NCBI RefSeq assembly: GCF_000236865.1 | Contig: NZ_HE611018.1 | Span: forward strand, 52,825 to 103,015 | DNA: 50,191 nt | Origin: Senegalimassilia anaerobia JC110 | GTDB lineage: Bacteria; Actinomycetota; Coriobacteriia; Coriobacteriales; Eggerthellaceae | Reading direction: 5' to 3' | Shown: positions 1-50,191 of the stretch, one piece after another | Layout of the letters: each line of letters begins with the position of its first letter | How positions within the stretch are numbered: position 1 is the stretch's first letter | Notes under the pieces: generated by a model | What the model saw: the letters and a program-made list of their open reading frames with translations, nothing else | What the model was told of the DNA's origin: nothing | Database searches by the model: none | Made by a program: the position numbers and the translations under genes

Positions 1-5
1 CCGCT

Positions 6-1913
6 ATGGCTGATTGGGGGCTTACCCGCAAACAAATCGTCATGCTGATCGTGCTGGTGTTCGGTACCTTCGTCACCGTGCTGAACCAGACGGTCGTGGC
101 ACCGGCATTGCCGTCGATCATGAGCGAGATGAGCGTCGACGCCGCCGTCGCGCAGTGGTTGACCACCGGATTCACCCTGGTCAACGCCATCATGGTGCCC
201 ATCACCGCGTTTTTAACCGACCGCTTCACCACGCGCCGGCTGTTCCTTGCGTCCATGGTCCTGTTCACCGCCGGCACGGCGCTTGCCGCCTGGGGCCCGA
301 ACTTCCCCGTGCTGCTTTCCGGCCGCTTGATTCAAGCAGCCGGCGCCGGCATCCTCATGCCGCTCGTGATGACGGTGCTCATGTGGACGTTCCCCATCGA
401 CCGCCGCGGCACCGCCATGGGCGTGTTCGGCATCGTCATCGCATTCGCCCCTGCCGTCGGCCCCACCGTTGCAGGCATCATCATCGACCAGGCGAACTGG
501 CACATCATGTTTTGGATCATCGCCGCGCTATGCGCTGCGGTCATCGTGTTCGCCGGCGCAGCGCTTGAACGTGGCGGCGAAACGAACAAGGATGTGAAAC
601 TCGACGTGGTTTCGGTCGTCCTGTCAACGCTCGGGTTCGGCGGCCTGCTGTACGGCCTGTCCGCCATCGGCAGCTACGGCGTGACCGTCGATTCGGCTGC
701 CGGCGTCATCATCGGCGTGGTTGCACTGGCGTTCTTCTTCCGCCGCCAGCTACGGATGGAGCAGCCTATGCTGCAGGTGCGCGTGCTGACGAACCGCAAG
801 TTCTTCATCGCCACCATCATCGTGATGCTCGTGCAAGGCGCGCTGCTCGCCGGCGGCATCCTCATCCCCATCTTGCTGCAGTCCTACATGGGATTCTCGG
901 CCACCACGTCGGGCCTTGTGCTGCTGCCCGGCGCCATCGTCATGGGCGCCATGGGCCCGGTCGCCGGCCGCCTGTTCGATAAGCACGGCCCGCGCGTGCT
1001 GGCCGTCATCGGCACCGGCGTGCTGGCGCTGACCACCGCCACGTTCATGTTCATGGGGCCGGGTATGGGTCTGATCACGCTCACGGTCATCTACACGGTG
1101 CGCCTGTTCAGCCTGTCGCTCGTGAACATGCCCATCTCCACCTGGGGCATGAACGCGCTGCCTGACAAGCTGATGAACCACGGAACCTCCGTGCAGAACA
1201 CGTTCCGCCAGGTGGCGGGCTCGCTGGGAACCGCCGTCATCGTCTCGACGTCCACCGTTGCCACCAACATGGTTTCCGGTTCGACCGATACCATGACCGC
1301 CGGCGTGTTCGGTATCCACATGGCGTTCGCTGTGGCAACGGCGCTATGCGTGCTGGGCTTTGTGCTGACGGTGGTGCTCGTGCGCAACAAGCCCGGCGAC
1401 GAGGCGGCCGCCGACGAAGATAACGCGCACCGTTCCCTCATCGAGCAGATCATGAAGCGCGACGTGTACACGCTGCCCGAAAACGCCACCGTGCTCGAAG
1501 CCATGCAGCTGCTGGTGAACAACCATATCAGCGCCGCGCCGCTGGTCGACGCCGCCGGCAAGCCGACCGGTTTCATCTCCGACGGCGACATCATGCGCTA
1601 CCTGTCCAAGCGCGGCCAGATGATCATGGACCCTGTGGTGATGATCGTGCAAACCGTGGACGCATACTCCGACCACAAGGATTACGCCCACAAGCTGGAG
1701 CACCTGATGGGCATGAAAGCCTCCGATATCGGCGCGAAGGGGATCATCGGCGTCAGCGTGCACGCCGACCTGCCCGAGGTCTGCCGCGTGCTCGGCGAGA
1801 ACCACTTGAAGAAGGTGCCCGTGCTCGAAGACGGCGTGATCGTGGGCGTCATCAACCGTAGCGACATCACGCACTTCAGCATGGAAAAATATTTGGAAGA
1901 GCGCGGGGCGTAG
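6..1913 (+). CDS. MFS drug/proton antiporter (DHA2/EmrB type) fused to a C-terminal CBS-domain pair
   Basis: The protein has 635 residues. Residues 1 to about 465 are a 12-14 span major facilitator of the EmrB/QacA (DHA2) family: there is an early membrane helix with the LNQTVVAPALPSI stretch (motif C/D1 region of DHA2 exporters) and a basic DRFTTRRLF loop between helices 2 and 3. Residues about 476 to 630 are soluble and hold two CBS motifs, one ending GFISDGDIMRYL and one ending VGVINRSDITHF. DHA2 exporters are usually 450-550 residues and lack CBS domains, so this is a fusion. CBS pairs commonly bind adenine nucleotides, so gating by energy or nucleotide state is an inference; the substrate is unknown. 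The start lies only five bases inside the window, so its ribosome binding site, and any longer start, cannot be seen. Confidence 0.9.
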   Translation: MADWGLTRKQIVMLIVLVFGTFVTVLNQTVVAPALPSIMSEMSVDAAVAQWLTTGFTLVNAIMVPITAFLTDRFTTRRLFLASMVLFTAGTALAAWGPNFPVLLSGRLIQAAGAGILMPLVMTVLMWTFPIDRRGTAMGVFGIVIAFAPAVGPTVAGIIIDQANWHIMFWIIAALCAAVIVFAGAALERGGETNKDVKLDVVSVVLSTLGFGGLLYGLSAIGSYGVTVDSAAGVIIGVVALAFFFRRQLRMEQPMLQVRVLTNRKFFIATIIVMLVQGALLAGGILIPILLQSYMGFSATTSGLVLLPGAIVMGAMGPVAGRLFDKHGPRVLAVIGTGVLALTTATFMFMGPGMGLITLTVIYTVRLFSLSLVNMPISTWGMNALPDKLMNHGTSVQNTFRQVAGSLGTAVIVSTSTVATNMVSGSTDTMTAGVFGIHMAFAVATALCVLGFVLTVVLVRNKPGDEAAADEDNAHRSLIEQIMKRDVYTLPENATVLEAMQLLVNNHISAAPLVDAAGKPTGFISDGDIMRYLSKRGQMIMDPVVMIVQTVDAYSDHKDYAHKLEHLMGMKASDIGAKGIIGVSVHADLPEVCRVLGENHLKKVPVLEDGVIVGVINRSDITHFSMEKYLEERGA

Positions 1914-1920
1914 AGTCCCT

Positions 1921-1951
1921 GCGTTGAGGCACGAAAGGGGAGCCTCAACGC
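1921..1951. repeat. Perfect 10-bp inverted repeat after the MFS-CBS gene
   Basis: Arms 1921-1930 and 1942-1951 are perfectly complementary around an 11-nt loop, starting 7 nt after the stop codon. No T-run follows, so this is an mRNA 3-prime stem rather than a terminator by itself; the true terminator lies 20 nt further on. Confidence 0.6.
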
Positions 1952-1971
1952 GAGCGATCCCCCCTGAACGC

Positions 1972-2014
1972 AAAAAATCCCGCAACCGCGCTATTTGCGG
2001 TTGTGGGATTTTTT
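1972..2014. terminator. Bidirectional rho-independent terminator
   Basis: An 18-bp perfect stem (1972-1989 with 1997-2014) has a 7-nt loop. The outer six pairs are A:T, so there is a T-run on either strand. It can end the MFS gene from the left and the dmsC2 end of the dms operon from the right. Confidence 0.9.
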
Positions 2015-2037
2015 GCAACCTGAACCTATTTCTGGGC

Positions 2038-2955
2038 CTATACGGCAAGGCCGACCGTCAAATGCATCATGTAGAACGCGAAACGCATGACGAAGATGCC
2101 GGCGAACGCCAGCAGACACGAGACAAGCAGGCGAACAAGCACGCGCTTGGAGAATGCAAGCTCATCCCCGCCGCGCACCACCGCTTCCCTCGACACGACA
2201 TGCATCGTGAAGGCGGCAAGCACGCAACCGGCAAAGCACATCAACGCGAACGCCAGCAGCATCGTGCGGTAATGCGGCACAAGGTCGGCTGCCGCGAGCA
2301 CCGAATTCGCAATACCGTTCAATAGCCGCCCCTGCACGATATACACGACCATATTCGCCGCAAACGCAATGAAGGGCACCGTCATCAGCAGCAGGCCGAA
2401 ACGCCCCGCAAGCGCGCGCCACTGGGCGGCATACAACGTGATCGCCGCCAGCAGAGGCCCTCCCATCAGGGCATTCAACCACAATGAAATCGGAACCGTA
2501 GGCAGGCTCCAAGTGACGATGGTGTCAACGGAATACGCGAGGGACACCATTATCACGAACGCGACGCCCATTGCCGCGATCATCATCAGCAGCAGCCGCT
2601 GCAGCCATACAAGGGGTTTGACCGAAAACGAGTACAGCCAATACAGGCCGCTGCACGCCAACAATCCCACCGCACTGACGACTTCGTTCGAAAGAGGGCT
2701 GGAGCCGAAATGCAAAAACACGTACAGCGCATTGGCCGGGTTCCCAAGATGCGTAGCCGACGCGACAAGCCCCACCATGGTAACCACAAGGGGGATGCAC
2801 ATGAACGTGCTGATGCGCGCCCGCATCGTCGATTCAAGTTTCGGAAACAACAGCACCGCCGCAACCAAGACAAGGGCGACGGCGCCCGAGGGGGCAAACG
2901 TGGTGAACAGCACCAACGTCACCTCGCTTAACGCGGTATCGAACCCGGAAATCAT
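2038..2955 (-). CDS. Second DmsC-like anchor subunit of a DMSO-reductase-family enzyme
   Basis: The protein has 305 residues with about eight membrane helices and the pattern of DmsC/NrfD-type anchors, including an N-terminal FTTFAPSGAVAL segment and a conserved LGNPANALYVFLHFGSSPLSNE-type loop matching the region after helix 2 in the dmsC upstream (3829-4686). Anchors of this family take electrons from the menaquinone pool to the Fe-S subunit. The chosen start follows an AGAGGGGGAG ribosome binding site; an upstream ATG (3009) would add 18 residues with no such site. The gene is last in the dms operon, after torD. Its product shares the anchor fold with the upstream dmsC but is longer and clearly diverged, so it may be an alternative anchor or serve another reductase. 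Confidence 0.85.
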   Translation of the reverse strand: MISGFDTALSEVTLVLFTTFAPSGAVALVLVAAVLLFPKLESTMRARISTFMCIPLVVTMVGLVASATHLGNPANALYVFLHFGSSPLSNEVVSAVGLLACSGLYWLYSFSVKPLVWLQRLLLMMIAAMGVAFVIMVSLAYSVDTIVTWSLPTVPISLWLNALMGGPLLAAITLYAAQWRALAGRFGLLLMTVPFIAFAANMVVYIVQGRLLNGIANSVLAAADLVPHYRTMLLAFALMCFAGCVLAAFTMHVVSREAVVRGGDELAFSKRVLVRLLVSCLLAFAGIFVMRFAFYMMHLTVGLAV

Positions 2956-3009
2956 CAGCTCCCCCTCTTTGCAGCACTGCTCGACGCGAAACGCGCATAA
3001 CGCCCGCAT

Positions 3010-3045
3010 GGTCCGGCGCGTCAGCCTGCAGCGACGCGCCGGACC
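3010..3045. other. Strong intercistronic stem-loop between torD and dmsC2
   Basis: A 13-bp perfect GC-rich stem (3010-3022 with 3033-3045) has a 10-nt loop and is not followed by a T-run on either strand. It lies in the gap before dmsC2 in the transcription direction. It may stabilise or process the operon mRNA; that role is inferred. Confidence 0.6.
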
Positions 3046-3063
3046 AAACGATTCCTTGGTATT

Positions 3064-3735
3064 TTAGCGATAGAAGCGAGGCGTGACGACCTCCAACCCC
3101 AACGCCTCCCGAACGCCGTCCAAGCTTGCACGCGTTAAGCGAGCCAGCCCTTCATAGAAAGGATGCTCGGCGGCATCGGCAAGCTCGTCCAGGAAATGCC
3201 CCGCCCACGTCAGGAAATGAAGGCTCAGAAACTCGCCCAGGTCAGCGGGCTGGTTTTGAGCAAGCCACGCCATAAGGGCAAGCATGAGCCCGATATGATC
3301 CTCCGGCGTTTTCTCGTCAGCGGTTCGCGCAACGCCGTGTTCACGCATCCATGCGCGCAGCTCAAGGGTGGTCGCACCGAACACCACGCACTCGCGATCG
3401 GTGTATACCGAGCCCCACGGCGGCGCCGGCTTTGCGCCCGGGCCGATGAACAAGCGGCGATATTCCCACATCAGATCATCGTCTGCGACAAAGGCGCCGC
3501 CCTCTCCGGCAGCACGGCTCGGGGCAAGACCCTCAACCATCATGCCCAAACAGCGAGCGGCCTGCGCCTCGCCGACGAAGGGCCATTCCGCGCCGGCAGC
3601 CTGCGCATCAAGCGCAGCGACCGCCGCAAACTCGGCGCCGGCATCGCCCGTGCGCGGGTCCTGCAGGAAAAACGGGGCCAGCGTGTTCCCTAAAAACGCA
3701 ACGCCTTCAAGCGTCGCAGCATCAAGATCCGTCAT
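3064..3735 (-). CDS. TorD/DmsD-family Tat-redox enzyme maturation chaperone
   Basis: The protein has 223 residues and is cytoplasmic. The family marks are EYRRLFIGPG followed by PPWGSVY in the middle, the PEDHIGLMLALM segment near residue 145, and a C-terminal LHFLTWAGHFLDEL helix, all characteristic of TorD-like chaperones. These all-helical proteins bind the Tat signal peptide of a molybdoenzyme and hold it until the cofactor is inserted. The gene follows dmsC in the operon and its expected client is the DmsA encoded at 5336-7771, which carries a twin-arginine signal. The ATG has an AAGGAGAGG ribosome binding site. Confidence 0.9.
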   Translation of the reverse strand: MTDLDAATLEGVAFLGNTLAPFFLQDPRTGDAGAEFAAVAALDAQAAGAEWPFVGEAQAARCLGMMVEGLAPSRAAGEGGAFVADDDLMWEYRRLFIGPGAKPAPPWGSVYTDRECVVFGATTLELRAWMREHGVARTADEKTPEDHIGLMLALMAWLAQNQPADLGEFLSLHFLTWAGHFLDELADAAEHPFYEGLARLTRASLDGVREALGLEVVTPRFYR

Positions 3736-3777
3736 GCGATCCTCTCCTTATCGCTTAAGGCAACCATCATACGGCAA

Positions 3778-3806
3778 GGGGCGCGCCCGCAAACCGGACG
3801 CGCCCC
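3778..3806. other. Intercistronic stem-loop between dmsC and torD
   Basis: Eight-bp arms (3778-3785 with 3799-3806) enclose a 13-nt loop. In the transcribed (minus) direction the T-run precedes rather than follows the stem, so it is not a standard terminator. With the stem at 3010-3045 it is the second such element in this operon. Confidence 0.5.
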
Positions 3807-3828
3807 GAAAAAGCATCGACCTCAGCGA

Positions 3829-4686
3829 TTAGCCGATATACAGGCCAACGCTCAGCTGCACCGCGTAGAACGCCAGGCGAGCGGCGAACACGCCCACGAT
3901 TGCCAGCACCGGAGCCGCAGCGGCAAGCGCCGTGGACTTCGAGTTACGCAGAGCCATGAAGGCGGCGGCTGCGGCAACGACCATGCACACCACGCCGATC
4001 CACATGGGAGCGGAGGCGGCGGCGACCAGGTCCGCGCCATCGACCAGCGCATTGCTCATGCCGGACACGTTCATGACCTGCACCAACAGGCCAACAACAC
4101 CAAGGACCAGGCCGATGACCAGCACCGCCAGAGCCGCCATCTTGAAGCCGCCCTTCGCAGCGTCCTCAAGCGCACCGGACAGCGCCAGCACGAGCACGCC
4201 CAGGGAAACGCCGCCCAGCAGGCTGAAGCCCAGCACGGCAACGGGGACCATCGGGGTGTTCCAGGAAGCGATGGTCTCCATCATGTAGGCAGCGCCCGTG
4301 AAGCACGCGAACACGATCGCCATGACAGCTACCACAGCGGCAAAACCCTTGCGAGCACCCTCGCCAAGCTTGCCGGCGAGCGCCACGATCCAGTACACGA
4401 TAGCCAGCACGGCGAACACGACACCGGCGAGCAGCTCGTTGGACAGCGGACTCGCGCCCAGGCCGGCGAACACGCCGAACGCATGCATGGGGCTAGCCAG
4501 GTGGAAGAACGCGCAGATGAAGCCGGCCACCAGCACGACGACCGGGATGGTGGTCATACGGTCGATCTTCTTCAGCTGCTCATCGGAGAACTTCGTGGTG
4601 AAGAAAGCCACGGCCAGCGCGATGAACGCGCCCGCGCCGATAGGCGCCAGCGTGGTGAACAGGGCCAAAGGCAGCTCTGCCATCAT
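3829..4686 (-). CDS. dmsC: DmsC-type membrane anchor subunit
   Basis: The protein has 285 residues with eight predicted membrane helices. It starts MMAELPLALFTTLAPIGAGAF, the usual N-terminus of DmsC anchors, and has the conserved FFHLASPMHAFG and GASPLSNE segments. It oxidises menaquinol in the membrane and passes electrons to DmsB. Only one base separates its start codon from the dmsB stop codon, and its GGAGGTGAT ribosome binding site lies inside the end of dmsB, so the two are translationally coupled. Length and order (A-B-C) match the classic DMSO reductase operon. Confidence 0.92.
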   Translation of the reverse strand: MMAELPLALFTTLAPIGAGAFIALAVAFFTTKFSDEQLKKIDRMTTIPVVVLVAGFICAFFHLASPMHAFGVFAGLGASPLSNELLAGVVFAVLAIVYWIVALAGKLGEGARKGFAAVVAVMAIVFACFTGAAYMMETIASWNTPMVPVAVLGFSLLGGVSLGVLVLALSGALEDAAKGGFKMAALAVLVIGLVLGVVGLLVQVMNVSGMSNALVDGADLVAAASAPMWIGVVCMVVAAAAAFMALRNSKSTALAAAAPVLAIVGVFAARLAFYAVQLSVGLYIG

Positions 4687-4687
4687 G

Positions 4688-5308
4688 CTACATCACCTCC
4701 AGGGGATTCACGACTTTGCCGTCCTCCGCGCCTGCGGGCAGGGCATCAGCGGAAGCCTTGATGTATAGATTCGGTTTCGTGTAGGTGGGCTCGGGCAGGG
4801 GCGCGATGTTCCCGCGCTCGCCCAGCTTGGCCATTTCCTCGATCGTGCCGAAGTCCAGCGCGCGAGCCGGGCACGCCTCCACGCATACCGGCTTCTCACC
4901 TGCGGCGACGCGCTCGGCGCAGCCGTCGCACTTCACGCTGTGGCCCTTTTCACGATCGACCTTCGGCGCGTTGTACGGGCAGGCCATGTGGCAGTAGCCG
5001 CAGCCGATGCACTTGTCGGCGTCCACGGACACCAGACCGGTTTCGGGGTCTTTGTGCATTGCGGTGGTCGGGCACACCTTGGTGCACGCCGGGTCATCGC
5101 AGTGGTTGCACGACATGGACAGCGGATAGCTCACGCAGCTGCTGATGACGCAGCCGTTCGCATCGCGCTCGGTCGTGCCCAACGTCACCTCGTACACCTT
5201 GCGGAACGCGGTGCCGACGCTCAGGTCCTTGAAATCCTTGCAGGCCATCTCGCAGGTTTTGCAACCCGTGCAGCGAGTGCCGTCGAAATGAAATGCATAT
5301 CGAGTCAT
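4688..5308 (-). CDS. dmsB: DmsB-type four [4Fe-4S] electron-transfer subunit
   Basis: The protein has 206 residues. Four cysteine clusters can be read in order: CTGCKTCEMAC near residue 13, CNHCDDPACTKVCP, CIGCGYCHMACP, and CDGCAERVAAGEKPVCVEACP. Together these bind the four [4Fe-4S] centres that wire the anchor to the molybdenum site. The start MTRYAFHFDGTRCTGC is typical of DmsB, and the ATG has a GAGAGGAG ribosome binding site. There is no signal peptide; such subunits are exported in complex with the Tat-targeted catalytic subunit. It sits 27 nt after dmsA. Confidence 0.95.
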   Translation of the reverse strand: MTRYAFHFDGTRCTGCKTCEMACKDFKDLSVGTAFRKVYEVTLGTTERDANGCVISSCVSYPLSMSCNHCDDPACTKVCPTTAMHKDPETGLVSVDADKCIGCGYCHMACPYNAPKVDREKGHSVKCDGCAERVAAGEKPVCVEACPARALDFGTIEEMAKLGERGNIAPLPEPTYTKPNLYIKASADALPAGAEDGKVVNPLEVM

Positions 5309-5335
5309 CTTTTACTCCTCTCGTACTCGCTGCCT

Positions 5336-7771
5336 TTAAGCCTTCACGACTTCGCAGATGTTGGAATGCTGCGGATTGCCCTTTGCCAACGGGCTCGGGC
5401 GATGCGTGGTTAGCGTGTTGATGCAACCACCCTTGTCCAGACGAGCCTTGGGATCGGAGGAGGACATGTCCGCATTGTGCCAAGCGCCCTGGGAGATGGC
5501 GACCATACCCGGGATAACGCGCGGCGTAACCTTCGCCAGCAGCTCGATGGTGCCGAACTCGTTCTTCACTTGGACGGTGTCGCCCTGCTTGATGCCGCGA
5601 GGTTCCGCGTCGGCGGGATTGATCCAAGCCTCCTGCGGGTTGACCTCCTTCAGCTCCTCGATACCGCCCCAAGAGGAATGCAGACGACCGCGATAATGGA
5701 AGCCGCCCAACGCCAACGGATACTCGTCGGTGGTCGTTTCAACGCCATCCCACTCGGGGACGTACGCAGGAATCGGAGGCAGCGTATTCAGGCACGCAAG
5801 CGTATCGCCATCGGTCAGCTCCCAGCCTTCGGTGTCTTTCAGCAGCTTCTCAGAGAAGATCTCGATCTTGCCGGAAGGCGTGGTCAGGGCATTGGCCGCA
5901 GGGTCGTCGCGGAACTTCTTCATGGAGATGGTGGGGGCGTATTCGCGCGTGTACACGCCCATCTTCACCGCCTCGTCCCACGTGGGCAGCTCCTCGTCCT
6001 TCTCGCGAGACTTCTCGTACAGCTCCTTCATCCACTCGAGCTCGGTCTTGCCCTCGGTGAACTTATCTTTAATGCCGAACTTGTCGGCGATAAGCTCGCA
6101 CATCTCGTAGCAGGTCTTGCGCTCGTACTTCACGGACGTAGCAGGGGTGCCGGTGATGACATAGCCCCAGTTCGAACCCGTGGCGATCTGCGAGTTCTGC
6201 TCAAAGCGGAACATGTCGGGCAGGATGACGTCGGAATACTTCAGGGAATCGGTCATCACGATATCAATGCCCAGGATGAACTCGCACAGCGACTCGTCCA
6301 CCAGGATGTCATGCGCGTAGTTGATGTCGCCATGCTGATTGGTCAGGCAGTTGCCGGCATAGTTGATCATGTACTTGATGCCAGTGTTCAGCTTGTCGAC
6401 GTATTTCACGCCCCAGTTCTTGGCCGTCATGTCCGCGCCATGCTTGATGGCGTCGGTCCACACGAAGCACGAGATGGAGGCCTTCACCGGATTGGTGCCC
6501 GCCGGCAGGGACTGCAGCGTCGGGCTGTTGCGCGCCTCGCGGCAACCGTTATTGGTGCCCGCCAGGCCGACCTGGCCGACCAGGCACGGCAGGGCCATGA
6601 TAGACCAGGACGTCCACTCACCGTTGCTGCGGCGCTGCGGGCCCCAGCCCTGGCAGACGAACAGCGGCTTGGTGGTGCCGATCTCTTCAGCCAGCTCCTC
6701 GATCTTCTTCTCGGGGATACCGGTGACCTTGGCAGCCCACGCCGGCGTCTTCTCCACCTTGTCGTAGCCCATGCCCATAACGTAATCGAAGTAGGACATG
6801 TTCTTGCCCTGATATGCCTCGGGCATGGTCTGCTCGTCAAAGCCCACGCAGTAGGTGTGCAGGAAGTCCATATCGCACATGTCGTGCTGAATCAGGTAAT
6901 GGGCGATACCCGCGACCAACGCGGCGTCGGTGCCGGGATTGATGGGCAACCACTGGTCGGAATGGCCCATGATGGAGTCGTTCATGCGAGGGTCGATCAC
7001 ATAGATCTTCGCACCGGTCTTCTCGCGCAGCTGGACCCAATCGTAATGAGTGGTAAGACCGCCCTGGCGCGTTTCGGTGGGGCTGGTGCCGAACATGAGG
7101 ATGAGCTTGGCATCCTCGGCGTTCTTGAAGGAGCTGCCGCCATTGTTCTTGGAGCCGTACATGTAAGGGGTGATGGCCGTGATCTGGGCAGTGGAATAAT
7201 CGCCGTAGCGATTCAGGCTGCCGCCCAGCATGTTCAGCAGTCGATTGAACGGACGAGCCGTGGTTGCGGAAACGCCGGTCGCATACGGCAGGTACACGGC
7301 CTCGTTGCCATACTTTTCGATAACCTCTTTGAGCTTCGTGGCTGCCAGATCGATAGCCTCGTCCCAAGAGATGCGCTCGAACTTGCCCTCGCCGCGCTTG
7401 CCGACGCGCTTCATGGGGTAGTTGATGCGATCGGGATGGTTCATCCAACGACGATACGTACGGCCACGCAGGCACGCACGGGGCTGCGGGTCGTCGAAGC
7501 CGGCGTCCTTGCTCGTGCAGGTGTCCACCCACACAACCTCGTCGTCCTTCACATGGAACTTCAGGCTGCAGCGGCCCGGGCAGTTGATGGCGCAATGGCC
7601 CCACGTGATCTTCTCCTCGGACTCCGCGAGTGCCGGCTCGGTTGCGCCGAACAGGTTCGCGCCCGTTGCAGCGGCGCCGCCGACGGCGGCCAGAGCACCC
7701 AGCGCACCCGTCGACTTGACGAACGTGCGGCGGTTCATGCTTGGCATGTCTTGCATTGCCTCCCCCTTCAT
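5336..7771 (-). CDS. dmsA: DmsA-type molybdopterin oxidoreductase catalytic subunit, Tat-exported
   Basis: The protein has 811 residues and belongs to the bis-MGD DMSO reductase family. A twin-arginine signal (NRRTFVK at about 13-19, hydrophobic stretch, cleavage near ALA-ES at about 48-51) directs export. Cys60, Cys64, Cys68 and Cys100 fit the N-terminal [4Fe-4S] motif. Ser193 in the YGDYSTAQ segment aligns with the serine that ligates molybdenum in DmsA/DorA enzymes, which argues for an S- or N-oxide reductase rather than a formate dehydrogenase or nitrate reductase. The substrate itself cannot be read from sequence; Eggerthellaceae hold many paralogues with different acceptors. Two start codons are possible: this ATG (AAGGAAAGA upstream) or the one at 7756 preceded by AAGGGGGAGG. 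It is first in the operon. Confidence 0.93.
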   Translation of the reverse strand: MKGEAMQDMPSMNRRTFVKSTGALGALAAVGGAAATGANLFGATEPALAESEEKITWGHCAINCPGRCSLKFHVKDDEVVWVDTCTSKDAGFDDPQPRACLRGRTYRRWMNHPDRINYPMKRVGKRGEGKFERISWDEAIDLAATKLKEVIEKYGNEAVYLPYATGVSATTARPFNRLLNMLGGSLNRYGDYSTAQITAITPYMYGSKNNGGSSFKNAEDAKLILMFGTSPTETRQGGLTTHYDWVQLREKTGAKIYVIDPRMNDSIMGHSDQWLPINPGTDAALVAGIAHYLIQHDMCDMDFLHTYCVGFDEQTMPEAYQGKNMSYFDYVMGMGYDKVEKTPAWAAKVTGIPEKKIEELAEEIGTTKPLFVCQGWGPQRRSNGEWTSWSIMALPCLVGQVGLAGTNNGCREARNSPTLQSLPAGTNPVKASISCFVWTDAIKHGADMTAKNWGVKYVDKLNTGIKYMINYAGNCLTNQHGDINYAHDILVDESLCEFILGIDIVMTDSLKYSDVILPDMFRFEQNSQIATGSNWGYVITGTPATSVKYERKTCYEMCELIADKFGIKDKFTEGKTELEWMKELYEKSREKDEELPTWDEAVKMGVYTREYAPTISMKKFRDDPAANALTTPSGKIEIFSEKLLKDTEGWELTDGDTLACLNTLPPIPAYVPEWDGVETTTDEYPLALGGFHYRGRLHSSWGGIEELKEVNPQEAWINPADAEPRGIKQGDTVQVKNEFGTIELLAKVTPRVIPGMVAISQGAWHNADMSSSDPKARLDKGGCINTLTTHRPSPLAKGNPQHSNICEVVKA

Positions 7772-8164
7772 TCTTTCCTTTTCGCCTCTGCCGAAACGGC
7801 TGCGCTATCGCGCGCCGCGACACGGCTTCTTCCTTTCGCGACCTTTTCGCCGCGCACCACCCTTGCTTCCTTAGTTGGGGCTCGTCTACCCTCCAAGCGC
7901 GGATTTGGTGATGAAATCTTATCGCCTTGTTTGCCCCACCGTGTCACATAAAACGTGCGAATTTCACGTTTGCCCAGTTCACAGGCTATCACCCATTACA
8001 GTATGTGACAGCCTGAACCCGATTGCGCGCTATACTGTTTTGAGCAATCGATTTCGCATTCTTGCTATGCAGCGGCGAAATCACGCAAGGGAGAAGAGCA
8101 CTCGACCATCCGCCGCCGGCACCTTCAGGCGGGCGAACGGCAGTGCCCGACGACGAGGATCTCT
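7772..8164. promoter_or_regulatory. Divergent control region between dmsA and the LuxR-type regulator
   Basis: This 393-bp gene-free region holds two inverted repeats: a perfect 7-bp pair (7951-7957 with 7965-7971, 7-nt spacer) and an 11-bp pair with one mismatch (7982-7992 with 8005-8015, 12-nt spacer). A -10-like TATACT for the regulator is at 8031-8036 and a -10-like TAAGAT for dmsA (minus strand) at 7916-7921. Each has a GTGACA hexamer 20 bp upstream, too far for a normal -35, which would fit activator-dependent promoters. The inverted repeats lie between the two -10 boxes, the expected place for a shared regulator site. Binding by the neighbouring LuxR protein is inferred. Confidence 0.6.
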
Positions 8165-9931
8165 GTGGCACGCACACGCATTTCCAACATAGCCCGCACG
8201 TTCAAGCCGAACACCGCATCGCTTGGATACGCCCTCTTTTTGGCCATCAACGCAGCCGGCGTTTGGGGTGGCGTGTTCCCGTTTTTACCCATGAGCTTCC
8301 AAACCCCGGATGTCATGTTCTGGTTCTTCTTTATGCAGTCGCTCGTGTTCTCGCTATGCTATTTCGCCAGCGCCATCGGAGTGTACTACCTTCCCGGACC
8401 CACGCGCCGATTCATGGTGATGCTCGCAAGCGCGCCATATCTGCTTGGCTGGTGCTGCCTTATCGGGGCCATTTACCTGCATGGAATCGCTCAGATATTG
8501 GTAATCGCCGGCGGTGCGCTTCTGGGCTTAGGGTCTGCCGGTTTCTACATGCTGTGGCAGCGACTGTTCGCCAGCTTCGACGCAGACCATGGCAACCATG
8601 ATCTGATCCTGGGCACCGCTTATGGTGCGCTTCTGTACTTCGCCCTGTACGCCATCCCGCAAGCCGTGACCGCGTTTCTCATCCCGCTGGTGTTCATGCC
8701 GCTGTTCGCGCTTGCCATCGTGCTGAAAAGCCGGCACATCGACTTGAAGCAGCCCATGTTCGAGGATGTTCCGCGCGAGCACCCGAACGTGTATAGGCGC
8801 GTGCTGCGCGATTACTGGCGCAGCGCCTTGTGCGTCGGCGCCATCGCATTCTGCACCGGCGTCATGCGCTCGCTGGCCATCGGCGACCCGCGAGTCGGCA
8901 GCCTTGTGAACCTGCTGTCGATGACGGGATGCCTGGTTGCGGGCATCGGCGTTTTGGTGCTCTGGCAGTTCAAGAACGTGAGAATGAATGTCGCCAACGC
9001 CTACCGCATCGCCTTCCCGTTGCTCATCACCTCGTTCCTGGTGCTTCCGTTTTGCAGCGACGGTTATGCGCGATGGCAAGCCGCCATCCTGTATGCGGTA
9101 TACAGTGTCGCCATCGCGCTCATGATGATCCAGTGCGCGCAGGCATCGCGCGACCGAGGCATCAACCCCGTGTTCATCTACGGCTTCTTCGCCGGCATCG
9201 TGTACGCGTTGCATGATGTCGGGTTCCTTGCCGGCACGTTCGCCGAGCAGATCCGCGTCATGGGCATGCAGCCCGATGCCGTCGTCGCGCTGGTGGCGGT
9301 GTATTTGCTCGGTCTCATGTTCTTCATCGGCCAGGGCGGCTTCAAGCGAGCATTGGCCGCAAGCCAAGCAGAGGATATCGAGCTCGTCGCTGGCATGCCT
9401 TTGCAAATCGCCGATATCAACGAGCGCCAAACCGACCTCGATGAGGCCGAATCGGAAAGCGAAGCGTCTCCCGCGGCGAACGCCGGATGCGCGGGCCCCT
9501 GTCCTTTCAACATGCAAGATATCGGCTTGTTCGAGATGAGGCCCATCATCATCGCACGGACGGATACCGAGAACGCCCTGACCGTCGAAGAGCCTGCGAT
9601 GGCGCCCGACAACGGCCCCTTCCCGACGGATACCGCAAAACTCGAGAAACGCGACCATGCCCGCAGCTCCGATGCACCCAACTACCAGGATCGCCTGTCG
9701 AAGCAGGCTGCGCTAGTTCGACAGCACTACCGCCTATCCGCACGCGAAACCGAGGTCATGGAGCTCATCGCCCGCGGCAACACCGTGGCGCGCATCGCCG
9801 AGCAGCTGGTGGTTTCGGAAAACACCATCCGAACCCACAGCAAGCGCATTTACGCCAAGCTGGATATCCACAAGAAGCAGGAGCTCGTCGACCTGCTGGA
9901 AACGTTCAATCCGAAAGACCTGGAAGATTAG
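8165..9931 (+). CDS. LuxR-family transcriptional regulator with membrane-embedded N-terminal half
   Basis: The protein has 588 residues. Residues 1 to about 400 contain roughly twelve hydrophobic helices resembling a transporter-like sensor; a hydrophilic acidic linker follows (about 410-515), and residues about 522-583 are a LuxR/GerE helix-turn-helix (LSARETEVMELIARGNTVAR, then VSENTIRTHSKRIYAKL). Membrane-bound LuxR regulators of this plan are numerous in Eggerthellaceae and are usually found next to reductase operons. It is divergent from dmsA, so it probably controls that operon in response to its substrate or membrane state (inferred). The start is GTG with GAGG six bases upstream; the next in-frame ATG would remove the first membrane helix. 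Confidence 0.9.
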   Translation: MARTRISNIARTFKPNTASLGYALFLAINAAGVWGGVFPFLPMSFQTPDVMFWFFFMQSLVFSLCYFASAIGVYYLPGPTRRFMVMLASAPYLLGWCCLIGAIYLHGIAQILVIAGGALLGLGSAGFYMLWQRLFASFDADHGNHDLILGTAYGALLYFALYAIPQAVTAFLIPLVFMPLFALAIVLKSRHIDLKQPMFEDVPREHPNVYRRVLRDYWRSALCVGAIAFCTGVMRSLAIGDPRVGSLVNLLSMTGCLVAGIGVLVLWQFKNVRMNVANAYRIAFPLLITSFLVLPFCSDGYARWQAAILYAVYSVAIALMMIQCAQASRDRGINPVFIYGFFAGIVYALHDVGFLAGTFAEQIRVMGMQPDAVVALVAVYLLGLMFFIGQGGFKRALAASQAEDIELVAGMPLQIADINERQTDLDEAESESEASPAANAGCAGPCPFNMQDIGLFEMRPIIIARTDTENALTVEEPAMAPDNGPFPTDTAKLEKRDHARSSDAPNYQDRLSKQAALVRQHYRLSARETEVMELIARGNTVARIAEQLVVSENTIRTHSKRIYAKLDIHKKQELVDLLETFNPKDLED

Positions 9932-9946
9932 CCCCCCTGAACGGAC

Positions 9947-9980
9947 GACGGCCGCGCATTCCGCGCGGCCGTCTTGTTCT
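9947..9980 (+). terminator. Rho-independent terminator of the LuxR-type gene
   Basis: An 11-bp perfect stem (9947-9957 with 9963-9973), loop of five, is followed by TTGTTCT. It overlaps by two bases the 3-prime end of the convergent YdcF-like gene. No T-run is present in the opposite direction. Confidence 0.8.
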
Positions 9981-10662
9981 AGTTCGTCACATCTCCGCTT
10001 TGGTCAAGGCTGATCGCTTCGCCCACATACGTGGACGGCACGCGGAACAGCGCCTTGAAGAAGTCCTTCGTGCGCGCGGGAATCTCGCGGATATCATACT
10101 GCAGCTGTTTTTGGTACTCGTGATAGTCGCTGGGAACGCCCTCGGCTTGCATTCCCAGGCTTTTCGCGGACCACAGCGCGCGATACAGGTGATACGTCTG
10201 CGTGGCAACCACGATGCGCTCGCACCCGAACACGTACTTCGCCCGATACATGCTCTCATACGTGGAGAAACCCGCGTGATCGCAGAAGATGTCCTGGCTT
10301 GGCACGCCCTGCGCAATGGCGTACTGCTTCATGGCCTTCACCTCGTTGTACGAGGCGGTGCCGTTGTCGCCGCTCATGATGATCTTCGGCGCCACGCCCG
10401 CGAAGTACAGCGCGATGCCGTCATCCAGACGATCGGCCAGAATGCCCGAAGGCGTTCCGTCCGGCAGCACCGATGCCCCGAGCACCACGATGGCATCGGC
10501 ATTGCCGATACTGGCCTTCTCGGGGGTGACGATGGACCCTTTCGATCCCACGATGGTCACCACGTTCGTAATGGTGAACACCGCCACCACGGCCAATACC
10601 GCCGCCAGCACCATATCCAGCACCCGCCTCAGGCATCCCTTATGTTTCTTCGCGCTACTCAT
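9979..10662 (-). CDS. YdcF/SanA-family (DUF218) membrane-anchored protein
   Basis: The protein has 227 residues. One membrane helix (about 13-38) is followed by the DUF218 domain, with the family marks ADAIVVLGASVLPDG, DRLDDGIALYFAG, KIIMSGDNG and TYESMYRAK, then VVATQTYHLYRAL. SanA/YdcF proteins are linked to envelope permeability and vancomycin exclusion in Enterobacteria and some bind S-adenosylmethionine, but their reaction is not established. It is encoded alone, convergent with the LuxR-type gene and downstream of leuS on the same strand. Confidence 0.88.
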   Translation of the reverse strand: MSSAKKHKGCLRRVLDMVLAAVLAVVAVFTITNVVTIVGSKGSIVTPEKASIGNADAIVVLGASVLPDGTPSGILADRLDDGIALYFAGVAPKIIMSGDNGTASYNEVKAMKQYAIAQGVPSQDIFCDHAGFSTYESMYRAKYVFGCERIVVATQTYHLYRALWSAKSLGMQAEGVPSDYHEYQKQLQYDIREIPARTKDFFKALFRVPSTYVGEAISLDQSGDVTN

Positions 10663-10753
10663 AGGAAACAGACAATAGCAAACGCCGAAACCTCACGGCA
10701 AGCATTTCGCCGGAACGGCGCAACAACGCCACCGAAACCCAACCCCGAAAACA

Positions 10754-10783
10754 AAACGACCCGGAGCATCCTCCGGGTCGTTT
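10754..10783 (-). terminator. Terminator of leuS
   Basis: A 13-bp perfect stem (10754-10766 with 10771-10783) with a 4-nt loop is followed on the minus strand by TTTTGTTTTC. It starts 20 nt after the leuS stop codon. Confidence 0.9.
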
Positions 10784-10802
10784 CGACTGCAATGTCAGCG
10801 TT

Positions 10803-13376
10803 TTACTTCGCCACGATGTTCACCAGACGGCCGGGCACCACAACGACCTTCTTCAGGTCCTTGCCTGCCACGGCATCCTGCACGGCCTCGAGCGCCACAG
10901 CCTTCACGGATTCCTGATCGGCATCCGCGGCAACCGTGATACGGGCCTTCACCTTGCCGTTGATCTGCACGGCAAGCTCGACCTCGTCGTCCTTGGCCTT
11001 CTCGGGGTCGAACTCGGGCCATTCCTGCGTATGGATGGAACCCTCGCAGCCCAGCGCATCATGCCACAGCTCGTCGGTCATATGCGGGCAGATAGGAGCC
11101 AGCAGCCTTACCAGCACATTGGCGACCTCGGTCGCAAGCGCCTGCTCGTCAGCAGATGCGGCGCGCTGCTCCGGGCCGACCTTGCGCAGGTAATCGCCGA
11201 TGGCGTTCACCAGTTCCATGATGGCGGCGATGGCGGTGTTGAAGTTGTTGCGATCGAAATCGTCCACAACCTTACCGGCGACGCGATGACGCTCGCGCAG
11301 CAGCACCTTGCGAGCCGCTGCTGCCTCTGCATCGGATGCGCCCGGCTGGTACAGCGTGTCCTCGTCGGCCTTGCCCACCAAGTCGTACACCATGCGCCAC
11401 ACGCGGTTGAGGAACTTGTGCATACCGGCCAAGCCGTCCTCGTTCCACTGCAGCTCCTTATCGGGCGGGGCCATGAACAGGATGTAGGCGCGCACGGCAT
11501 CGCAACCATAGCCCGCGATCATCTCCTCGGGGGAGATGACGTTGCCCTTGGACTTGCTCATGACGTCACCGTGCTCGTCGAGCACCATGCCCTGGCATAG
11601 CAGGTTCTTGAACGGCTCGTCAAAATCCAGCATGCCCAGATCGCGCAGCACCTTCGTGAAGAAGCGGCTGTACAGCAGGTGCAGGATGGCGTGCTCGATG
11701 CCGCCGATGTACTGGTCGACCGGCATCCAGCGGTTGGTTTTCGCGCTGTCGAAGGGCAGCTCGGTGTTGTGCGGGTCGGTGTAGCGCAGGTAGTACCAGC
11801 TCGAGCACGTGAACGTGTCCATGGTGTCGGTCTCACGACGAGCCTCGCCGCCGCACTTCGGGCACGTGCACTTCGCGAAGCCCTCGTGCGTTGCCAAGGT
11901 TTCGCCAGCGGAAAGGTCGATATCCTCGGGCAGGCGCACCGGCAGGTCCTCCTCCGGCACCGGCACCAGACCGCACTTGTCGCAGTAGATCATCGGGATG
12001 GGGTTGCCCCAATAGCGCTGGCGGGAGATCAGCCAGTCGCGCAGACGGAACTCCACCTTGCGCTTGCCGCGGCCCGCAGCCTCCAGGTCGGCGACGATGG
12101 CCTCCTCGCCCTCGGAGTGCTTGCCGCCCGTAAGGCCGGTGTACTTGCCGGACTGGACCAGTCGACCCTCGGCTTCCATGGCGCTGTCCCAATCGACGCT
12201 GGTAACCACACGGCCCTGCTCGTTTTTCAACTGCTCGAACAGTGGATCGTCGTCGCCCAGGATGATGGGGATGATGGGCAGGTCGTATTTCTTGGCGAAC
12301 TCGAAGTCGCGCTGGTCGCCGCACGGCACGGCCATGACCGCGCCGGTGCCGTAATCGGCCACGATGTAGTCGGCAACCCACACGGGCACCTTCTCGCCGT
12401 TGATGGGGTTCACTACGTAACGGCCGGTAAACGCGCCGTGCTTCTCCTTGTTGCCCTGCGCGCGCTCGACGGCGGTGATCTTCTTCGCGTCCTCGACCAC
12501 CTGCATGACCGCGGCCTCATACTCCGTGCCTTCCACCAGGCCCTTCAGGATGGGGCTTTCGGGGGCAAGCAGGAAGAAGCTGCAGCCGAACAGGGTGTCG
12601 GCGCGCGTGGTGAACACGGTGATCAGGTCGTCTTCCGTGGGGTTCTCGGGTGCGTTGCCCTGCTTGTCGCACAGCGTGAACTTCACCTCGGCGCCCTCGG
12701 AGCGGCCGATCCAGTTCGCCTGCATCTGCTTGACGCGCTCCGGCCAGCCGTCCAGCTGATCCAGGTCGTCCAGAAGCTCCTGCGCGTAATCGGTGATCTT
12801 GAGGTACCACTGCGTCAGGTCGCGCTTCTCGACGGCGCTATGGCAACGCCAGCACTCGCCCTCGGTGACCTGCTCGTTGGCGAGCACGGTCTGGCACTTC
12901 GGGCACCAGTTCACCGGCGAGTTGCGGCGCTCCACCAGGCCGCGCTTCCAGAACTGCAGGAAGATCCACTGACCCCAGCGGTAGTACTCGGGGTCGCATG
13001 CCACGACGGTGCGGTCCCAATCATAGGAAAGGCCCATGCGCTTGAAGCTGGCCTTCTGCGTTTCGATGTTGGCGTAGGTCCACTTCGCCGGATGGCTGTG
13101 ATGCTTGATGGCCGCGTTCTCAGCCGGCAGGCCGAACGCGTCCCAACCCATGGGATGCAGCACGTCGAAGCCGCGCATCTTGGAATAGCGGGCGATGACG
13201 TCGCCGATCGTGTAGTTGCGCACATGGCCCATGTGGATGTCGCCCGACGGGTACGGGAACATCTCGAGCACGTACTTCTTGGGCTTGGCGTGATCTTCCG
13301 TAACCTTGTACAGGTCGGCATCTTCCCAAGCCTTCTGCCAACGAGGTTCGATCTCGTGAGGGTTGTACTGTTTCAT
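10803..13376 (-). CDS. leuS: Leucyl-tRNA synthetase
   Basis: The protein has 857 residues, normal for bacterial LeuRS. It is a class I synthetase: the HIGH signature is HMGH at about 48-51 after FPYPSGDI, and KMSKS is MSKSKGN at about 606. Between them lie the CP1 editing domain and Cys-pair zinc modules (CPKCQ with CWRC, CDKC, CPKC). The C-terminal anticodon-binding domain ends in a [12 protein letters not shown]-type segment. It charges tRNA-Leu in the cytoplasm and hydrolyses mischarged products. The frame is open 78 codons further upstream, but [14 protein letters not shown] is the universal LeuRS N-terminus and has AAGGA about ten bases before it. Confidence 0.97.
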
Positions 13377-13688
13377 CGTCCATCTTCCTTGGCTGACGCG
13401 GTAATACACATAGGGTTCATTGTAGCAGCCCCGCGTTTTCACGAGGGGAAAAAGCGACAACATCCCAGGCAAGGAAAGCCGAGCGGGCTCCCGGGGAAAC
13501 CTCATCCGGTTTTGCGCCAGTATCGCGTGCCCGATGCCGGAAAACAACAAGCCGCCCAGGCGGCCCGATCCCGCTTGCAGCGCACGATCGAGGCTTACCC
13601 TCGATCGCATAAACTGCAGCGGAACGGCGCGCCTGAGCGGCCTGCATTCGCTACGGTGTTTGCCGAACTTGATTCGGCAGCATCCCGA
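13377..13688 (-). promoter_or_regulatory. eno-leuS intergenic region with leuS -10 box and two stem-loops
   Basis: No gene is seen in this 312-bp gap. A -10-like TACAAT for leuS lies at 13419-13424 (minus strand), giving a leader of only about 36 nt; no good -35 was found. Two perfect stems stand downstream of eno: 13661-13667 with 13673-13679 (7 bp, 5-nt loop) and 13585-13593 with 13599-13607 (9 bp, 5-nt loop). Neither has a proper T-run, so eno termination may be weak or factor-dependent. Confidence 0.5.
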
Positions 13689-15250
<1,562 letters not shown>

Positions 15251-15251
15251 G

Positions 15252-15998
15252 CTAGAGAAGTGCCGCTATTGCCGCAAGAACGCCTAAACCGACAACCGAT
15301 ACGGCAACCGAAGCGGGTGTCATGCGATAGTCCCGCAACGAGGTACGTCGCCCTCCTCTGACACCATAGCAACGGGCGTCCATGGCGACCGAGAGCTTAT
15401 CAGCCCTTCGGAACATGCCCACGAACAACGGGATGAACACAGGAGGCCATGCAGACAAACGTTGCCATAAGCCACCGCGATGAAACGAGGCGCCTCGCGA
15501 GAATTGGGCATCATGGATCGCGCAGATCTCTTGAGCCATCAAAGGAATGAAGCGGATAGCCATGCTGAACACCATGGCGATATCATCAGCAGGTACATGC
15601 AGAACCCGTAGCGGGGACACGAACGACCGCAGCGCATCGGTAAGCGCCGTCGACGTGGTGGTGAGCACCACGATGAAGCTGCCGAGGACAAGCAAGATTA
15701 TCCGAACGCCATAGAAGCAGCCCAACGCGAATCCAACCTGGTTATTGATCGACGCGAACAAAACGGTAAGAGCCGCCATCATGTACACGGGGATTCCCAT
15801 GGCCAGCATACGCCCAAGCGGAACATGGGCCGACAAGGCTAGCACCAGACATAGGAAGCCAAGGAGCCACTGTCCAGCCCATGTTTCAACCCAGAAAACG
15901 GTTGCGGTATATGCGCACAACAACAGCACCTTCACTCGAGCATCGCAGGTATGGACAAAGGATTCGCCGTCGATATACGTATTAATTCGTAATTGCAT
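15252..15998 (-). CDS. ecfT: Energy-coupling factor transporter transmembrane protein EcfT
   Basis: The protein has 248 residues with about five to six membrane helices. EcfT links the substrate-binding S-component to the two ATPases of ECF vitamin and metal uptake systems. Family marks are the N-terminal YIDGESFVHTCDARVKV segment, the FSMAIRFIPLMAQE helix, and the two coupling-helix Ala-Arg-Gly motifs, seen here as SRG in AQFSRGAS and ARC in AMDARCYG, both slightly altered. The start MQLRINTYIDG fits the family length; a -10 box ends six bases before it. Neither EcfA ATPase nor an S-component gene is nearby, although in many Gram-positives ecfA1-ecfA2-ecfT follow rplQ directly. Confidence 0.88.
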   Translation of the reverse strand: MQLRINTYIDGESFVHTCDARVKVLLLCAYTATVFWVETWAGQWLLGFLCLVLALSAHVPLGRMLAMGIPVYMMAALTVLFASINNQVGFALGCFYGVRIILLVLGSFIVVLTTTSTALTDALRSFVSPLRVLHVPADDIAMVFSMAIRFIPLMAQEICAIHDAQFSRGASFHRGGLWQRLSAWPPVFIPLFVGMFRRADKLSVAMDARCYGVRGGRRTSLRDYRMTPASVAVSVVGLGVLAAIAALL

Positions 15999-16004
15999 GC
16001 GTGA

Positions 16005-16010
16005 AGTATA
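16005..16010 (-). promoter_or_regulatory. ecfT -10 box placed for a leaderless transcript
   Basis: TATACT on the minus strand ends six nt before the ecfT ATG, so transcription would start at or next to the A of the start codon. No ribosome binding site is present upstream of this ATG, which agrees. The -35 is weak. Confidence 0.55.
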
Positions 16011-16168
16011 GCGCAGCATCCGATGCAGAAATAAGAAACTCCTGAGAAGCAACGGCGCACAAGGCTACATGACCAACGAGCAGCAACGTGCGCAGATGTC
16101 CTCGAGCAGCATAGGTTGCAAAGCATGCCGAAGATGAAGCCAAACGCATGCCCGCAAGCAATTCGTCC

Positions 16169-16197
16169 CAAAAAGAAAGGACCCCGAAGGGTCCTTT
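16169..16197 (-). terminator. Terminator of the infA-rplQ operon
   Basis: A 9-bp perfect stem (16176-16184 with 16189-16197) with a TTCG tetraloop in the RNA is followed by CTTTTTGG on the minus strand, 26 nt after the rplQ stop. It separates the ribosomal operon from ecfT. Confidence 0.92.
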
Positions 16198-16222
16198 CAA
16201 AATAGCATGTGGGGCGAAAAGC

Positions 16223-16711
16223 TTATTCAGCCTTCTCCTCAGCAGCCTCGACAGCCTCAGCAGCTTCCTCGGCCTTGGGCTCCTCGACAGCCTCGACCTT
16301 CTTCGGAGCAGCCTTCTTGGCAGCCGGCTTCTCAGCCTTCTTGGCCACCGGCTCGGTGACGAGCTCCATGATGACCATGGGAGCGTTGTCGCCCTTGCGG
16401 TTGCCCAGCTTCATGATGCGGGTGTAGCCACCCTGACGATCGGCGAACATGCCCTGCTCGACCTTCTCGAAGATCTCGCGGACCAATTCCTTGTCGTTGC
16501 CCAGCGCGGCGATGGCCAGACGACGGCTATGCAGGTCGCCCTTCTTCGCCCAGGTGATGATCTTGTCGACATCGGGGCGGATTTCCTTAGCGCGGGACTC
16601 GATGGTCTTGATGCGGTCGTTGAGGAACAGCGCCTGCACCAGACTACGCTTCATGGCCTTGGTATGGGCAAAGTCGGTGCCCAGCTTGCGGCCCTTGTAG
16701 TTATGCCTCAT
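16223..16711 (-). CDS. rplQ: 50S ribosomal protein L17
   Basis: The protein has 162 residues. Residues 1 to about 115 are the L17 core (MRHNYKGRKLGTDFAHTKAM start, FVQ/ALFLNDRIKT block, TRIMKLGNRKGDNAPMVIMELV end). Residues about 118-162 are a low-complexity Ala-Glu-Lys-Pro tail, absent from short forms such as E. coli L17 but common in actinobacterial ones. It is last in the operon, 12 nt after rpoA, with an AGGAG site. Confidence 0.97.
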   Translation of the reverse strand: MRHNYKGRKLGTDFAHTKAMKRSLVQALFLNDRIKTIESRAKEIRPDVDKIITWAKKGDLHSRRLAIAALGNDKELVREIFEKVEQGMFADRQGGYTRIMKLGNRKGDNAPMVIMELVTEPVAKKAEKPAAKKAAPKKVEAVEEPKAEEAAEAVEAAEEKAE

Positions 16712-16723
16712 GGTAGGTTTCTC

Positions 16724-17674
16724 CTATTGCTTCAAATTGAGGTCCATGGAAATGAGCTTGTCCTTCACTTCCTCAATGGACTTCGCACCAAAGTTCCTGA
16801 TGTTCAGCAGGTCGTTCTCGGAGAACTCGACCAGCTGGCGCACCGAATGAATGCCGGCACGCTTCAGGCAGTTGTACGAGCGGACGGACAGGTCCAGGTC
16901 CTCGATCTGCTTGTCCAGCTCGGCGTTCGACTCCTGACCCTCCGGAGCGAAGATGGACGGCACTTCGCCCTCTTCCTCTTCGGGGGTGCTGGTCAGGCTG
17001 AGGAACGCGCCCATGTACTGGTTGATGATGTTGGCCGCACGGGTGACCGCATCGATAGGCTCGATGGAGCCGTCCGTCTCAACCTCCAAAACCAACTTAT
17101 CGTAGTCGGTACGCTGGCCCACGCGGGTGTCGGTCACGTTCATCGTGCAACGGCGAACCGGGGAGAACAGCGAGTCGACATGGATGACGCCGATAGGATC
17201 CTCCGTGCGCTTGTTGCGCTCGGCGGAAACGTAACCGCGGCCCACACCGATGCGCACCGTCATGTCAAGCTGGCCGCCGTCGGCAACCGTGGCGATGACA
17301 TGCTCGGGGTTGATCAGCGTGAACTCGGTGGGAACCTGCAGGTCCGCACCGGTCACAACGCAGGGGCCCTCGGCAGAAACATGAGCCGTGGCCTCTTCCA
17401 CGTCGTCATTGAGAGCCGAGAAGACCAGGCCCTTGACGTTCAGGACGATATCGGTGATATCCTCGATAACGCCTTCGGCCGTGGTGAACTCGTGCTGCAC
17501 ACCGTCGATTTGGATGGCCGTCGCCTTGGCGCCGTCGAGAGACGACAGCAGAACGCGACGCATGCTGTTACCCAGCGTATAGCCGTAGCCACGCTCCAGC
17601 GGTTCCACGATGAAACGCGCAACAGTATCGTTGACTTCTTCCGTTGTTACCGTCGGCCTCATGAACTCTGTCAT
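16724..17674 (-). CDS. rpoA: DNA-directed RNA polymerase subunit alpha
   Basis: The protein has 316 residues. The N-terminal dimerisation and assembly domain shows RFIVEPLERGYGYTLGNSMRRVLLSSL near residues 20-50; an acidic linker (TPEEEEGEVPSI, about 230-245) leads to the C-terminal domain, with LDLSVRSYNCLKRAGIHSVRQL and NFGAKSIEEVKDKL. The C-terminal domain contacts UP elements and activators. A GGAGG site lies ten bases before the ATG. Gene order rpsD-rpoA-rplQ is the conserved alpha operon order. Confidence 0.98.
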   Translation of the reverse strand: MTEFMRPTVTTEEVNDTVARFIVEPLERGYGYTLGNSMRRVLLSSLDGAKATAIQIDGVQHEFTTAEGVIEDITDIVLNVKGLVFSALNDDVEEATAHVSAEGPCVVTGADLQVPTEFTLINPEHVIATVADGGQLDMTVRIGVGRGYVSAERNKRTEDPIGVIHVDSLFSPVRRCTMNVTDTRVGQRTDYDKLVLEVETDGSIEPIDAVTRAANIINQYMGAFLSLTSTPEEEEGEVPSIFAPEGQESNAELDKQIEDLDLSVRSYNCLKRAGIHSVRQLVEFSENDLLNIRNFGAKSIEEVKDKLISMDLNLKQ

Positions 17675-17701
17675 GTTGGGTAAGCCTCCTTACTAGCGCG
17701 A

Positions 17702-18298
17702 TTACTTGGAGTAGAGCTCGACGATGAGCTGTTCGCGGATGTCGAGATCGATCTGATCGCGGGTCGGAAGAGCCAGAACGCTGCCCTGCAGCTTCTCGAT
17801 GTCAACCTCAAGCCAAGCCGGAACCTGGAAGCGGGCGTTGGAAACCAGAGCGCTCTTGATGACCAGCAGTTCCTTGGACTTGTCGGCAACGGCGATCTTG
17901 TCGCCGGCCTTGACGCGGTAGGACGGGATGTCCACGCGGCGGCCGTTGACGGTGATGTGGCCGTGGGTCACGATCTGACGAGCTTCCTTACGGGTGCGGG
18001 CAAAGCCCAGACGGAAGATCACGCTGTCCAGACGGGACTCCAGGATAATCATGAGGTTGTCACCCGTGATGCCCGGCATGGACTTGGCCTTGTTGAAGTA
18101 GCCATGGAACTGCTTCTCCAGCACGCCGTAGATGAACTTGACCTTCTGCTTCTCGCGAAGCTGCATCGCGTACTCGGATTCCTTACGACGACGCTTGGGC
18201 TCGCGCTTGGAAGTCTTGGAGCTGCTGTAACCCAGCACGACGGGATCCAGGCCCAGCTGGCGGCAGCGCTTAAGAACCGGAGTTCTATTGATAGCCAT
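17702..18298 (-). CDS. rpsD: 30S ribosomal protein S4
   Basis: The protein has 198 residues. It is a primary 16S rRNA binding protein. It has the N-terminal MAINRTPVLKRCRQLGLDP start, the central YGVLEKQFHGYF segment and the S4 RNA-binding domain (SRLDSVIFRLGFARTRKEARQIV, then HGHITVNGRRVDIPSY). The N-terminal zinc-binding cysteine set is absent (only one Cys), so this is the zinc-independent form. S4 represses its own operon in several bacteria, which may matter for the long leader at 19556-19825. Confidence 0.98.
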   Translation of the reverse strand: MAINRTPVLKRCRQLGLDPVVLGYSSSKTSKREPKRRRKESEYAMQLREKQKVKFIYGVLEKQFHGYFNKAKSMPGITGDNLMIILESRLDSVIFRLGFARTRKEARQIVTHGHITVNGRRVDIPSYRVKAGDKIAVADKSKELLVIKSALVSNARFQVPAWLEVDIEKLQGSVLALPTRDQIDLDIREQLIVELYSK

Positions 18299-18317
18299 AG
18301 TAAATAGATCCTTTCAG

Positions 18318-18716
18318 TTACACGCGACGACGCTTCTTGGGGCGGCAGCCGTTGTGCGGAATGGGGGTGCAGTCCTGAATGCTGGCGACTTCCAGACCGG
18401 TAGCCTGCAGCGAACGGATAGCCGTCTCGCGACCAGAGCCGGGGCCCTTCACGTACACGGCGACCTTCTTCAGGCCGTGCTCCATAGCCGTCTTGGCAGC
18501 AGCCTCAGCAGCCATCTGCGCGGCAAACGGCGTGGACTTACGGGAACCCTTGAAGCCGACGGTACCGGCGGACTGCCAAGAGATCACGTTGCCCTGAGGA
18601 TCGGTGATGCTGACGATGGTGTTGTTGAACGTAGACTTGATATGCGCAGCGCCAACGGCAATGTTCTTGCGCTCGGAGCGCTTGATGCGCGTGCGCACGT
18701 TTTTCTTAGTTGCCAC
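18318..18716 (-). CDS. rpsK: 30S ribosomal protein S11
   Basis: The protein has 132 residues and normal length. It carries the S11 blocks [36 protein letters not shown] and the C-terminal [17 protein letters not shown]. The start codon is GTG, preceded by GGGAG. It forms part of the 30S platform. The gene lies between rpsM and rpsD as in other alpha operons. Confidence 0.98.
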
Positions 18717-18732
18717 TTCTTAGCTCCCTTAC

Positions 18733-19101
18733 TTACTTCTTCTTGCCGCCGATTTGCTTGCGGGGACCCTTGCGGGTACGGGCATTCGTGTGGGTGCGCT
18801 GACCGCGAACGGGCAGGCCCTTGCGATGACGCAGGCCACGGTAGCAGCCGATTTCCATAAGGCGCTTGATGTTCTGAGACACCTCGCGGTGCAGGTCGCC
18901 CTCCACCTTGATGTTGTTCTGGATGTAGTCACGCAGCTTGACGAGATCCTCTTCGGTGAGGTCGTTCGTGCGCGTGTCCGGATTGATGCCCGTCTCAGCC
19001 AAGATCTTCTTGGACGTGGTCAGGCCAATGCCGTAGATGTAGGTCAAGCCGACTTCAATGCGCTTGTCGCGAGGAAGGTCGACACCAACAAGACGTGCCA
19101 T
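18733..19101 (-). CDS. rpsM: 30S ribosomal protein S13
   Basis: The protein has 122 residues. It has [25 protein letters not shown] at the N-terminus and the basic [27 protein letters not shown]-terminal tail that contacts the P-site tRNA. It follows rpmJ by 21 nt and has a GGAG site upstream of the ATG. Confidence 0.98.
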
Positions 19102-19122
19102 AGGTTTATCTCCTCTTTCTTC

Positions 19123-19236
19123 CTAGCCTTGACGCTGCTTATGACGGGGGTTCTCGCAGATAACGAGGACCTTGCCATGGCGTCGAATGATCTTGCACTT
19201 GTCGCACATTTTCTTGACCGAAGGACGTACCTTCAT
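19123..19236 (-). CDS. rpmJ: 50S ribosomal protein L36
   Basis: This 37-residue protein starts [20 protein letters not shown] and ends NPRHKQRQG. Cys11, Cys14, Cys27 and His32 form the zinc ribbon, so this is the zinc-containing form of L36. It lies between infA and rpsM, its usual position, with a GAAAGGAAATTGAA site region before the ATG. Confidence 0.97.
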
Positions 19237-19336
19237 TTCAATTTCCTTTCGGTTAATGCGGTCCTATATGTACACACCCAGCCGCAGGTGATTATTCTCG
19301 GGGACACTGGCGCGCCGGCTTGCGCGCGAGCTGAGA

Positions 19337-19555
19337 CTACTTGAAACGGTACGTGATACGCCCGCGATTCAAGTCGTAGACGGACAGTTCGACCGTCACC
19401 TTGTCGCCGGGCAAGATCTTGATGTAATGCATACGCATCTTGCCGGAAATGTGGGCCAGGATTTGGTGGCCGTTTTCCAGCTCCACCTTGAACATGGCGT
19501 TCGGCAGGGCTTCGAGAACCTTACCACCCAGTTCGATAACATCTTGCTTGGTCAA
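19337..19555 (-). CDS. infA: Translation initiation factor IF-1
   Basis: The protein has 72 residues and is a single OB-fold (S1-like) domain; it begins [22 protein letters not shown] and has the conserved [26 protein letters not shown] core. It binds the A site of the 30S subunit during initiation. The start codon is TTG with GAAGGAG seven bases upstream, an uncommon start codon for this gene. It is first in the operon; adk and map, often just upstream, are absent and two tRNA genes stand there instead. Confidence 0.97.
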
Positions 19556-19853
19556 CGGTGCTCCTTCAAACTAATCTCGTCTTTTCGCAGCAATCCAGAA
19601 TGATACCAAACTTATTGAGTTGTGTGGGGAAAATACACAAAGCGCACAAGACCAGAGGAGCTCGTGGCTTTTCGATACCTGCATGTCAGGCGTGCGGTCT
19701 AGATGCCGCGCAGCCTTCGCCGCTGAGATTGGGCGAGGCCGCCAGGTATTCGCGCATTGCGCAGCCGCCTTGTCGGCTTGACGCGTGAGAATGATTGAGA
19801 TGAGATTCGCGTTCAGATTCTTGTAATTATACCCTTTTACCGCGACGCGTCAA
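19556..19853 (-). promoter_or_regulatory. Promoter and about 260-nt leader of the infA-rplQ operon
   Basis: A near-consensus promoter on the minus strand has TTGACG at 19848-19853 and TATAAT at 19826-19831 with a 16-bp spacer. Transcription from about 19819 leaves a leader of some 260 nt before the infA TTG codon. The leader is rich in self-complementary GC blocks and contains no recognised gene. A second weak -10-like TATCAT near 19600 could give a short leader. Such a long leader suggests autoregulation by a ribosomal protein, which is inferred. Confidence 0.7.
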
Positions 19854-19896
19854 GGGCATTGCAGGAGAAATCACGCGTTCCGACTCTTCTCGGACA

Positions 19897-19920
19897 ATAA
19901 AAAACCTCCCAATCGGGAGG
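19897..19920 (-). terminator. Terminator of the tRNA-Lys/tRNA-Gln transcript
   Basis: A 6-bp perfect CCTCCC/GGGAGG stem (19905-19910 with 19915-19920) is followed on the minus strand by TTTTTTATT. It lies 14 nt after the tRNA-Gln 3-prime end. Confidence 0.9.
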
Positions 19921-19933
19921 CTGAAACGTTAAA

Positions 19934-20007
19934 TGGCTGGGCCACTAGGATTCGAACCTAGGTAGCTGGTACCAAAAACCAGAGTCCTGCCGTTGGACGA
20001 TGGCCCA
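19934..20007 (-). tRNA. tRNA-Gln (anticodon TTG)
   Basis: This 74-nt cloverleaf includes an encoded CCA. The 7-bp acceptor stem TGGGCCA/TGGCCCA, a D-arm of four pairs, the anticodon stem CTGGT/ACCAG with loop TTTTGGT giving anticodon TTG, and the T-arm CTAGG-TTCGAAT-CCTAG are all well paired. Discriminator base is G, as expected for tRNA-Gln. It is co-transcribed with tRNA-Lys 37 nt upstream. Confidence 0.97.
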
Positions 20008-20044
20008 GTGCATTCAAACCGCCATGGCGGCCCTGCGCAAAAAG

Positions 20045-20120
20045 TGGTGGGCCCTGTGGGGATCGAACCCACGACCTTGGGATTAAAAGTCCCCTGCTCT
20101 ACCGACTGAGCTAAAGGCCC
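20045..20120 (-). tRNA. tRNA-Lys (anticodon TTT)
   Basis: This 76-nt cloverleaf includes an encoded CCA. The acceptor stem is GGGCCTT/AGGGCCC with one G:T pair, the anticodon stem GGGGA/TCCCA encloses CTTTTAA (anticodon TTT), and the T-arm is GTGGG-TTCGATC-CCCAC. Discriminator base is A. Confidence 0.97.
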
Positions 20121-20143
20121 ACTTCGCATATGCGCGGCTTTTC

Positions 20144-20172
20144 ATTCTACCGGTGCCCTACGAAACGGTCAA
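20144..20172 (-). promoter_or_regulatory. Promoter of the tRNA-Lys/tRNA-Gln pair
   Basis: TTGACC (20167-20172) and TAGAAT (20144-20149) on the minus strand have the ideal 17-bp spacer. Transcription would begin about 15-20 nt before tRNA-Lys. Confidence 0.85.
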
Positions 20173-20262
20173 CGGGAAAATGGTGAATTCATCTTGCCGC
20201 CGCATTTGCAACCTCCGAGCCTTACAATTCGTTGCAACGCTATCTTTCGCGAAGGACGCACC

Positions 20263-21183
20263 ATGACGCTTCAACAGCTTCGTTACCTTATCGCCATTGC
20301 CGAATACGGGTCGATCAACGCCGCCGCTCAGAACCTTTACGCATCGCAGTCGAACCTATCCACGGCCATCAAAGAGCTTGAGCAGGAGCTCGGCATCTCC
20401 ATCTTCACGCGCAGCAACCGCGGCGTGACGCTGACCAACGACGGCACCGAGCTGCTTGGCTACGCACGTCAGGTCATCGAGCAGGCGAACATGCTGGAAT
20501 CGCGCTACGCCAACAAGGAGAAGCCCCAGGCTCGCCTGGCGGTGTCCACCCAGCATTACGCCTTCAGCGTAGAGGCCTTCGTGAACGTGGTCGAGCAATG
20601 CGAGGGCGATTTCTTCGATTTCATCCTTCGGGAAACCACCACCGCCGAGATCATCGATGATGTGCGATCGTTTCGCAGCGAAGTGGGCATCCTGTATCTA
20701 GATGCTTTCAACCAGCGCGTCATGCAGAAGGCCTTCGATGACGCCGATGTGTCGTTCTACCCGCTGTTCGACGCGGGCGTGCATGTGTTCGTGGGAGAGA
20801 ACCACCCGCTGGCCGGACGCGACATCATCAAGCCCGAGGAGCTGACCGTATGGCCCCGCTACAGCTTCGAACAAGGAACCGCGAACTCCTTCTACTACTC
20901 CGAGGAGCCGCTGAGCTACGTCGAGCACTCGCGCAATATCCGCATCTCCGACCGCGGCACGCTTTCCAACCTGCTGACCAGCTACAACGGCTACACGCTT
21001 TCCACGGGCGTGCTTTCAAGCGAAATGCATACGGGCATCGTCAGCATCCCGCTTGATACCGACGAGCGCATGACCGTGGGGTACATCATGCACAACGAAC
21101 GCAAGCCCTCCGAACTTTTGGACCGTTACATCGAGGAGCTGCATCGCATCATCGGGGAGAGCGAGGGCGTGACCGCTCGATAG
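20263..21183 (+). CDS. LysR-family transcriptional regulator
   Basis: The protein has 306 residues. Residues 1-60 are the winged helix-turn-helix (SINAAAQNLYASQSNLSTAI, then LEQELGISIFTRSNRGVTLT); residues about 90-300 are the periplasmic-binding-like effector domain. The start MTLQQLRYLIAIAEYGS is the classic LysR N-terminus with GAAGGA seven bases upstream; an ATG 23 codons earlier has no such support. It stands alone and divergent from the tRNA pair, so its target is not indicated by context. It is followed by a terminator shared with guaB. Confidence 0.93.
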   Translation: MTLQQLRYLIAIAEYGSINAAAQNLYASQSNLSTAIKELEQELGISIFTRSNRGVTLTNDGTELLGYARQVIEQANMLESRYANKEKPQARLAVSTQHYAFSVEAFVNVVEQCEGDFFDFILRETTTAEIIDDVRSFRSEVGILYLDAFNQRVMQKAFDDADVSFYPLFDAGVHVFVGENHPLAGRDIIKPEELTVWPRYSFEQGTANSFYYSEEPLSYVEHSRNIRISDRGTLSNLLTSYNGYTLSTGVLSSEMHTGIVSIPLDTDERMTVGYIMHNERKPSELLDRYIEELHRIIGESEGVTAR

Positions 21184-21244
21184 CGGCCCATACACGAGCT
21201 TCGCCTCGCACAGGAACTGCGTGCGCAAAACGCCACGCAAGCAA

Positions 21245-21283
21245 AAAGCCTCGCCCGGCACGAACCGGGCGAGGCTTTCGTTT
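21245..21283. terminator. Bidirectional terminator between the LysR gene and guaB
   Basis: A 14-bp perfect stem (21245-21258 with 21265-21278) with a 6-nt loop is followed by CGTTT on the plus strand and by TTTTTGC on the minus strand, so it serves both convergent genes. Confidence 0.9.
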
Positions 21284-21298
21284 AGCTAGACGGCAAGC

Positions 21299-22816
21299 TT
21301 AGCGCATGTTGGAGGCGTAAGGAGCCTTGTCCTTGAGCACGACGTCGTGTGCGCCGCCCTCGACGATGGAGGTGGAGCTGATGACGGTGAGCTTGGCCTT
21401 ATCCTGGAACTCAGGGATGGTGAGCGCACCGCAGTTGCACATGGTGGACTTGATCTTCAGCAGCGTGACCGCGATATTGTCCTTAAGCGGGCCGGCATAC
21501 GGCACGTAGGAGTCGACGCCCTCCTCGAAGGACAGGCTCTTCTTGCCGCCCAGGTCATAACGGCCCCAGTTGCGGGCACGGGCAGAACCCTCGCCCCAGT
21601 ATTCCTTCATGTAAGTGCCGTTGACCATGACCTTGGCCGACGGGGACTCGTCGAAGCGGGCGAAGTAACGGCCCAGCATGACGAAGTCGGCGCCCATGGC
21701 CAAAGCCAGCGAGATGTGGTGGTCGTAGACGATGCCACCGTCGGAGCAGATGGGCACGTAGATGCCGGTTTCCTTGAAATACTCGTCACGAGCCTTGGCA
21801 ACCTCGATGGTGGCCGTGGCCTGACCGCGGCCGATGCCCTTGGTCTCGCGGGTGATGCAGATGGAGCCGCCGCCGATGCCGATCTTGACGAAGTCGGCGC
21901 CAGCCTCGGCCAGGAAGCGGAAGCCCTCGCCGTCAACGACGTTGCCTGCGCCGATCTTGACGGTGTCGCCATAGTGCTCGCGAACCCACTCGATGGTCAT
22001 CTTCTGCCAGTCGGAATAGCCCTCGGAGCTGTCGATGCACAGCACGTCGGCGCCTGCCTCGACCAGCGCGGGGACGCGCTCGGCGTAGTCGCGGGAGTTG
22101 ATGCCCGCGCCCACGATGTAGCGCTTGTGGCTGTCGAGCATTTCATTGGGGTTGGACTTGTGGCTGTCGTAGTCCTTGCGGAACACCATGTAGACCAGAT
22201 TGCCCTCGGCATCCACCAGCGGCAGGGAGTTCAGCTTGTGGTCCCAGATGATGTCGTTGGCAACCTTGAGGGAGGTGTCCTCGGAGGCGGTGACCAGCTT
22301 CTCGAGCGGGGTCATGAACTCGGAGACCTTCTCCTCGCCGGTCATACGGGACAGGCGGTAGTCGCGCTCGGTGACGACGCCAAGCAGCTTGCCATGGGCA
22401 GAGCCGTCGTCGGTGACGGGCATGGTGGAGTGACCCGTCTGCTCCTTCAGAGCCACGACCTGGTTGAGCGTCATATCAGGGGAAAGGTTGGCGTCGGACT
22501 CGACGAAGCCGGCCTTGTAGTTCTTCACACGGGCGACCATGGCGGCTTCCTGCTCGATGGTCTGGTTGCCGTAGATGAAGCTCAGACCGCCCTCGGTTGC
22601 CAGGGCGACGGCCATGTTGTCGTCGGACACGGCGGCCATGATGGCGCTGACCATGGGGATGTTGAGCGAAAGCGGGCACTCTTCCTGGCCCTTGCGGTAC
22701 TTGACCAACGGGGTTTTCAGGCTCACCGACGCCGGAACGCACGTAGCAGGCGTATGACCAGGTACCAGAAGATACTCGTTGAACGTACGTGACGGCTCGT
22801 CGTAATAATAAGCCAT
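21299..22816 (-). CDS. guaB: IMP dehydrogenase
   Basis: The protein has 505 residues. It oxidises IMP to XMP with NAD+, the committed step to GMP. The TIM-barrel core is split by a CBS pair (about residues 100-220: [24 protein letters not shown] and [20 protein letters not shown]). The catalytic loop [12 protein letters not shown] (Cys near 320) and the [26 protein letters not shown] phosphate-binding region are clear. The mobile flap reads [16 protein letters not shown] instead of the more usual YRGMGS-type flap, so it belongs to a less common IMPDH subgroup. The start [12 protein letters not shown] was preferred to an ATG eight codons upstream because AGGAG lies nine bases before it. Confidence 0.93.
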
Positions 22817-22860
22817 GGGAGACGGCTCCTTCTCTCGCAACGGGATTTTCGTTGCTAGCC

Positions 22861-22866
22861 ATTATA
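22861..22866 (-). promoter_or_regulatory. guaB -10 box
   Basis: A consensus TATAAT on the minus strand is 44 nt upstream of the guaB start codon; no good -35 accompanies it. The short leader contains a 6-bp hairpin (22837-22842 with 22850-22855). No guanine riboswitch pattern was seen. Confidence 0.6.
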
Positions 22867-22951
22867 GTCACGCCGACGGCCCGATTGCGAGGGCGGGCCG
22901 GCAAATAGCGGAGAATGTGGAGAAACGCACGGAGAACAACGCTCGGGCAAC

Positions 22952-22978
22952 GAAAAGGACCGCCGGTTCCCCAGCGGC
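22952..22978 (-). terminator. Terminator of the sodium symporter gene
   Basis: An 8-bp stem with G:T wobbles (22959-22966 with 22971-22978) and a GGAA loop is followed on the minus strand by CCTTTTCG. Confidence 0.65.
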
Positions 22979-23012
22979 CCTACCAGGTACGATATGCGGT
23001 TTTGCAGCCTTA

Positions 23013-24419
23013 TCAGCCCAGCCCCGCCCATTTCGCGATGATGGGGGCGTAACCCATGGCGAACACAATGAGCATGCCCACGGGGATGACATAGGCCACA
23101 TAGCCGCGCGCCCACCGCGGGAACTTCAGGCCGCTGCCCGTGTCGGCCTCCGCCAGGAAGCCTTCCCAGCCCCACCCGCTTTTACGCGTGCAGAACAGCA
23201 CCAGCAGCAAGCCGCCCCATGGCAGGATGTTGTTCGATACCAGGAAGTCCTCGATGGCCTGGATGTCGCCGATGCCCGGGACCGTAAAGCCCGCCAGCAC
23301 GTTGAAGCCCAGGACGCAGGGCATGCTAAGCACGGCCAGCAACACGCCGTTGACCAGGCATGCCTTCTTTCGCGGCGTCCCCCACTGGTCCATGGTGAAG
23401 CTCATGATGTTCTCGAACACGGCGATGACGGTTGACAGCGCGGCGAACGTCATGAACACGAAGAACAGCACCGCCCACAGCTGACCGAACGGCATCTCGT
23501 TGAACACGCTGGGCAGCGTGATGAACACCAGGCCCGGGCCCGAACCCGGCTCCACGCCGAACGCGAAGCAGGACGGGAAGATGACGAGGCCCGCCATCAG
23601 CGCCACGAGCGTATCAAGGCCGGCCACGCGCACCGCCTCGCCCGTGAGCGTGTGGTCCTTGCCGATGTAGCTTCCGAAGATGGACATGCCGCCCATGCCG
23701 ACCGAAACGGTGAAGAACGCCTGGCCCATGGCCGCATACACGGCATCGCCGAACGTTGCAAGCTGCTCGGCCAGCGTGGCGCCGGCGAACATCTTGCCGA
23801 AATCGGGCATCAAGTAGAAGCGCAGGCCTTCAGCGGCGCCCGGCAGCGTGACCGCGCGCACGCACAGGGCCACGAGCACCACGAACAGGGCCATCATCAT
23901 GACCTTCGTCACGCGCTCCACGCCCTTCTGCACGCCGGCGCGCGTGACGCCCACGCCCACGCCCACGATGATGAGCATGTACACGGCAAGCTGCACCGGA
24001 TCGGCGAGCAGGCCGTTGAAGACGTCGGCAACCTGGGAACTTTCCAGCCCCACGAACTCGCCCGAGGCGCTTTTCACCACAAAGGCGAGCATCCAGCCGC
24101 CCACGGTGGTGTAGAACATCATGAGCAGGTAGTTGCCGGCAAGCGCCAGCCACTTGAACGCATGCCATTTCGTGCCCGCCGGCTCAAGCACGTCGTAGCT
24201 GCGCGCGATGGAGCGCTGGCTTGCGCGGCCGGCGGCGAACTCCATGATGAGCGCCGGAAGCGCGAAGATGGCCAGGAACACCAGGTACATGATCACAAAC
24301 GCCGCGCCGCCGTACTCGCCCGTGATATAGGGGAATCGCCACACGTTACCAAGGCCGATGGCGCAGCCCGCGCTCACCAGGATGAACCCAAGGCGGGTTC
24401 CGAACTTCTCGCGTTCCAT
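23013..24419 (-). CDS. Neurotransmitter:sodium symporter (NSS/SNF) family transporter
   Basis: The protein has 468 residues and about 11-12 membrane helices. The first helix carries the NSS hallmark GLGNVWRFPYITGEYGGAAF with its unwound substrate- and sodium-binding residues. Bacterial members such as LeuT, MhsT and TnaT move amino acids, often hydrophobic or aromatic ones, with Na+; the substrate here cannot be read. The start MEREKFGTRLGF is preceded by GGAGG and is typical of the family; an ATG 13 codons earlier lacks that. A GC-rich stem lies in its short leader (24433-24450). It is 97 nt downstream of a terminator, so it is transcribed alone. Confidence 0.93.
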   Translation of the reverse strand: MEREKFGTRLGFILVSAGCAIGLGNVWRFPYITGEYGGAAFVIMYLVFLAIFALPALIMEFAAGRASQRSIARSYDVLEPAGTKWHAFKWLALAGNYLLMMFYTTVGGWMLAFVVKSASGEFVGLESSQVADVFNGLLADPVQLAVYMLIIVGVGVGVTRAGVQKGVERVTKVMMMALFVVLVALCVRAVTLPGAAEGLRFYLMPDFGKMFAGATLAEQLATFGDAVYAAMGQAFFTVSVGMGGMSIFGSYIGKDHTLTGEAVRVAGLDTLVALMAGLVIFPSCFAFGVEPGSGPGLVFITLPSVFNEMPFGQLWAVLFFVFMTFAALSTVIAVFENIMSFTMDQWGTPRKKACLVNGVLLAVLSMPCVLGFNVLAGFTVPGIGDIQAIEDFLVSNNILPWGGLLLVLFCTRKSGWGWEGFLAEADTGSGLKFPRWARGYVAYVIPVGMLIVFAMGYAPIIAKWAGLG

Positions 24420-24455
24420 TCGTCCTCCAAACCGCGCGCCGTGGCGCGCGTAACG

Positions 24456-24488
24456 CAAAAAACGCCCGGCGTAGCGATACGCCGGGCG
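24456..24488 (-). terminator. Terminator of the large ABC exporter gene
   Basis: An 11-bp perfect stem (24463-24473 with 24478-24488), loop of four, is followed on the minus strand by TTTTTTGCG. Confidence 0.92.
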
Positions 24489-24559
24489 CTCACAATCAAC
24501 CCTTGCAGTGTAGCGGAAAGCATGGCCTGCCGCCAGAAACGTTACCGAACACGGTCGCC

Positions 24560-27500
24560 TTATTCCGACCGCAGGGCCTCGACCGGGTCCTTTCGGCTGG
24601 CGGCGCTTGAGGGGATAAGGCCCGCCAGGAACGTAAGGAGCACGCTAATGCCCACGAGCACCACCGCCGCCTGCCACGGCAGGATGGCCACATTGCGAAC
24701 ATCGAACAGCGAGTACACGATGGCGTTGGCAGGTATGCAGGCAAGCGCGGTCAGCCCGATGCCGATGACGCCGGCCGTGAAGCCCACGATGATGGTCTCA
24801 GCGTTGAACACGCGGCTGATGTCGCCCTTGCTGGCGCCGATGGAGCGCAGGATGCCGATCTCCTTCTTGCGCTCGAGCACGCTGATATAGGTGATCACCC
24901 CGATCATGATGGAGCTGACCACCAACGAAATGGCCACGAACGCCACCAGCACGTAGCTGATCATGTTCACGATGGTGGTGACCGAGCTCATCAGCGCGCC
25001 CACGATATCGGTGTAGCTGACAACCTTGCCCTCTTCGCCGTTCGACTCCATGCGGTCGTTGTATCTGTCGAGGATGTCGATGACGTTTTGCTTGCTGGGG
25101 AAATCCTTCGGATAGATGTCGATGCTGGCAGGTTTGGCGTAGTCGGCCCAGCCCAGCTTCTTCATGTTGTTGTCGTAGCTGGACTGCTCGGTGGACATGA
25201 GGCTTGCCATGAGCTCGGCAAGCTCGTTCTCGTCCATGTTCATCTGGAAGGCGTCGGCGAACGCGGACTGGTCGACGCCCATAGCGCTGGACATGTTGCC
25301 GGCAAGCCTGGTCATATACGAGTTCATCGCGGCGGACACCTGCTGCTGCATCGCGCCCGCGAACTGGGTCATCACCTGCGCCATGGCGCTTTGCATATAC
25401 GCTTGCATAGCGGCACCGAGCTGCGTTTGCAGCTGCGAGGAGATGGCCTGCGTCAACGCCGGGAGCAGCTGTTGCTGAATCTGCTGGCCGATCTGCTGCG
25501 AAAGCTGATCGCGCAGCTGCTGTTCGATCTGGCCTGACATGCCGCTAAAGTCGATGGAGCCGGCGATGACCTGCTGCATGGCGGCCTGCGTGGCGGGGTC
25601 TGCCAGATACGCCGCCACGGCCGCATCGACGTTGCCCGCGTATTCCGGGTGCGCCGCCAACCACGCGGGGTACCCTTGCACGATGCCCATGACGCCGGCG
25701 GTGAGCGCATCGGTTTTGATGGTGGGCTGCACACCGTCGAAGCTGATGTCCAGCCCGCTGAAGTCAAGGTTCAGCTTGCTCACGTCGATGGCGCTCGGGT
25801 CGATGCTGATGGAGGATGCATCGAAGGCAGGCAAGCTGGAAAGATCCAGGTTCATGCCCGACAAATCCATGCTGGCGCCCAGATCGGCTCCCTGCAGCCC
25901 CGCGGCCAGCACGCTCTGATCGAACGTGAAGGCGCTCTGCAGCTTCTGCCCGTCGATGGTGAACAGGCTTGACATATCGAAGCCGTTGCCGTTTTCCTGG
26001 TTGCTTTCCTCATCGGCGAACGACTTGCCCGTGATCACGTTCGTCGCCGGGTTCGCCTTCTGGTCCTGCACGATCTGGGTCTTGCCCGCTTGGTCGATCA
26101 AATGGTTCACCAGGCTAGAGGGGTAGTACAGCCCCGTCTGCAGGGAGGTGATCTTCGCGCCCTCCTTCGGCTTCACAACGCCCGCGATCTTCAGCGTTTC
26201 CCCGTTGTCCACCAGGTTCCTCATGTAGGCATCGTCGCCGGATTTGTCCTTCCACACGCCGTATTCGCTATCGCGCTGGTAGAAGTCCGCAGCGTTCACC
26301 AGCTTGAAGGTGACGCTCATCAGGTCGTCGTAGGAAAACGACAGGCTGTCGCTCGGCGCGTTGACGGCCTCCTCGTTGGCGAAGGCGCGCACCATGCTCT
26401 CGAGCTCGGCGCGATCGCGCAGGCCCATGGAGTAGAGCATGAAATCGCTCACGCTGCCGCCCGGGGTGAGCACCAGCACGATCTCGTCGTAGTTTTCGGG
26501 CCAATGACCTGCCATAACGTCGTATTGGCCCTCGACCATGCCCATATTGTCGGGCAGCTTGTAGAAGATGTTGGTGCTCATCATCGACGACATGATGCCG
26601 TTCGAAGCTGTAGAAGAGCCCAGGCCGATGCTGGCGAACGACTTGTCCGGGTTCACCTGATGCACGGTGCCGGATGTATCGGAGCTGAAGATCTGCGGCG
26701 TGACGTTGTAGCCGTACTCGATGGAGCTCACATACGGCTCCACGCCCGATTCGCCCGAGTCAAGGTATTCCTTCAACGACGCAAGGTCGTTGCTGCCGAT
26801 GCTGTCGAAGGTGCTCGCGATCATCTTCGACTCGTGCACGGGCTTACCCGAATCGTCATCGGGGGCGTCGTCCTGGGCCTTCTCCGCCGACGAGCCCTCC
26901 GCGCCGCTGCCGAGCCCCATCATGCTGGTCATGTCGAACCCTTGGTCCTGGATCTGCAACGGGTATTCGGAAAGCGTCTCCTCTTCCACATTGGCGATGT
27001 AGCTGTTCACGCCGTTGGCCAGCGACAAGATGGCGGCAATTCCGATGATGCCGATGCTGCCCGCGAACGCTGTCATGAGCGTGCGGCCCTTCTTCGTGAG
27101 CAGGTTCTTAAACGACAGGGAAAGCGCCGTGAGGAACGACATGCTGGTGCGGCGAGCCTGCTTCGCGGTGCGGCGCGGGCTATTCTCGGCCGCCGGGTCG
27201 AACGGGCGGGTATCATCGCGGATGACGCCATCGGCCAAGGTGACGATGCGCGTGGCGTAGCGCTGCGCCAGCTCGGGGTTATGCGTGACCATGATGACCA
27301 GGCGGTCGTCCGCAATCTCGGTGAGCAGGTCCATGATTTGCACACTGGTCTTGGAGTCGAGCGCGCCCGTGGGCTCGTCTGCCAACAAGATCTCGGGATC
27401 GTTGATGAGCGCGCGGGCGATGGCGACGCGCTGCATCTGGCCGCCGGAAAGCTGGCTAGGCTTTTTGCTCACGTGCTCGGCAAGCCCCACGCGGCCGAGC

Positions 27501-27874
27501 GCCTCGACGGCGCGCTGCCGGCGCTCAGCGCGGGACACGCCGGAAAGCGTGAGGGCCAGCTCGACGTTTTCCAGAATGGTCTGGTGTGGGATAAGGTTGT
27601 AGGCCTGGAACACGAAGCCGATGCGGTTGTTGCGATATGCGTCCCAATCGCGGTCTTTGTACTCGCTTGTGGACACGCCGTCGATGAGCAGGTTTCCGTC
27701 GTCGTAATGGTCAAGGCCGCCGATGATGTTGAGCATGGTGGTCTTGCCCGAGCCCGAAGGCCCCAGCACCGCCACGAACTCGTTGTCGCGGAAGGCCACC
27801 GACACATGATCGAGCGCGGTTTGCGTGAAGTCCGCAGTGGTGTAGGACTTGCACACGTTTATCAGTTGCAGCAT
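24560..27874 (-). CDS. MacB/FtsX-type ABC exporter: ATPase fused to permease with large Gln-rich extracellular domain
   Basis: The protein has 1,104 residues. Residues 1-225 are a LolD/MacB-type ATPase (Walker [10 protein letters not shown], signature [15 protein letters not shown], Walker [13 protein letters not shown], switch His in [10 protein letters not shown]-like IMVTHN). After a short linker comes one membrane helix (about 260-290, [21 protein letters not shown]), then a very long extracytoplasmic part (about 290-960), then three membrane helices (about 965-1100) with the FtsX motif [24 protein letters not shown]. The extracellular part includes about 100 residues very rich in Gln, Met, Ala and Ser (around 760-860) with helix-forming periodicity. 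Mechanotransmission exporters of this class act on peptides, lipoproteins or toxins; the substrate is not evident. The start follows AAAGGCGG. Confidence 0.9.
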
Positions 27875-28166
27875 GCAGCCGCCTTTCGAATTTGAAGACA
27901 ATCGCTATGATTATCCCCCTGCCGCGCGCCCCATCCGCCCCGTTTCCGCGAAATGCGTGGAATCCGTTACCTTGGGCCCGCAATGCAGGCGCGCTGCCCG
28001 GCAAAAACCGCAATCGGCGCCGACGCCGAAAGCGGAAGATCTTCGCCATTGCCCGCAAAGCTGGACAGAAACCGAGGCAACCGAAAAAACAACTGCAACG
28101 AAAGCAGCCTACAACGAACGGCCAACGCCGTTGCAAGCTGCTAGGAAAAAGCGAGCCGCATACCCG
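27875..28166. other. Gene-free gap between the beta-lactamase-like gene and the ABC exporter
   Basis: This 292-bp gap contains no supported gene. A weak 4-bp stem followed by TTGTTTTTT (28083-28107, minus strand) could end the beta-lactamase transcript. A 6-bp stem (28117-28122 with 28127-28132) lies just before it. No convincing promoter for the ABC exporter was found. Confidence 0.35.
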
Positions 28167-29120
28167 TTAGCCAATAGCGGCATCTGCCGCTTGAGCGATG
28201 TCAACCATGCAAGCCTGGGCCTGCGACCTTTCGGCATCGCTGGAAAGAACCACCATCACATAGGGATTCTGGTCGAGCACAATGCCCCCATCGTTGAACA
28301 CGCCGTCCAGCGTACCCGTCTTGTGAGCGAAAACGCTGCCCACCGGCAGCCCTTCGAGCAGCCCAGCGTCATCGTGCTGACCTTTCAGCAAGTCAAGGGC
28401 GAACTCGCTCATGTCCGGGCTCACCAACTTTCCCTGGTAGATCAGTTGCAGCATGCGCGCAACATCATTCGCCGACGTGTAGTTCTCATCACCCGCAGCA
28501 AAATCCATCATACGGCGGTTGAGCACGGTCTGCGTGAGGCCGATTTCGCTCGCGTACTCGTTCACGGCCGGCATGCCGACCGCATCGATAATCAGATTAG
28601 TGGCGACATTATCGCTATCTTGAATCATGTAAGCGGCAAGCTGGCGATACGTATACGACTCGCCAGCGCCCGATGCTTGGATGACGCCTGTACCTCCGAC
28701 TATGTCCGACGGGCTCACGGTTACCGTGCCGTCAAGCGACAGCACCCCGGATTGAGCCTGATCGAGCAAAGTCCCCAATATCGCCAGCTTGATGATGCTG
28801 GCGGAAACGAAGGGCTTGTCACCGTTCACGTCAACCGACCACGATCCATCAGCCGATGCGCATGTAACGGCATAGGCCCCCGAATGAGCCTCTACAGCCT
28901 GCTCCAACGCATCCCGCAAGCCCTCGGGCGCCGAAACAGGCGCCGCAGCTTCGCTGCCCCGAGCATCATCAACGCAGTCGACAAGCGCCTCGACATCGGT
29001 AGTGCCAGTTGCCTCCCCTTGTTTCTCCTGGCCGGAAGCGCACCCGGCAAGCAAGCACAACGCGATCAGCGCCACCATTGCCGCCGCCCAGGCGCCTGCC
29101 GCCCGCACTGGCGCGCCCAT
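28167..29120 (-). CDS. Class A beta-lactamase-like serine hydrolase lipoprotein
   Basis: The protein has 317 residues. A lipoprotein signal ends at LAGC with Cys27 as lipidation site. The mature protein has the serine beta-lactamase triad of motifs: SIIK (Ser near 106), SDN (near 170) and KTG (HKTGT, near 266). Spacing fits class A enzymes or their close serine-hydrolase relatives, which include cell-wall peptidases, so antibiotic hydrolysis is possible but not shown. A class A omega-loop Glu is not obvious. Its ATG overlaps the TGA of the upstream zinc-ribbon gene (ATGA arrangement reads TGATG); a GTG one codon earlier is an alternative. The overlap implies translational coupling. Confidence 0.85.
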   Translation of the reverse strand: MGAPVRAAGAWAAAMVALIALCLLAGCASGQEKQGEATGTTDVEALVDCVDDARGSEAAAPVSAPEGLRDALEQAVEAHSGAYAVTCASADGSWSVDVNGDKPFVSASIIKLAILGTLLDQAQSGVLSLDGTVTVSPSDIVGGTGVIQASGAGESYTYRQLAAYMIQDSDNVATNLIIDAVGMPAVNEYASEIGLTQTVLNRRMMDFAAGDENYTSANDVARMLQLIYQGKLVSPDMSEFALDLLKGQHDDAGLLEGLPVGSVFAHKTGTLDGVFNDGGIVLDQNPYVMVVLSSDAERSQAQACMVDIAQAADAAIG

Positions 29121-30322
29121 CACAAGCAGAACCCGAACACGACGCCCTCCGCGGTGGAGGCATAGCCGCCGTTATCTACCTCCGGGCCCATGTCCCCGAA
29201 CGACGTTGCGACGTTGGGAGCCGAAGAGCGCATCCACCAAACGCCGGGATTGCTCGATCCGGCAACGCTGCGGTCAAGCGAGGCATGACCCTGCTCGCCG
29301 GCAACGCCCTGCTGCTTGAACCAAGCGTATTGCGACCCCTCCTTATTATCCACCGTGTCGATATAGCTTTGATTCGACCTGGCGTTCCACGCAATGGGGC
29401 CAAGGCATTCCACCCAGGAGAACAGCCATACGCTGTCCTGCGTCTCGGTAACACTTGAGGGCGAAGTGGTCTTACCGGCATTGTTCGACAGTTTGCTCAC
29501 CGCCATCACGCCAGAGCGCATCTCATCGGGAAACGACTGCAGCACTTCCCCATTCAGCCAAGCGCGCATACCCGACGACTTCCAACCACCGGAGTTCGAA
29601 TCCGTGGGATTCATAGGATGCTCGGAAAAAATCCCCGAGGTCATGAACGTGAACGCTGCGTTTCGCCCACTCGAGCCCTTGTCTTTAAACACATCGACGA
29701 TAAACACATCTGCGTTTCCCATAGACGTCTGCAGCGTCTTCGTATCGCCGGTAAACGAGCCGTCCGGCTTCACAAGGTTGTAGCTTGCCGCCATCTTAAC
29801 GGCATCGTCGCGATTTTTCGCCGCGCGCTCTATTTCCGCAGCGATATTCGAAAGGTCAGCCCACGAATACTCGGAGATGCCGCTTTTCACCTGCACTTGC
29901 TGGGAGACGGCGTTTTCCGTGGCGGATCCCTGCGCCCCATCGGATCGCTGCTGGGCCTGTTGATCGGCCTGCTGCCGGCTTGCCGCCTCGCTAGACGAGC
30001 CGCCAGCCACTTCGATGATGCGAGGGATGGCGAACACGGCTACCGCGATGACAAGAACCGCGCATACCGCCGCAACGGTCGCAACCTGCGGGGAGATGCC
30101 TTTGCCCCGAGGGGCGGCTCCTTGCGCCATCGCCGGACGAAATCCCTGATTGGCCCCCACATCCTGCGACGGCGATGCCTGCGCGGAGACGGTATCCCCC
30201 GCTTGCCGGCCCGAGACGTCGTCAGCATACGACGCAGGCCCTTCATCAAGAACCGGGGTCCCGCAGAATTCGCAGAACCTGGCATCATCCTCAATCGGCT
30301 TTCCGCAATTCGCGCAGAACAT
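29120..30322 (-). CDS. Zinc-ribbon membrane protein with DUF6273-like secreted domain
   Basis: The protein has 400 residues. An N-terminal zinc ribbon (Cys3, Cys6, Cys17, Cys20; MFCANCGKPIEDDARFC) is cytoplasmic, followed by a low-complexity linker, one membrane helix (about 92-112, VATVAAVCAVLVIAVAVFAIP), a Gln/Ser-rich stretch, and an extracellular domain of about 230 residues with GGWKSSGMRAWLNGEVL, WLFSWVECLG and GVWWMRSS blocks resembling the DUF6273 family. Function is unknown. The start at MFCANCGKP was chosen because an AGGGGG site precedes it; the frame stays open 21 codons further. It is upstream of, and overlaps, the beta-lactamase-like gene. Confidence 0.8.
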   Translation of the reverse strand: MFCANCGKPIEDDARFCEFCGTPVLDEGPASYADDVSGRQAGDTVSAQASPSQDVGANQGFRPAMAQGAAPRGKGISPQVATVAAVCAVLVIAVAVFAIPRIIEVAGGSSSEAASRQQADQQAQQRSDGAQGSATENAVSQQVQVKSGISEYSWADLSNIAAEIERAAKNRDDAVKMAASYNLVKPDGSFTGDTKTLQTSMGNADVFIVDVFKDKGSSGRNAAFTFMTSGIFSEHPMNPTDSNSGGWKSSGMRAWLNGEVLQSFPDEMRSGVMAVSKLSNNAGKTTSPSSVTETQDSVWLFSWVECLGPIAWNARSNQSYIDTVDNKEGSQYAWFKQQGVAGEQGHASLDRSVAGSSNPGVWWMRSSAPNVATSFGDMGPEVDNGGYASTAEGVVFGFCL

Positions 30323-30517
30323 AGCGCACCCCCTACCGTTGAACGCCGAACAGCGTCCGCTGCGACAGCAATATGATGGCTCCATAGTAGCCGAACAGCA
30401 AGCAAAGGAAACGGGCGAATCAGCGTCCGGCGCTCCTCCATCCGGTTCCGCAACTTGCCCTCCGGGACGATTCCCGCCAAGACGATTGCGATGAATGCCA
30501 CAGGGCGCCGTTGCCGG

Positions 30518-30523
30518 TATACT
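30518..30523 (+). promoter_or_regulatory. -10 box for the zinc-ribbon membrane gene at 30577
   Basis: TATACT lies 53 nt upstream of the start codon; the -35 region is weak. It is in the 254-bp divergent region between two zinc-ribbon genes. Confidence 0.5.
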
Positions 30524-30576
30524 ATCTTCATTGCGGCAGGAAGGCCGCTTTAGGGGTTCGAAAAGGAGGGATCGTT

Positions 30577-31233
30577 ATGTACGGTTCAATTGGCTCTCAC
30601 GGGATGTCTACGGCCGTCGACATCATTGCGCCCATTTTGGGAATTGCAGCCATTGCGGCGGCGATTGTGCTGTTCATCAAGTTCGCAAGCAAGAAAGCGG
30701 ACAAGACGAAGCCGCTTACCAAGTTCTTCAGCTTCGACCACCTGTTCATCGAAAGCATCACGAAGTTCCTGTATGTGTTCTCAACAACCTCGATAGCGGC
30801 ATTTTGCCTGATCTATCCCTTTATGTCCGCCGCATCGAAATCGGGGGCCAGGGCAGCGGGAGCCTTCTTCGAAGGCCTTGTCATTGCCGTCTTAGCATTC
30901 GTGATTTTCGAGGTCGTCAACCGCCTGCTTTTCGAGTGGAGCATGATGTTCATCCGCGGCGCAGTCGATCTGCACGACATCCGCAACAAAATGCTCGGAT
31001 CGACCGATTCGACGTCTGATGATTCATTCGATTTGAGCGGGATATTTGCCGCAAAACGTCGTTCCAGCAATGTCTCGACGGACAAGGCCGAGCAGACGAC
31101 TGCCCAACCCTCCCAGCCTGCACAGCCGACGGTGCCCATCAACCCCGTCGTAACGAGCACATGGGACTGCTCATGCGGAAAGACGGGCAACGCCGGATCG
31201 TTTTGCCCCAAATGCGGACACCCCCGGCCGTAG
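30577..31233 (+). CDS. Three-span membrane protein with C-terminal zinc ribbon, function unknown
   Basis: The protein has 218 residues. Hydrophobic helices lie at about 14-36, 64-85 and 97-118; a soluble Ser/Thr/Pro/Gln-rich stretch follows and the C-terminus is a zinc ribbon (CSCGKTGNAGSFCPKCG, Cys-x-Cys then Cys-x2-Cys). A long hydrophobic segment resembles DUF4282-like membrane proteins only loosely, and no family is assigned. A strong AAAAGGAGGG site precedes the ATG chosen; the frame is open 22 codons upstream but overlaps the -10 box. It is divergent from the DUF6273-like gene and 121 nt upstream of another zinc-ribbon protein gene on the same strand. Confidence 0.78.
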   Translation: MYGSIGSHGMSTAVDIIAPILGIAAIAAAIVLFIKFASKKADKTKPLTKFFSFDHLFIESITKFLYVFSTTSIAAFCLIYPFMSAASKSGARAAGAFFEGLVIAVLAFVIFEVVNRLLFEWSMMFIRGAVDLHDIRNKMLGSTDSTSDDSFDLSGIFAAKRRSSNVSTDKAEQTTAQPSQPAQPTVPINPVVTSTWDCSCGKTGNAGSFCPKCGHPRP

Positions 31234-31354
31234 CTTGCAAGCCGCCGCAAACGGCTTCGGCTCATAAGCAGGGCAACCGCCCTGAACGGATTGCCATAGT
31301 CTTTAGTATCGGGCATCGGCTGCAGGCATAACTGCAGCTGCAAAGGAGGCATCG

Positions 31355-32398
31355 ATGTACTGCGAGCATTGTGGAACGAAGCTTTCCGAACATGCACGGT
31401 TTTGCCCAACCTGCGGAAGCGCAACCAACGAACAGACCCCTGCCGATGGCCAAGACTCGGCGAGCGCATCCGACGCAACGTCCTGCCCCCAAGCGGATAC
31501 GCCACGGAAAGCCATCAGGAAGCCCGCCGTGATCGCGGTTTCGGCCGTGGTGTTTGCGCTTATCGCCGCCGGAGCCGCTTTCTTCGCGCTCTCCATCAAC
31601 AGCCCGGCAAAACCCGCAGACGAGCAAACCTCAACCGAACAAGAGGCCCCGGCGCCGCAGCAACCGGAACAGCCATCGACCGCTGCAGGGCCAGAGCAGG
31701 AGCCGGCACCCGATACCGCACCGGAGCCCGAGCCCACGCCCGCACCCGTTAACCCCGCCGCAGAGGCGCAAACCGCCCTGCAAGCAGTCATCGACGACTA
31801 TCGCTCGCTTGCAGACGATTCCGCCAAGCTCAGCAAGGACGACCTAGCTTCCAGACACCCTTACGTGAATTCGATGGCCATTCCCAATTATCTTATGGAC
31901 TGGGCGAACAACGGCTTTTCGAACGTTTGCTACGCCTTTTCCGATTTGAACGGCGATAACGTACCCGAGCTGATCATCGGTTGCAAAGATGCGCAGGCGA
32001 ACACGCAGGCGTTCGACATCTGGTCCTACGTCAACAACGCCCCCGTTCGCGTCGCTTATTCATGGGAACGTTCGATCATGCGCGTCTGCGCCGGCGGCTA
32101 TCTTTACGAACGCGGAAGCGGCGGCTTCCAAGACTGGATGATCACCGTGAGCACGCTAAGCGCCTACCCAACCGGCATCGGCGACGCCTGGACGGACTAT
32201 GCGAACGGCTTCAACGGTCGCACCGATAACCTCAACGTAGTCGAGAAGCTCGGTATGGAGAGTGGGACTTACGTGAAAATTGATGCGCAAGGCAACAAGA
32301 CGGCTATCACCGCCGAGCAATTCCAAACCGAGAATCAAACCATCGAGCAACAATACCCTGCCGACAACTCCATCGAGTGGATTCCGCTCGTTTCATAG
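31355..32398 (+). CDS. Zinc-ribbon membrane protein with Pro/Glu-rich stalk and secreted domain
   Basis: The protein has 347 residues. The N-terminal zinc ribbon (Cys3, Cys6, Cys17, Cys20) has exactly the same spacing as that of the DUF6273-like neighbour. A membrane helix (about 55-80) is followed by a Pro/Glu/Ala/Gln-rich stalk (about 85-135) that probably spans the wall, then a domain of about 200 residues containing a calcium-loop-like DLNGDNVPELIIG. That motif is typical of EF-hand-like or FG-GAP-like repeats in secreted proteins. Function is unknown. The ATG has an AAAGGAGG site. Confidence 0.8.
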   Translation: MYCEHCGTKLSEHARFCPTCGSATNEQTPADGQDSASASDATSCPQADTPRKAIRKPAVIAVSAVVFALIAAGAAFFALSINSPAKPADEQTSTEQEAPAPQQPEQPSTAAGPEQEPAPDTAPEPEPTPAPVNPAAEAQTALQAVIDDYRSLADDSAKLSKDDLASRHPYVNSMAIPNYLMDWANNGFSNVCYAFSDLNGDNVPELIIGCKDAQANTQAFDIWSYVNNAPVRVAYSWERSIMRVCAGGYLYERGSGGFQDWMITVSTLSAYPTGIGDAWTDYANGFNGRTDNLNVVEKLGMESGTYVKIDAQGNKTAITAEQFQTENQTIEQQYPADNSIEWIPLVS

Positions 32399-32538
32399 CG
32401 TCTTCGCAGCGATTCGCCCGAAATCCCGATTTCGCAGTTGTCGGCTTTCCCGGTTGCGCCCCTTCCCCGCCTAGCATGCCCGCGTCTGTTGGCGTACTAT
32501 CGTCTGCGAGCAACGATCCCCGAATGCAAGGAGCGTAT

Positions 32539-33945
32539 ATGGAACGCGAATCCGCGTGGAAACGCTACGATGAGGACCAGCTGGCCGAGCTCGAGCAGCT
32601 CGCCGCCGGCTACATCGACTTCATCTCCGAGAACAAGACCGAGCGCGAGTTCTCCGCCGCAGCCATCCGCAGCGCCGAGGCCGCCGGCTACGAAAGCCTG
32701 GACACCGCCATCTCCGCAGGCCGCAAGCTTGCTCCCGGCGACAAGGTGTGGGCAACCATGCGCAACAAGGCCGTCATCCTGGTGCAGCTGGGCGCCCGCC
32801 CGCTGACCGACGGCATGAACATCCTTGGTGCGCACATCGACAGCCCGCGCCTGGACGTCAAGCAGAACCCGCTGTACGAATCCAGCGAGCTTGCCTTCAT
32901 GGACACCCATTACTACGGCGGCATCAAGCACTATCAATGGGTCACCGTCCCGCTGGCGCTGCACGGCGTGATCGCCAAGAAGGACGGCAGCGTGGTGGAC
33001 GTGAAGATCGGCGAGGACGCCGACGATCCCGTTTTCTGCATCTCCGACCTGCTCATCCACTTGGCGAACCAGCAGATGGGCAAGAAGGCCAACGAGGTCG
33101 TCGAAGGCGAGGCGCTTGACATCCTGGTCGGCAACCGCCCGCTGGTGGTGCGCGACGAGGATGGCGAGGCCAAGGAGCAGAAGGACCCCGTGAAGGCTTT
33201 CGCCCTTAAGCTGCTTGTCGACAAGTACGGCATCGAGGAAGAGGACTTCCTGTCCGCCGAGCTTGAGGTCGTGCCCGCCGGCCGCGCCCGCGACCTGGGC
33301 TTCGACCGCAGCATGGTGCTGGGCTACGGCCAGGACGACAGCGTGTGCGCCTACACCTCGCTGGTGGCGCAGCTTGCCGTTGCCGGCGAGGAGCTCGACC
33401 GCGCCGCCGTGTGCGTGCTCGTGGACAAGGAGGAAATCGGCAGCGTGGGCGCCACGGGCATGGCCTCGCAGTTCTTCGAGAACACCATCGCCGAGATCAT
33501 GGAACTTGCCGGCGAGGGCGGCATGCTGCCGCTGCGCCGTGCACTGGCCGCTTCCGCCATGCTCTCCTCCGACGTCTCCGCAGGCTTCGACCCCGCCTAC
33601 GCCAGCGTGTTCGAGGCGAAGAACAGCGCGTATCTGGGCCACGGCCTGGTGTTCAACAAGTACACGGGTGCTCGCGGCAAGTCGGGCAGCAACGACGCCC
33701 ACGCCGAGTACATGGCGCGCATCCGCAAGATCATGGACGACGCCGGCGTACAGTTCCAAACCTGCGAACTGGGCAAGGTCGACGCTGGCGGCGGCGGGAC
33801 CATCGCCTACATCCCCGCCAAGTACGGCATGGACGTCATTGACTCCGGCGTGGCGGTGCTGTCCATGCATAGCCCCTGGGAGGCCACCAGCAAAGCCGAT
33901 ATCTACGAGGCCGAACGCGGCTACGAGGCGTTCTTGCGCGCATAA
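32539..33945 (+). CDS. M18-family aminopeptidase
   Basis: The protein has 468 residues. It is a cytosolic dinuclear-zinc aminopeptidase of the M18 family (aspartyl aminopeptidase and yeast Ape1 relatives). Metal and catalytic segments visible are GAHIDSPRLD (His), the DKEEIGSVGATG block (catalytic Glu pair), SSDVSAGFDP (Asp), and the C-terminal VLSMHSPWE (His). These assemblies prefer acidic or neutral N-terminal residues. The start was placed at MERESAWKRYDE, directly after AAGGAG with five bases spacing; the open frame upstream is non-conserved. A strong terminator follows. Confidence 0.93.
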   Translation: MERESAWKRYDEDQLAELEQLAAGYIDFISENKTEREFSAAAIRSAEAAGYESLDTAISAGRKLAPGDKVWATMRNKAVILVQLGARPLTDGMNILGAHIDSPRLDVKQNPLYESSELAFMDTHYYGGIKHYQWVTVPLALHGVIAKKDGSVVDVKIGEDADDPVFCISDLLIHLANQQMGKKANEVVEGEALDILVGNRPLVVRDEDGEAKEQKDPVKAFALKLLVDKYGIEEEDFLSAELEVVPAGRARDLGFDRSMVLGYGQDDSVCAYTSLVAQLAVAGEELDRAAVCVLVDKEEIGSVGATGMASQFFENTIAEIMELAGEGGMLPLRRALAASAMLSSDVSAGFDPAYASVFEAKNSAYLGHGLVFNKYTGARGKSGSNDAHAEYMARIRKIMDDAGVQFQTCELGKVDAGGGGTIAYIPAKYGMDVIDSGVAVLSMHSPWEATSKADIYEAERGYEAFLRA

Positions 33946-34010
33946 CAAGCAGAGGTGCGAAAGCGAAGACCGTTCTCGCACGCAACCTCGGAAAACCGTC
34001 GATAAACAGC

Positions 34011-34048
34011 AAGAAGCGCCGCGACTTCAAGTCGCGGCGCTTCTTTAT
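34011..34048 (+). terminator. Terminator of the M18 aminopeptidase gene
   Basis: A 15-bp perfect stem (34011-34025 with 34031-34045) with loop TTCAA is followed by TATTC after TTCTT. Confidence 0.9.
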
Positions 34049-34219
34049 TCGCTAGCTTGTCACAAGCTGCATACGCACCCCGCGTGCCCATCGCCATCAG
34101 GGACGCTCAAGCAGCCTGCCGGCTACGACGCAAGCTTCCAACAGCGACGACACGCCCGCACGGCAGCCCGTCTTCGCCGGCAGGCGACAAGACGGTCGCC
34201 GAAACGCATGCGGCACCGT

Positions 34220-35563
34220 TTAGAACTCGAGGCCCTCCAGGCGCTCGAACACCTCGTCCTTGCGGGTCAGGAAGTCCCACGGATCGAAGATCTCGTCGAG
34301 CGTCTCCTTGGACAGCTTGGCCTCGGGATCGTTCTCCAGGCGCTCACGATACGTGGGGCCGTCCACCGCGTTCTGGATATCCTCCCACACGGCCATGGCG
34401 TTGCGCTGCACGATGACGTACGCCTCCTCGCGCGTGATGCCCGTGTTCACCAGGGCCAGCAGCACCTTGCTGGAGAAGATGAGGCCCTTGGTGCGCCACA
34501 CGTTGTGCTCCATCTTCGCCGGATAGGTTTGCAGGCCGTCCATGATCCACTGCATCTTGGCGAACATGTAGTCCAGCGCGGTGAAGCTGTCGGCCAGCGC
34601 CACGCGCTCGGTGCCGGAGTGGCTGATATCGCGCTCGTACCACAGCGCCACGTTGTCAAGCGCCACCTGGGCGTTCGCCTTCACGCAACGGGCAAGGCCG
34701 CACACGCGCTCGGCTGTGATGGGGTTGCGCTTGTGAGGCATGGCCGACGAGCCCTTCTGGCCCTTCTTGAACGGCTCCTCCGCCTCGATGACGTCGGTCT
34801 GCTGCAGCAGGCGCACCTGCATGGCGATGGACTCGAGCGTTGCGGCAGCGCAGGCCAGCGCGCACATGACCTGGGCGTGGCGGTCGCGCGCCAGCACCTG
34901 GGTGGACAGCGGGTCGGGCGTCAGGCCCAGCTTCTCGCACACGTACTTCTCAACATAGGGGTCGATGCTGGAGTACGTGCCCACCGCGCCGGAGATGGCA
35001 CCGGTTGCGGCGACCTCGCGAGCCTGCTCCAAGCGAGTCTGCGCGCGCTTGAGCGCCCAAGCCCAGCTGCCGAACTTCATGCCGAACGTCATGGGCTCGG
35101 CGTGGATGCCGTGCGTGCGGCCCACGCACAGGGTGTTCTGGAACTCGAACGCGCGGCGCTTGCACGTCTCGCCAAGCTGCTTGACGTCGTCCAGGATGAT
35201 GTCGATGGCCTGCACGATCTGGTACGACAGCGCAGTGTCGCCCAGGTCGGAGGAGGTCATGCCGTAATGCACCCAACGGCTTGGCTTTTCCCGACCCTCG
35301 GGGACGTCGGCGTCGATGCACTCGGCCATGCACGTGGTGAAGGCGATGACGTCGTGGTTCGTGACCTTCTCGATCTCGTCGATGCGCTCAACCGTGAAGT
35401 CGGCGTGGTCGCGGATCCACTGCGCCTCCTCCTTCGTGATGCCGGCTTGGCCGAGCTCGGCCTGAGCCTCGCACGCCAGCACCTCGATTTCCTTCCAGAT
35501 GGAGAACTTGTTCTGAAGCTCCCAGATGGCGCCCATGGCAGGACGCGTGTAGCGGTTGATCAC
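34220..35563 (-). CDS. purB: Adenylosuccinate lyase
   Basis: The protein has 447 residues. It catalyses two steps, SAICAR to AICAR and adenylosuccinate to AMP. The fumarase-superfamily signature SSAMPHKRNP is at about residue 268, with WVHYGMTSSDLGDTA (substrate-binding Thr-Ser-Ser) and GRTHGIHAEPMTFG (general acid His) upstream. The start codon is GTG, preceded by AAAGGGG. It is monocistronic and no clear terminator was found downstream. Confidence 0.97.
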   Translation of the reverse strand: MINRYTRPAMGAIWELQNKFSIWKEIEVLACEAQAELGQAGITKEEAQWIRDHADFTVERIDEIEKVTNHDVIAFTTCMAECIDADVPEGREKPSRWVHYGMTSSDLGDTALSYQIVQAIDIILDDVKQLGETCKRRAFEFQNTLCVGRTHGIHAEPMTFGMKFGSWAWALKRAQTRLEQAREVAATGAISGAVGTYSSIDPYVEKYVCEKLGLTPDPLSTQVLARDRHAQVMCALACAAATLESIAMQVRLLQQTDVIEAEEPFKKGQKGSSAMPHKRNPITAERVCGLARCVKANAQVALDNVALWYERDISHSGTERVALADSFTALDYMFAKMQWIMDGLQTYPAKMEHNVWRTKGLIFSSKVLLALVNTGITREEAYVIVQRNAMAVWEDIQNAVDGPTYRERLENDPEAKLSKETLDEIFDPWDFLTRKDEVFERLEGLEF

Positions 35564-35723
35564 AACGGCCCCTTTCGCGATTGATAGCTGATGACCACAT
35601 CATACCGTGCGCATAAGCGGCACGTTGTCGCCGCACGCGTTTCTGCAGATGGTTTACGCATGCCCGCACCCTACCCTTGCCTTTCGCAGATTCAACGTGT
35701 TCGTTCGCCGAATCATTCTCAGA

Positions 35724-35754
35724 TATGATAAGATGCGCCTAGCTATTTACTAGG
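35724..35754 (+). promoter_or_regulatory. -10 box and small leader hairpin upstream of the MOSC gene
   Basis: TATGAT (35724-35729) is followed by a 5-bp stem (35738-35742 with 35750-35754, loop CTATTTA) and a TTGGGGGGATC ribosome-binding region. The leader is too short for a molybdenum-cofactor riboswitch. Confidence 0.45.
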
Positions 35755-35769
35755 TTTATTGGGGGGATC

Positions 35770-36414
35770 ATGACGCTCGAAAACAAGGAGGGCCGCCAAG
35801 ATGGCGCCCTTGAAGCATGCAACGCCGAAGCCGCCAAGCACGAGGCAAGCGAGCAGCTCAACGTGTTCGACAAGGGCCGCATGGAAGGCCCCGACGCCGA
35901 CAGCACCACGCACGGCACCGTGCGAGCCGTCTGCGTGTCCAAACGCAAAGGCATGCGCAAGACCGTGGTGGACGGCCCGGTGACCATCGAGGCCCATCAC
36001 GGCGTCGCCGAGGATGCGCACGCCGGAGACTGGCATCGCCAAGTTTCGCTTCTGGCCTGGGAATCCATCGAGAAGGCCCGGGCGCGCGGCCTAGATGTGA
36101 AGGAAGGCGATTTCGCCGAGAACATCACCACCGAGGGCATCAATCTCATGGCGCTGCCGCTTGGCACGCAGCTCAAGATCGGCGACGACGTGCTGCTGGA
36201 GCTGTCGCAGCAGGGCAAGGTATGCCACAAGAAGTGCGCGATCTTCTACCTGGCCGGGGACTGCATCTTCCCACGCGAGGGAATCTTCTTCGTCGCCCTC
36301 ACCGGCGGCAAGGTCAAGGCCGGCGACAGCATCGACGTGGTGAAGCTGGGCGACGGCACGTGCGAATACACACCGCAAGAGGCTTTGGACGAGCTGGCGA
36401 ACACGCCGCGCTAA
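35770..36414 (+). CDS. MOSC-domain protein
   Basis: The protein has 214 residues. A variable hydrophilic N-terminus (about 1-45) precedes a MOSC domain (TVRAVCVSKRKGMRKTV, EDAHAGDWHRQVSLLAWESI, EGDFAENITTEGINL, LLELSQQGKVCHKKCAIF, then FVALTGGKVKAGD). MOSC proteins bind molybdopterin or carry sulfur for molybdenum-cofactor enzymes; a conserved Cys in the QxGKxCHKKC loop is present. This fits an organism with several molybdoenzymes such as the one at 5336. It is short, without FeMo or NifV partners, so it is a stand-alone MOSC protein. Confidence 0.9.
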   Translation: MTLENKEGRQDGALEACNAEAAKHEASEQLNVFDKGRMEGPDADSTTHGTVRAVCVSKRKGMRKTVVDGPVTIEAHHGVAEDAHAGDWHRQVSLLAWESIEKARARGLDVKEGDFAENITTEGINLMALPLGTQLKIGDDVLLELSQQGKVCHKKCAIFYLAGDCIFPREGIFFVALTGGKVKAGDSIDVVKLGDGTCEYTPQEALDELANTPR

Positions 36415-36586
36415 ACCGAGAGGCGCCAACCTCCGCGCGGGCGCCTGCCAACAGCCAGCCCGCCCGCCTGCGAGCCGACCCGCCTGCGAGCTCGCCTACC
36501 CGAGCACATGCAGGCGCTTGCCCACACCAGGCACGGCGGCTTCGCCGGCTCAACCCCCGCGCCCCAGCCCATTCCCTAACGCGAAA

Positions 36587-36618
36587 GAACCCGAAATGGA
36601 TTTCCATTTCGGGTCCTT
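36587..36618. terminator. Bidirectional terminator between the MOSC and trkA genes
   Basis: A 12-bp perfect stem (36589-36600 with 36603-36614) closes on a minimal loop and is followed by CCTTTCG on the plus strand and by TCTTTCG on the minus strand. It serves both convergent genes. Confidence 0.8.
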
Positions 36619-36659
36619 TCGTCAGGAGGCTCGTTTCGCGCAAGCTCCCTTTTTCGTTG

Positions 36660-37331
36660 CTACAAACCTTTGAACGCGGCACGCACGGCGTCGATGACCT
36701 GGTTGTCCGCCACCACGATGGCTTTGTCGCCGGGGAACATCACCGTGTCCTCGTTCACCACCTCTACATTGTCGCTTGATGCGACCGCCGCGATGATGCT
36801 GTCGGGAGGCAGGGGTATGGCGCTTGCCAGCACGCCGGCATCGTTGGAATGATGGCGCATGCGCGGGACGACCACCTCGGTCAGCATGACGTTACCATGC
36901 GTCAACGACGACACGACGCTCACGCTGCCCAGCAACGTCTCCTCCTCGATGAGGTTGGCGATGAGCGTGGTGGACGACACGCACTCGATGCCCACCTCGT
37001 GGAAGATGCGCAGGTTCTTCGGGCTGTTCACGCGGGCGATGCAGCGCGGCACGTTGAACACGCGCTGGGCGATCTCGCACGAAACCAGGTTGTCATCGTC
37101 CTGACCCGTGGTGGCCACGAACACGTCCGCACGGCGGATTCCCGCGTCCTCCTGGTACTTCGAATCGCAGCCGTCGCCGTGGATGACCAGGTATCGGCCC
37201 TGCAAAACCACCGACAGGCGGTCAGCCGTCTCCAGGTCCTCCTCGATAATGGTCACATCGTTGCCGCTCTCAAGCAGCACGTTCGCCAGATATTCGCCGA
37301 TTTTGCCGCCGCCGGCGATCACTACGTACAT
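36660..37331 (-). CDS. trkA: TrkA-family potassium uptake regulator (RCK protein), second copy
   Basis: The protein has 223 residues. An RCK N-domain with the nucleotide loop VVIAGGGKIGEYLA and the acidic TIIEEDLE end of beta-2 binds NAD(H) or a nucleotide; a C-terminal TrkA_C domain follows (about 140-223, VPRMRHHSNDAGVLASAIPLPPDSIIAAV). It gates a Trk/Ktr channel in the membrane. The start MYVVIAGGG has GGGAGG eight bases upstream; a start 11 codons earlier overlaps the intergenic leader. The gene lies 45 nt downstream of a second trkA. No TrkH or KtrB gene is within the window. Confidence 0.9.
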   Translation of the reverse strand: MYVVIAGGGKIGEYLANVLLESGNDVTIIEEDLETADRLSVVLQGRYLVIHGDGCDSKYQEDAGIRRADVFVATTGQDDDNLVSCEIAQRVFNVPRCIARVNSPKNLRIFHEVGIECVSSTTLIANLIEEETLLGSVSVVSSLTHGNVMLTEVVVPRMRHHSNDAGVLASAIPLPPDSIIAAVASSDNVEVVNEDTVMFPGDKAIVVADNQVIDAVRAAFKGL

Positions 37332-37376
37332 CAGCCAAACCTCCCCCGCTTCGCCGTCGGGCAAGCGGAAACCGCG

Positions 37377-38036
37377 TTAATCTTGAATGTACTTGCTGAA
37401 TTGCTCGATAAGCTCATGGCGCACGCATGCCAACACCGAGTCCCCGTTGTACAGGATGGACTCGCGCGTGGGAATGGAGCTGGCGCTGCCGTCGCCGCGC
37501 TCGAACGCCACGATGCGGATGTCGTGATCGCGCTCCATCTCCGCCACGCGGATGGTGTTCCGCTCCGACCAGCTCAGGTCAAGGGAGAAGCGCAGCACCT
37601 CGAACTCGCCGAACGTGTCCAGATGCGCGCCATGCCCGGAAACCACCTTGCTGAACACGTCTTCGGCCACCAGCGACGTGCCGCACACATAGTCGATGCC
37701 CAGCTGCATGTACGCACGCTCATGGTCAGGGTTGTACAGGCGCGCGATGACATGGGGCACGCCGAACAGGCGGCTTGCCACCTCGCAGCACATGAGGTTG
37801 GTGTTGTCCAGCTGCGTCACCGCCGCCACAACGTCGCATTCATCGACGCCCGCCTTCTCCAGCGTTTCCTCGTCGAAGCCCACGCCCTGAATGGTGGACC
37901 CGTTGAAGTTGCGGCCCAAGTTGGCGAATGCGTCCACGTTGCGATCGATCACGCACACGTTGCTGCCGTTGTCCGACAGCATGTTGGCCAGCTGCGATCC
38001 CACGCGGCCGCAGCCCACCACGATGACGTTGCTCAT
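37377..38036 (-). CDS. trkA: TrkA-family potassium uptake regulator (RCK protein), first copy
   Basis: The protein has 219 residues with the same two-domain plan: an RCK N-domain with VIVVGCGRVGSQLAN and CVIDRNVDAF, and a C-terminal TrkA_C domain ending in LACVRHELIEQF. It shares order and general pattern with the downstream copy but is diverged, so the pair probably forms a heteromeric ring. The start follows GAAGGA eight bases upstream; a start eight codons earlier lacks that. Both genes are on one transcript. Confidence 0.9.
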   Translation of the reverse strand: MSNVIVVGCGRVGSQLANMLSDNGSNVCVIDRNVDAFANLGRNFNGSTIQGVGFDEETLEKAGVDECDVVAAVTQLDNTNLMCCEVASRLFGVPHVIARLYNPDHERAYMQLGIDYVCGTSLVAEDVFSKVVSGHGAHLDTFGEFEVLRFSLDLSWSERNTIRVAEMERDHDIRIVAFERGDGSASSIPTRESILYNGDSVLACVRHELIEQFSKYIQD

Positions 38037-38073
38037 GCGAAAATCCTTCCCGAAGTTCACGCAACAGGATAAC

Positions 38074-38099
38074 GCAAAAGGCGGCCCGCAGGCCGCCTT
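38074..38099 (-). terminator. Terminator of the lysozyme-like gene
   Basis: A 9-bp perfect stem (38078-38086 with 38091-38099), loop CGCA on the plus strand, is followed on the minus strand by TTGCG after CCTTT. It lies between the trkA pair and the lysozyme-like gene and stops readthrough from the latter. Confidence 0.75.
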
Positions 38100-38103
38100 C
38101 GCG

Positions 38104-38910
38104 CTAGATCAGCTGCATTTGCGCAAGCGTTTTCGCATACCAATCCTCATAGGTTGGCGGGCAATACTTGTTGGCGTTCGCCAGGGAGATGGTGTACCCA
38201 TAACCCTTCGCCAAACCCTGCACGTGCGCGTTGATGGATTCGTTCCAACTTCCCCAGGACGTATTCCCCATCCAGCCCCATGCGTTATGGCTGCGGAAGC
38301 AGTTCAGACCTTTCGTGGACTCGGTATTGGAGATGGCCGGGGAGAAACGCGGGTCCACGCCGTTTTCCCAAGCCGTCTCGGCGAACGTGGCGCCATAACC
38401 CGAAAGCGGGCTTCCCGCCAGATACGCGTCGATGCGCAGCGTCCATTCGCCTACGAACTCCGCCTTGCTGACGTTCCAGTCGACCTCGGTCAGGCCCGTC
38501 AGGCCGGCGCCTTCGTCGCGCGCGAGCTGAGCGTCCCTGTTGGCAAGCGCGGCCTGCGTATGCGCCAGGTCTTCGGCGCGCTGCGCCTCCTCGGCGGCGC
38601 GACGAGCGGCCTCCTCCTCGGCCTCGATGGCGGCGACGCCCTTCGAGATGTCGCGCGTTCCAGCAGCCGCCAATCGGGACGTTGCGGTCACGGAGGCGTC
38701 CGCAGCCTGATCGGACAGGGACTCCGCCGATGCCGACGCACTGCCCGGCGTGCTGACCTCGCTGATGCCGAACGTCTGCATATCATGGGAAACGCCGCCG
38801 GCGGCAGTTGCGAATCCCACGCCCAAGCAACCTGCCAGCACGCACGACACGCATGCAAGGCCGACAACCTTCAGCGCCAGCCCGCCGGTGCGGTATGCAT
38901 TCCGTTTCTT
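38104..38910 (-). CDS. Secreted lysozyme-like cell-wall protein with alpha-helical stalk
   Basis: The protein has 268 residues from the TTG start proposed here. The N-terminus KKRNAYRTGGLALKVVGLACVSCVLAGCLG is a signal with a lipobox-like LAGC. Residues about 80-140 are an Ala/Glu/Arg-rich coiled coil (AIEAEEEAARRAAEEAQRAED). The last 120 residues carry a glucosaminidase/transglycosylase-like domain, with GYGATFAETAWENGVDPRF, SPAISNTESTKG (candidate catalytic Glu) and HNAWGWMG, a pattern of lysozyme-fold hydrolases. TTG was chosen because GAAAGG lies six bases before it; the ATG at 38952 would add 14 residues with no ribosome binding site and spoil the signal. Confidence 0.8.
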   Translation of the reverse strand, partial: KKRNAYRTGGLALKVVGLACVSCVLAGCLGVGFATAAGGVSHDMQTFGISEVSTPGSASASAESLSDQAADASVTATSRLAAAGTRDISKGVAAIEAEEEAARRAAEEAQRAEDLAHTQAALANRDAQLARDEGAGLTGLTEVDWNVSKAEFVGEWTLRIDAYLAGSPLSGYGATFAETAWENGVDPRFSPAISNTESTKGLNCFRSHNAWGWMGNTSWGSWNESINAHVQGLAKGYGYTISLANANKYCPPTYEDWYAKTLAQMQLI

Positions 38911-39025
38911 CAAACAAAACCTTTCGCTCGCAGCATACGACCAAACCGCCAAGGCGGCGACAGCTTGCTTCGATTGTCGAAAGGGTTTGCTGCCTGAAGG
39001 GCGATATGCTGTTCTGACAGGGATT

Positions 39026-39053
39026 ATTTTACCGGAAGGCCCGAAACCGACAA
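39026..39053 (-). promoter_or_regulatory. Promoter of the lysozyme-like gene
   Basis: TTGTCG (39048-39053) and TAAAAT (39026-39031) have a 16-bp spacer on the minus strand, giving a leader of about 110 nt. A ydaO-type c-di-AMP riboswitch was looked for because wall hydrolases in Actinobacteria often have one; none was evident. Confidence 0.55.
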
Positions 39054-39197
39054 AATCATGTGAAGGCGCCCTTCATCGTTTGTTCGATTGACAAGTAAAA
39101 CATTTATATTTCCCCAGGTGGTTTCTCATAGCTTGGGCAAAACCGAAACACGAACAAGCGTACCGCATCCGACGAGCGGCGCCTTACAAAACGGAAG

Positions 39198-39222
39198 CGG
39201 CCATGCGCGCTGCGCATGGCCG
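39198..39222 (-). terminator. Probable terminator of the hemolysin III-CorC-PspC operon
   Basis: An 11-bp perfect stem (39198-39208 with 39212-39222), triloop, is followed on the minus strand after a few bases by GTTTTGT. It lies 23 nt after the PspC gene stop. Confidence 0.6.
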
Positions 39223-39244
39223 TGATGCAAACCTATCGACTCGG

Positions 39245-40177
39245 TTAATCAAAAGGCAGAGGAAAGCGGTATTCGCGCCCCAACGGCGTACCGAAGGACA
39301 GCTCGCGCAGCGGGCCGGGTTCGGAAAACAAGTCGAAGCCGAGCACACAGAACAGCAGCACGAGCACCGCCGCCGCCACGATAACGACAGGGCGGCGGGC
39401 GTACGCCCCCATTGCTAGCAAAACGGCCGCCAACGCGGGAAGAGGCCATAAGCACTCGAACATCTTGGGCAACGTGGCCCACGAGATGAACCCCATGCTC
39501 ATGGGCAGCAATGTCAGCCCCACCGCGAACACGGAAACGCCCGCGAAAAACGCCAAAGCGCGCTCGCCTTCGCCACCCGGCACGGCTATACGCACGATGC
39601 CGAAGACCACCAAAGCCAACGGCCAGCATTGCCACCAGGCAACCCCGTGCAAAAACCCCGAAACGGCAAACGACGCGCCCAGCGAAGCCAAAAGGCAGCC
39701 CACCGCAAGAGCGAGCACGATCCGAGCAGTTGACGGGCCATCCCCTTCGCCGGCCTTGGCATCGTGCGGTTCGACGGAAGCGACATCGGCGCCCATAGCG
39801 GGCCCTTGTTCGCATCGAGCGCCCTCCGCCATCGCGGGCGGCATGGGCGGCAGATGCGCCGCGCTCACATAGGGCACGGCATTCGCGCACCGCCCCATCG
39901 CGGCGCCGCGGGCGCGACGGCAATCCACCGCGCCGAACGTATCGGAGTGAACGGAATCAGGCTCCACCTTCACGGGCTTCACCTGCATGGGTCTTTTAGG
40001 AAGCACAGCCCAGAGCACCAGATACGCAAGGCCTGCAAGGCCCAGCGTCAACACGGCGAACGTCAGGAAAAGGATGCGCACGACCAGAGGGTCGACATCG
40101 AAGCGCTCGGCGATCCCGGCACACACGCCCCCTACCAGCGCATTGCGCGACCGGTATAGCTGGCGTGTTGGGTTCAC
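39245..40177 (-). CDS. PspC-domain membrane protein
   Basis: The protein has 310 residues. Residues 1-60 are a PspC domain (RQLYRSRNALVGGVCAGIAERFDVDP then a helix ending LWAVLPKRP), a membrane-stress regulator module. A hydrophilic linker follows, then about five membrane helices (about 150-295). Actinobacterial proteins of this plan are often partner proteins of two-component sensors. The start is GTG and overlaps the TGA of the CorC gene by four bases, so the genes are coupled. Confidence 0.88.
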   Translation of the reverse strand: MNPTRQLYRSRNALVGGVCAGIAERFDVDPLVVRILFLTFAVLTLGLAGLAYLVLWAVLPKRPMQVKPVKVEPDSVHSDTFGAVDCRRARGAAMGRCANAVPYVSAAHLPPMPPAMAEGARCEQGPAMGADVASVEPHDAKAGEGDGPSTARIVLALAVGCLLASLGASFAVSGFLHGVAWWQCWPLALVVFGIVRIAVPGGEGERALAFFAGVSVFAVGLTLLPMSMGFISWATLPKMFECLWPLPALAAVLLAMGAYARRPVVIVAAAVLVLLFCVLGFDLFSEPGPLRELSFGTPLGREYRFPLPFD

Positions 40178-41055
40178 CGCTCCTCCTGACCTGCCTTGCC
40201 ATCGGATGCCTGCAAGGCATCGTCGGATATGCGCTCCACGCGCACCGCAAGGATGCGCCGGCGTCGCATGGAGTGGATGGTGAAGCGGTAGCCGTCCTTC
40301 TCGAAGGAGTAGCCCATTTGCGGAACGGTGTCCAGCATACTGAGCACCCAGCCGGCTATGGTCTCGTAGTCCTCGGACTCGGCAAGCGGCCAGCCCATTT
40401 CAACGGCGTCCTCAACGGGGAAACGACCGTCGGCAAGCCACACGCCGGGACCTTCCTGCTTCAGAATGGGGCGCTCGCGATCGGTTTCGTCCACGATCTC
40501 GCCCACGATCTCCTCGACGATGTCCTCGACGGTAATTAAACCATCGGTCCCACCGTACTCGTCTACCACGATGGCCATCTGTTGCCGTTTCGTTTGCATT
40601 TCGGCCAGAAGGGGGAACACATCCTTCGACTCGGGCACGAACAGCGGCTCGAAAGCGTAGTCGACCGCCAGGTCGTCGCCATGGCCGTCGAGCACGGGAG
40701 GCACCAGGTCCTTATAGTGGACCACGCCGACGATGCGGTCGATATCCCCTTGGAACACCGGAAGGCGCGAATAGCCCGTTCCCATCATGCGGTCCACCGC
40801 CTGGCGCACGGTTTCGGTACCCTCCACCAAGATCATATCCACGCGCGGCGTCATGATCTCGCCGGCGTCCATGTCGCCCAGGTCCAAGATCTCATGGATC
40901 ATGCGCTTCTCATCATCAAGCAGATCGTCGCTGTCCGCCACGAAATCCTTGATCTCGTCCTCAGCCGACAGGGCCTGGCGCTTCGGTGCGCCCAAAAAGC
41001 CGAAAATGCCCTTCAGTCCCTTTTTAACGTCGTCGTCTTCGTTTTTCCCGTTCAT
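40174..41055 (-). CDS. CorC/HlyC-family protein with CBS pair and transporter-associated domain
   Basis: The protein has 293 residues. A short N-terminus is followed by a CBS pair (about 65-195; MTPRVDMILVEGTETV, then VVDEYGGTDGLITVEDIVEEIVGEI), and a C-terminal CorC_HlyC domain (about 205-285; FPVEDAVEMGWPLAESEDYETIAGWVL). Unlike membrane-bound relatives it has no DUF21 membrane part, as in E. coli CorC. Such proteins affect Mg2+ and Co2+ efflux. The start is 42 nt after the hemolysin III gene with a GGAG site upstream. Confidence 0.9.
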   Translation of the reverse strand: MNGKNEDDDVKKGLKGIFGFLGAPKRQALSAEDEIKDFVADSDDLLDDEKRMIHEILDLGDMDAGEIMTPRVDMILVEGTETVRQAVDRMMGTGYSRLPVFQGDIDRIVGVVHYKDLVPPVLDGHGDDLAVDYAFEPLFVPESKDVFPLLAEMQTKRQQMAIVVDEYGGTDGLITVEDIVEEIVGEIVDETDRERPILKQEGPGVWLADGRFPVEDAVEMGWPLAESEDYETIAGWVLSMLDTVPQMGYSFEKDGYRFTIHSMRRRRILAVRVERISDDALQASDGKAGQEER

Positions 41056-41097
41056 GCGCTAAAACCGCTCCTAGTGATAATTTCCTTTTGAGCTAGC

Positions 41098-41922
41098 CTA
41101 CATGACATACAGCGCAATCGCCAGGAATTGCAGCACGCTTCCCGCCACAACCCACAAATGGAATATGGAGTGCATGTACGGGATCTTCTTCAATACGTAG
41201 AAGACGCATCCGACCGAGTAGCAAAGACCGCCTGCGACCAGCAGCCACAAACCCGCAGCAGGGATGGCCTGGATAAGCGCCGGCAGGAACCCCACGATAG
41301 ACCAGCCCAGAGCAAGATAAAGCACCGCGGAAATCCAGCGCGGGCGGAAGACCCAGAACGCCTCGCAGGCAACGCCTATCACGGCGAGCACCCACACGAA
41401 CGCGCATAGCACGATACCGTTCGAATCGGCAAGCGAGATCAAGCAGAACGGCGTGTACGAACCGGCGATGAACAGGTAGATGCAGCTATGGTCCAACACC
41501 TTGAACACGCGTTTCGCCTTGTCGACGGCCAACGCGTGATACAGCGTGGACATGGTGTATTCGAGCAGCATGGTAAGCGTGTACACCAGCGCGGCGAACA
41601 GCAGGATGCCGCCGCCGTGGCTTACCGCCTTCACCACGAGGATGGGGATGGCGGCGATGGCCAGAAGCGCGCCAACGCCGTGCGAGATGGAGTTGGCAAT
41701 CTCCTCGCCCAGCGTGTATTCGCGCACGTTATGCTTCCTGTTCGCCTCGTTCGCCGAGGTTTGCGCAGGCTCATTGCGATGCGCTCGGGCCTCGCGCAGG
41801 TCGCGCGGCTTGAACTGGGACGGCGTCCAGGCATGGGGAGTAGCAGGCGCTGCGGGGGTTTCACCGGCGCCGAAAGGCATATCAGACGATGCGGGGTATG
41901 TCGTTTCAGTATCCATAGGCAC
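41098..41922 (-). CDS. Hemolysin III / YqfA-type PAQR membrane protein
   Basis: The protein has 274 residues. A hydrophilic N-terminal extension of about 75 residues precedes seven membrane helices of the hemolysin III (TIGR01065, PAQR) family, with EEIANSISHGVGALLA, the STLYHALAVDKAKRVFKVLDHSCIYLFIAGSYTPFCL metal-binding His/Asp region, and a C-terminal HSIFHLWVVAGS. Bacterial members are linked to membrane homeostasis, not proven cytolysis. GTG at this position or ATG six bases later may be the start; both lie just after a -10 box, so a leaderless transcript is likely. Confidence 0.9.
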   Translation of the reverse strand: MPMDTETTYPASSDMPFGAGETPAAPATPHAWTPSQFKPRDLREARAHRNEPAQTSANEANRKHNVREYTLGEEIANSISHGVGALLAIAAIPILVVKAVSHGGGILLFAALVYTLTMLLEYTMSTLYHALAVDKAKRVFKVLDHSCIYLFIAGSYTPFCLISLADSNGIVLCAFVWVLAVIGVACEAFWVFRPRWISAVLYLALGWSIVGFLPALIQAIPAAGLWLLVAGGLCYSVGCVFYVLKKIPYMHSIFHLWVVAGSVLQFLAIALYVM

Positions 41923-41924
41923 CA

Positions 41925-41930
41925 GTTATA
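41925..41930 (-). promoter_or_regulatory. -10 box for hemolysin III, compatible with a leaderless transcript
   Basis: TATAAC on the minus strand lies eight nt before the ATG and two before the GTG start. No ribosome binding site is present. With the ecfT case it is the second such arrangement in this window. Confidence 0.5.
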
Positions 41931-42017
41931 CCACACACGCAGCATAACGGCTCCCGTATGCTGCGCGCCCGTAGCGAAGCGGCTGCGCAGCGGAAGCCAG
42001 CGTCTTGCAAGCGGCGT

Positions 42018-42023
42018 TATACT
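42018..42023 (+). promoter_or_regulatory. -10 box of the YqeY gene
   Basis: TATACT lies 56 nt before the start codon; -35 is weak. Confidence 0.5.
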
Positions 42024-42079
42024 GGGAAACGGAACACCTGGCGCCAAGCGCCGCAGGACCTCGATATCAAGGAGCGCAC

Positions 42080-42523
42080 ATGCAGTACGACGAGCTGAAA
42101 GAGCACATCAAGCAAGCCATGAAGGCACACGACAAGGTACGCCTGTCCATCCTTCGCCAAGTGCACGGCGAGATCAAGAACATCGAGGTGAATGAGCGCC
42201 GCGACATCACCGAGCAAGACGTCGACGATATGACGAAACGCGTCATCAAGCAAACCAAGGAGACGCTGGAGGGATCCATCAAGGCCGGCAACAACCAGGA
42301 GCGCACCGACACGCTCACGGCCCAGGTGAAGATGCTCGAAGAGCTGCTTCCCCAGCAGCTGGCCGGCGAGCAGCTTTCCGCGCTCATCGATGCCGTGCTG
42401 TCCGAGACGGGCGCGACCACGAAGAAGGAGATGGGGCGCGTCATGGGCGAGCTCACCAAGCGCACCGGCGGCAACTTCGACAAGGCCGCTGCCGCGAAGG
42501 AGCTGCAAGGCAAGCTTGCCTAA
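42080..42523 (+). CDS. GatB/YqeY-domain protein
   Basis: The protein has 147 residues, the length of stand-alone YqeY proteins (GatB tail relatives). It has the LKEHIKQAMKAHDKVRLSILRQVHGEIKN start, the LEGSIKAGNNQ-type middle and the GRVMGELTKRTGGNFDK end. YqeY is a helical tRNA-binding-like protein of unknown precise role, perhaps linked to tRNA-dependent amidation. A CAAGGAG site was used to place the start 25 codons inside a longer open frame. Confidence 0.92.
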   Translation: MQYDELKEHIKQAMKAHDKVRLSILRQVHGEIKNIEVNERRDITEQDVDDMTKRVIKQTKETLEGSIKAGNNQERTDTLTAQVKMLEELLPQQLAGEQLSALIDAVLSETGATTKKEMGRVMGELTKRTGGNFDKAAAAKELQGKLA

Positions 42524-42914
42524 CGAAGCACCGGTAAGCGAATAGGGAAAATGCCGCTTGCAGCGCAGGCGGCGAAAGTGAACGGGGTCGAAGGCGAGCA
42601 CCGCCTTCGACCCCGTTCACGTATGGTAGCTTCGACCCCGTTCCGCATTGGAGCATCGCAGCGCTCGATCGCCTTCGCGGCCACGTCAGCCGCGCCAGCT
42701 CCGTATCACGGCTTAGGGACGGCCGCCTTCTCGACAACAGCCAGCTCCGCAGCAGCCTTGATCGAAGCACTTGGCGGCCTTCTGCAGCCACCCCCCAGCT
42801 CAGCATCACGGCTTAGGGACGCTCGATCGTCTTCGCGGCGACCCCCGCCCTGCAGCAGCCCTGCGCTCGAAATGCTCTCGGCGGCCCTCTCTGGCGCAAC
42901 CGGAGCCGAATGCC
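42524..42914. repeat. Gene-free gap with hairpin and interleaved repeats
   Basis: This 391-bp gap between convergent genes contains a perfect 19-bp stem (42578-42596 with 42602-42620, 5-nt loop), a third 14-nt copy of its arm (42630-42643), a near-identical 26-nt pair exactly 100 bp apart (42696-42721 and 42796-42821, core ATCACGGCTTAGGGACG), and a 22-nt pair (42662-42683 and 42820-42841). Several overlapping open frames run through here but none matches a known protein. Confidence 0.7.
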
Positions 42915-44042
42915 TTACTCGAAATGCTCGGCTGCTTTCTCAAGCTGCTCGATGATGTCGATGCTCTGCGGGCACATAGCTTCGCATGCGCCGCATTGGA
43001 TGCAATCGCTCGCGCGGCCCGGCGCCGCCTGCCAGCTATATTGCTGCTTGGCGAACTCGGTGTTCTCCGTTTGAACCTCCAGGTTCAACAGGTTCATGAT
43101 CTCGGGGATGGCAATCTGCTGCGGGCAATCTTTCACGCAGTAACGGCAATTGGTGCACGGCACCGTGGGCACGGAAGCCAGTACCTTGCAAGCCGCATCG
43201 AGCGCCTTCTGTTCCCTTGGGGAGAACGCGTCGCCGTGCTCGCGCCATTCGGCGACGTTTTGCCTTACCTGATCGGGCGTGGACATGCCGGAAAGCACCG
43301 TGAGAACGCCAGGCTGGTTGTAGCAGAAGCGATACGCCCATGACGCCTGGCTCAGATCGGGGCGCGCTTCCAGCAACGGTGCCGCAACGGCTGCCGGCAA
43401 ATCGGCCAAACGTCCGCCACGCGCAGGCTCCATGATCACCACCGGCTTGCCGTGCTTGCGGGCAACCTCCATATTGCGGCGCGATTGCACCACGGGGCTT
43501 TCCCAATCCAGGTAGTTCACCTGCAGCTGGATGAAATCCACCTCGGGATGCTCGTCGAGCAGCTGATCGAGCGTCTCCGCTCCATCGTGCATGCTGAAGC
43601 CCACGTTGCGGATCCTGCCGGCGGCCTTCATCTCCTGCGCCCATTTCCACAAACCGAAATCATCGAACTTCTTCGTACGCTCGCCGCCCACGTTGTGCAG
43701 CAGATAATAATCCACATAGTCGGTGCCCAAGCGCTCAAGGGAGGTATCCAGGCAAGCCTTGGCGGTTTCGGCATTGGGCAGCGCCCAGGCAAGGCACTTC
43801 GTGGCAATGGTGAAGCTATCGCGTGGATAGCGCTCCACCAGAGCCTCGCGCAACGCTACCTCGGAGTGCCCGTCATGGTAGACGAAAGCGGTATCGAAAT
43901 ACGTGCCGCCGGCATCCATGAACAGGTCGACCATCTCCTTGACCTGATCGATGTCGATGGCGGTGACGTCCTTGGGGTCGGTCAGCGGAAAGCGCATGCA
44001 GCCGAAGCCGAGCTTCGGCACGGTATTGCTGTTTGCGGTCAT
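42915..44042 (-). CDS. Aldo/keto reductase with C-terminal 2x[4Fe-4S] ferredoxin domain
   Basis: The protein has 375 residues. The barrel (about 1-280) shows PKLGFGCMRFP, FDTAFVYHDG (catalytic Tyr), TKCLAW (Lys) and the YLLHNVGG (His) substrate site. The tail has two cysteine clusters: CTNCRYCVKDCP near 293 and CIQCGACEAMCP near 344. Such ferredoxin-tailed AKRs are common in anaerobes and probably use a low-potential electron donor as well as NAD(P)H; the substrate is unknown. GAGAGGAG precedes the ATG. Confidence 0.93.
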   Translation of the reverse strand: MTANSNTVPKLGFGCMRFPLTDPKDVTAIDIDQVKEMVDLFMDAGGTYFDTAFVYHDGHSEVALREALVERYPRDSFTIATKCLAWALPNAETAKACLDTSLERLGTDYVDYYLLHNVGGERTKKFDDFGLWKWAQEMKAAGRIRNVGFSMHDGAETLDQLLDEHPEVDFIQLQVNYLDWESPVVQSRRNMEVARKHGKPVVIMEPARGGRLADLPAAVAAPLLEARPDLSQASWAYRFCYNQPGVLTVLSGMSTPDQVRQNVAEWREHGDAFSPREQKALDAACKVLASVPTVPCTNCRYCVKDCPQQIAIPEIMNLLNLEVQTENTEFAKQQYSWQAAPGRASDCIQCGACEAMCPQSIDIIEQLEKAAEHFE

Positions 44043-44370
44043 CGAATGCTCCTCTCGTTACATTCGATGGTAAAGGCTAGAGCGCACTTCAGGTCAAGGG
44101 CGGTTTCAAACAACGGCGAAAACCATCGCTCCCGCAAATAGCCGCCGGTTACGAGCTCCAGACAAAGCTCCGCGGGCCGCAGCGGCAACCATCGCAGGCG
44201 CAACAAGCCGCAACGAGAACAATCGCATCCTCGAACAGCACCGCCGACCGCAAGCCCCAAATCGCACATCATCGTAAGCCGCAGCAAATCGTCGCAAACA
44301 GCATCTCAAATAGCGAATTCCGAACCAAATGCGCCGCAAGCCACAGCAAGACCGCAGTGTGCGCGAAAGG
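44043..44370. other. Gene-free gap of biased composition
   Basis: This 328-bp gap between GH30 and the aldo/keto reductase is strongly A/C-rich on the plus strand with many repeats of CCGCAA, AATCGC and GCCGCAGC, but no exact long repeat. A stem (44359-44366 with 44378-44385) overlaps the GH30 stop; no T-run follows. No promoter was recognised and any short open frames have no support. Confidence 0.4.
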
Positions 44371-45798
44371 CTACCTCTCGCGCACCTCGTCCTCGTCCCA
44401 AACCAGCGTGGTGATGCTGTGCCCCGCCGCCTTGCACTCCGCCGTAAACACCCCCTCCGACACCAGGAACTTTCGCGGCCTGGCATGACGGTTGAGCACC
44501 ACCAGCGCACGCGACCCATCGGGATGCAGGAAGCCCACGGTCTCCAAGTCATCGGTATACCGGGACGTCAGGAAGCGACGCGACCCCACCGGCGCAAAGC
44601 GGGAGAAGTGCGCCATATAGAAGAACGACCGGTTTGCCACCAGCTCGCGCCTGTCGCGGTCGTACATCAACGGCGCCTCGCAGAAGTTGCGGGCATGGTT
44701 CGGCCCGCCCTTCTCATTGAGCAGCAGATTCCAATCGATGAATCCGGCAGCGCCTGCGTTCAAGCTGCCTATGACGGCATGCGCATACTGCTCGGCCTTG
44801 CGTTCCTGCGTGGCCTTGCGATCCTCGCCGCGTGTGTATTCCACGCAGCCTTCGGTGAACAGCAGCTCCTTGTCGGGCCAGCGTCGCGCCACTTCGTCCA
44901 CCTGCTCGAAATGATCGCCCGCATACCAATGGAACGCCACGCCCGCGAAAGCGTCGGAGGCAACCGTGCCCTCGGCTCGCCAGCCGGCGGCGGCAAGCGG
45001 CAGCTTCCCCGCCTGATTCACCGGCGCTCCAAAGGTAGATTGAACGCGCGACAATATCTTGTCGGTGTTGTGATCCCATGCGAACAGCTTCACATCGCCA
45101 TGCCCCGACGCGTCCAACGCCGGACGCAGATACGCCGCCGCAAATTGAGCTTCCTCTTCCGCGCTGAACAGGCACGAATCCCACGCCTGGCTTGCCATGG
45201 GCTCGTTTTGCACGCTCATACGGCTTATGCGCACGCCTTCGCGAGCATACGCGTCCACATATTTCGCCAGCACCTCGGCCCATGCCTCATACTGCGAACG
45301 ACGCAGCTTTCCCCCACCGTTCATGCGTCGATTGGTCTTCATGAACGCCGGCGGGCTCCAGGGACTTGCGAACAACTGCAGTTGCGGGTTCACCGCAAGC
45401 CCGCACTTGACGAACGGAAGTAGCAGCTGCCTATCGCGGCTAATGGTGAACGACCGCAAGCTTGAATCGAATGGCCGCACATACGAATAGTTGCTCAACG
45501 CGAAGTCGCAGCTCTGGATATGCGTGCGGCATAAGCTATACGCATTTCCGCCGGCGGCAGGATCGCCATCCTTCGCTCCCCCGAAGCACAGCAACAGAAA
45601 GCGGTCCTGCAACTCCGGCGGCATGAGGGCGAACACGTTCGCCGCTGCCTCCGTGAACGCACCGCCGAACCCCGATATACGTTGATACGCCACATCGGGA
45701 CGGCAGGTGATCAAATGGAGTTCAGCATCCGGATTGCGCGTGAATCCCAGCTCATCCTGGGATAGCGTGTTGTTCGCATCGGTGACGTAGCGCTTCAT
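44371..45798 (-). CDS. Glycoside hydrolase family 30 (glucosylceramidase-like), no signal peptide
   Basis: The protein has 475 residues. The GH30 barrel has the acid/base Glu in MSVQNEPMASQAWDSC (about residue 200) and the nucleophile Glu in LLFTEGC (about 312); FGGAFTEAAA and FASPWSPPAFMKTN are conserved GH30 blocks. The C-terminal beta-sandwich ends at LVWDEDEVRER. Family members cleave beta-glucosides, beta-1,6-glucans or sphingolipid glycosides. No signal peptide, so it acts inside the cell. Its start lies five bases after the alarmone synthetase stop, with the GAAGGG site overlapping that gene's end, so the two are translationally linked. The GH family is unusual for mostly asaccharolytic Eggerthellaceae. 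Confidence 0.88.
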   Translation of the reverse strand: MKRYVTDANNTLSQDELGFTRNPDAELHLITCRPDVAYQRISGFGGAFTEAAANVFALMPPELQDRFLLLCFGGAKDGDPAAGGNAYSLCRTHIQSCDFALSNYSYVRPFDSSLRSFTISRDRQLLLPFVKCGLAVNPQLQLFASPWSPPAFMKTNRRMNGGGKLRRSQYEAWAEVLAKYVDAYAREGVRISRMSVQNEPMASQAWDSCLFSAEEEAQFAAAYLRPALDASGHGDVKLFAWDHNTDKILSRVQSTFGAPVNQAGKLPLAAAGWRAEGTVASDAFAGVAFHWYAGDHFEQVDEVARRWPDKELLFTEGCVEYTRGEDRKATQERKAEQYAHAVIGSLNAGAAGFIDWNLLLNEKGGPNHARNFCEAPLMYDRDRRELVANRSFFYMAHFSRFAPVGSRRFLTSRYTDDLETVGFLHPDGSRALVVLNRHARPRKFLVSEGVFTAECKAAGHSITTLVWDEDEVRER

Positions 45799-45803
45799 GA
45801 TGA

Positions 45804-46580
45804 CTACCCTTCAGGCTCCAAGGCGCCCGCCAGCACCTGCATGCGGGCCTCGACCTCCTCGATGATACGGCTGCAATCCTTCAGCTCGCTGCTGGCATCG
45901 ATGCCTTGCACCTCGCTGACGGCCTTGTACTTCAAATCGTGCTCCAAGCTTGCCCAGAAGTCCATGGCCAGCGTTCTCAGCTGGATTTCCACGGGAATGG
46001 ACTCCTTCTTATCCATGAAGAACACGGGGATGCGCGCGATGACGTGCAGGCTGCGATACCCGTTCGGCTTCGGCGAGGCGATGTAATCCTTCACCTTCAC
46101 GATCTCAAGATCATCCTGGCGATTGAGCAGCTCGAATAGGCTGTACACATCCTGGATATAGGGGCAGATGACGCGAATGCCGGCGATATCGAGAATGTAA
46201 CGCTCCATGTTCTCAAGCGTCGCCTCGTACCCGTAGCGCCCGATCTTCTCGTATATGCTCGCAGGAGTCTTCAGGCGGCTTTCGATATGGTGGATGGGAT
46301 TGCGATGCTTCTTCAGGTTCAGATCCTGGTCCAAGATTTCCAGGCGAACCTGCATCTCCCTCATGGCGGCCCGATACTTCTGCATGATCGACTGGGTCTC
46401 CACGCTAGCCTGATGCAGCTTCTCCATGCTCTCGGAGGTCATATGCAGATTCCCGTTCATATCGAACGCCGAAAGGTCGGGCACGTTCGGAACAGGCAGC
46501 TGCTTTGCGGCGCTGTCCTCCACCGTACGCCCCTGCAGCCTTTCCGCAGCTTCAATCGAGGGTTCACCGGTCGTACTCAT
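45804..46580 (-). CDS. Small alarmone synthetase (RelP/RelQ-type ppGpp synthetase)
   Basis: The protein has 258 residues. It lacks HD hydrolase and TGS domains, so it is a synthetase-only protein of the stringent response. The synthetase domain includes RLKTPASIYEKI, the IAGIRVICPYIQDVYSLF block, DYIASPKPNGYRSLHVI (G-loop) and VEIQLRTLAMDFWASLEHDLKYK. The start MSTTGEPSIEAAERLQ has AAGGAG seven bases upstream; the long open frame before it is not conserved. It is directly upstream of the GH30 gene. A terminator-like hairpin lies in the leader. Confidence 0.92.
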   Translation of the reverse strand: MSTTGEPSIEAAERLQGRTVEDSAAKQLPVPNVPDLSAFDMNGNLHMTSESMEKLHQASVETQSIMQKYRAAMREMQVRLEILDQDLNLKKHRNPIHHIESRLKTPASIYEKIGRYGYEATLENMERYILDIAGIRVICPYIQDVYSLFELLNRQDDLEIVKVKDYIASPKPNGYRSLHVIARIPVFFMDKKESIPVEIQLRTLAMDFWASLEHDLKYKAVSEVQGIDASSELKDCSRIIEEVEARMQVLAGALEPEG

Positions 46581-46644
46581 CGGCTTGCTCCTTCTCCGCA
46601 CCTTACCGATGCGGCGTAATCGCGATTCACGCAGTTCGCGCATT

Positions 46645-46701
46645 GAAAATACGCGCCGCAGGCCTAACGGCTTACGGCGCGTGCTGTCGATTGAGATTAT
46701 G
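46645..46701 (-). promoter_or_regulatory. -10 box and terminator-like hairpin ahead of the alarmone synthetase
   Basis: A -10-like CATAAT lies at 46696-46701 on the minus strand. Just downstream a 14-bp hairpin with one mismatch (46669-46682 with 46651-46664) is followed by ATTTTC. If transcription starts at about 46689 the hairpin lies in the leader and could act as an attenuator; if not, it simply ends the mazG transcript. Confidence 0.55.
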
Positions 46702-46762
46702 GTACCGCACGGGAAGCCAGGTTTACAGAGCGGCAAGGGCTTTCTTACCATCCTGTTACCAC

Positions 46763-46865
46763 GGCCAATTTCCGTTCCGGCAATCGCGCCGCGCGAGGGG
46801 GAATCGGGGAGGTTCCCCCGCGAAGTCGGTCGCCGCGGCCAGCTTCCCGTTCCAGCGATAGCGCC
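46763..46865. repeat. 28-nt imperfect direct repeat flanking a stem-loop
   Basis: The copies 46763-46790 and 46837-46865 differ at few positions and one has an extra base; both have GGCC-TTCC-GTTCC-GC-AT-GCGCC. The 46-nt between them contains a 7-bp stem (46797-46803 with 46813-46819). The second copy includes the last bases of mazG. Confidence 0.55.
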
Positions 46866-47767
46866 TACTTGCGCAAATCGGCCTTCGCCTGCTCCCACAA
46901 GCGGCTCTGCTCCTCGCAGGTCATATCCTCAAGGCGTACGCCCTGCTCAAACGCCGACTGCTCCATGGCAGACCAGCGCGTACGGAACTTGCGGCAGCTT
47001 GCCCGCAGCGCGTTCTCGGAGTTCACGCCCATACGACGAGCAACGTTGACCAGGCTGAACAGCACATCGCCTAGCTCCTCCTCCACATGGGCAATTGCCT
47101 CAGGGTCGCCTTCGACCTTGCCATTTGCCGCCTTCGGGGCCTGGTCGTACGCCTCGTTCAGCTCATCGATCTCGCTTCGAACCTGACCCCAAACATCTTC
47201 GAGCGTTTCCCATTCGAATCCGGCCGCAGCCGCCTTGCGCGATATCTTCTGCGCCTGCATCAGAGCCGGAAAGCTCACCGGCACACCATCCAGCAACCCA
47301 GCCGGCGGTTCGCCTCCGCTTTCCTCACCAGCCTGGTCGGCCGCCTGCTTTTCCCGAAGCTTCACCTTGTCCCATAGGTTCAACACCTCGGATGCGCCAG
47401 CTGCCGCCTCATCCCCGAACACGTGCGGATGGCGCCTGACCATCTTGGCATCCACGTCCGCCGCAACATCCTCGATATCGAACTCGCCCGCATCGGCCGC
47501 AATCTGACTTTGCAGCACCACCTGCAACAGCACATCGCCAAGCTCCTCGCGCATATGGGCAACGTCGCCCGCCTCGATGGCATCGACCGCTTCGTAGGCT
47601 TCCTCGATCATGTTATGAGCAATGGACGAGTGCGTCTGCTCGCGATCCCATGGGCAGCCATCAGGCGCGCGAAGCGCCGATATCGTAGCTACGAACTGAT
47701 CGAACGCGGGGTGCTGCTCGGGATGCGCTGCCCGCTCAAGCGCATTCTCATGTTGCGATGCCGACAT
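46865..47767 (-). CDS. mazG: Nucleoside triphosphate pyrophosphohydrolase MazG
   Basis: The protein has 300 residues with two MazG domains. The first has the metal-binding pattern EEAYEAVDAIEAGD then HMREELGDVLLQVV (about 45-75); the second has SEIDELNEAYDQ then HVEEELGDVLFSLV (about 190-240). The linker is acidic. It hydrolyses dNTPs and altered nucleotides and affects ppGpp levels in E. coli, which fits its place upstream of the alarmone synthetase. The ATG follows AAGGAG by six bases; a longer frame upstream was rejected. Confidence 0.95.
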   Translation of the reverse strand: MSASQHENALERAAHPEQHPAFDQFVATISALRAPDGCPWDREQTHSSIAHNMIEEAYEAVDAIEAGDVAHMREELGDVLLQVVLQSQIAADAGEFDIEDVAADVDAKMVRRHPHVFGDEAAAGASEVLNLWDKVKLREKQAADQAGEESGGEPPAGLLDGVPVSFPALMQAQKISRKAAAAGFEWETLEDVWGQVRSEIDELNEAYDQAPKAANGKVEGDPEAIAHVEEELGDVLFSLVNVARRMGVNSENALRASCRKFRTRWSAMEQSAFEQGVRLEDMTCEEQSRLWEQAKADLRK

Positions 47768-48385
47768 ACCATGCTCCTTTGTCGAGTTATCTTTATTGGA
47801 AAGTATACCCTTCAACACAACGAAGCCGCCAAACCTCAGAGACAGAGTCCTCATTCACGAGGTGAAGCTTTCACGATTTGCCAAGGAGCCAAAACCGGCT
47901 TTTCTGCCACGGAACGAGAACTGCACTTTTCCGAGCGGAGCCTTGATTTCGCTAAGCATTGCGTTTATATGCCATGGTACAAGAACCGCACTTTTCCTTA
48001 ACGAAAAGAAACTGGAGCTTTGTTTTGTCGCGCAACAGCCCGCAATCTACCCTTACAGAGCCGATCGCACATCCCTGATACTTGCGGCATAAATTCGCCC
48101 CATGGATTGAAACGGCAGAACTCAGAAGCGTGCGCTTTTCTAGATTTGACCCTCGTTGCCGCAGGACATGAACGAAACCAACAAGCACCGCAGCCTCTCC
48201 CCCGCTTGCCCGTCCGCCGGCCTATTCATCTGCACCCTTGGCTTGGCGTCTTGTTTCCCCATCGCCCTCCGTCAACCCACTGTCTTGGTTACACGCCAAG
48301 CTGCAGGTTCCGCGCACATGCTGCGCATCGATGCTGCCATCGGGTATCATTGACCCTAAGCAACACCGAACAGGAAGAACGGCTC
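47768..48385. repeat. Divergent 618-bp gap with a 28-nt direct repeat
   Basis: Two copies of a 28-nt element, 47905-47932 and 47970-47997, share 24 of 28 bases (TGCCA-GG-AC-AGAAC-GCACTTTTCC). A weaker third trace may lie near 48115-48140. No gene was supported in this gap, and no strong promoter for mazG or the methyltransferase was seen except a few A/T-rich stretches. Confidence 0.55.
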
Positions 48386-49237
48386 ATGATCATCAACGTC
48401 AGCACTATAGACGACCCCCGCCTTGACGCATACGCGCGCCTGACGGAGGTGCAATTGCGAAACAAGCTCGAACCCGAAAAGGGCATGTTCATCGCCGAGT
48501 CGTCGAAGGTGATCGAGCGCGCCGTCGCAGGCGGCATGCAACCGCTGTCGCTGCTGATGGAGGAGAAGTTCCTTCCCGGCATGCAACCCATCATCGAGCA
48601 AATCGGGCAACGCTACCCTGATATCGACCTACCAGTGTTCATTCTTCCTCACGGTCAGCTCAAACAACTGACCGGCTTCGAGCTCACACGCGGCGCACTC
48701 GGCGCCTTCCGCCGCCCAATCGCTGCAAGCGTTGAGGAGGTTTGCCACAACGCACGACGAGTAGCCGTACTCGAGGACATCACGAACCACACCAATGTCG
48801 GAGCCATCTTCCGCAGTGCGGCCGCACTTGGAATCGACGCAGTGCTCGTTACGCAAGCTTGCTACGATCCGCTCTATCGCCGAGCAGTCCGCGTATCCAT
48901 GGGAACCGTGTTCCAGATTCCCTGGGCCCGTATCGGCGCAGATTCCGGAGCCACGGGAGCCGGCTCATGGGCCCACGACGGCATTCCGCTGCTGCACAGC
49001 CTGGGGTTCAAAACCGCCGCTTTGGCACTGTCGGACGATTCTGTTTCAATCGACGATCCCCAACTTGCAAGCGAAGAGCGCCTAGCCCTGGTATTAGGAA
49101 CCGAAGGCGACGGCTTAGCCTCCAGCACCATCGCAAATTGCGACTACACCGTGCGTATCCCCATGGCCCACCGAGTTGACAGCCTCAACGTAGCAGCAGC
49201 AAGCGCCGTTGCCTTCTGGGAACTGAGAGCAAAGTAG
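48386..49237 (+). CDS. SpoU/TrmH-family RNA 2'-O-methyltransferase
   Basis: The protein has 283 residues. An N-terminal RNA-binding-like part (FIAESSKVIERAVAGG) precedes the knotted SPOUT domain with motif 1 DITNHTNVGAIFRSAAALGIDAVLVT, motif 2 LALVLGTEGDGL and motif 3 IPMAHRVDSLNVAAASAVAFWE. It methylates ribose 2'-OH of tRNA or rRNA; which site is unknown. The start MIINVSTIDDPRL has AGGAAG upstream. Confidence 0.93.
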   Translation: MIINVSTIDDPRLDAYARLTEVQLRNKLEPEKGMFIAESSKVIERAVAGGMQPLSLLMEEKFLPGMQPIIEQIGQRYPDIDLPVFILPHGQLKQLTGFELTRGALGAFRRPIAASVEEVCHNARRVAVLEDITNHTNVGAIFRSAAALGIDAVLVTQACYDPLYRRAVRVSMGTVFQIPWARIGADSGATGAGSWAHDGIPLLHSLGFKTAALALSDDSVSIDDPQLASEERLALVLGTEGDGLASSTIANCDYTVRIPMAHRVDSLNVAAASAVAFWELRAK

Positions 49238-49375
49238 CAAATCGCTGCTTTTCCGATCCTTGAGACAAGCGGCCCAAAGTTCAAATGCAGGAACAGCCGA
49301 CATGCGACGAAATGCGACCACCGATTGATCGTTTCGCGACGCCGGCGGCACGCATAGACAAATTCATCCGCTGAA

Positions 49376-49413
49376 TAAAATTGGCCGCCAGCGAACACTC
49401 GCAAGCGGCCAAT
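49376..49413 (-). terminator. Terminator of the universal stress protein gene
   Basis: A 9-bp stem (49380-49388 with 49405-49413) with an inner 4-bp stem (49391-49394 with 49399-49402) is followed on the minus strand by TTTTATT. Confidence 0.8.
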
Positions 49414-49439
49414 CAAATCGGTCGACGTTTGACTTCACG

Positions 49440-49871
49440 CTATTTCACAACCAGCACAGGTACCTTTGCACCGGCAAGCACTTTGTGGCTAACGCTGCCC
49501 GTATACTCCTTCAGACCGGAAAGACCCCTGTTGCCGATAACGATCATGTCGTATTCACGCTGATCGGCAAGTCGAAGGATCTCACTAGCGGGATTCGTGC
49601 CCGTCAACAAGAGAGAATCCGTACGAGATGCGACATCATCACCCATATCACTAGCGGCAGCAGCCAACAAATCTTCGCCATCGGAAATCATCAGGTCCAA
49701 AATACTTTGGAAACTAGCCATTTGATCAGAGTTCAACATGGGAATCGGCACAACATAGACAAGATCGATGTGGGCATTCGGATTAGCAGCAGCCAACTCC
49801 GATGCAGTCTTAAGCGCCTTCTTCGAACCCTCAGACTCATCAAATGCAACGAGCATCTTATCAACAGCCAT
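49440..49871 (-). CDS. Universal stress protein (UspA family, ATP-binding type)
   Basis: The protein has 143 residues. It has the family start KMLVAFDESEGSKKALKTASELA and the ATP-binding G-x2-G-x9-G-S pattern near the C-terminus (VIGNRGLSGLKEYTGSVSHKV). It binds ATP and aids survival under stress; the target is unknown. A GGAGG site precedes the ATG; the frame is open 36 codons further upstream but that part runs into the promoter. Confidence 0.95.
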   Translation of the reverse strand: MAVDKMLVAFDESEGSKKALKTASELAAANPNAHIDLVYVVPIPMLNSDQMASFQSILDLMISDGEDLLAAAASDMGDDVASRTDSLLLTGTNPASEILRLADQREYDMIVIGNRGLSGLKEYTGSVSHKVLAGAKVPVLVVK

Positions 49872-49945
49872 AACAGATCTCCTCCCTTGCAGCCCAAATG
49901 AGCAGGTCGCAGAATCGCGATCAATCACTCTAATCCCTGATTTGA

Positions 49946-49951
49946 AGTATA
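49946..49951 (-). promoter_or_regulatory. Promoter -10 of the universal stress protein gene
   Basis: TATACT on the minus strand is 75 nt before the start codon; a weak TGAACC is 17 bp upstream. Confidence 0.6.
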
Positions 49952-49979
49952 GTCGACTTACCCTCCACGGTTCATGCAC

Positions 49980-50191
49980 AATTCGGTAACAGCAGGCGCA
50001 GCATCCTAACCTTGCTCAAAACCGGCCACAAATCCGGAGTGAATCTCACATCTTGCTAGGCATTAGCGTCTCCAAAACGCAAATAGACTCCGCGAGGGTA
50101 ACAGCCCTCAGCGCACCCTGGGGCCGAGCCCGTGAACCATGCCGAGGCCTCACGACGCATAAACCTGCCGGCATCGCGCGCAACGCCACTC
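49980..50191. other. Right-end region without a confident gene
   Basis: Two frames stay open to the window edge: a minus-strand one ending at TAG (50056-50058) and a plus-strand one from after TAA at about 49986. Neither gives a recognisable protein in the residues visible (44 and about 67), and no known RNA family was recognised. One may be a truncated gene continuing outside the window. Confidence 0.3.

Follow-up and report, generated by a model that had tools for sequence, protein, structure and literature searches.

A conserved dyad between divergent dmsABC and luxR genes is a probable operator of a 12-helix membrane LuxR-type regulator in Eggerthellaceae

The stretch of DNA analysed here (50,191 nucleotides, referred to as the window) is part of a 2.4-Mb Eggerthellaceae genome, in which a minus-strand reductase operon of the DMSO/selenate family is divergent from a plus-strand luxR gene. 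The arrangement raises the question of whether the two promoters share a regulatory site, and which protein would bind it. On the minus strand lie dmsA (5336–7771, putative start codon), coding for a Tat-targeted DMSO/selenate-family molybdoenzyme catalytic subunit (TIGR02166, 1022.6 bits against a cut-off of 777.7), dmsB (4688–5308) for the iron-sulfur subunit (PF13247; TIGR02951 at 212.8 bits, slightly below its cut-off of 214.1), dmsC (3829–4686) for the membrane anchor (PF04976), and a gene for a DmsD-type Tat proofreading chaperone (3064–3735; NF008632, 177.6 bits, cut-off 162). The chaperone gene is followed, likewise on the minus strand, by a gene for a second DmsC-like anchor (2038–3009; PF04976, E 1.4e-32).

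The luxR gene (8165–9931, plus strand) encodes a membrane LuxR-type regulator of 588 aa. Its C-terminal GerE helix-turn-helix (aa 524–577) matches PF00196 (E 3.5e-16, 59 bits against a cut-off of 23.5), as in other members of the membrane LuxR family. A hydropathy scan alone gave an ambiguous picture of the membrane part; in the AlphaFold2 model (mean pLDDT 77, below 50 in the linker at 401–503) we counted 12 long helices between aa 17 and 389, within the 10–12 transmembrane helices that characterise the family, and the top PDB matches of the model were MFS transporters (E ~1e-5, TM-score by query 0.34–0.42). The gene also stands beside a molybdenum- or flavin-dependent enzyme, here the divergent DmsABC-type operon. 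With its 12 helices and MFS-like membrane part, this LuxR protein belongs to the family described by Dong et al. 2022 in the available text of PMC9734109; the closest named record to it is UBA5906 (78% identity).

The first-pass annotation had noted two inverted repeats lying between the -10 boxes, and a nearly symmetrical placing of GTGACA that would suit a shared activator site. All the elements it listed are present: a perfect 7-bp repeat (AAACGTG at 7951–7957, CACGTTT at 7965–7971), an 11-bp repeat with one mismatch (7982–7992 and 8005–8015), the -10 boxes TAAGAT (minus strand, 7916–7921) and TATACT (plus strand, 8031–8036), and GTGACA exactly 20 nt upstream of each box, once per strand. 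The 109 bases separating the two -10 boxes were dinucleotide-shuffled 1000 times. Perfect 7-bp repeats with a spacer of 3–20 arose in 5.4% of these shuffles, which makes the shorter repeat unremarkable, and 11-bp repeats having no more than one mismatch arose in 0.3%, which makes the longer one remarkable. When orthologous loci were compared, neither was conserved. Among 57 closer loci the 7-bp repeat is complete only in the window itself (one further locus has 6 of the 7 pairs), and the outer arms of the 11-bp repeat (CAGGC/GCCTG) are lost even inside the window's genus, while its inner TATCAC...GTGAYA is kept in all three species of that genus. This lack of conservation rules out the two repeats as the operator and refutes them as named, but leaves the idea of a shared site standing; a site between both promoters is indeed supported by the analysis below. 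More telling than either named repeat is a 9-bp match in the window, TGTCACATA at 7942–7950 and TATGTGACA at 8002–8010, the left copy of which is half of a family-wide dyad.

To describe this dyad, we collected relatives of the window's LuxR. Of 100 related genomes, 46 have one at E ≤ 1e-60; of 138 genomes of the family, 76 have one at E ≤ 1e-100. Altogether 106 upstream regions were examined, sometimes several per genome; 97 have a divergent dmsA relative adjoining luxR, and the nine without an adjacent dmsA match were set aside. The 97 loci are not independent, as many share a genus. Conserved across these intergenics is a dyad with the core TCACAT-N5-ATGTGA, usually reading TGTCACATA... In the window it corresponds to O1, an imperfect 21-bp dyad TGTCACAT-AAAAC-GTGCGAAT (7942–7962, core at 7944–7960) that reads TGTCACATAAAACGTGCGAAT, with a perfect left half and a degenerate right half (10/12); the left GTGACA of the first-pass annotation is the promoter-proximal half of this dyad.

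At least 10 of the 12 core letters are found in 74 of the 97 intergenics versus 0.8% of shuffles, and the perfect core in 17 of 97 versus none of 4850 shuffles. A threshold of at least 8 letters is reached by 96 of the 97 loci, yet also by 42% of shuffles; the one locus below it was dropped, so that positional counts use 96. Compared with equal-length adjacent dms coding sequences (five loci excluded for length), at least 10 letters occur in 70 of 92 intergenics and in one of 92 controls, with the reservation that the dyad was derived from the same loci in which it is counted, which shuffles and coding controls cure only partly. Judged from sequence, the dyad is a well-supported candidate regulatory site, single-copy and family-wide.

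Its position relative to dmsA is nearly invariant. In 77 of 96 loci a -10 core, TAnnnT when read on the dms strand, starts 27–29 nt to the left of the dyad core, the offset being exactly 28 nt in 55. With the start taken 7 nt past the box (near 7909 in the window), this fixed placement puts the dyad centre near -43, which we infer to be a class II activator position. The part that the first-pass annotation gave to GTGACA on this side is borne out across the family, the gap to the dmsA -10 box being 20 nt in 55, 21 nt in 14 and 19 nt in 8 of the 96 loci. The divergent intergenics contain no conserved -35 hexamer at dmsA, and a sigma-70 consensus scan of 7700–8300 returned no promoter. Missing -35 boxes, if they are indeed missing, would explain the empty scan; the predicted -10 boxes and transcription starts of dmsA and luxR rest on conservation instead.

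On the other side of the dyad, an exact TATACT lies between it and luxR in 49 of 96 loci, accompanied by no conserved -35 element, and 47 lack the exact box. The window's TATACT gives a putative luxR start near 8043 and an O1 centre near -91. For a phase test, 9 of the 49 loci were excluded as lying outside 60–165 bp, and L030 was added by hand to the remaining 40. The resulting 41 dyad–TATACT distances, from 18 genera, are 77, 87–89, 96–100, 108–110, 117, 130, 143 and 151 bp. At a period of 10.5 bp the Rayleigh R is 0.82 for the 41 loci, 0.80 for the 29 distinct genus–distance values, and 0.80 with one value per genus (18 genera, p ~1e-5). The turn class of the distance changes at least 14 times on a tree that is weakly resolved (130 columns) and in which the branches of L035 and L092 are implausibly long, probably through misread frames. 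The common distances place the dyad at about -91, -102 or -113 of luxR, in helical phase, and we infer that this stepping of ~10.5 bp fits class I activation. With relaxed -10 boxes, distant paralogues show a weak phase (R = 0.44, 18 loci), with TATGCT at 94–95.

The window's genus has an accessory site as well. O2, TATCACCC-N8-ATGTGACA (7987–8010), consists of two half-sites, forms the inner part of the 11-bp repeat and is centred near -44.5 of luxR. In all three species of the genus its GTGACA and the luxR TATACT are 20 nt apart, and GTGAYA at this distance is found in 3 of the 49 loci with that box, all of them in this genus. The near-symmetrical layout remarked on earlier is therefore real in the window's genus, and elsewhere the layout is asymmetric. 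The spacer of O2 is 8, not 5, so that O2 may be weaker or differently bound. More generally, single half-sites of the TCACAT/ATGTGA type within 75 bp past the dyad, counted in the 57 closer loci only, occur in 17 of them versus 3.3 expected.

Our preferred reading, to which we give a probability of roughly 0.8, is that O1 serves as operator for the MFS-like 12-TM LuxR protein whose gene diverges from dmsABC, and that this protein would switch on dmsABC and its own gene. The membrane domain would sense the reductase substrate, and the cytoplasmic helix-turn-helix would bind TGTCACAT-N5-ATGTGACA, probably as a dimer. Bound at O1 near -43, LuxR would replace the missing -35 contact and turn on dmsABC by class II activation. 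O1 also lies ~91 bp ahead of the luxR start, on the same helix face, and from there the protein would help luxR transcription (class I, positive autoregulation), the distance being one or two helical turns longer in other genera. In the window's genus the presumably weaker O2 at -44.5 would add direct input to luxR.

An alternative that we consider unlikely is that the dyad is a LuxR operator for dmsA alone, luxR being transcribed independently and the periodic spacing coming from ancestry or unrelated constraints. The distance from the dyad to the dmsA -10 box is fixed, but that to the luxR start ranges from 28 to 1060 bp. In eight loci the dyad is 345–1024 bp from the luxR TATACT, which makes autoregulation from it unlikely there, and in G024 and G142 luxR is found on another contig. 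Against this, the phase holds at one value per genus despite the repeated changes of turn class. One genome, G041 (L030/L219), has lost dmsA together with its -10 box and retains the dyad 98 bp from the luxR TATACT. The level of the family member DadR, moreover, goes up with its inducer, according to the available text of PMC9734109.

Whether the protein at the dyad is this LuxR was approached through copy number, paralogues and the recognition helix. A 23-letter form of the dyad, searched with up to 3 mismatches in 12 genomes, gave exactly one match per genome at 0–1 mismatches and two 3-mismatch matches overall; the reversed control gave none. Eleven of the 12 single copies precede a dmsA relative, even where luxR is 1.3 kb (G028) or 2.6 kb (G143) distant or on another contig (G024 and G142), and the twelfth is that of G041. 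A genome-wide dyad regulon was considered and rejected: in the window's own genome TCACATN5ATGTGA with up to 2 mismatches gave 32 matches versus 10 for the control, but the 23-letter form is single. Upstream of 12 other LuxR-type genes of the same genome, which have different recognition helices, no dyad was found (best 7–9 of 12 letters). The helix could be read in 92 of the 97 loci. Regulators with ..RTH.. pair with TCACA-type sites; those with ..NTVRMH.. have TTACAT..GTAC sites in 8 of 8 cases, versus 0 of 84 with T at that helix place. The helix change and the operator change each map once on the tree, which makes them one evolutionary event. This covariation is suggestive of a link between the dyad and the LuxR protein, short of proof.

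A further factor is likely at the dmsA promoter, given a second fixed element near -70. In the window this is CCAGTTCA (dmsA strand TGAACTGG; 7974–7981, minus strand), with the family form TGACCWGG, at about -65 to -72 of dmsA. Of 96 loci, 62 carry CNGNTCR (YGANCNG on the dms strand) at +12 to +17 from the dyad core, including 49 at exactly +14, versus 1 of 96 in the control bin.

It is in this light that binding of the dyad by another protein, such as a global anaerobic regulator of the CRP/FNR or some other type, with LuxR acting elsewhere, has to be weighed. The CRP consensus is TGTGA-N6-TCACA, and its half-site letters TGTGA/TCACA recur in the dyad; the TGACCWGG element, too, speaks for another factor at this promoter. 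The dyad has the half-sites reversed, however, as TCACA-N7-TGTGA, and each of the 12 genomes has a single near-exact site and no regulon, where CRP/FNR sites would show the opposite order and many copies per genome. Together with the helix/operator covariation and the absence of the dyad from the 12 paralogous LuxR loci, this makes such a binder improbable.

A reading in which LuxR represses from the dyad, blocking the dmsA -35 region until the substrate appears, strikes us as quite improbable: the dyad does cover the -35 region and sites there can repress, but each of the three family members that have been studied is an activator, and induction is abolished when it is deleted (PMC9734109, available text), the lack of a conserved -35 hexamer is as at activator-dependent promoters, and helical phasing ~91–134 bp from luxR would be needless. 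That the repeats act in RNA, as terminator, attenuator or 5′ leader structure, is barely credible, since, although inverted repeats exist and a terminator-like hairpin lies at 7907–7926 (two in 7700–8300, 0.9 expected), the dyad is upstream of both putative starts (about 7909 and 8043) and the letters conserved best make up a 21-bp DNA site at a promoter-fixed distance.

Several observations were made in passing on the second element. We rejected it as a site used by a regulator across the genome: with 2 mismatches allowed, TTGACCTGGGNAAACG gave 11–115 matches per genome versus 1–6 for the control (8 genomes), numbers that tell little about the element at the promoter because 4 of the 7 exact CGACCTGGGNAAACG places in the window's own genome belong to a dispersed repeat. 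Its four near copies (L344–L347, at G000:C3:75375, C3:85507, C3:109773 and C4:10934) hold CGACCTGGGNAAACG and have inverted ends ACTTCTGNGCGGTTT / AAACCGCNCAGAAGT, with a MITE- or REP-like look; a related 16-mer has 61 matches in G005. Elsewhere in the genome (L348/L349, G000:C4:75058 and 75244) two sites lie 186 bp apart, the clearer being GACCTGGGG-N14-CCCCAGGTC with flanks GTGGCAC/GTGCCAC, and these may be bound by the same factor as the second promoter element. Beside a distant LuxR relative (39% identity; L324, G009:C4:24059) we found a composite TTTACCTGGGGAAACG - AAAAT - TCACAA-N5-TGGTGACA, by which the two-element layout reaches beyond the dmsA clade.

In gut Eggerthellaceae, the membrane LuxR family governs the use of particular drugs, dietary compounds and electron acceptors. 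An operator with position rules offers a direct reporter and footprint target, makes regulons readable from genomes, and renders the insulation of dozens of sister regulators per cell directly testable. The regulator family is already known and its operators seem undescribed; the site is ordinary in kind and useful in detail, and what a specialist would not expect is the helical phasing, together with the question of insulation. Tentatively, and with the odds somewhat against so broad a statement, each 12-TM LuxR subfamily might read its own palindrome, placed in class II position before the enzyme and, ahead of the regulator's own gene, in class I helical phase, operators and recognition helices making up a one-regulator/one-operon code that insulates dozens of parallel respiratory circuits. 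Upstream of one LuxR paralogue (L131, G000:C2:356050-359500), 49 nt before its called start, we noted a perfect 19-bp palindrome ATCATGTTA-G-TAACATGAT (9+1+9) that adjoins another Tat-targeted reductase and is a candidate operator of this sister regulator.

The nearest known systems are DadR, HcdR and CadR of E. lenta, a strain of which has 83 transmembrane LuxR-type regulators (PMC9734109, available text, also for what follows on these proteins). All three are substrate-dependent activators of enzyme genes. DadR no longer functions when its TM domain or its DNA-binding domain is lost, with a caveat on expression of the latter mutant, and its amount increases with dopamine. They share with the window's LuxR the 12 predicted TM helices, the C-terminal PF00196 domain, a divergent molybdoenzyme operon and the class Coriobacteriia. 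They differ in the partner, a catechol dehydroxylase there and a DmsABC-type reductase here, and in that the present analysis proposes a concrete operator together with its spacing; the available text of PMC9734109 and of PMC11887054 describes no native operator. One further paper, PMC12771579, brings LuxR, MFS and Eggerthella together. Searching the open-licence literature, we found no published operator for any member of the membrane LuxR family.

The letters TGTCACAT-N5-ATGTGACA or TCACAT..ATGTGA differ from those of the lux box, and unlike LuxR quorum-sensing proteins the present regulator has an MFS-like membrane domain and no AHL-binding domain. The geometry is shared: the lux box is a ~20-bp palindrome centred near -42.5 (PMC4471428, available text), O1 spans 21 bp around -43 of the putative dmsA start, and the regulators of both systems have a GerE-type DNA-binding domain. 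For CRP, class II sites at -41.5 and class I sites at -61.5, -71.5 and -82.5, in ~10.5-bp steps, are given in the available text of PMC6301791. O1 would likewise be placed over -35, and the class I series extrapolated to -93, -103.5 and -114 comes within 2 bp of the dyad's -91, -102 and -113. CRP is nonetheless an unrelated protein with its half-sites in the opposite order, and at the locus described here, unlike in that system, one site would serve two divergent promoters in different modes.
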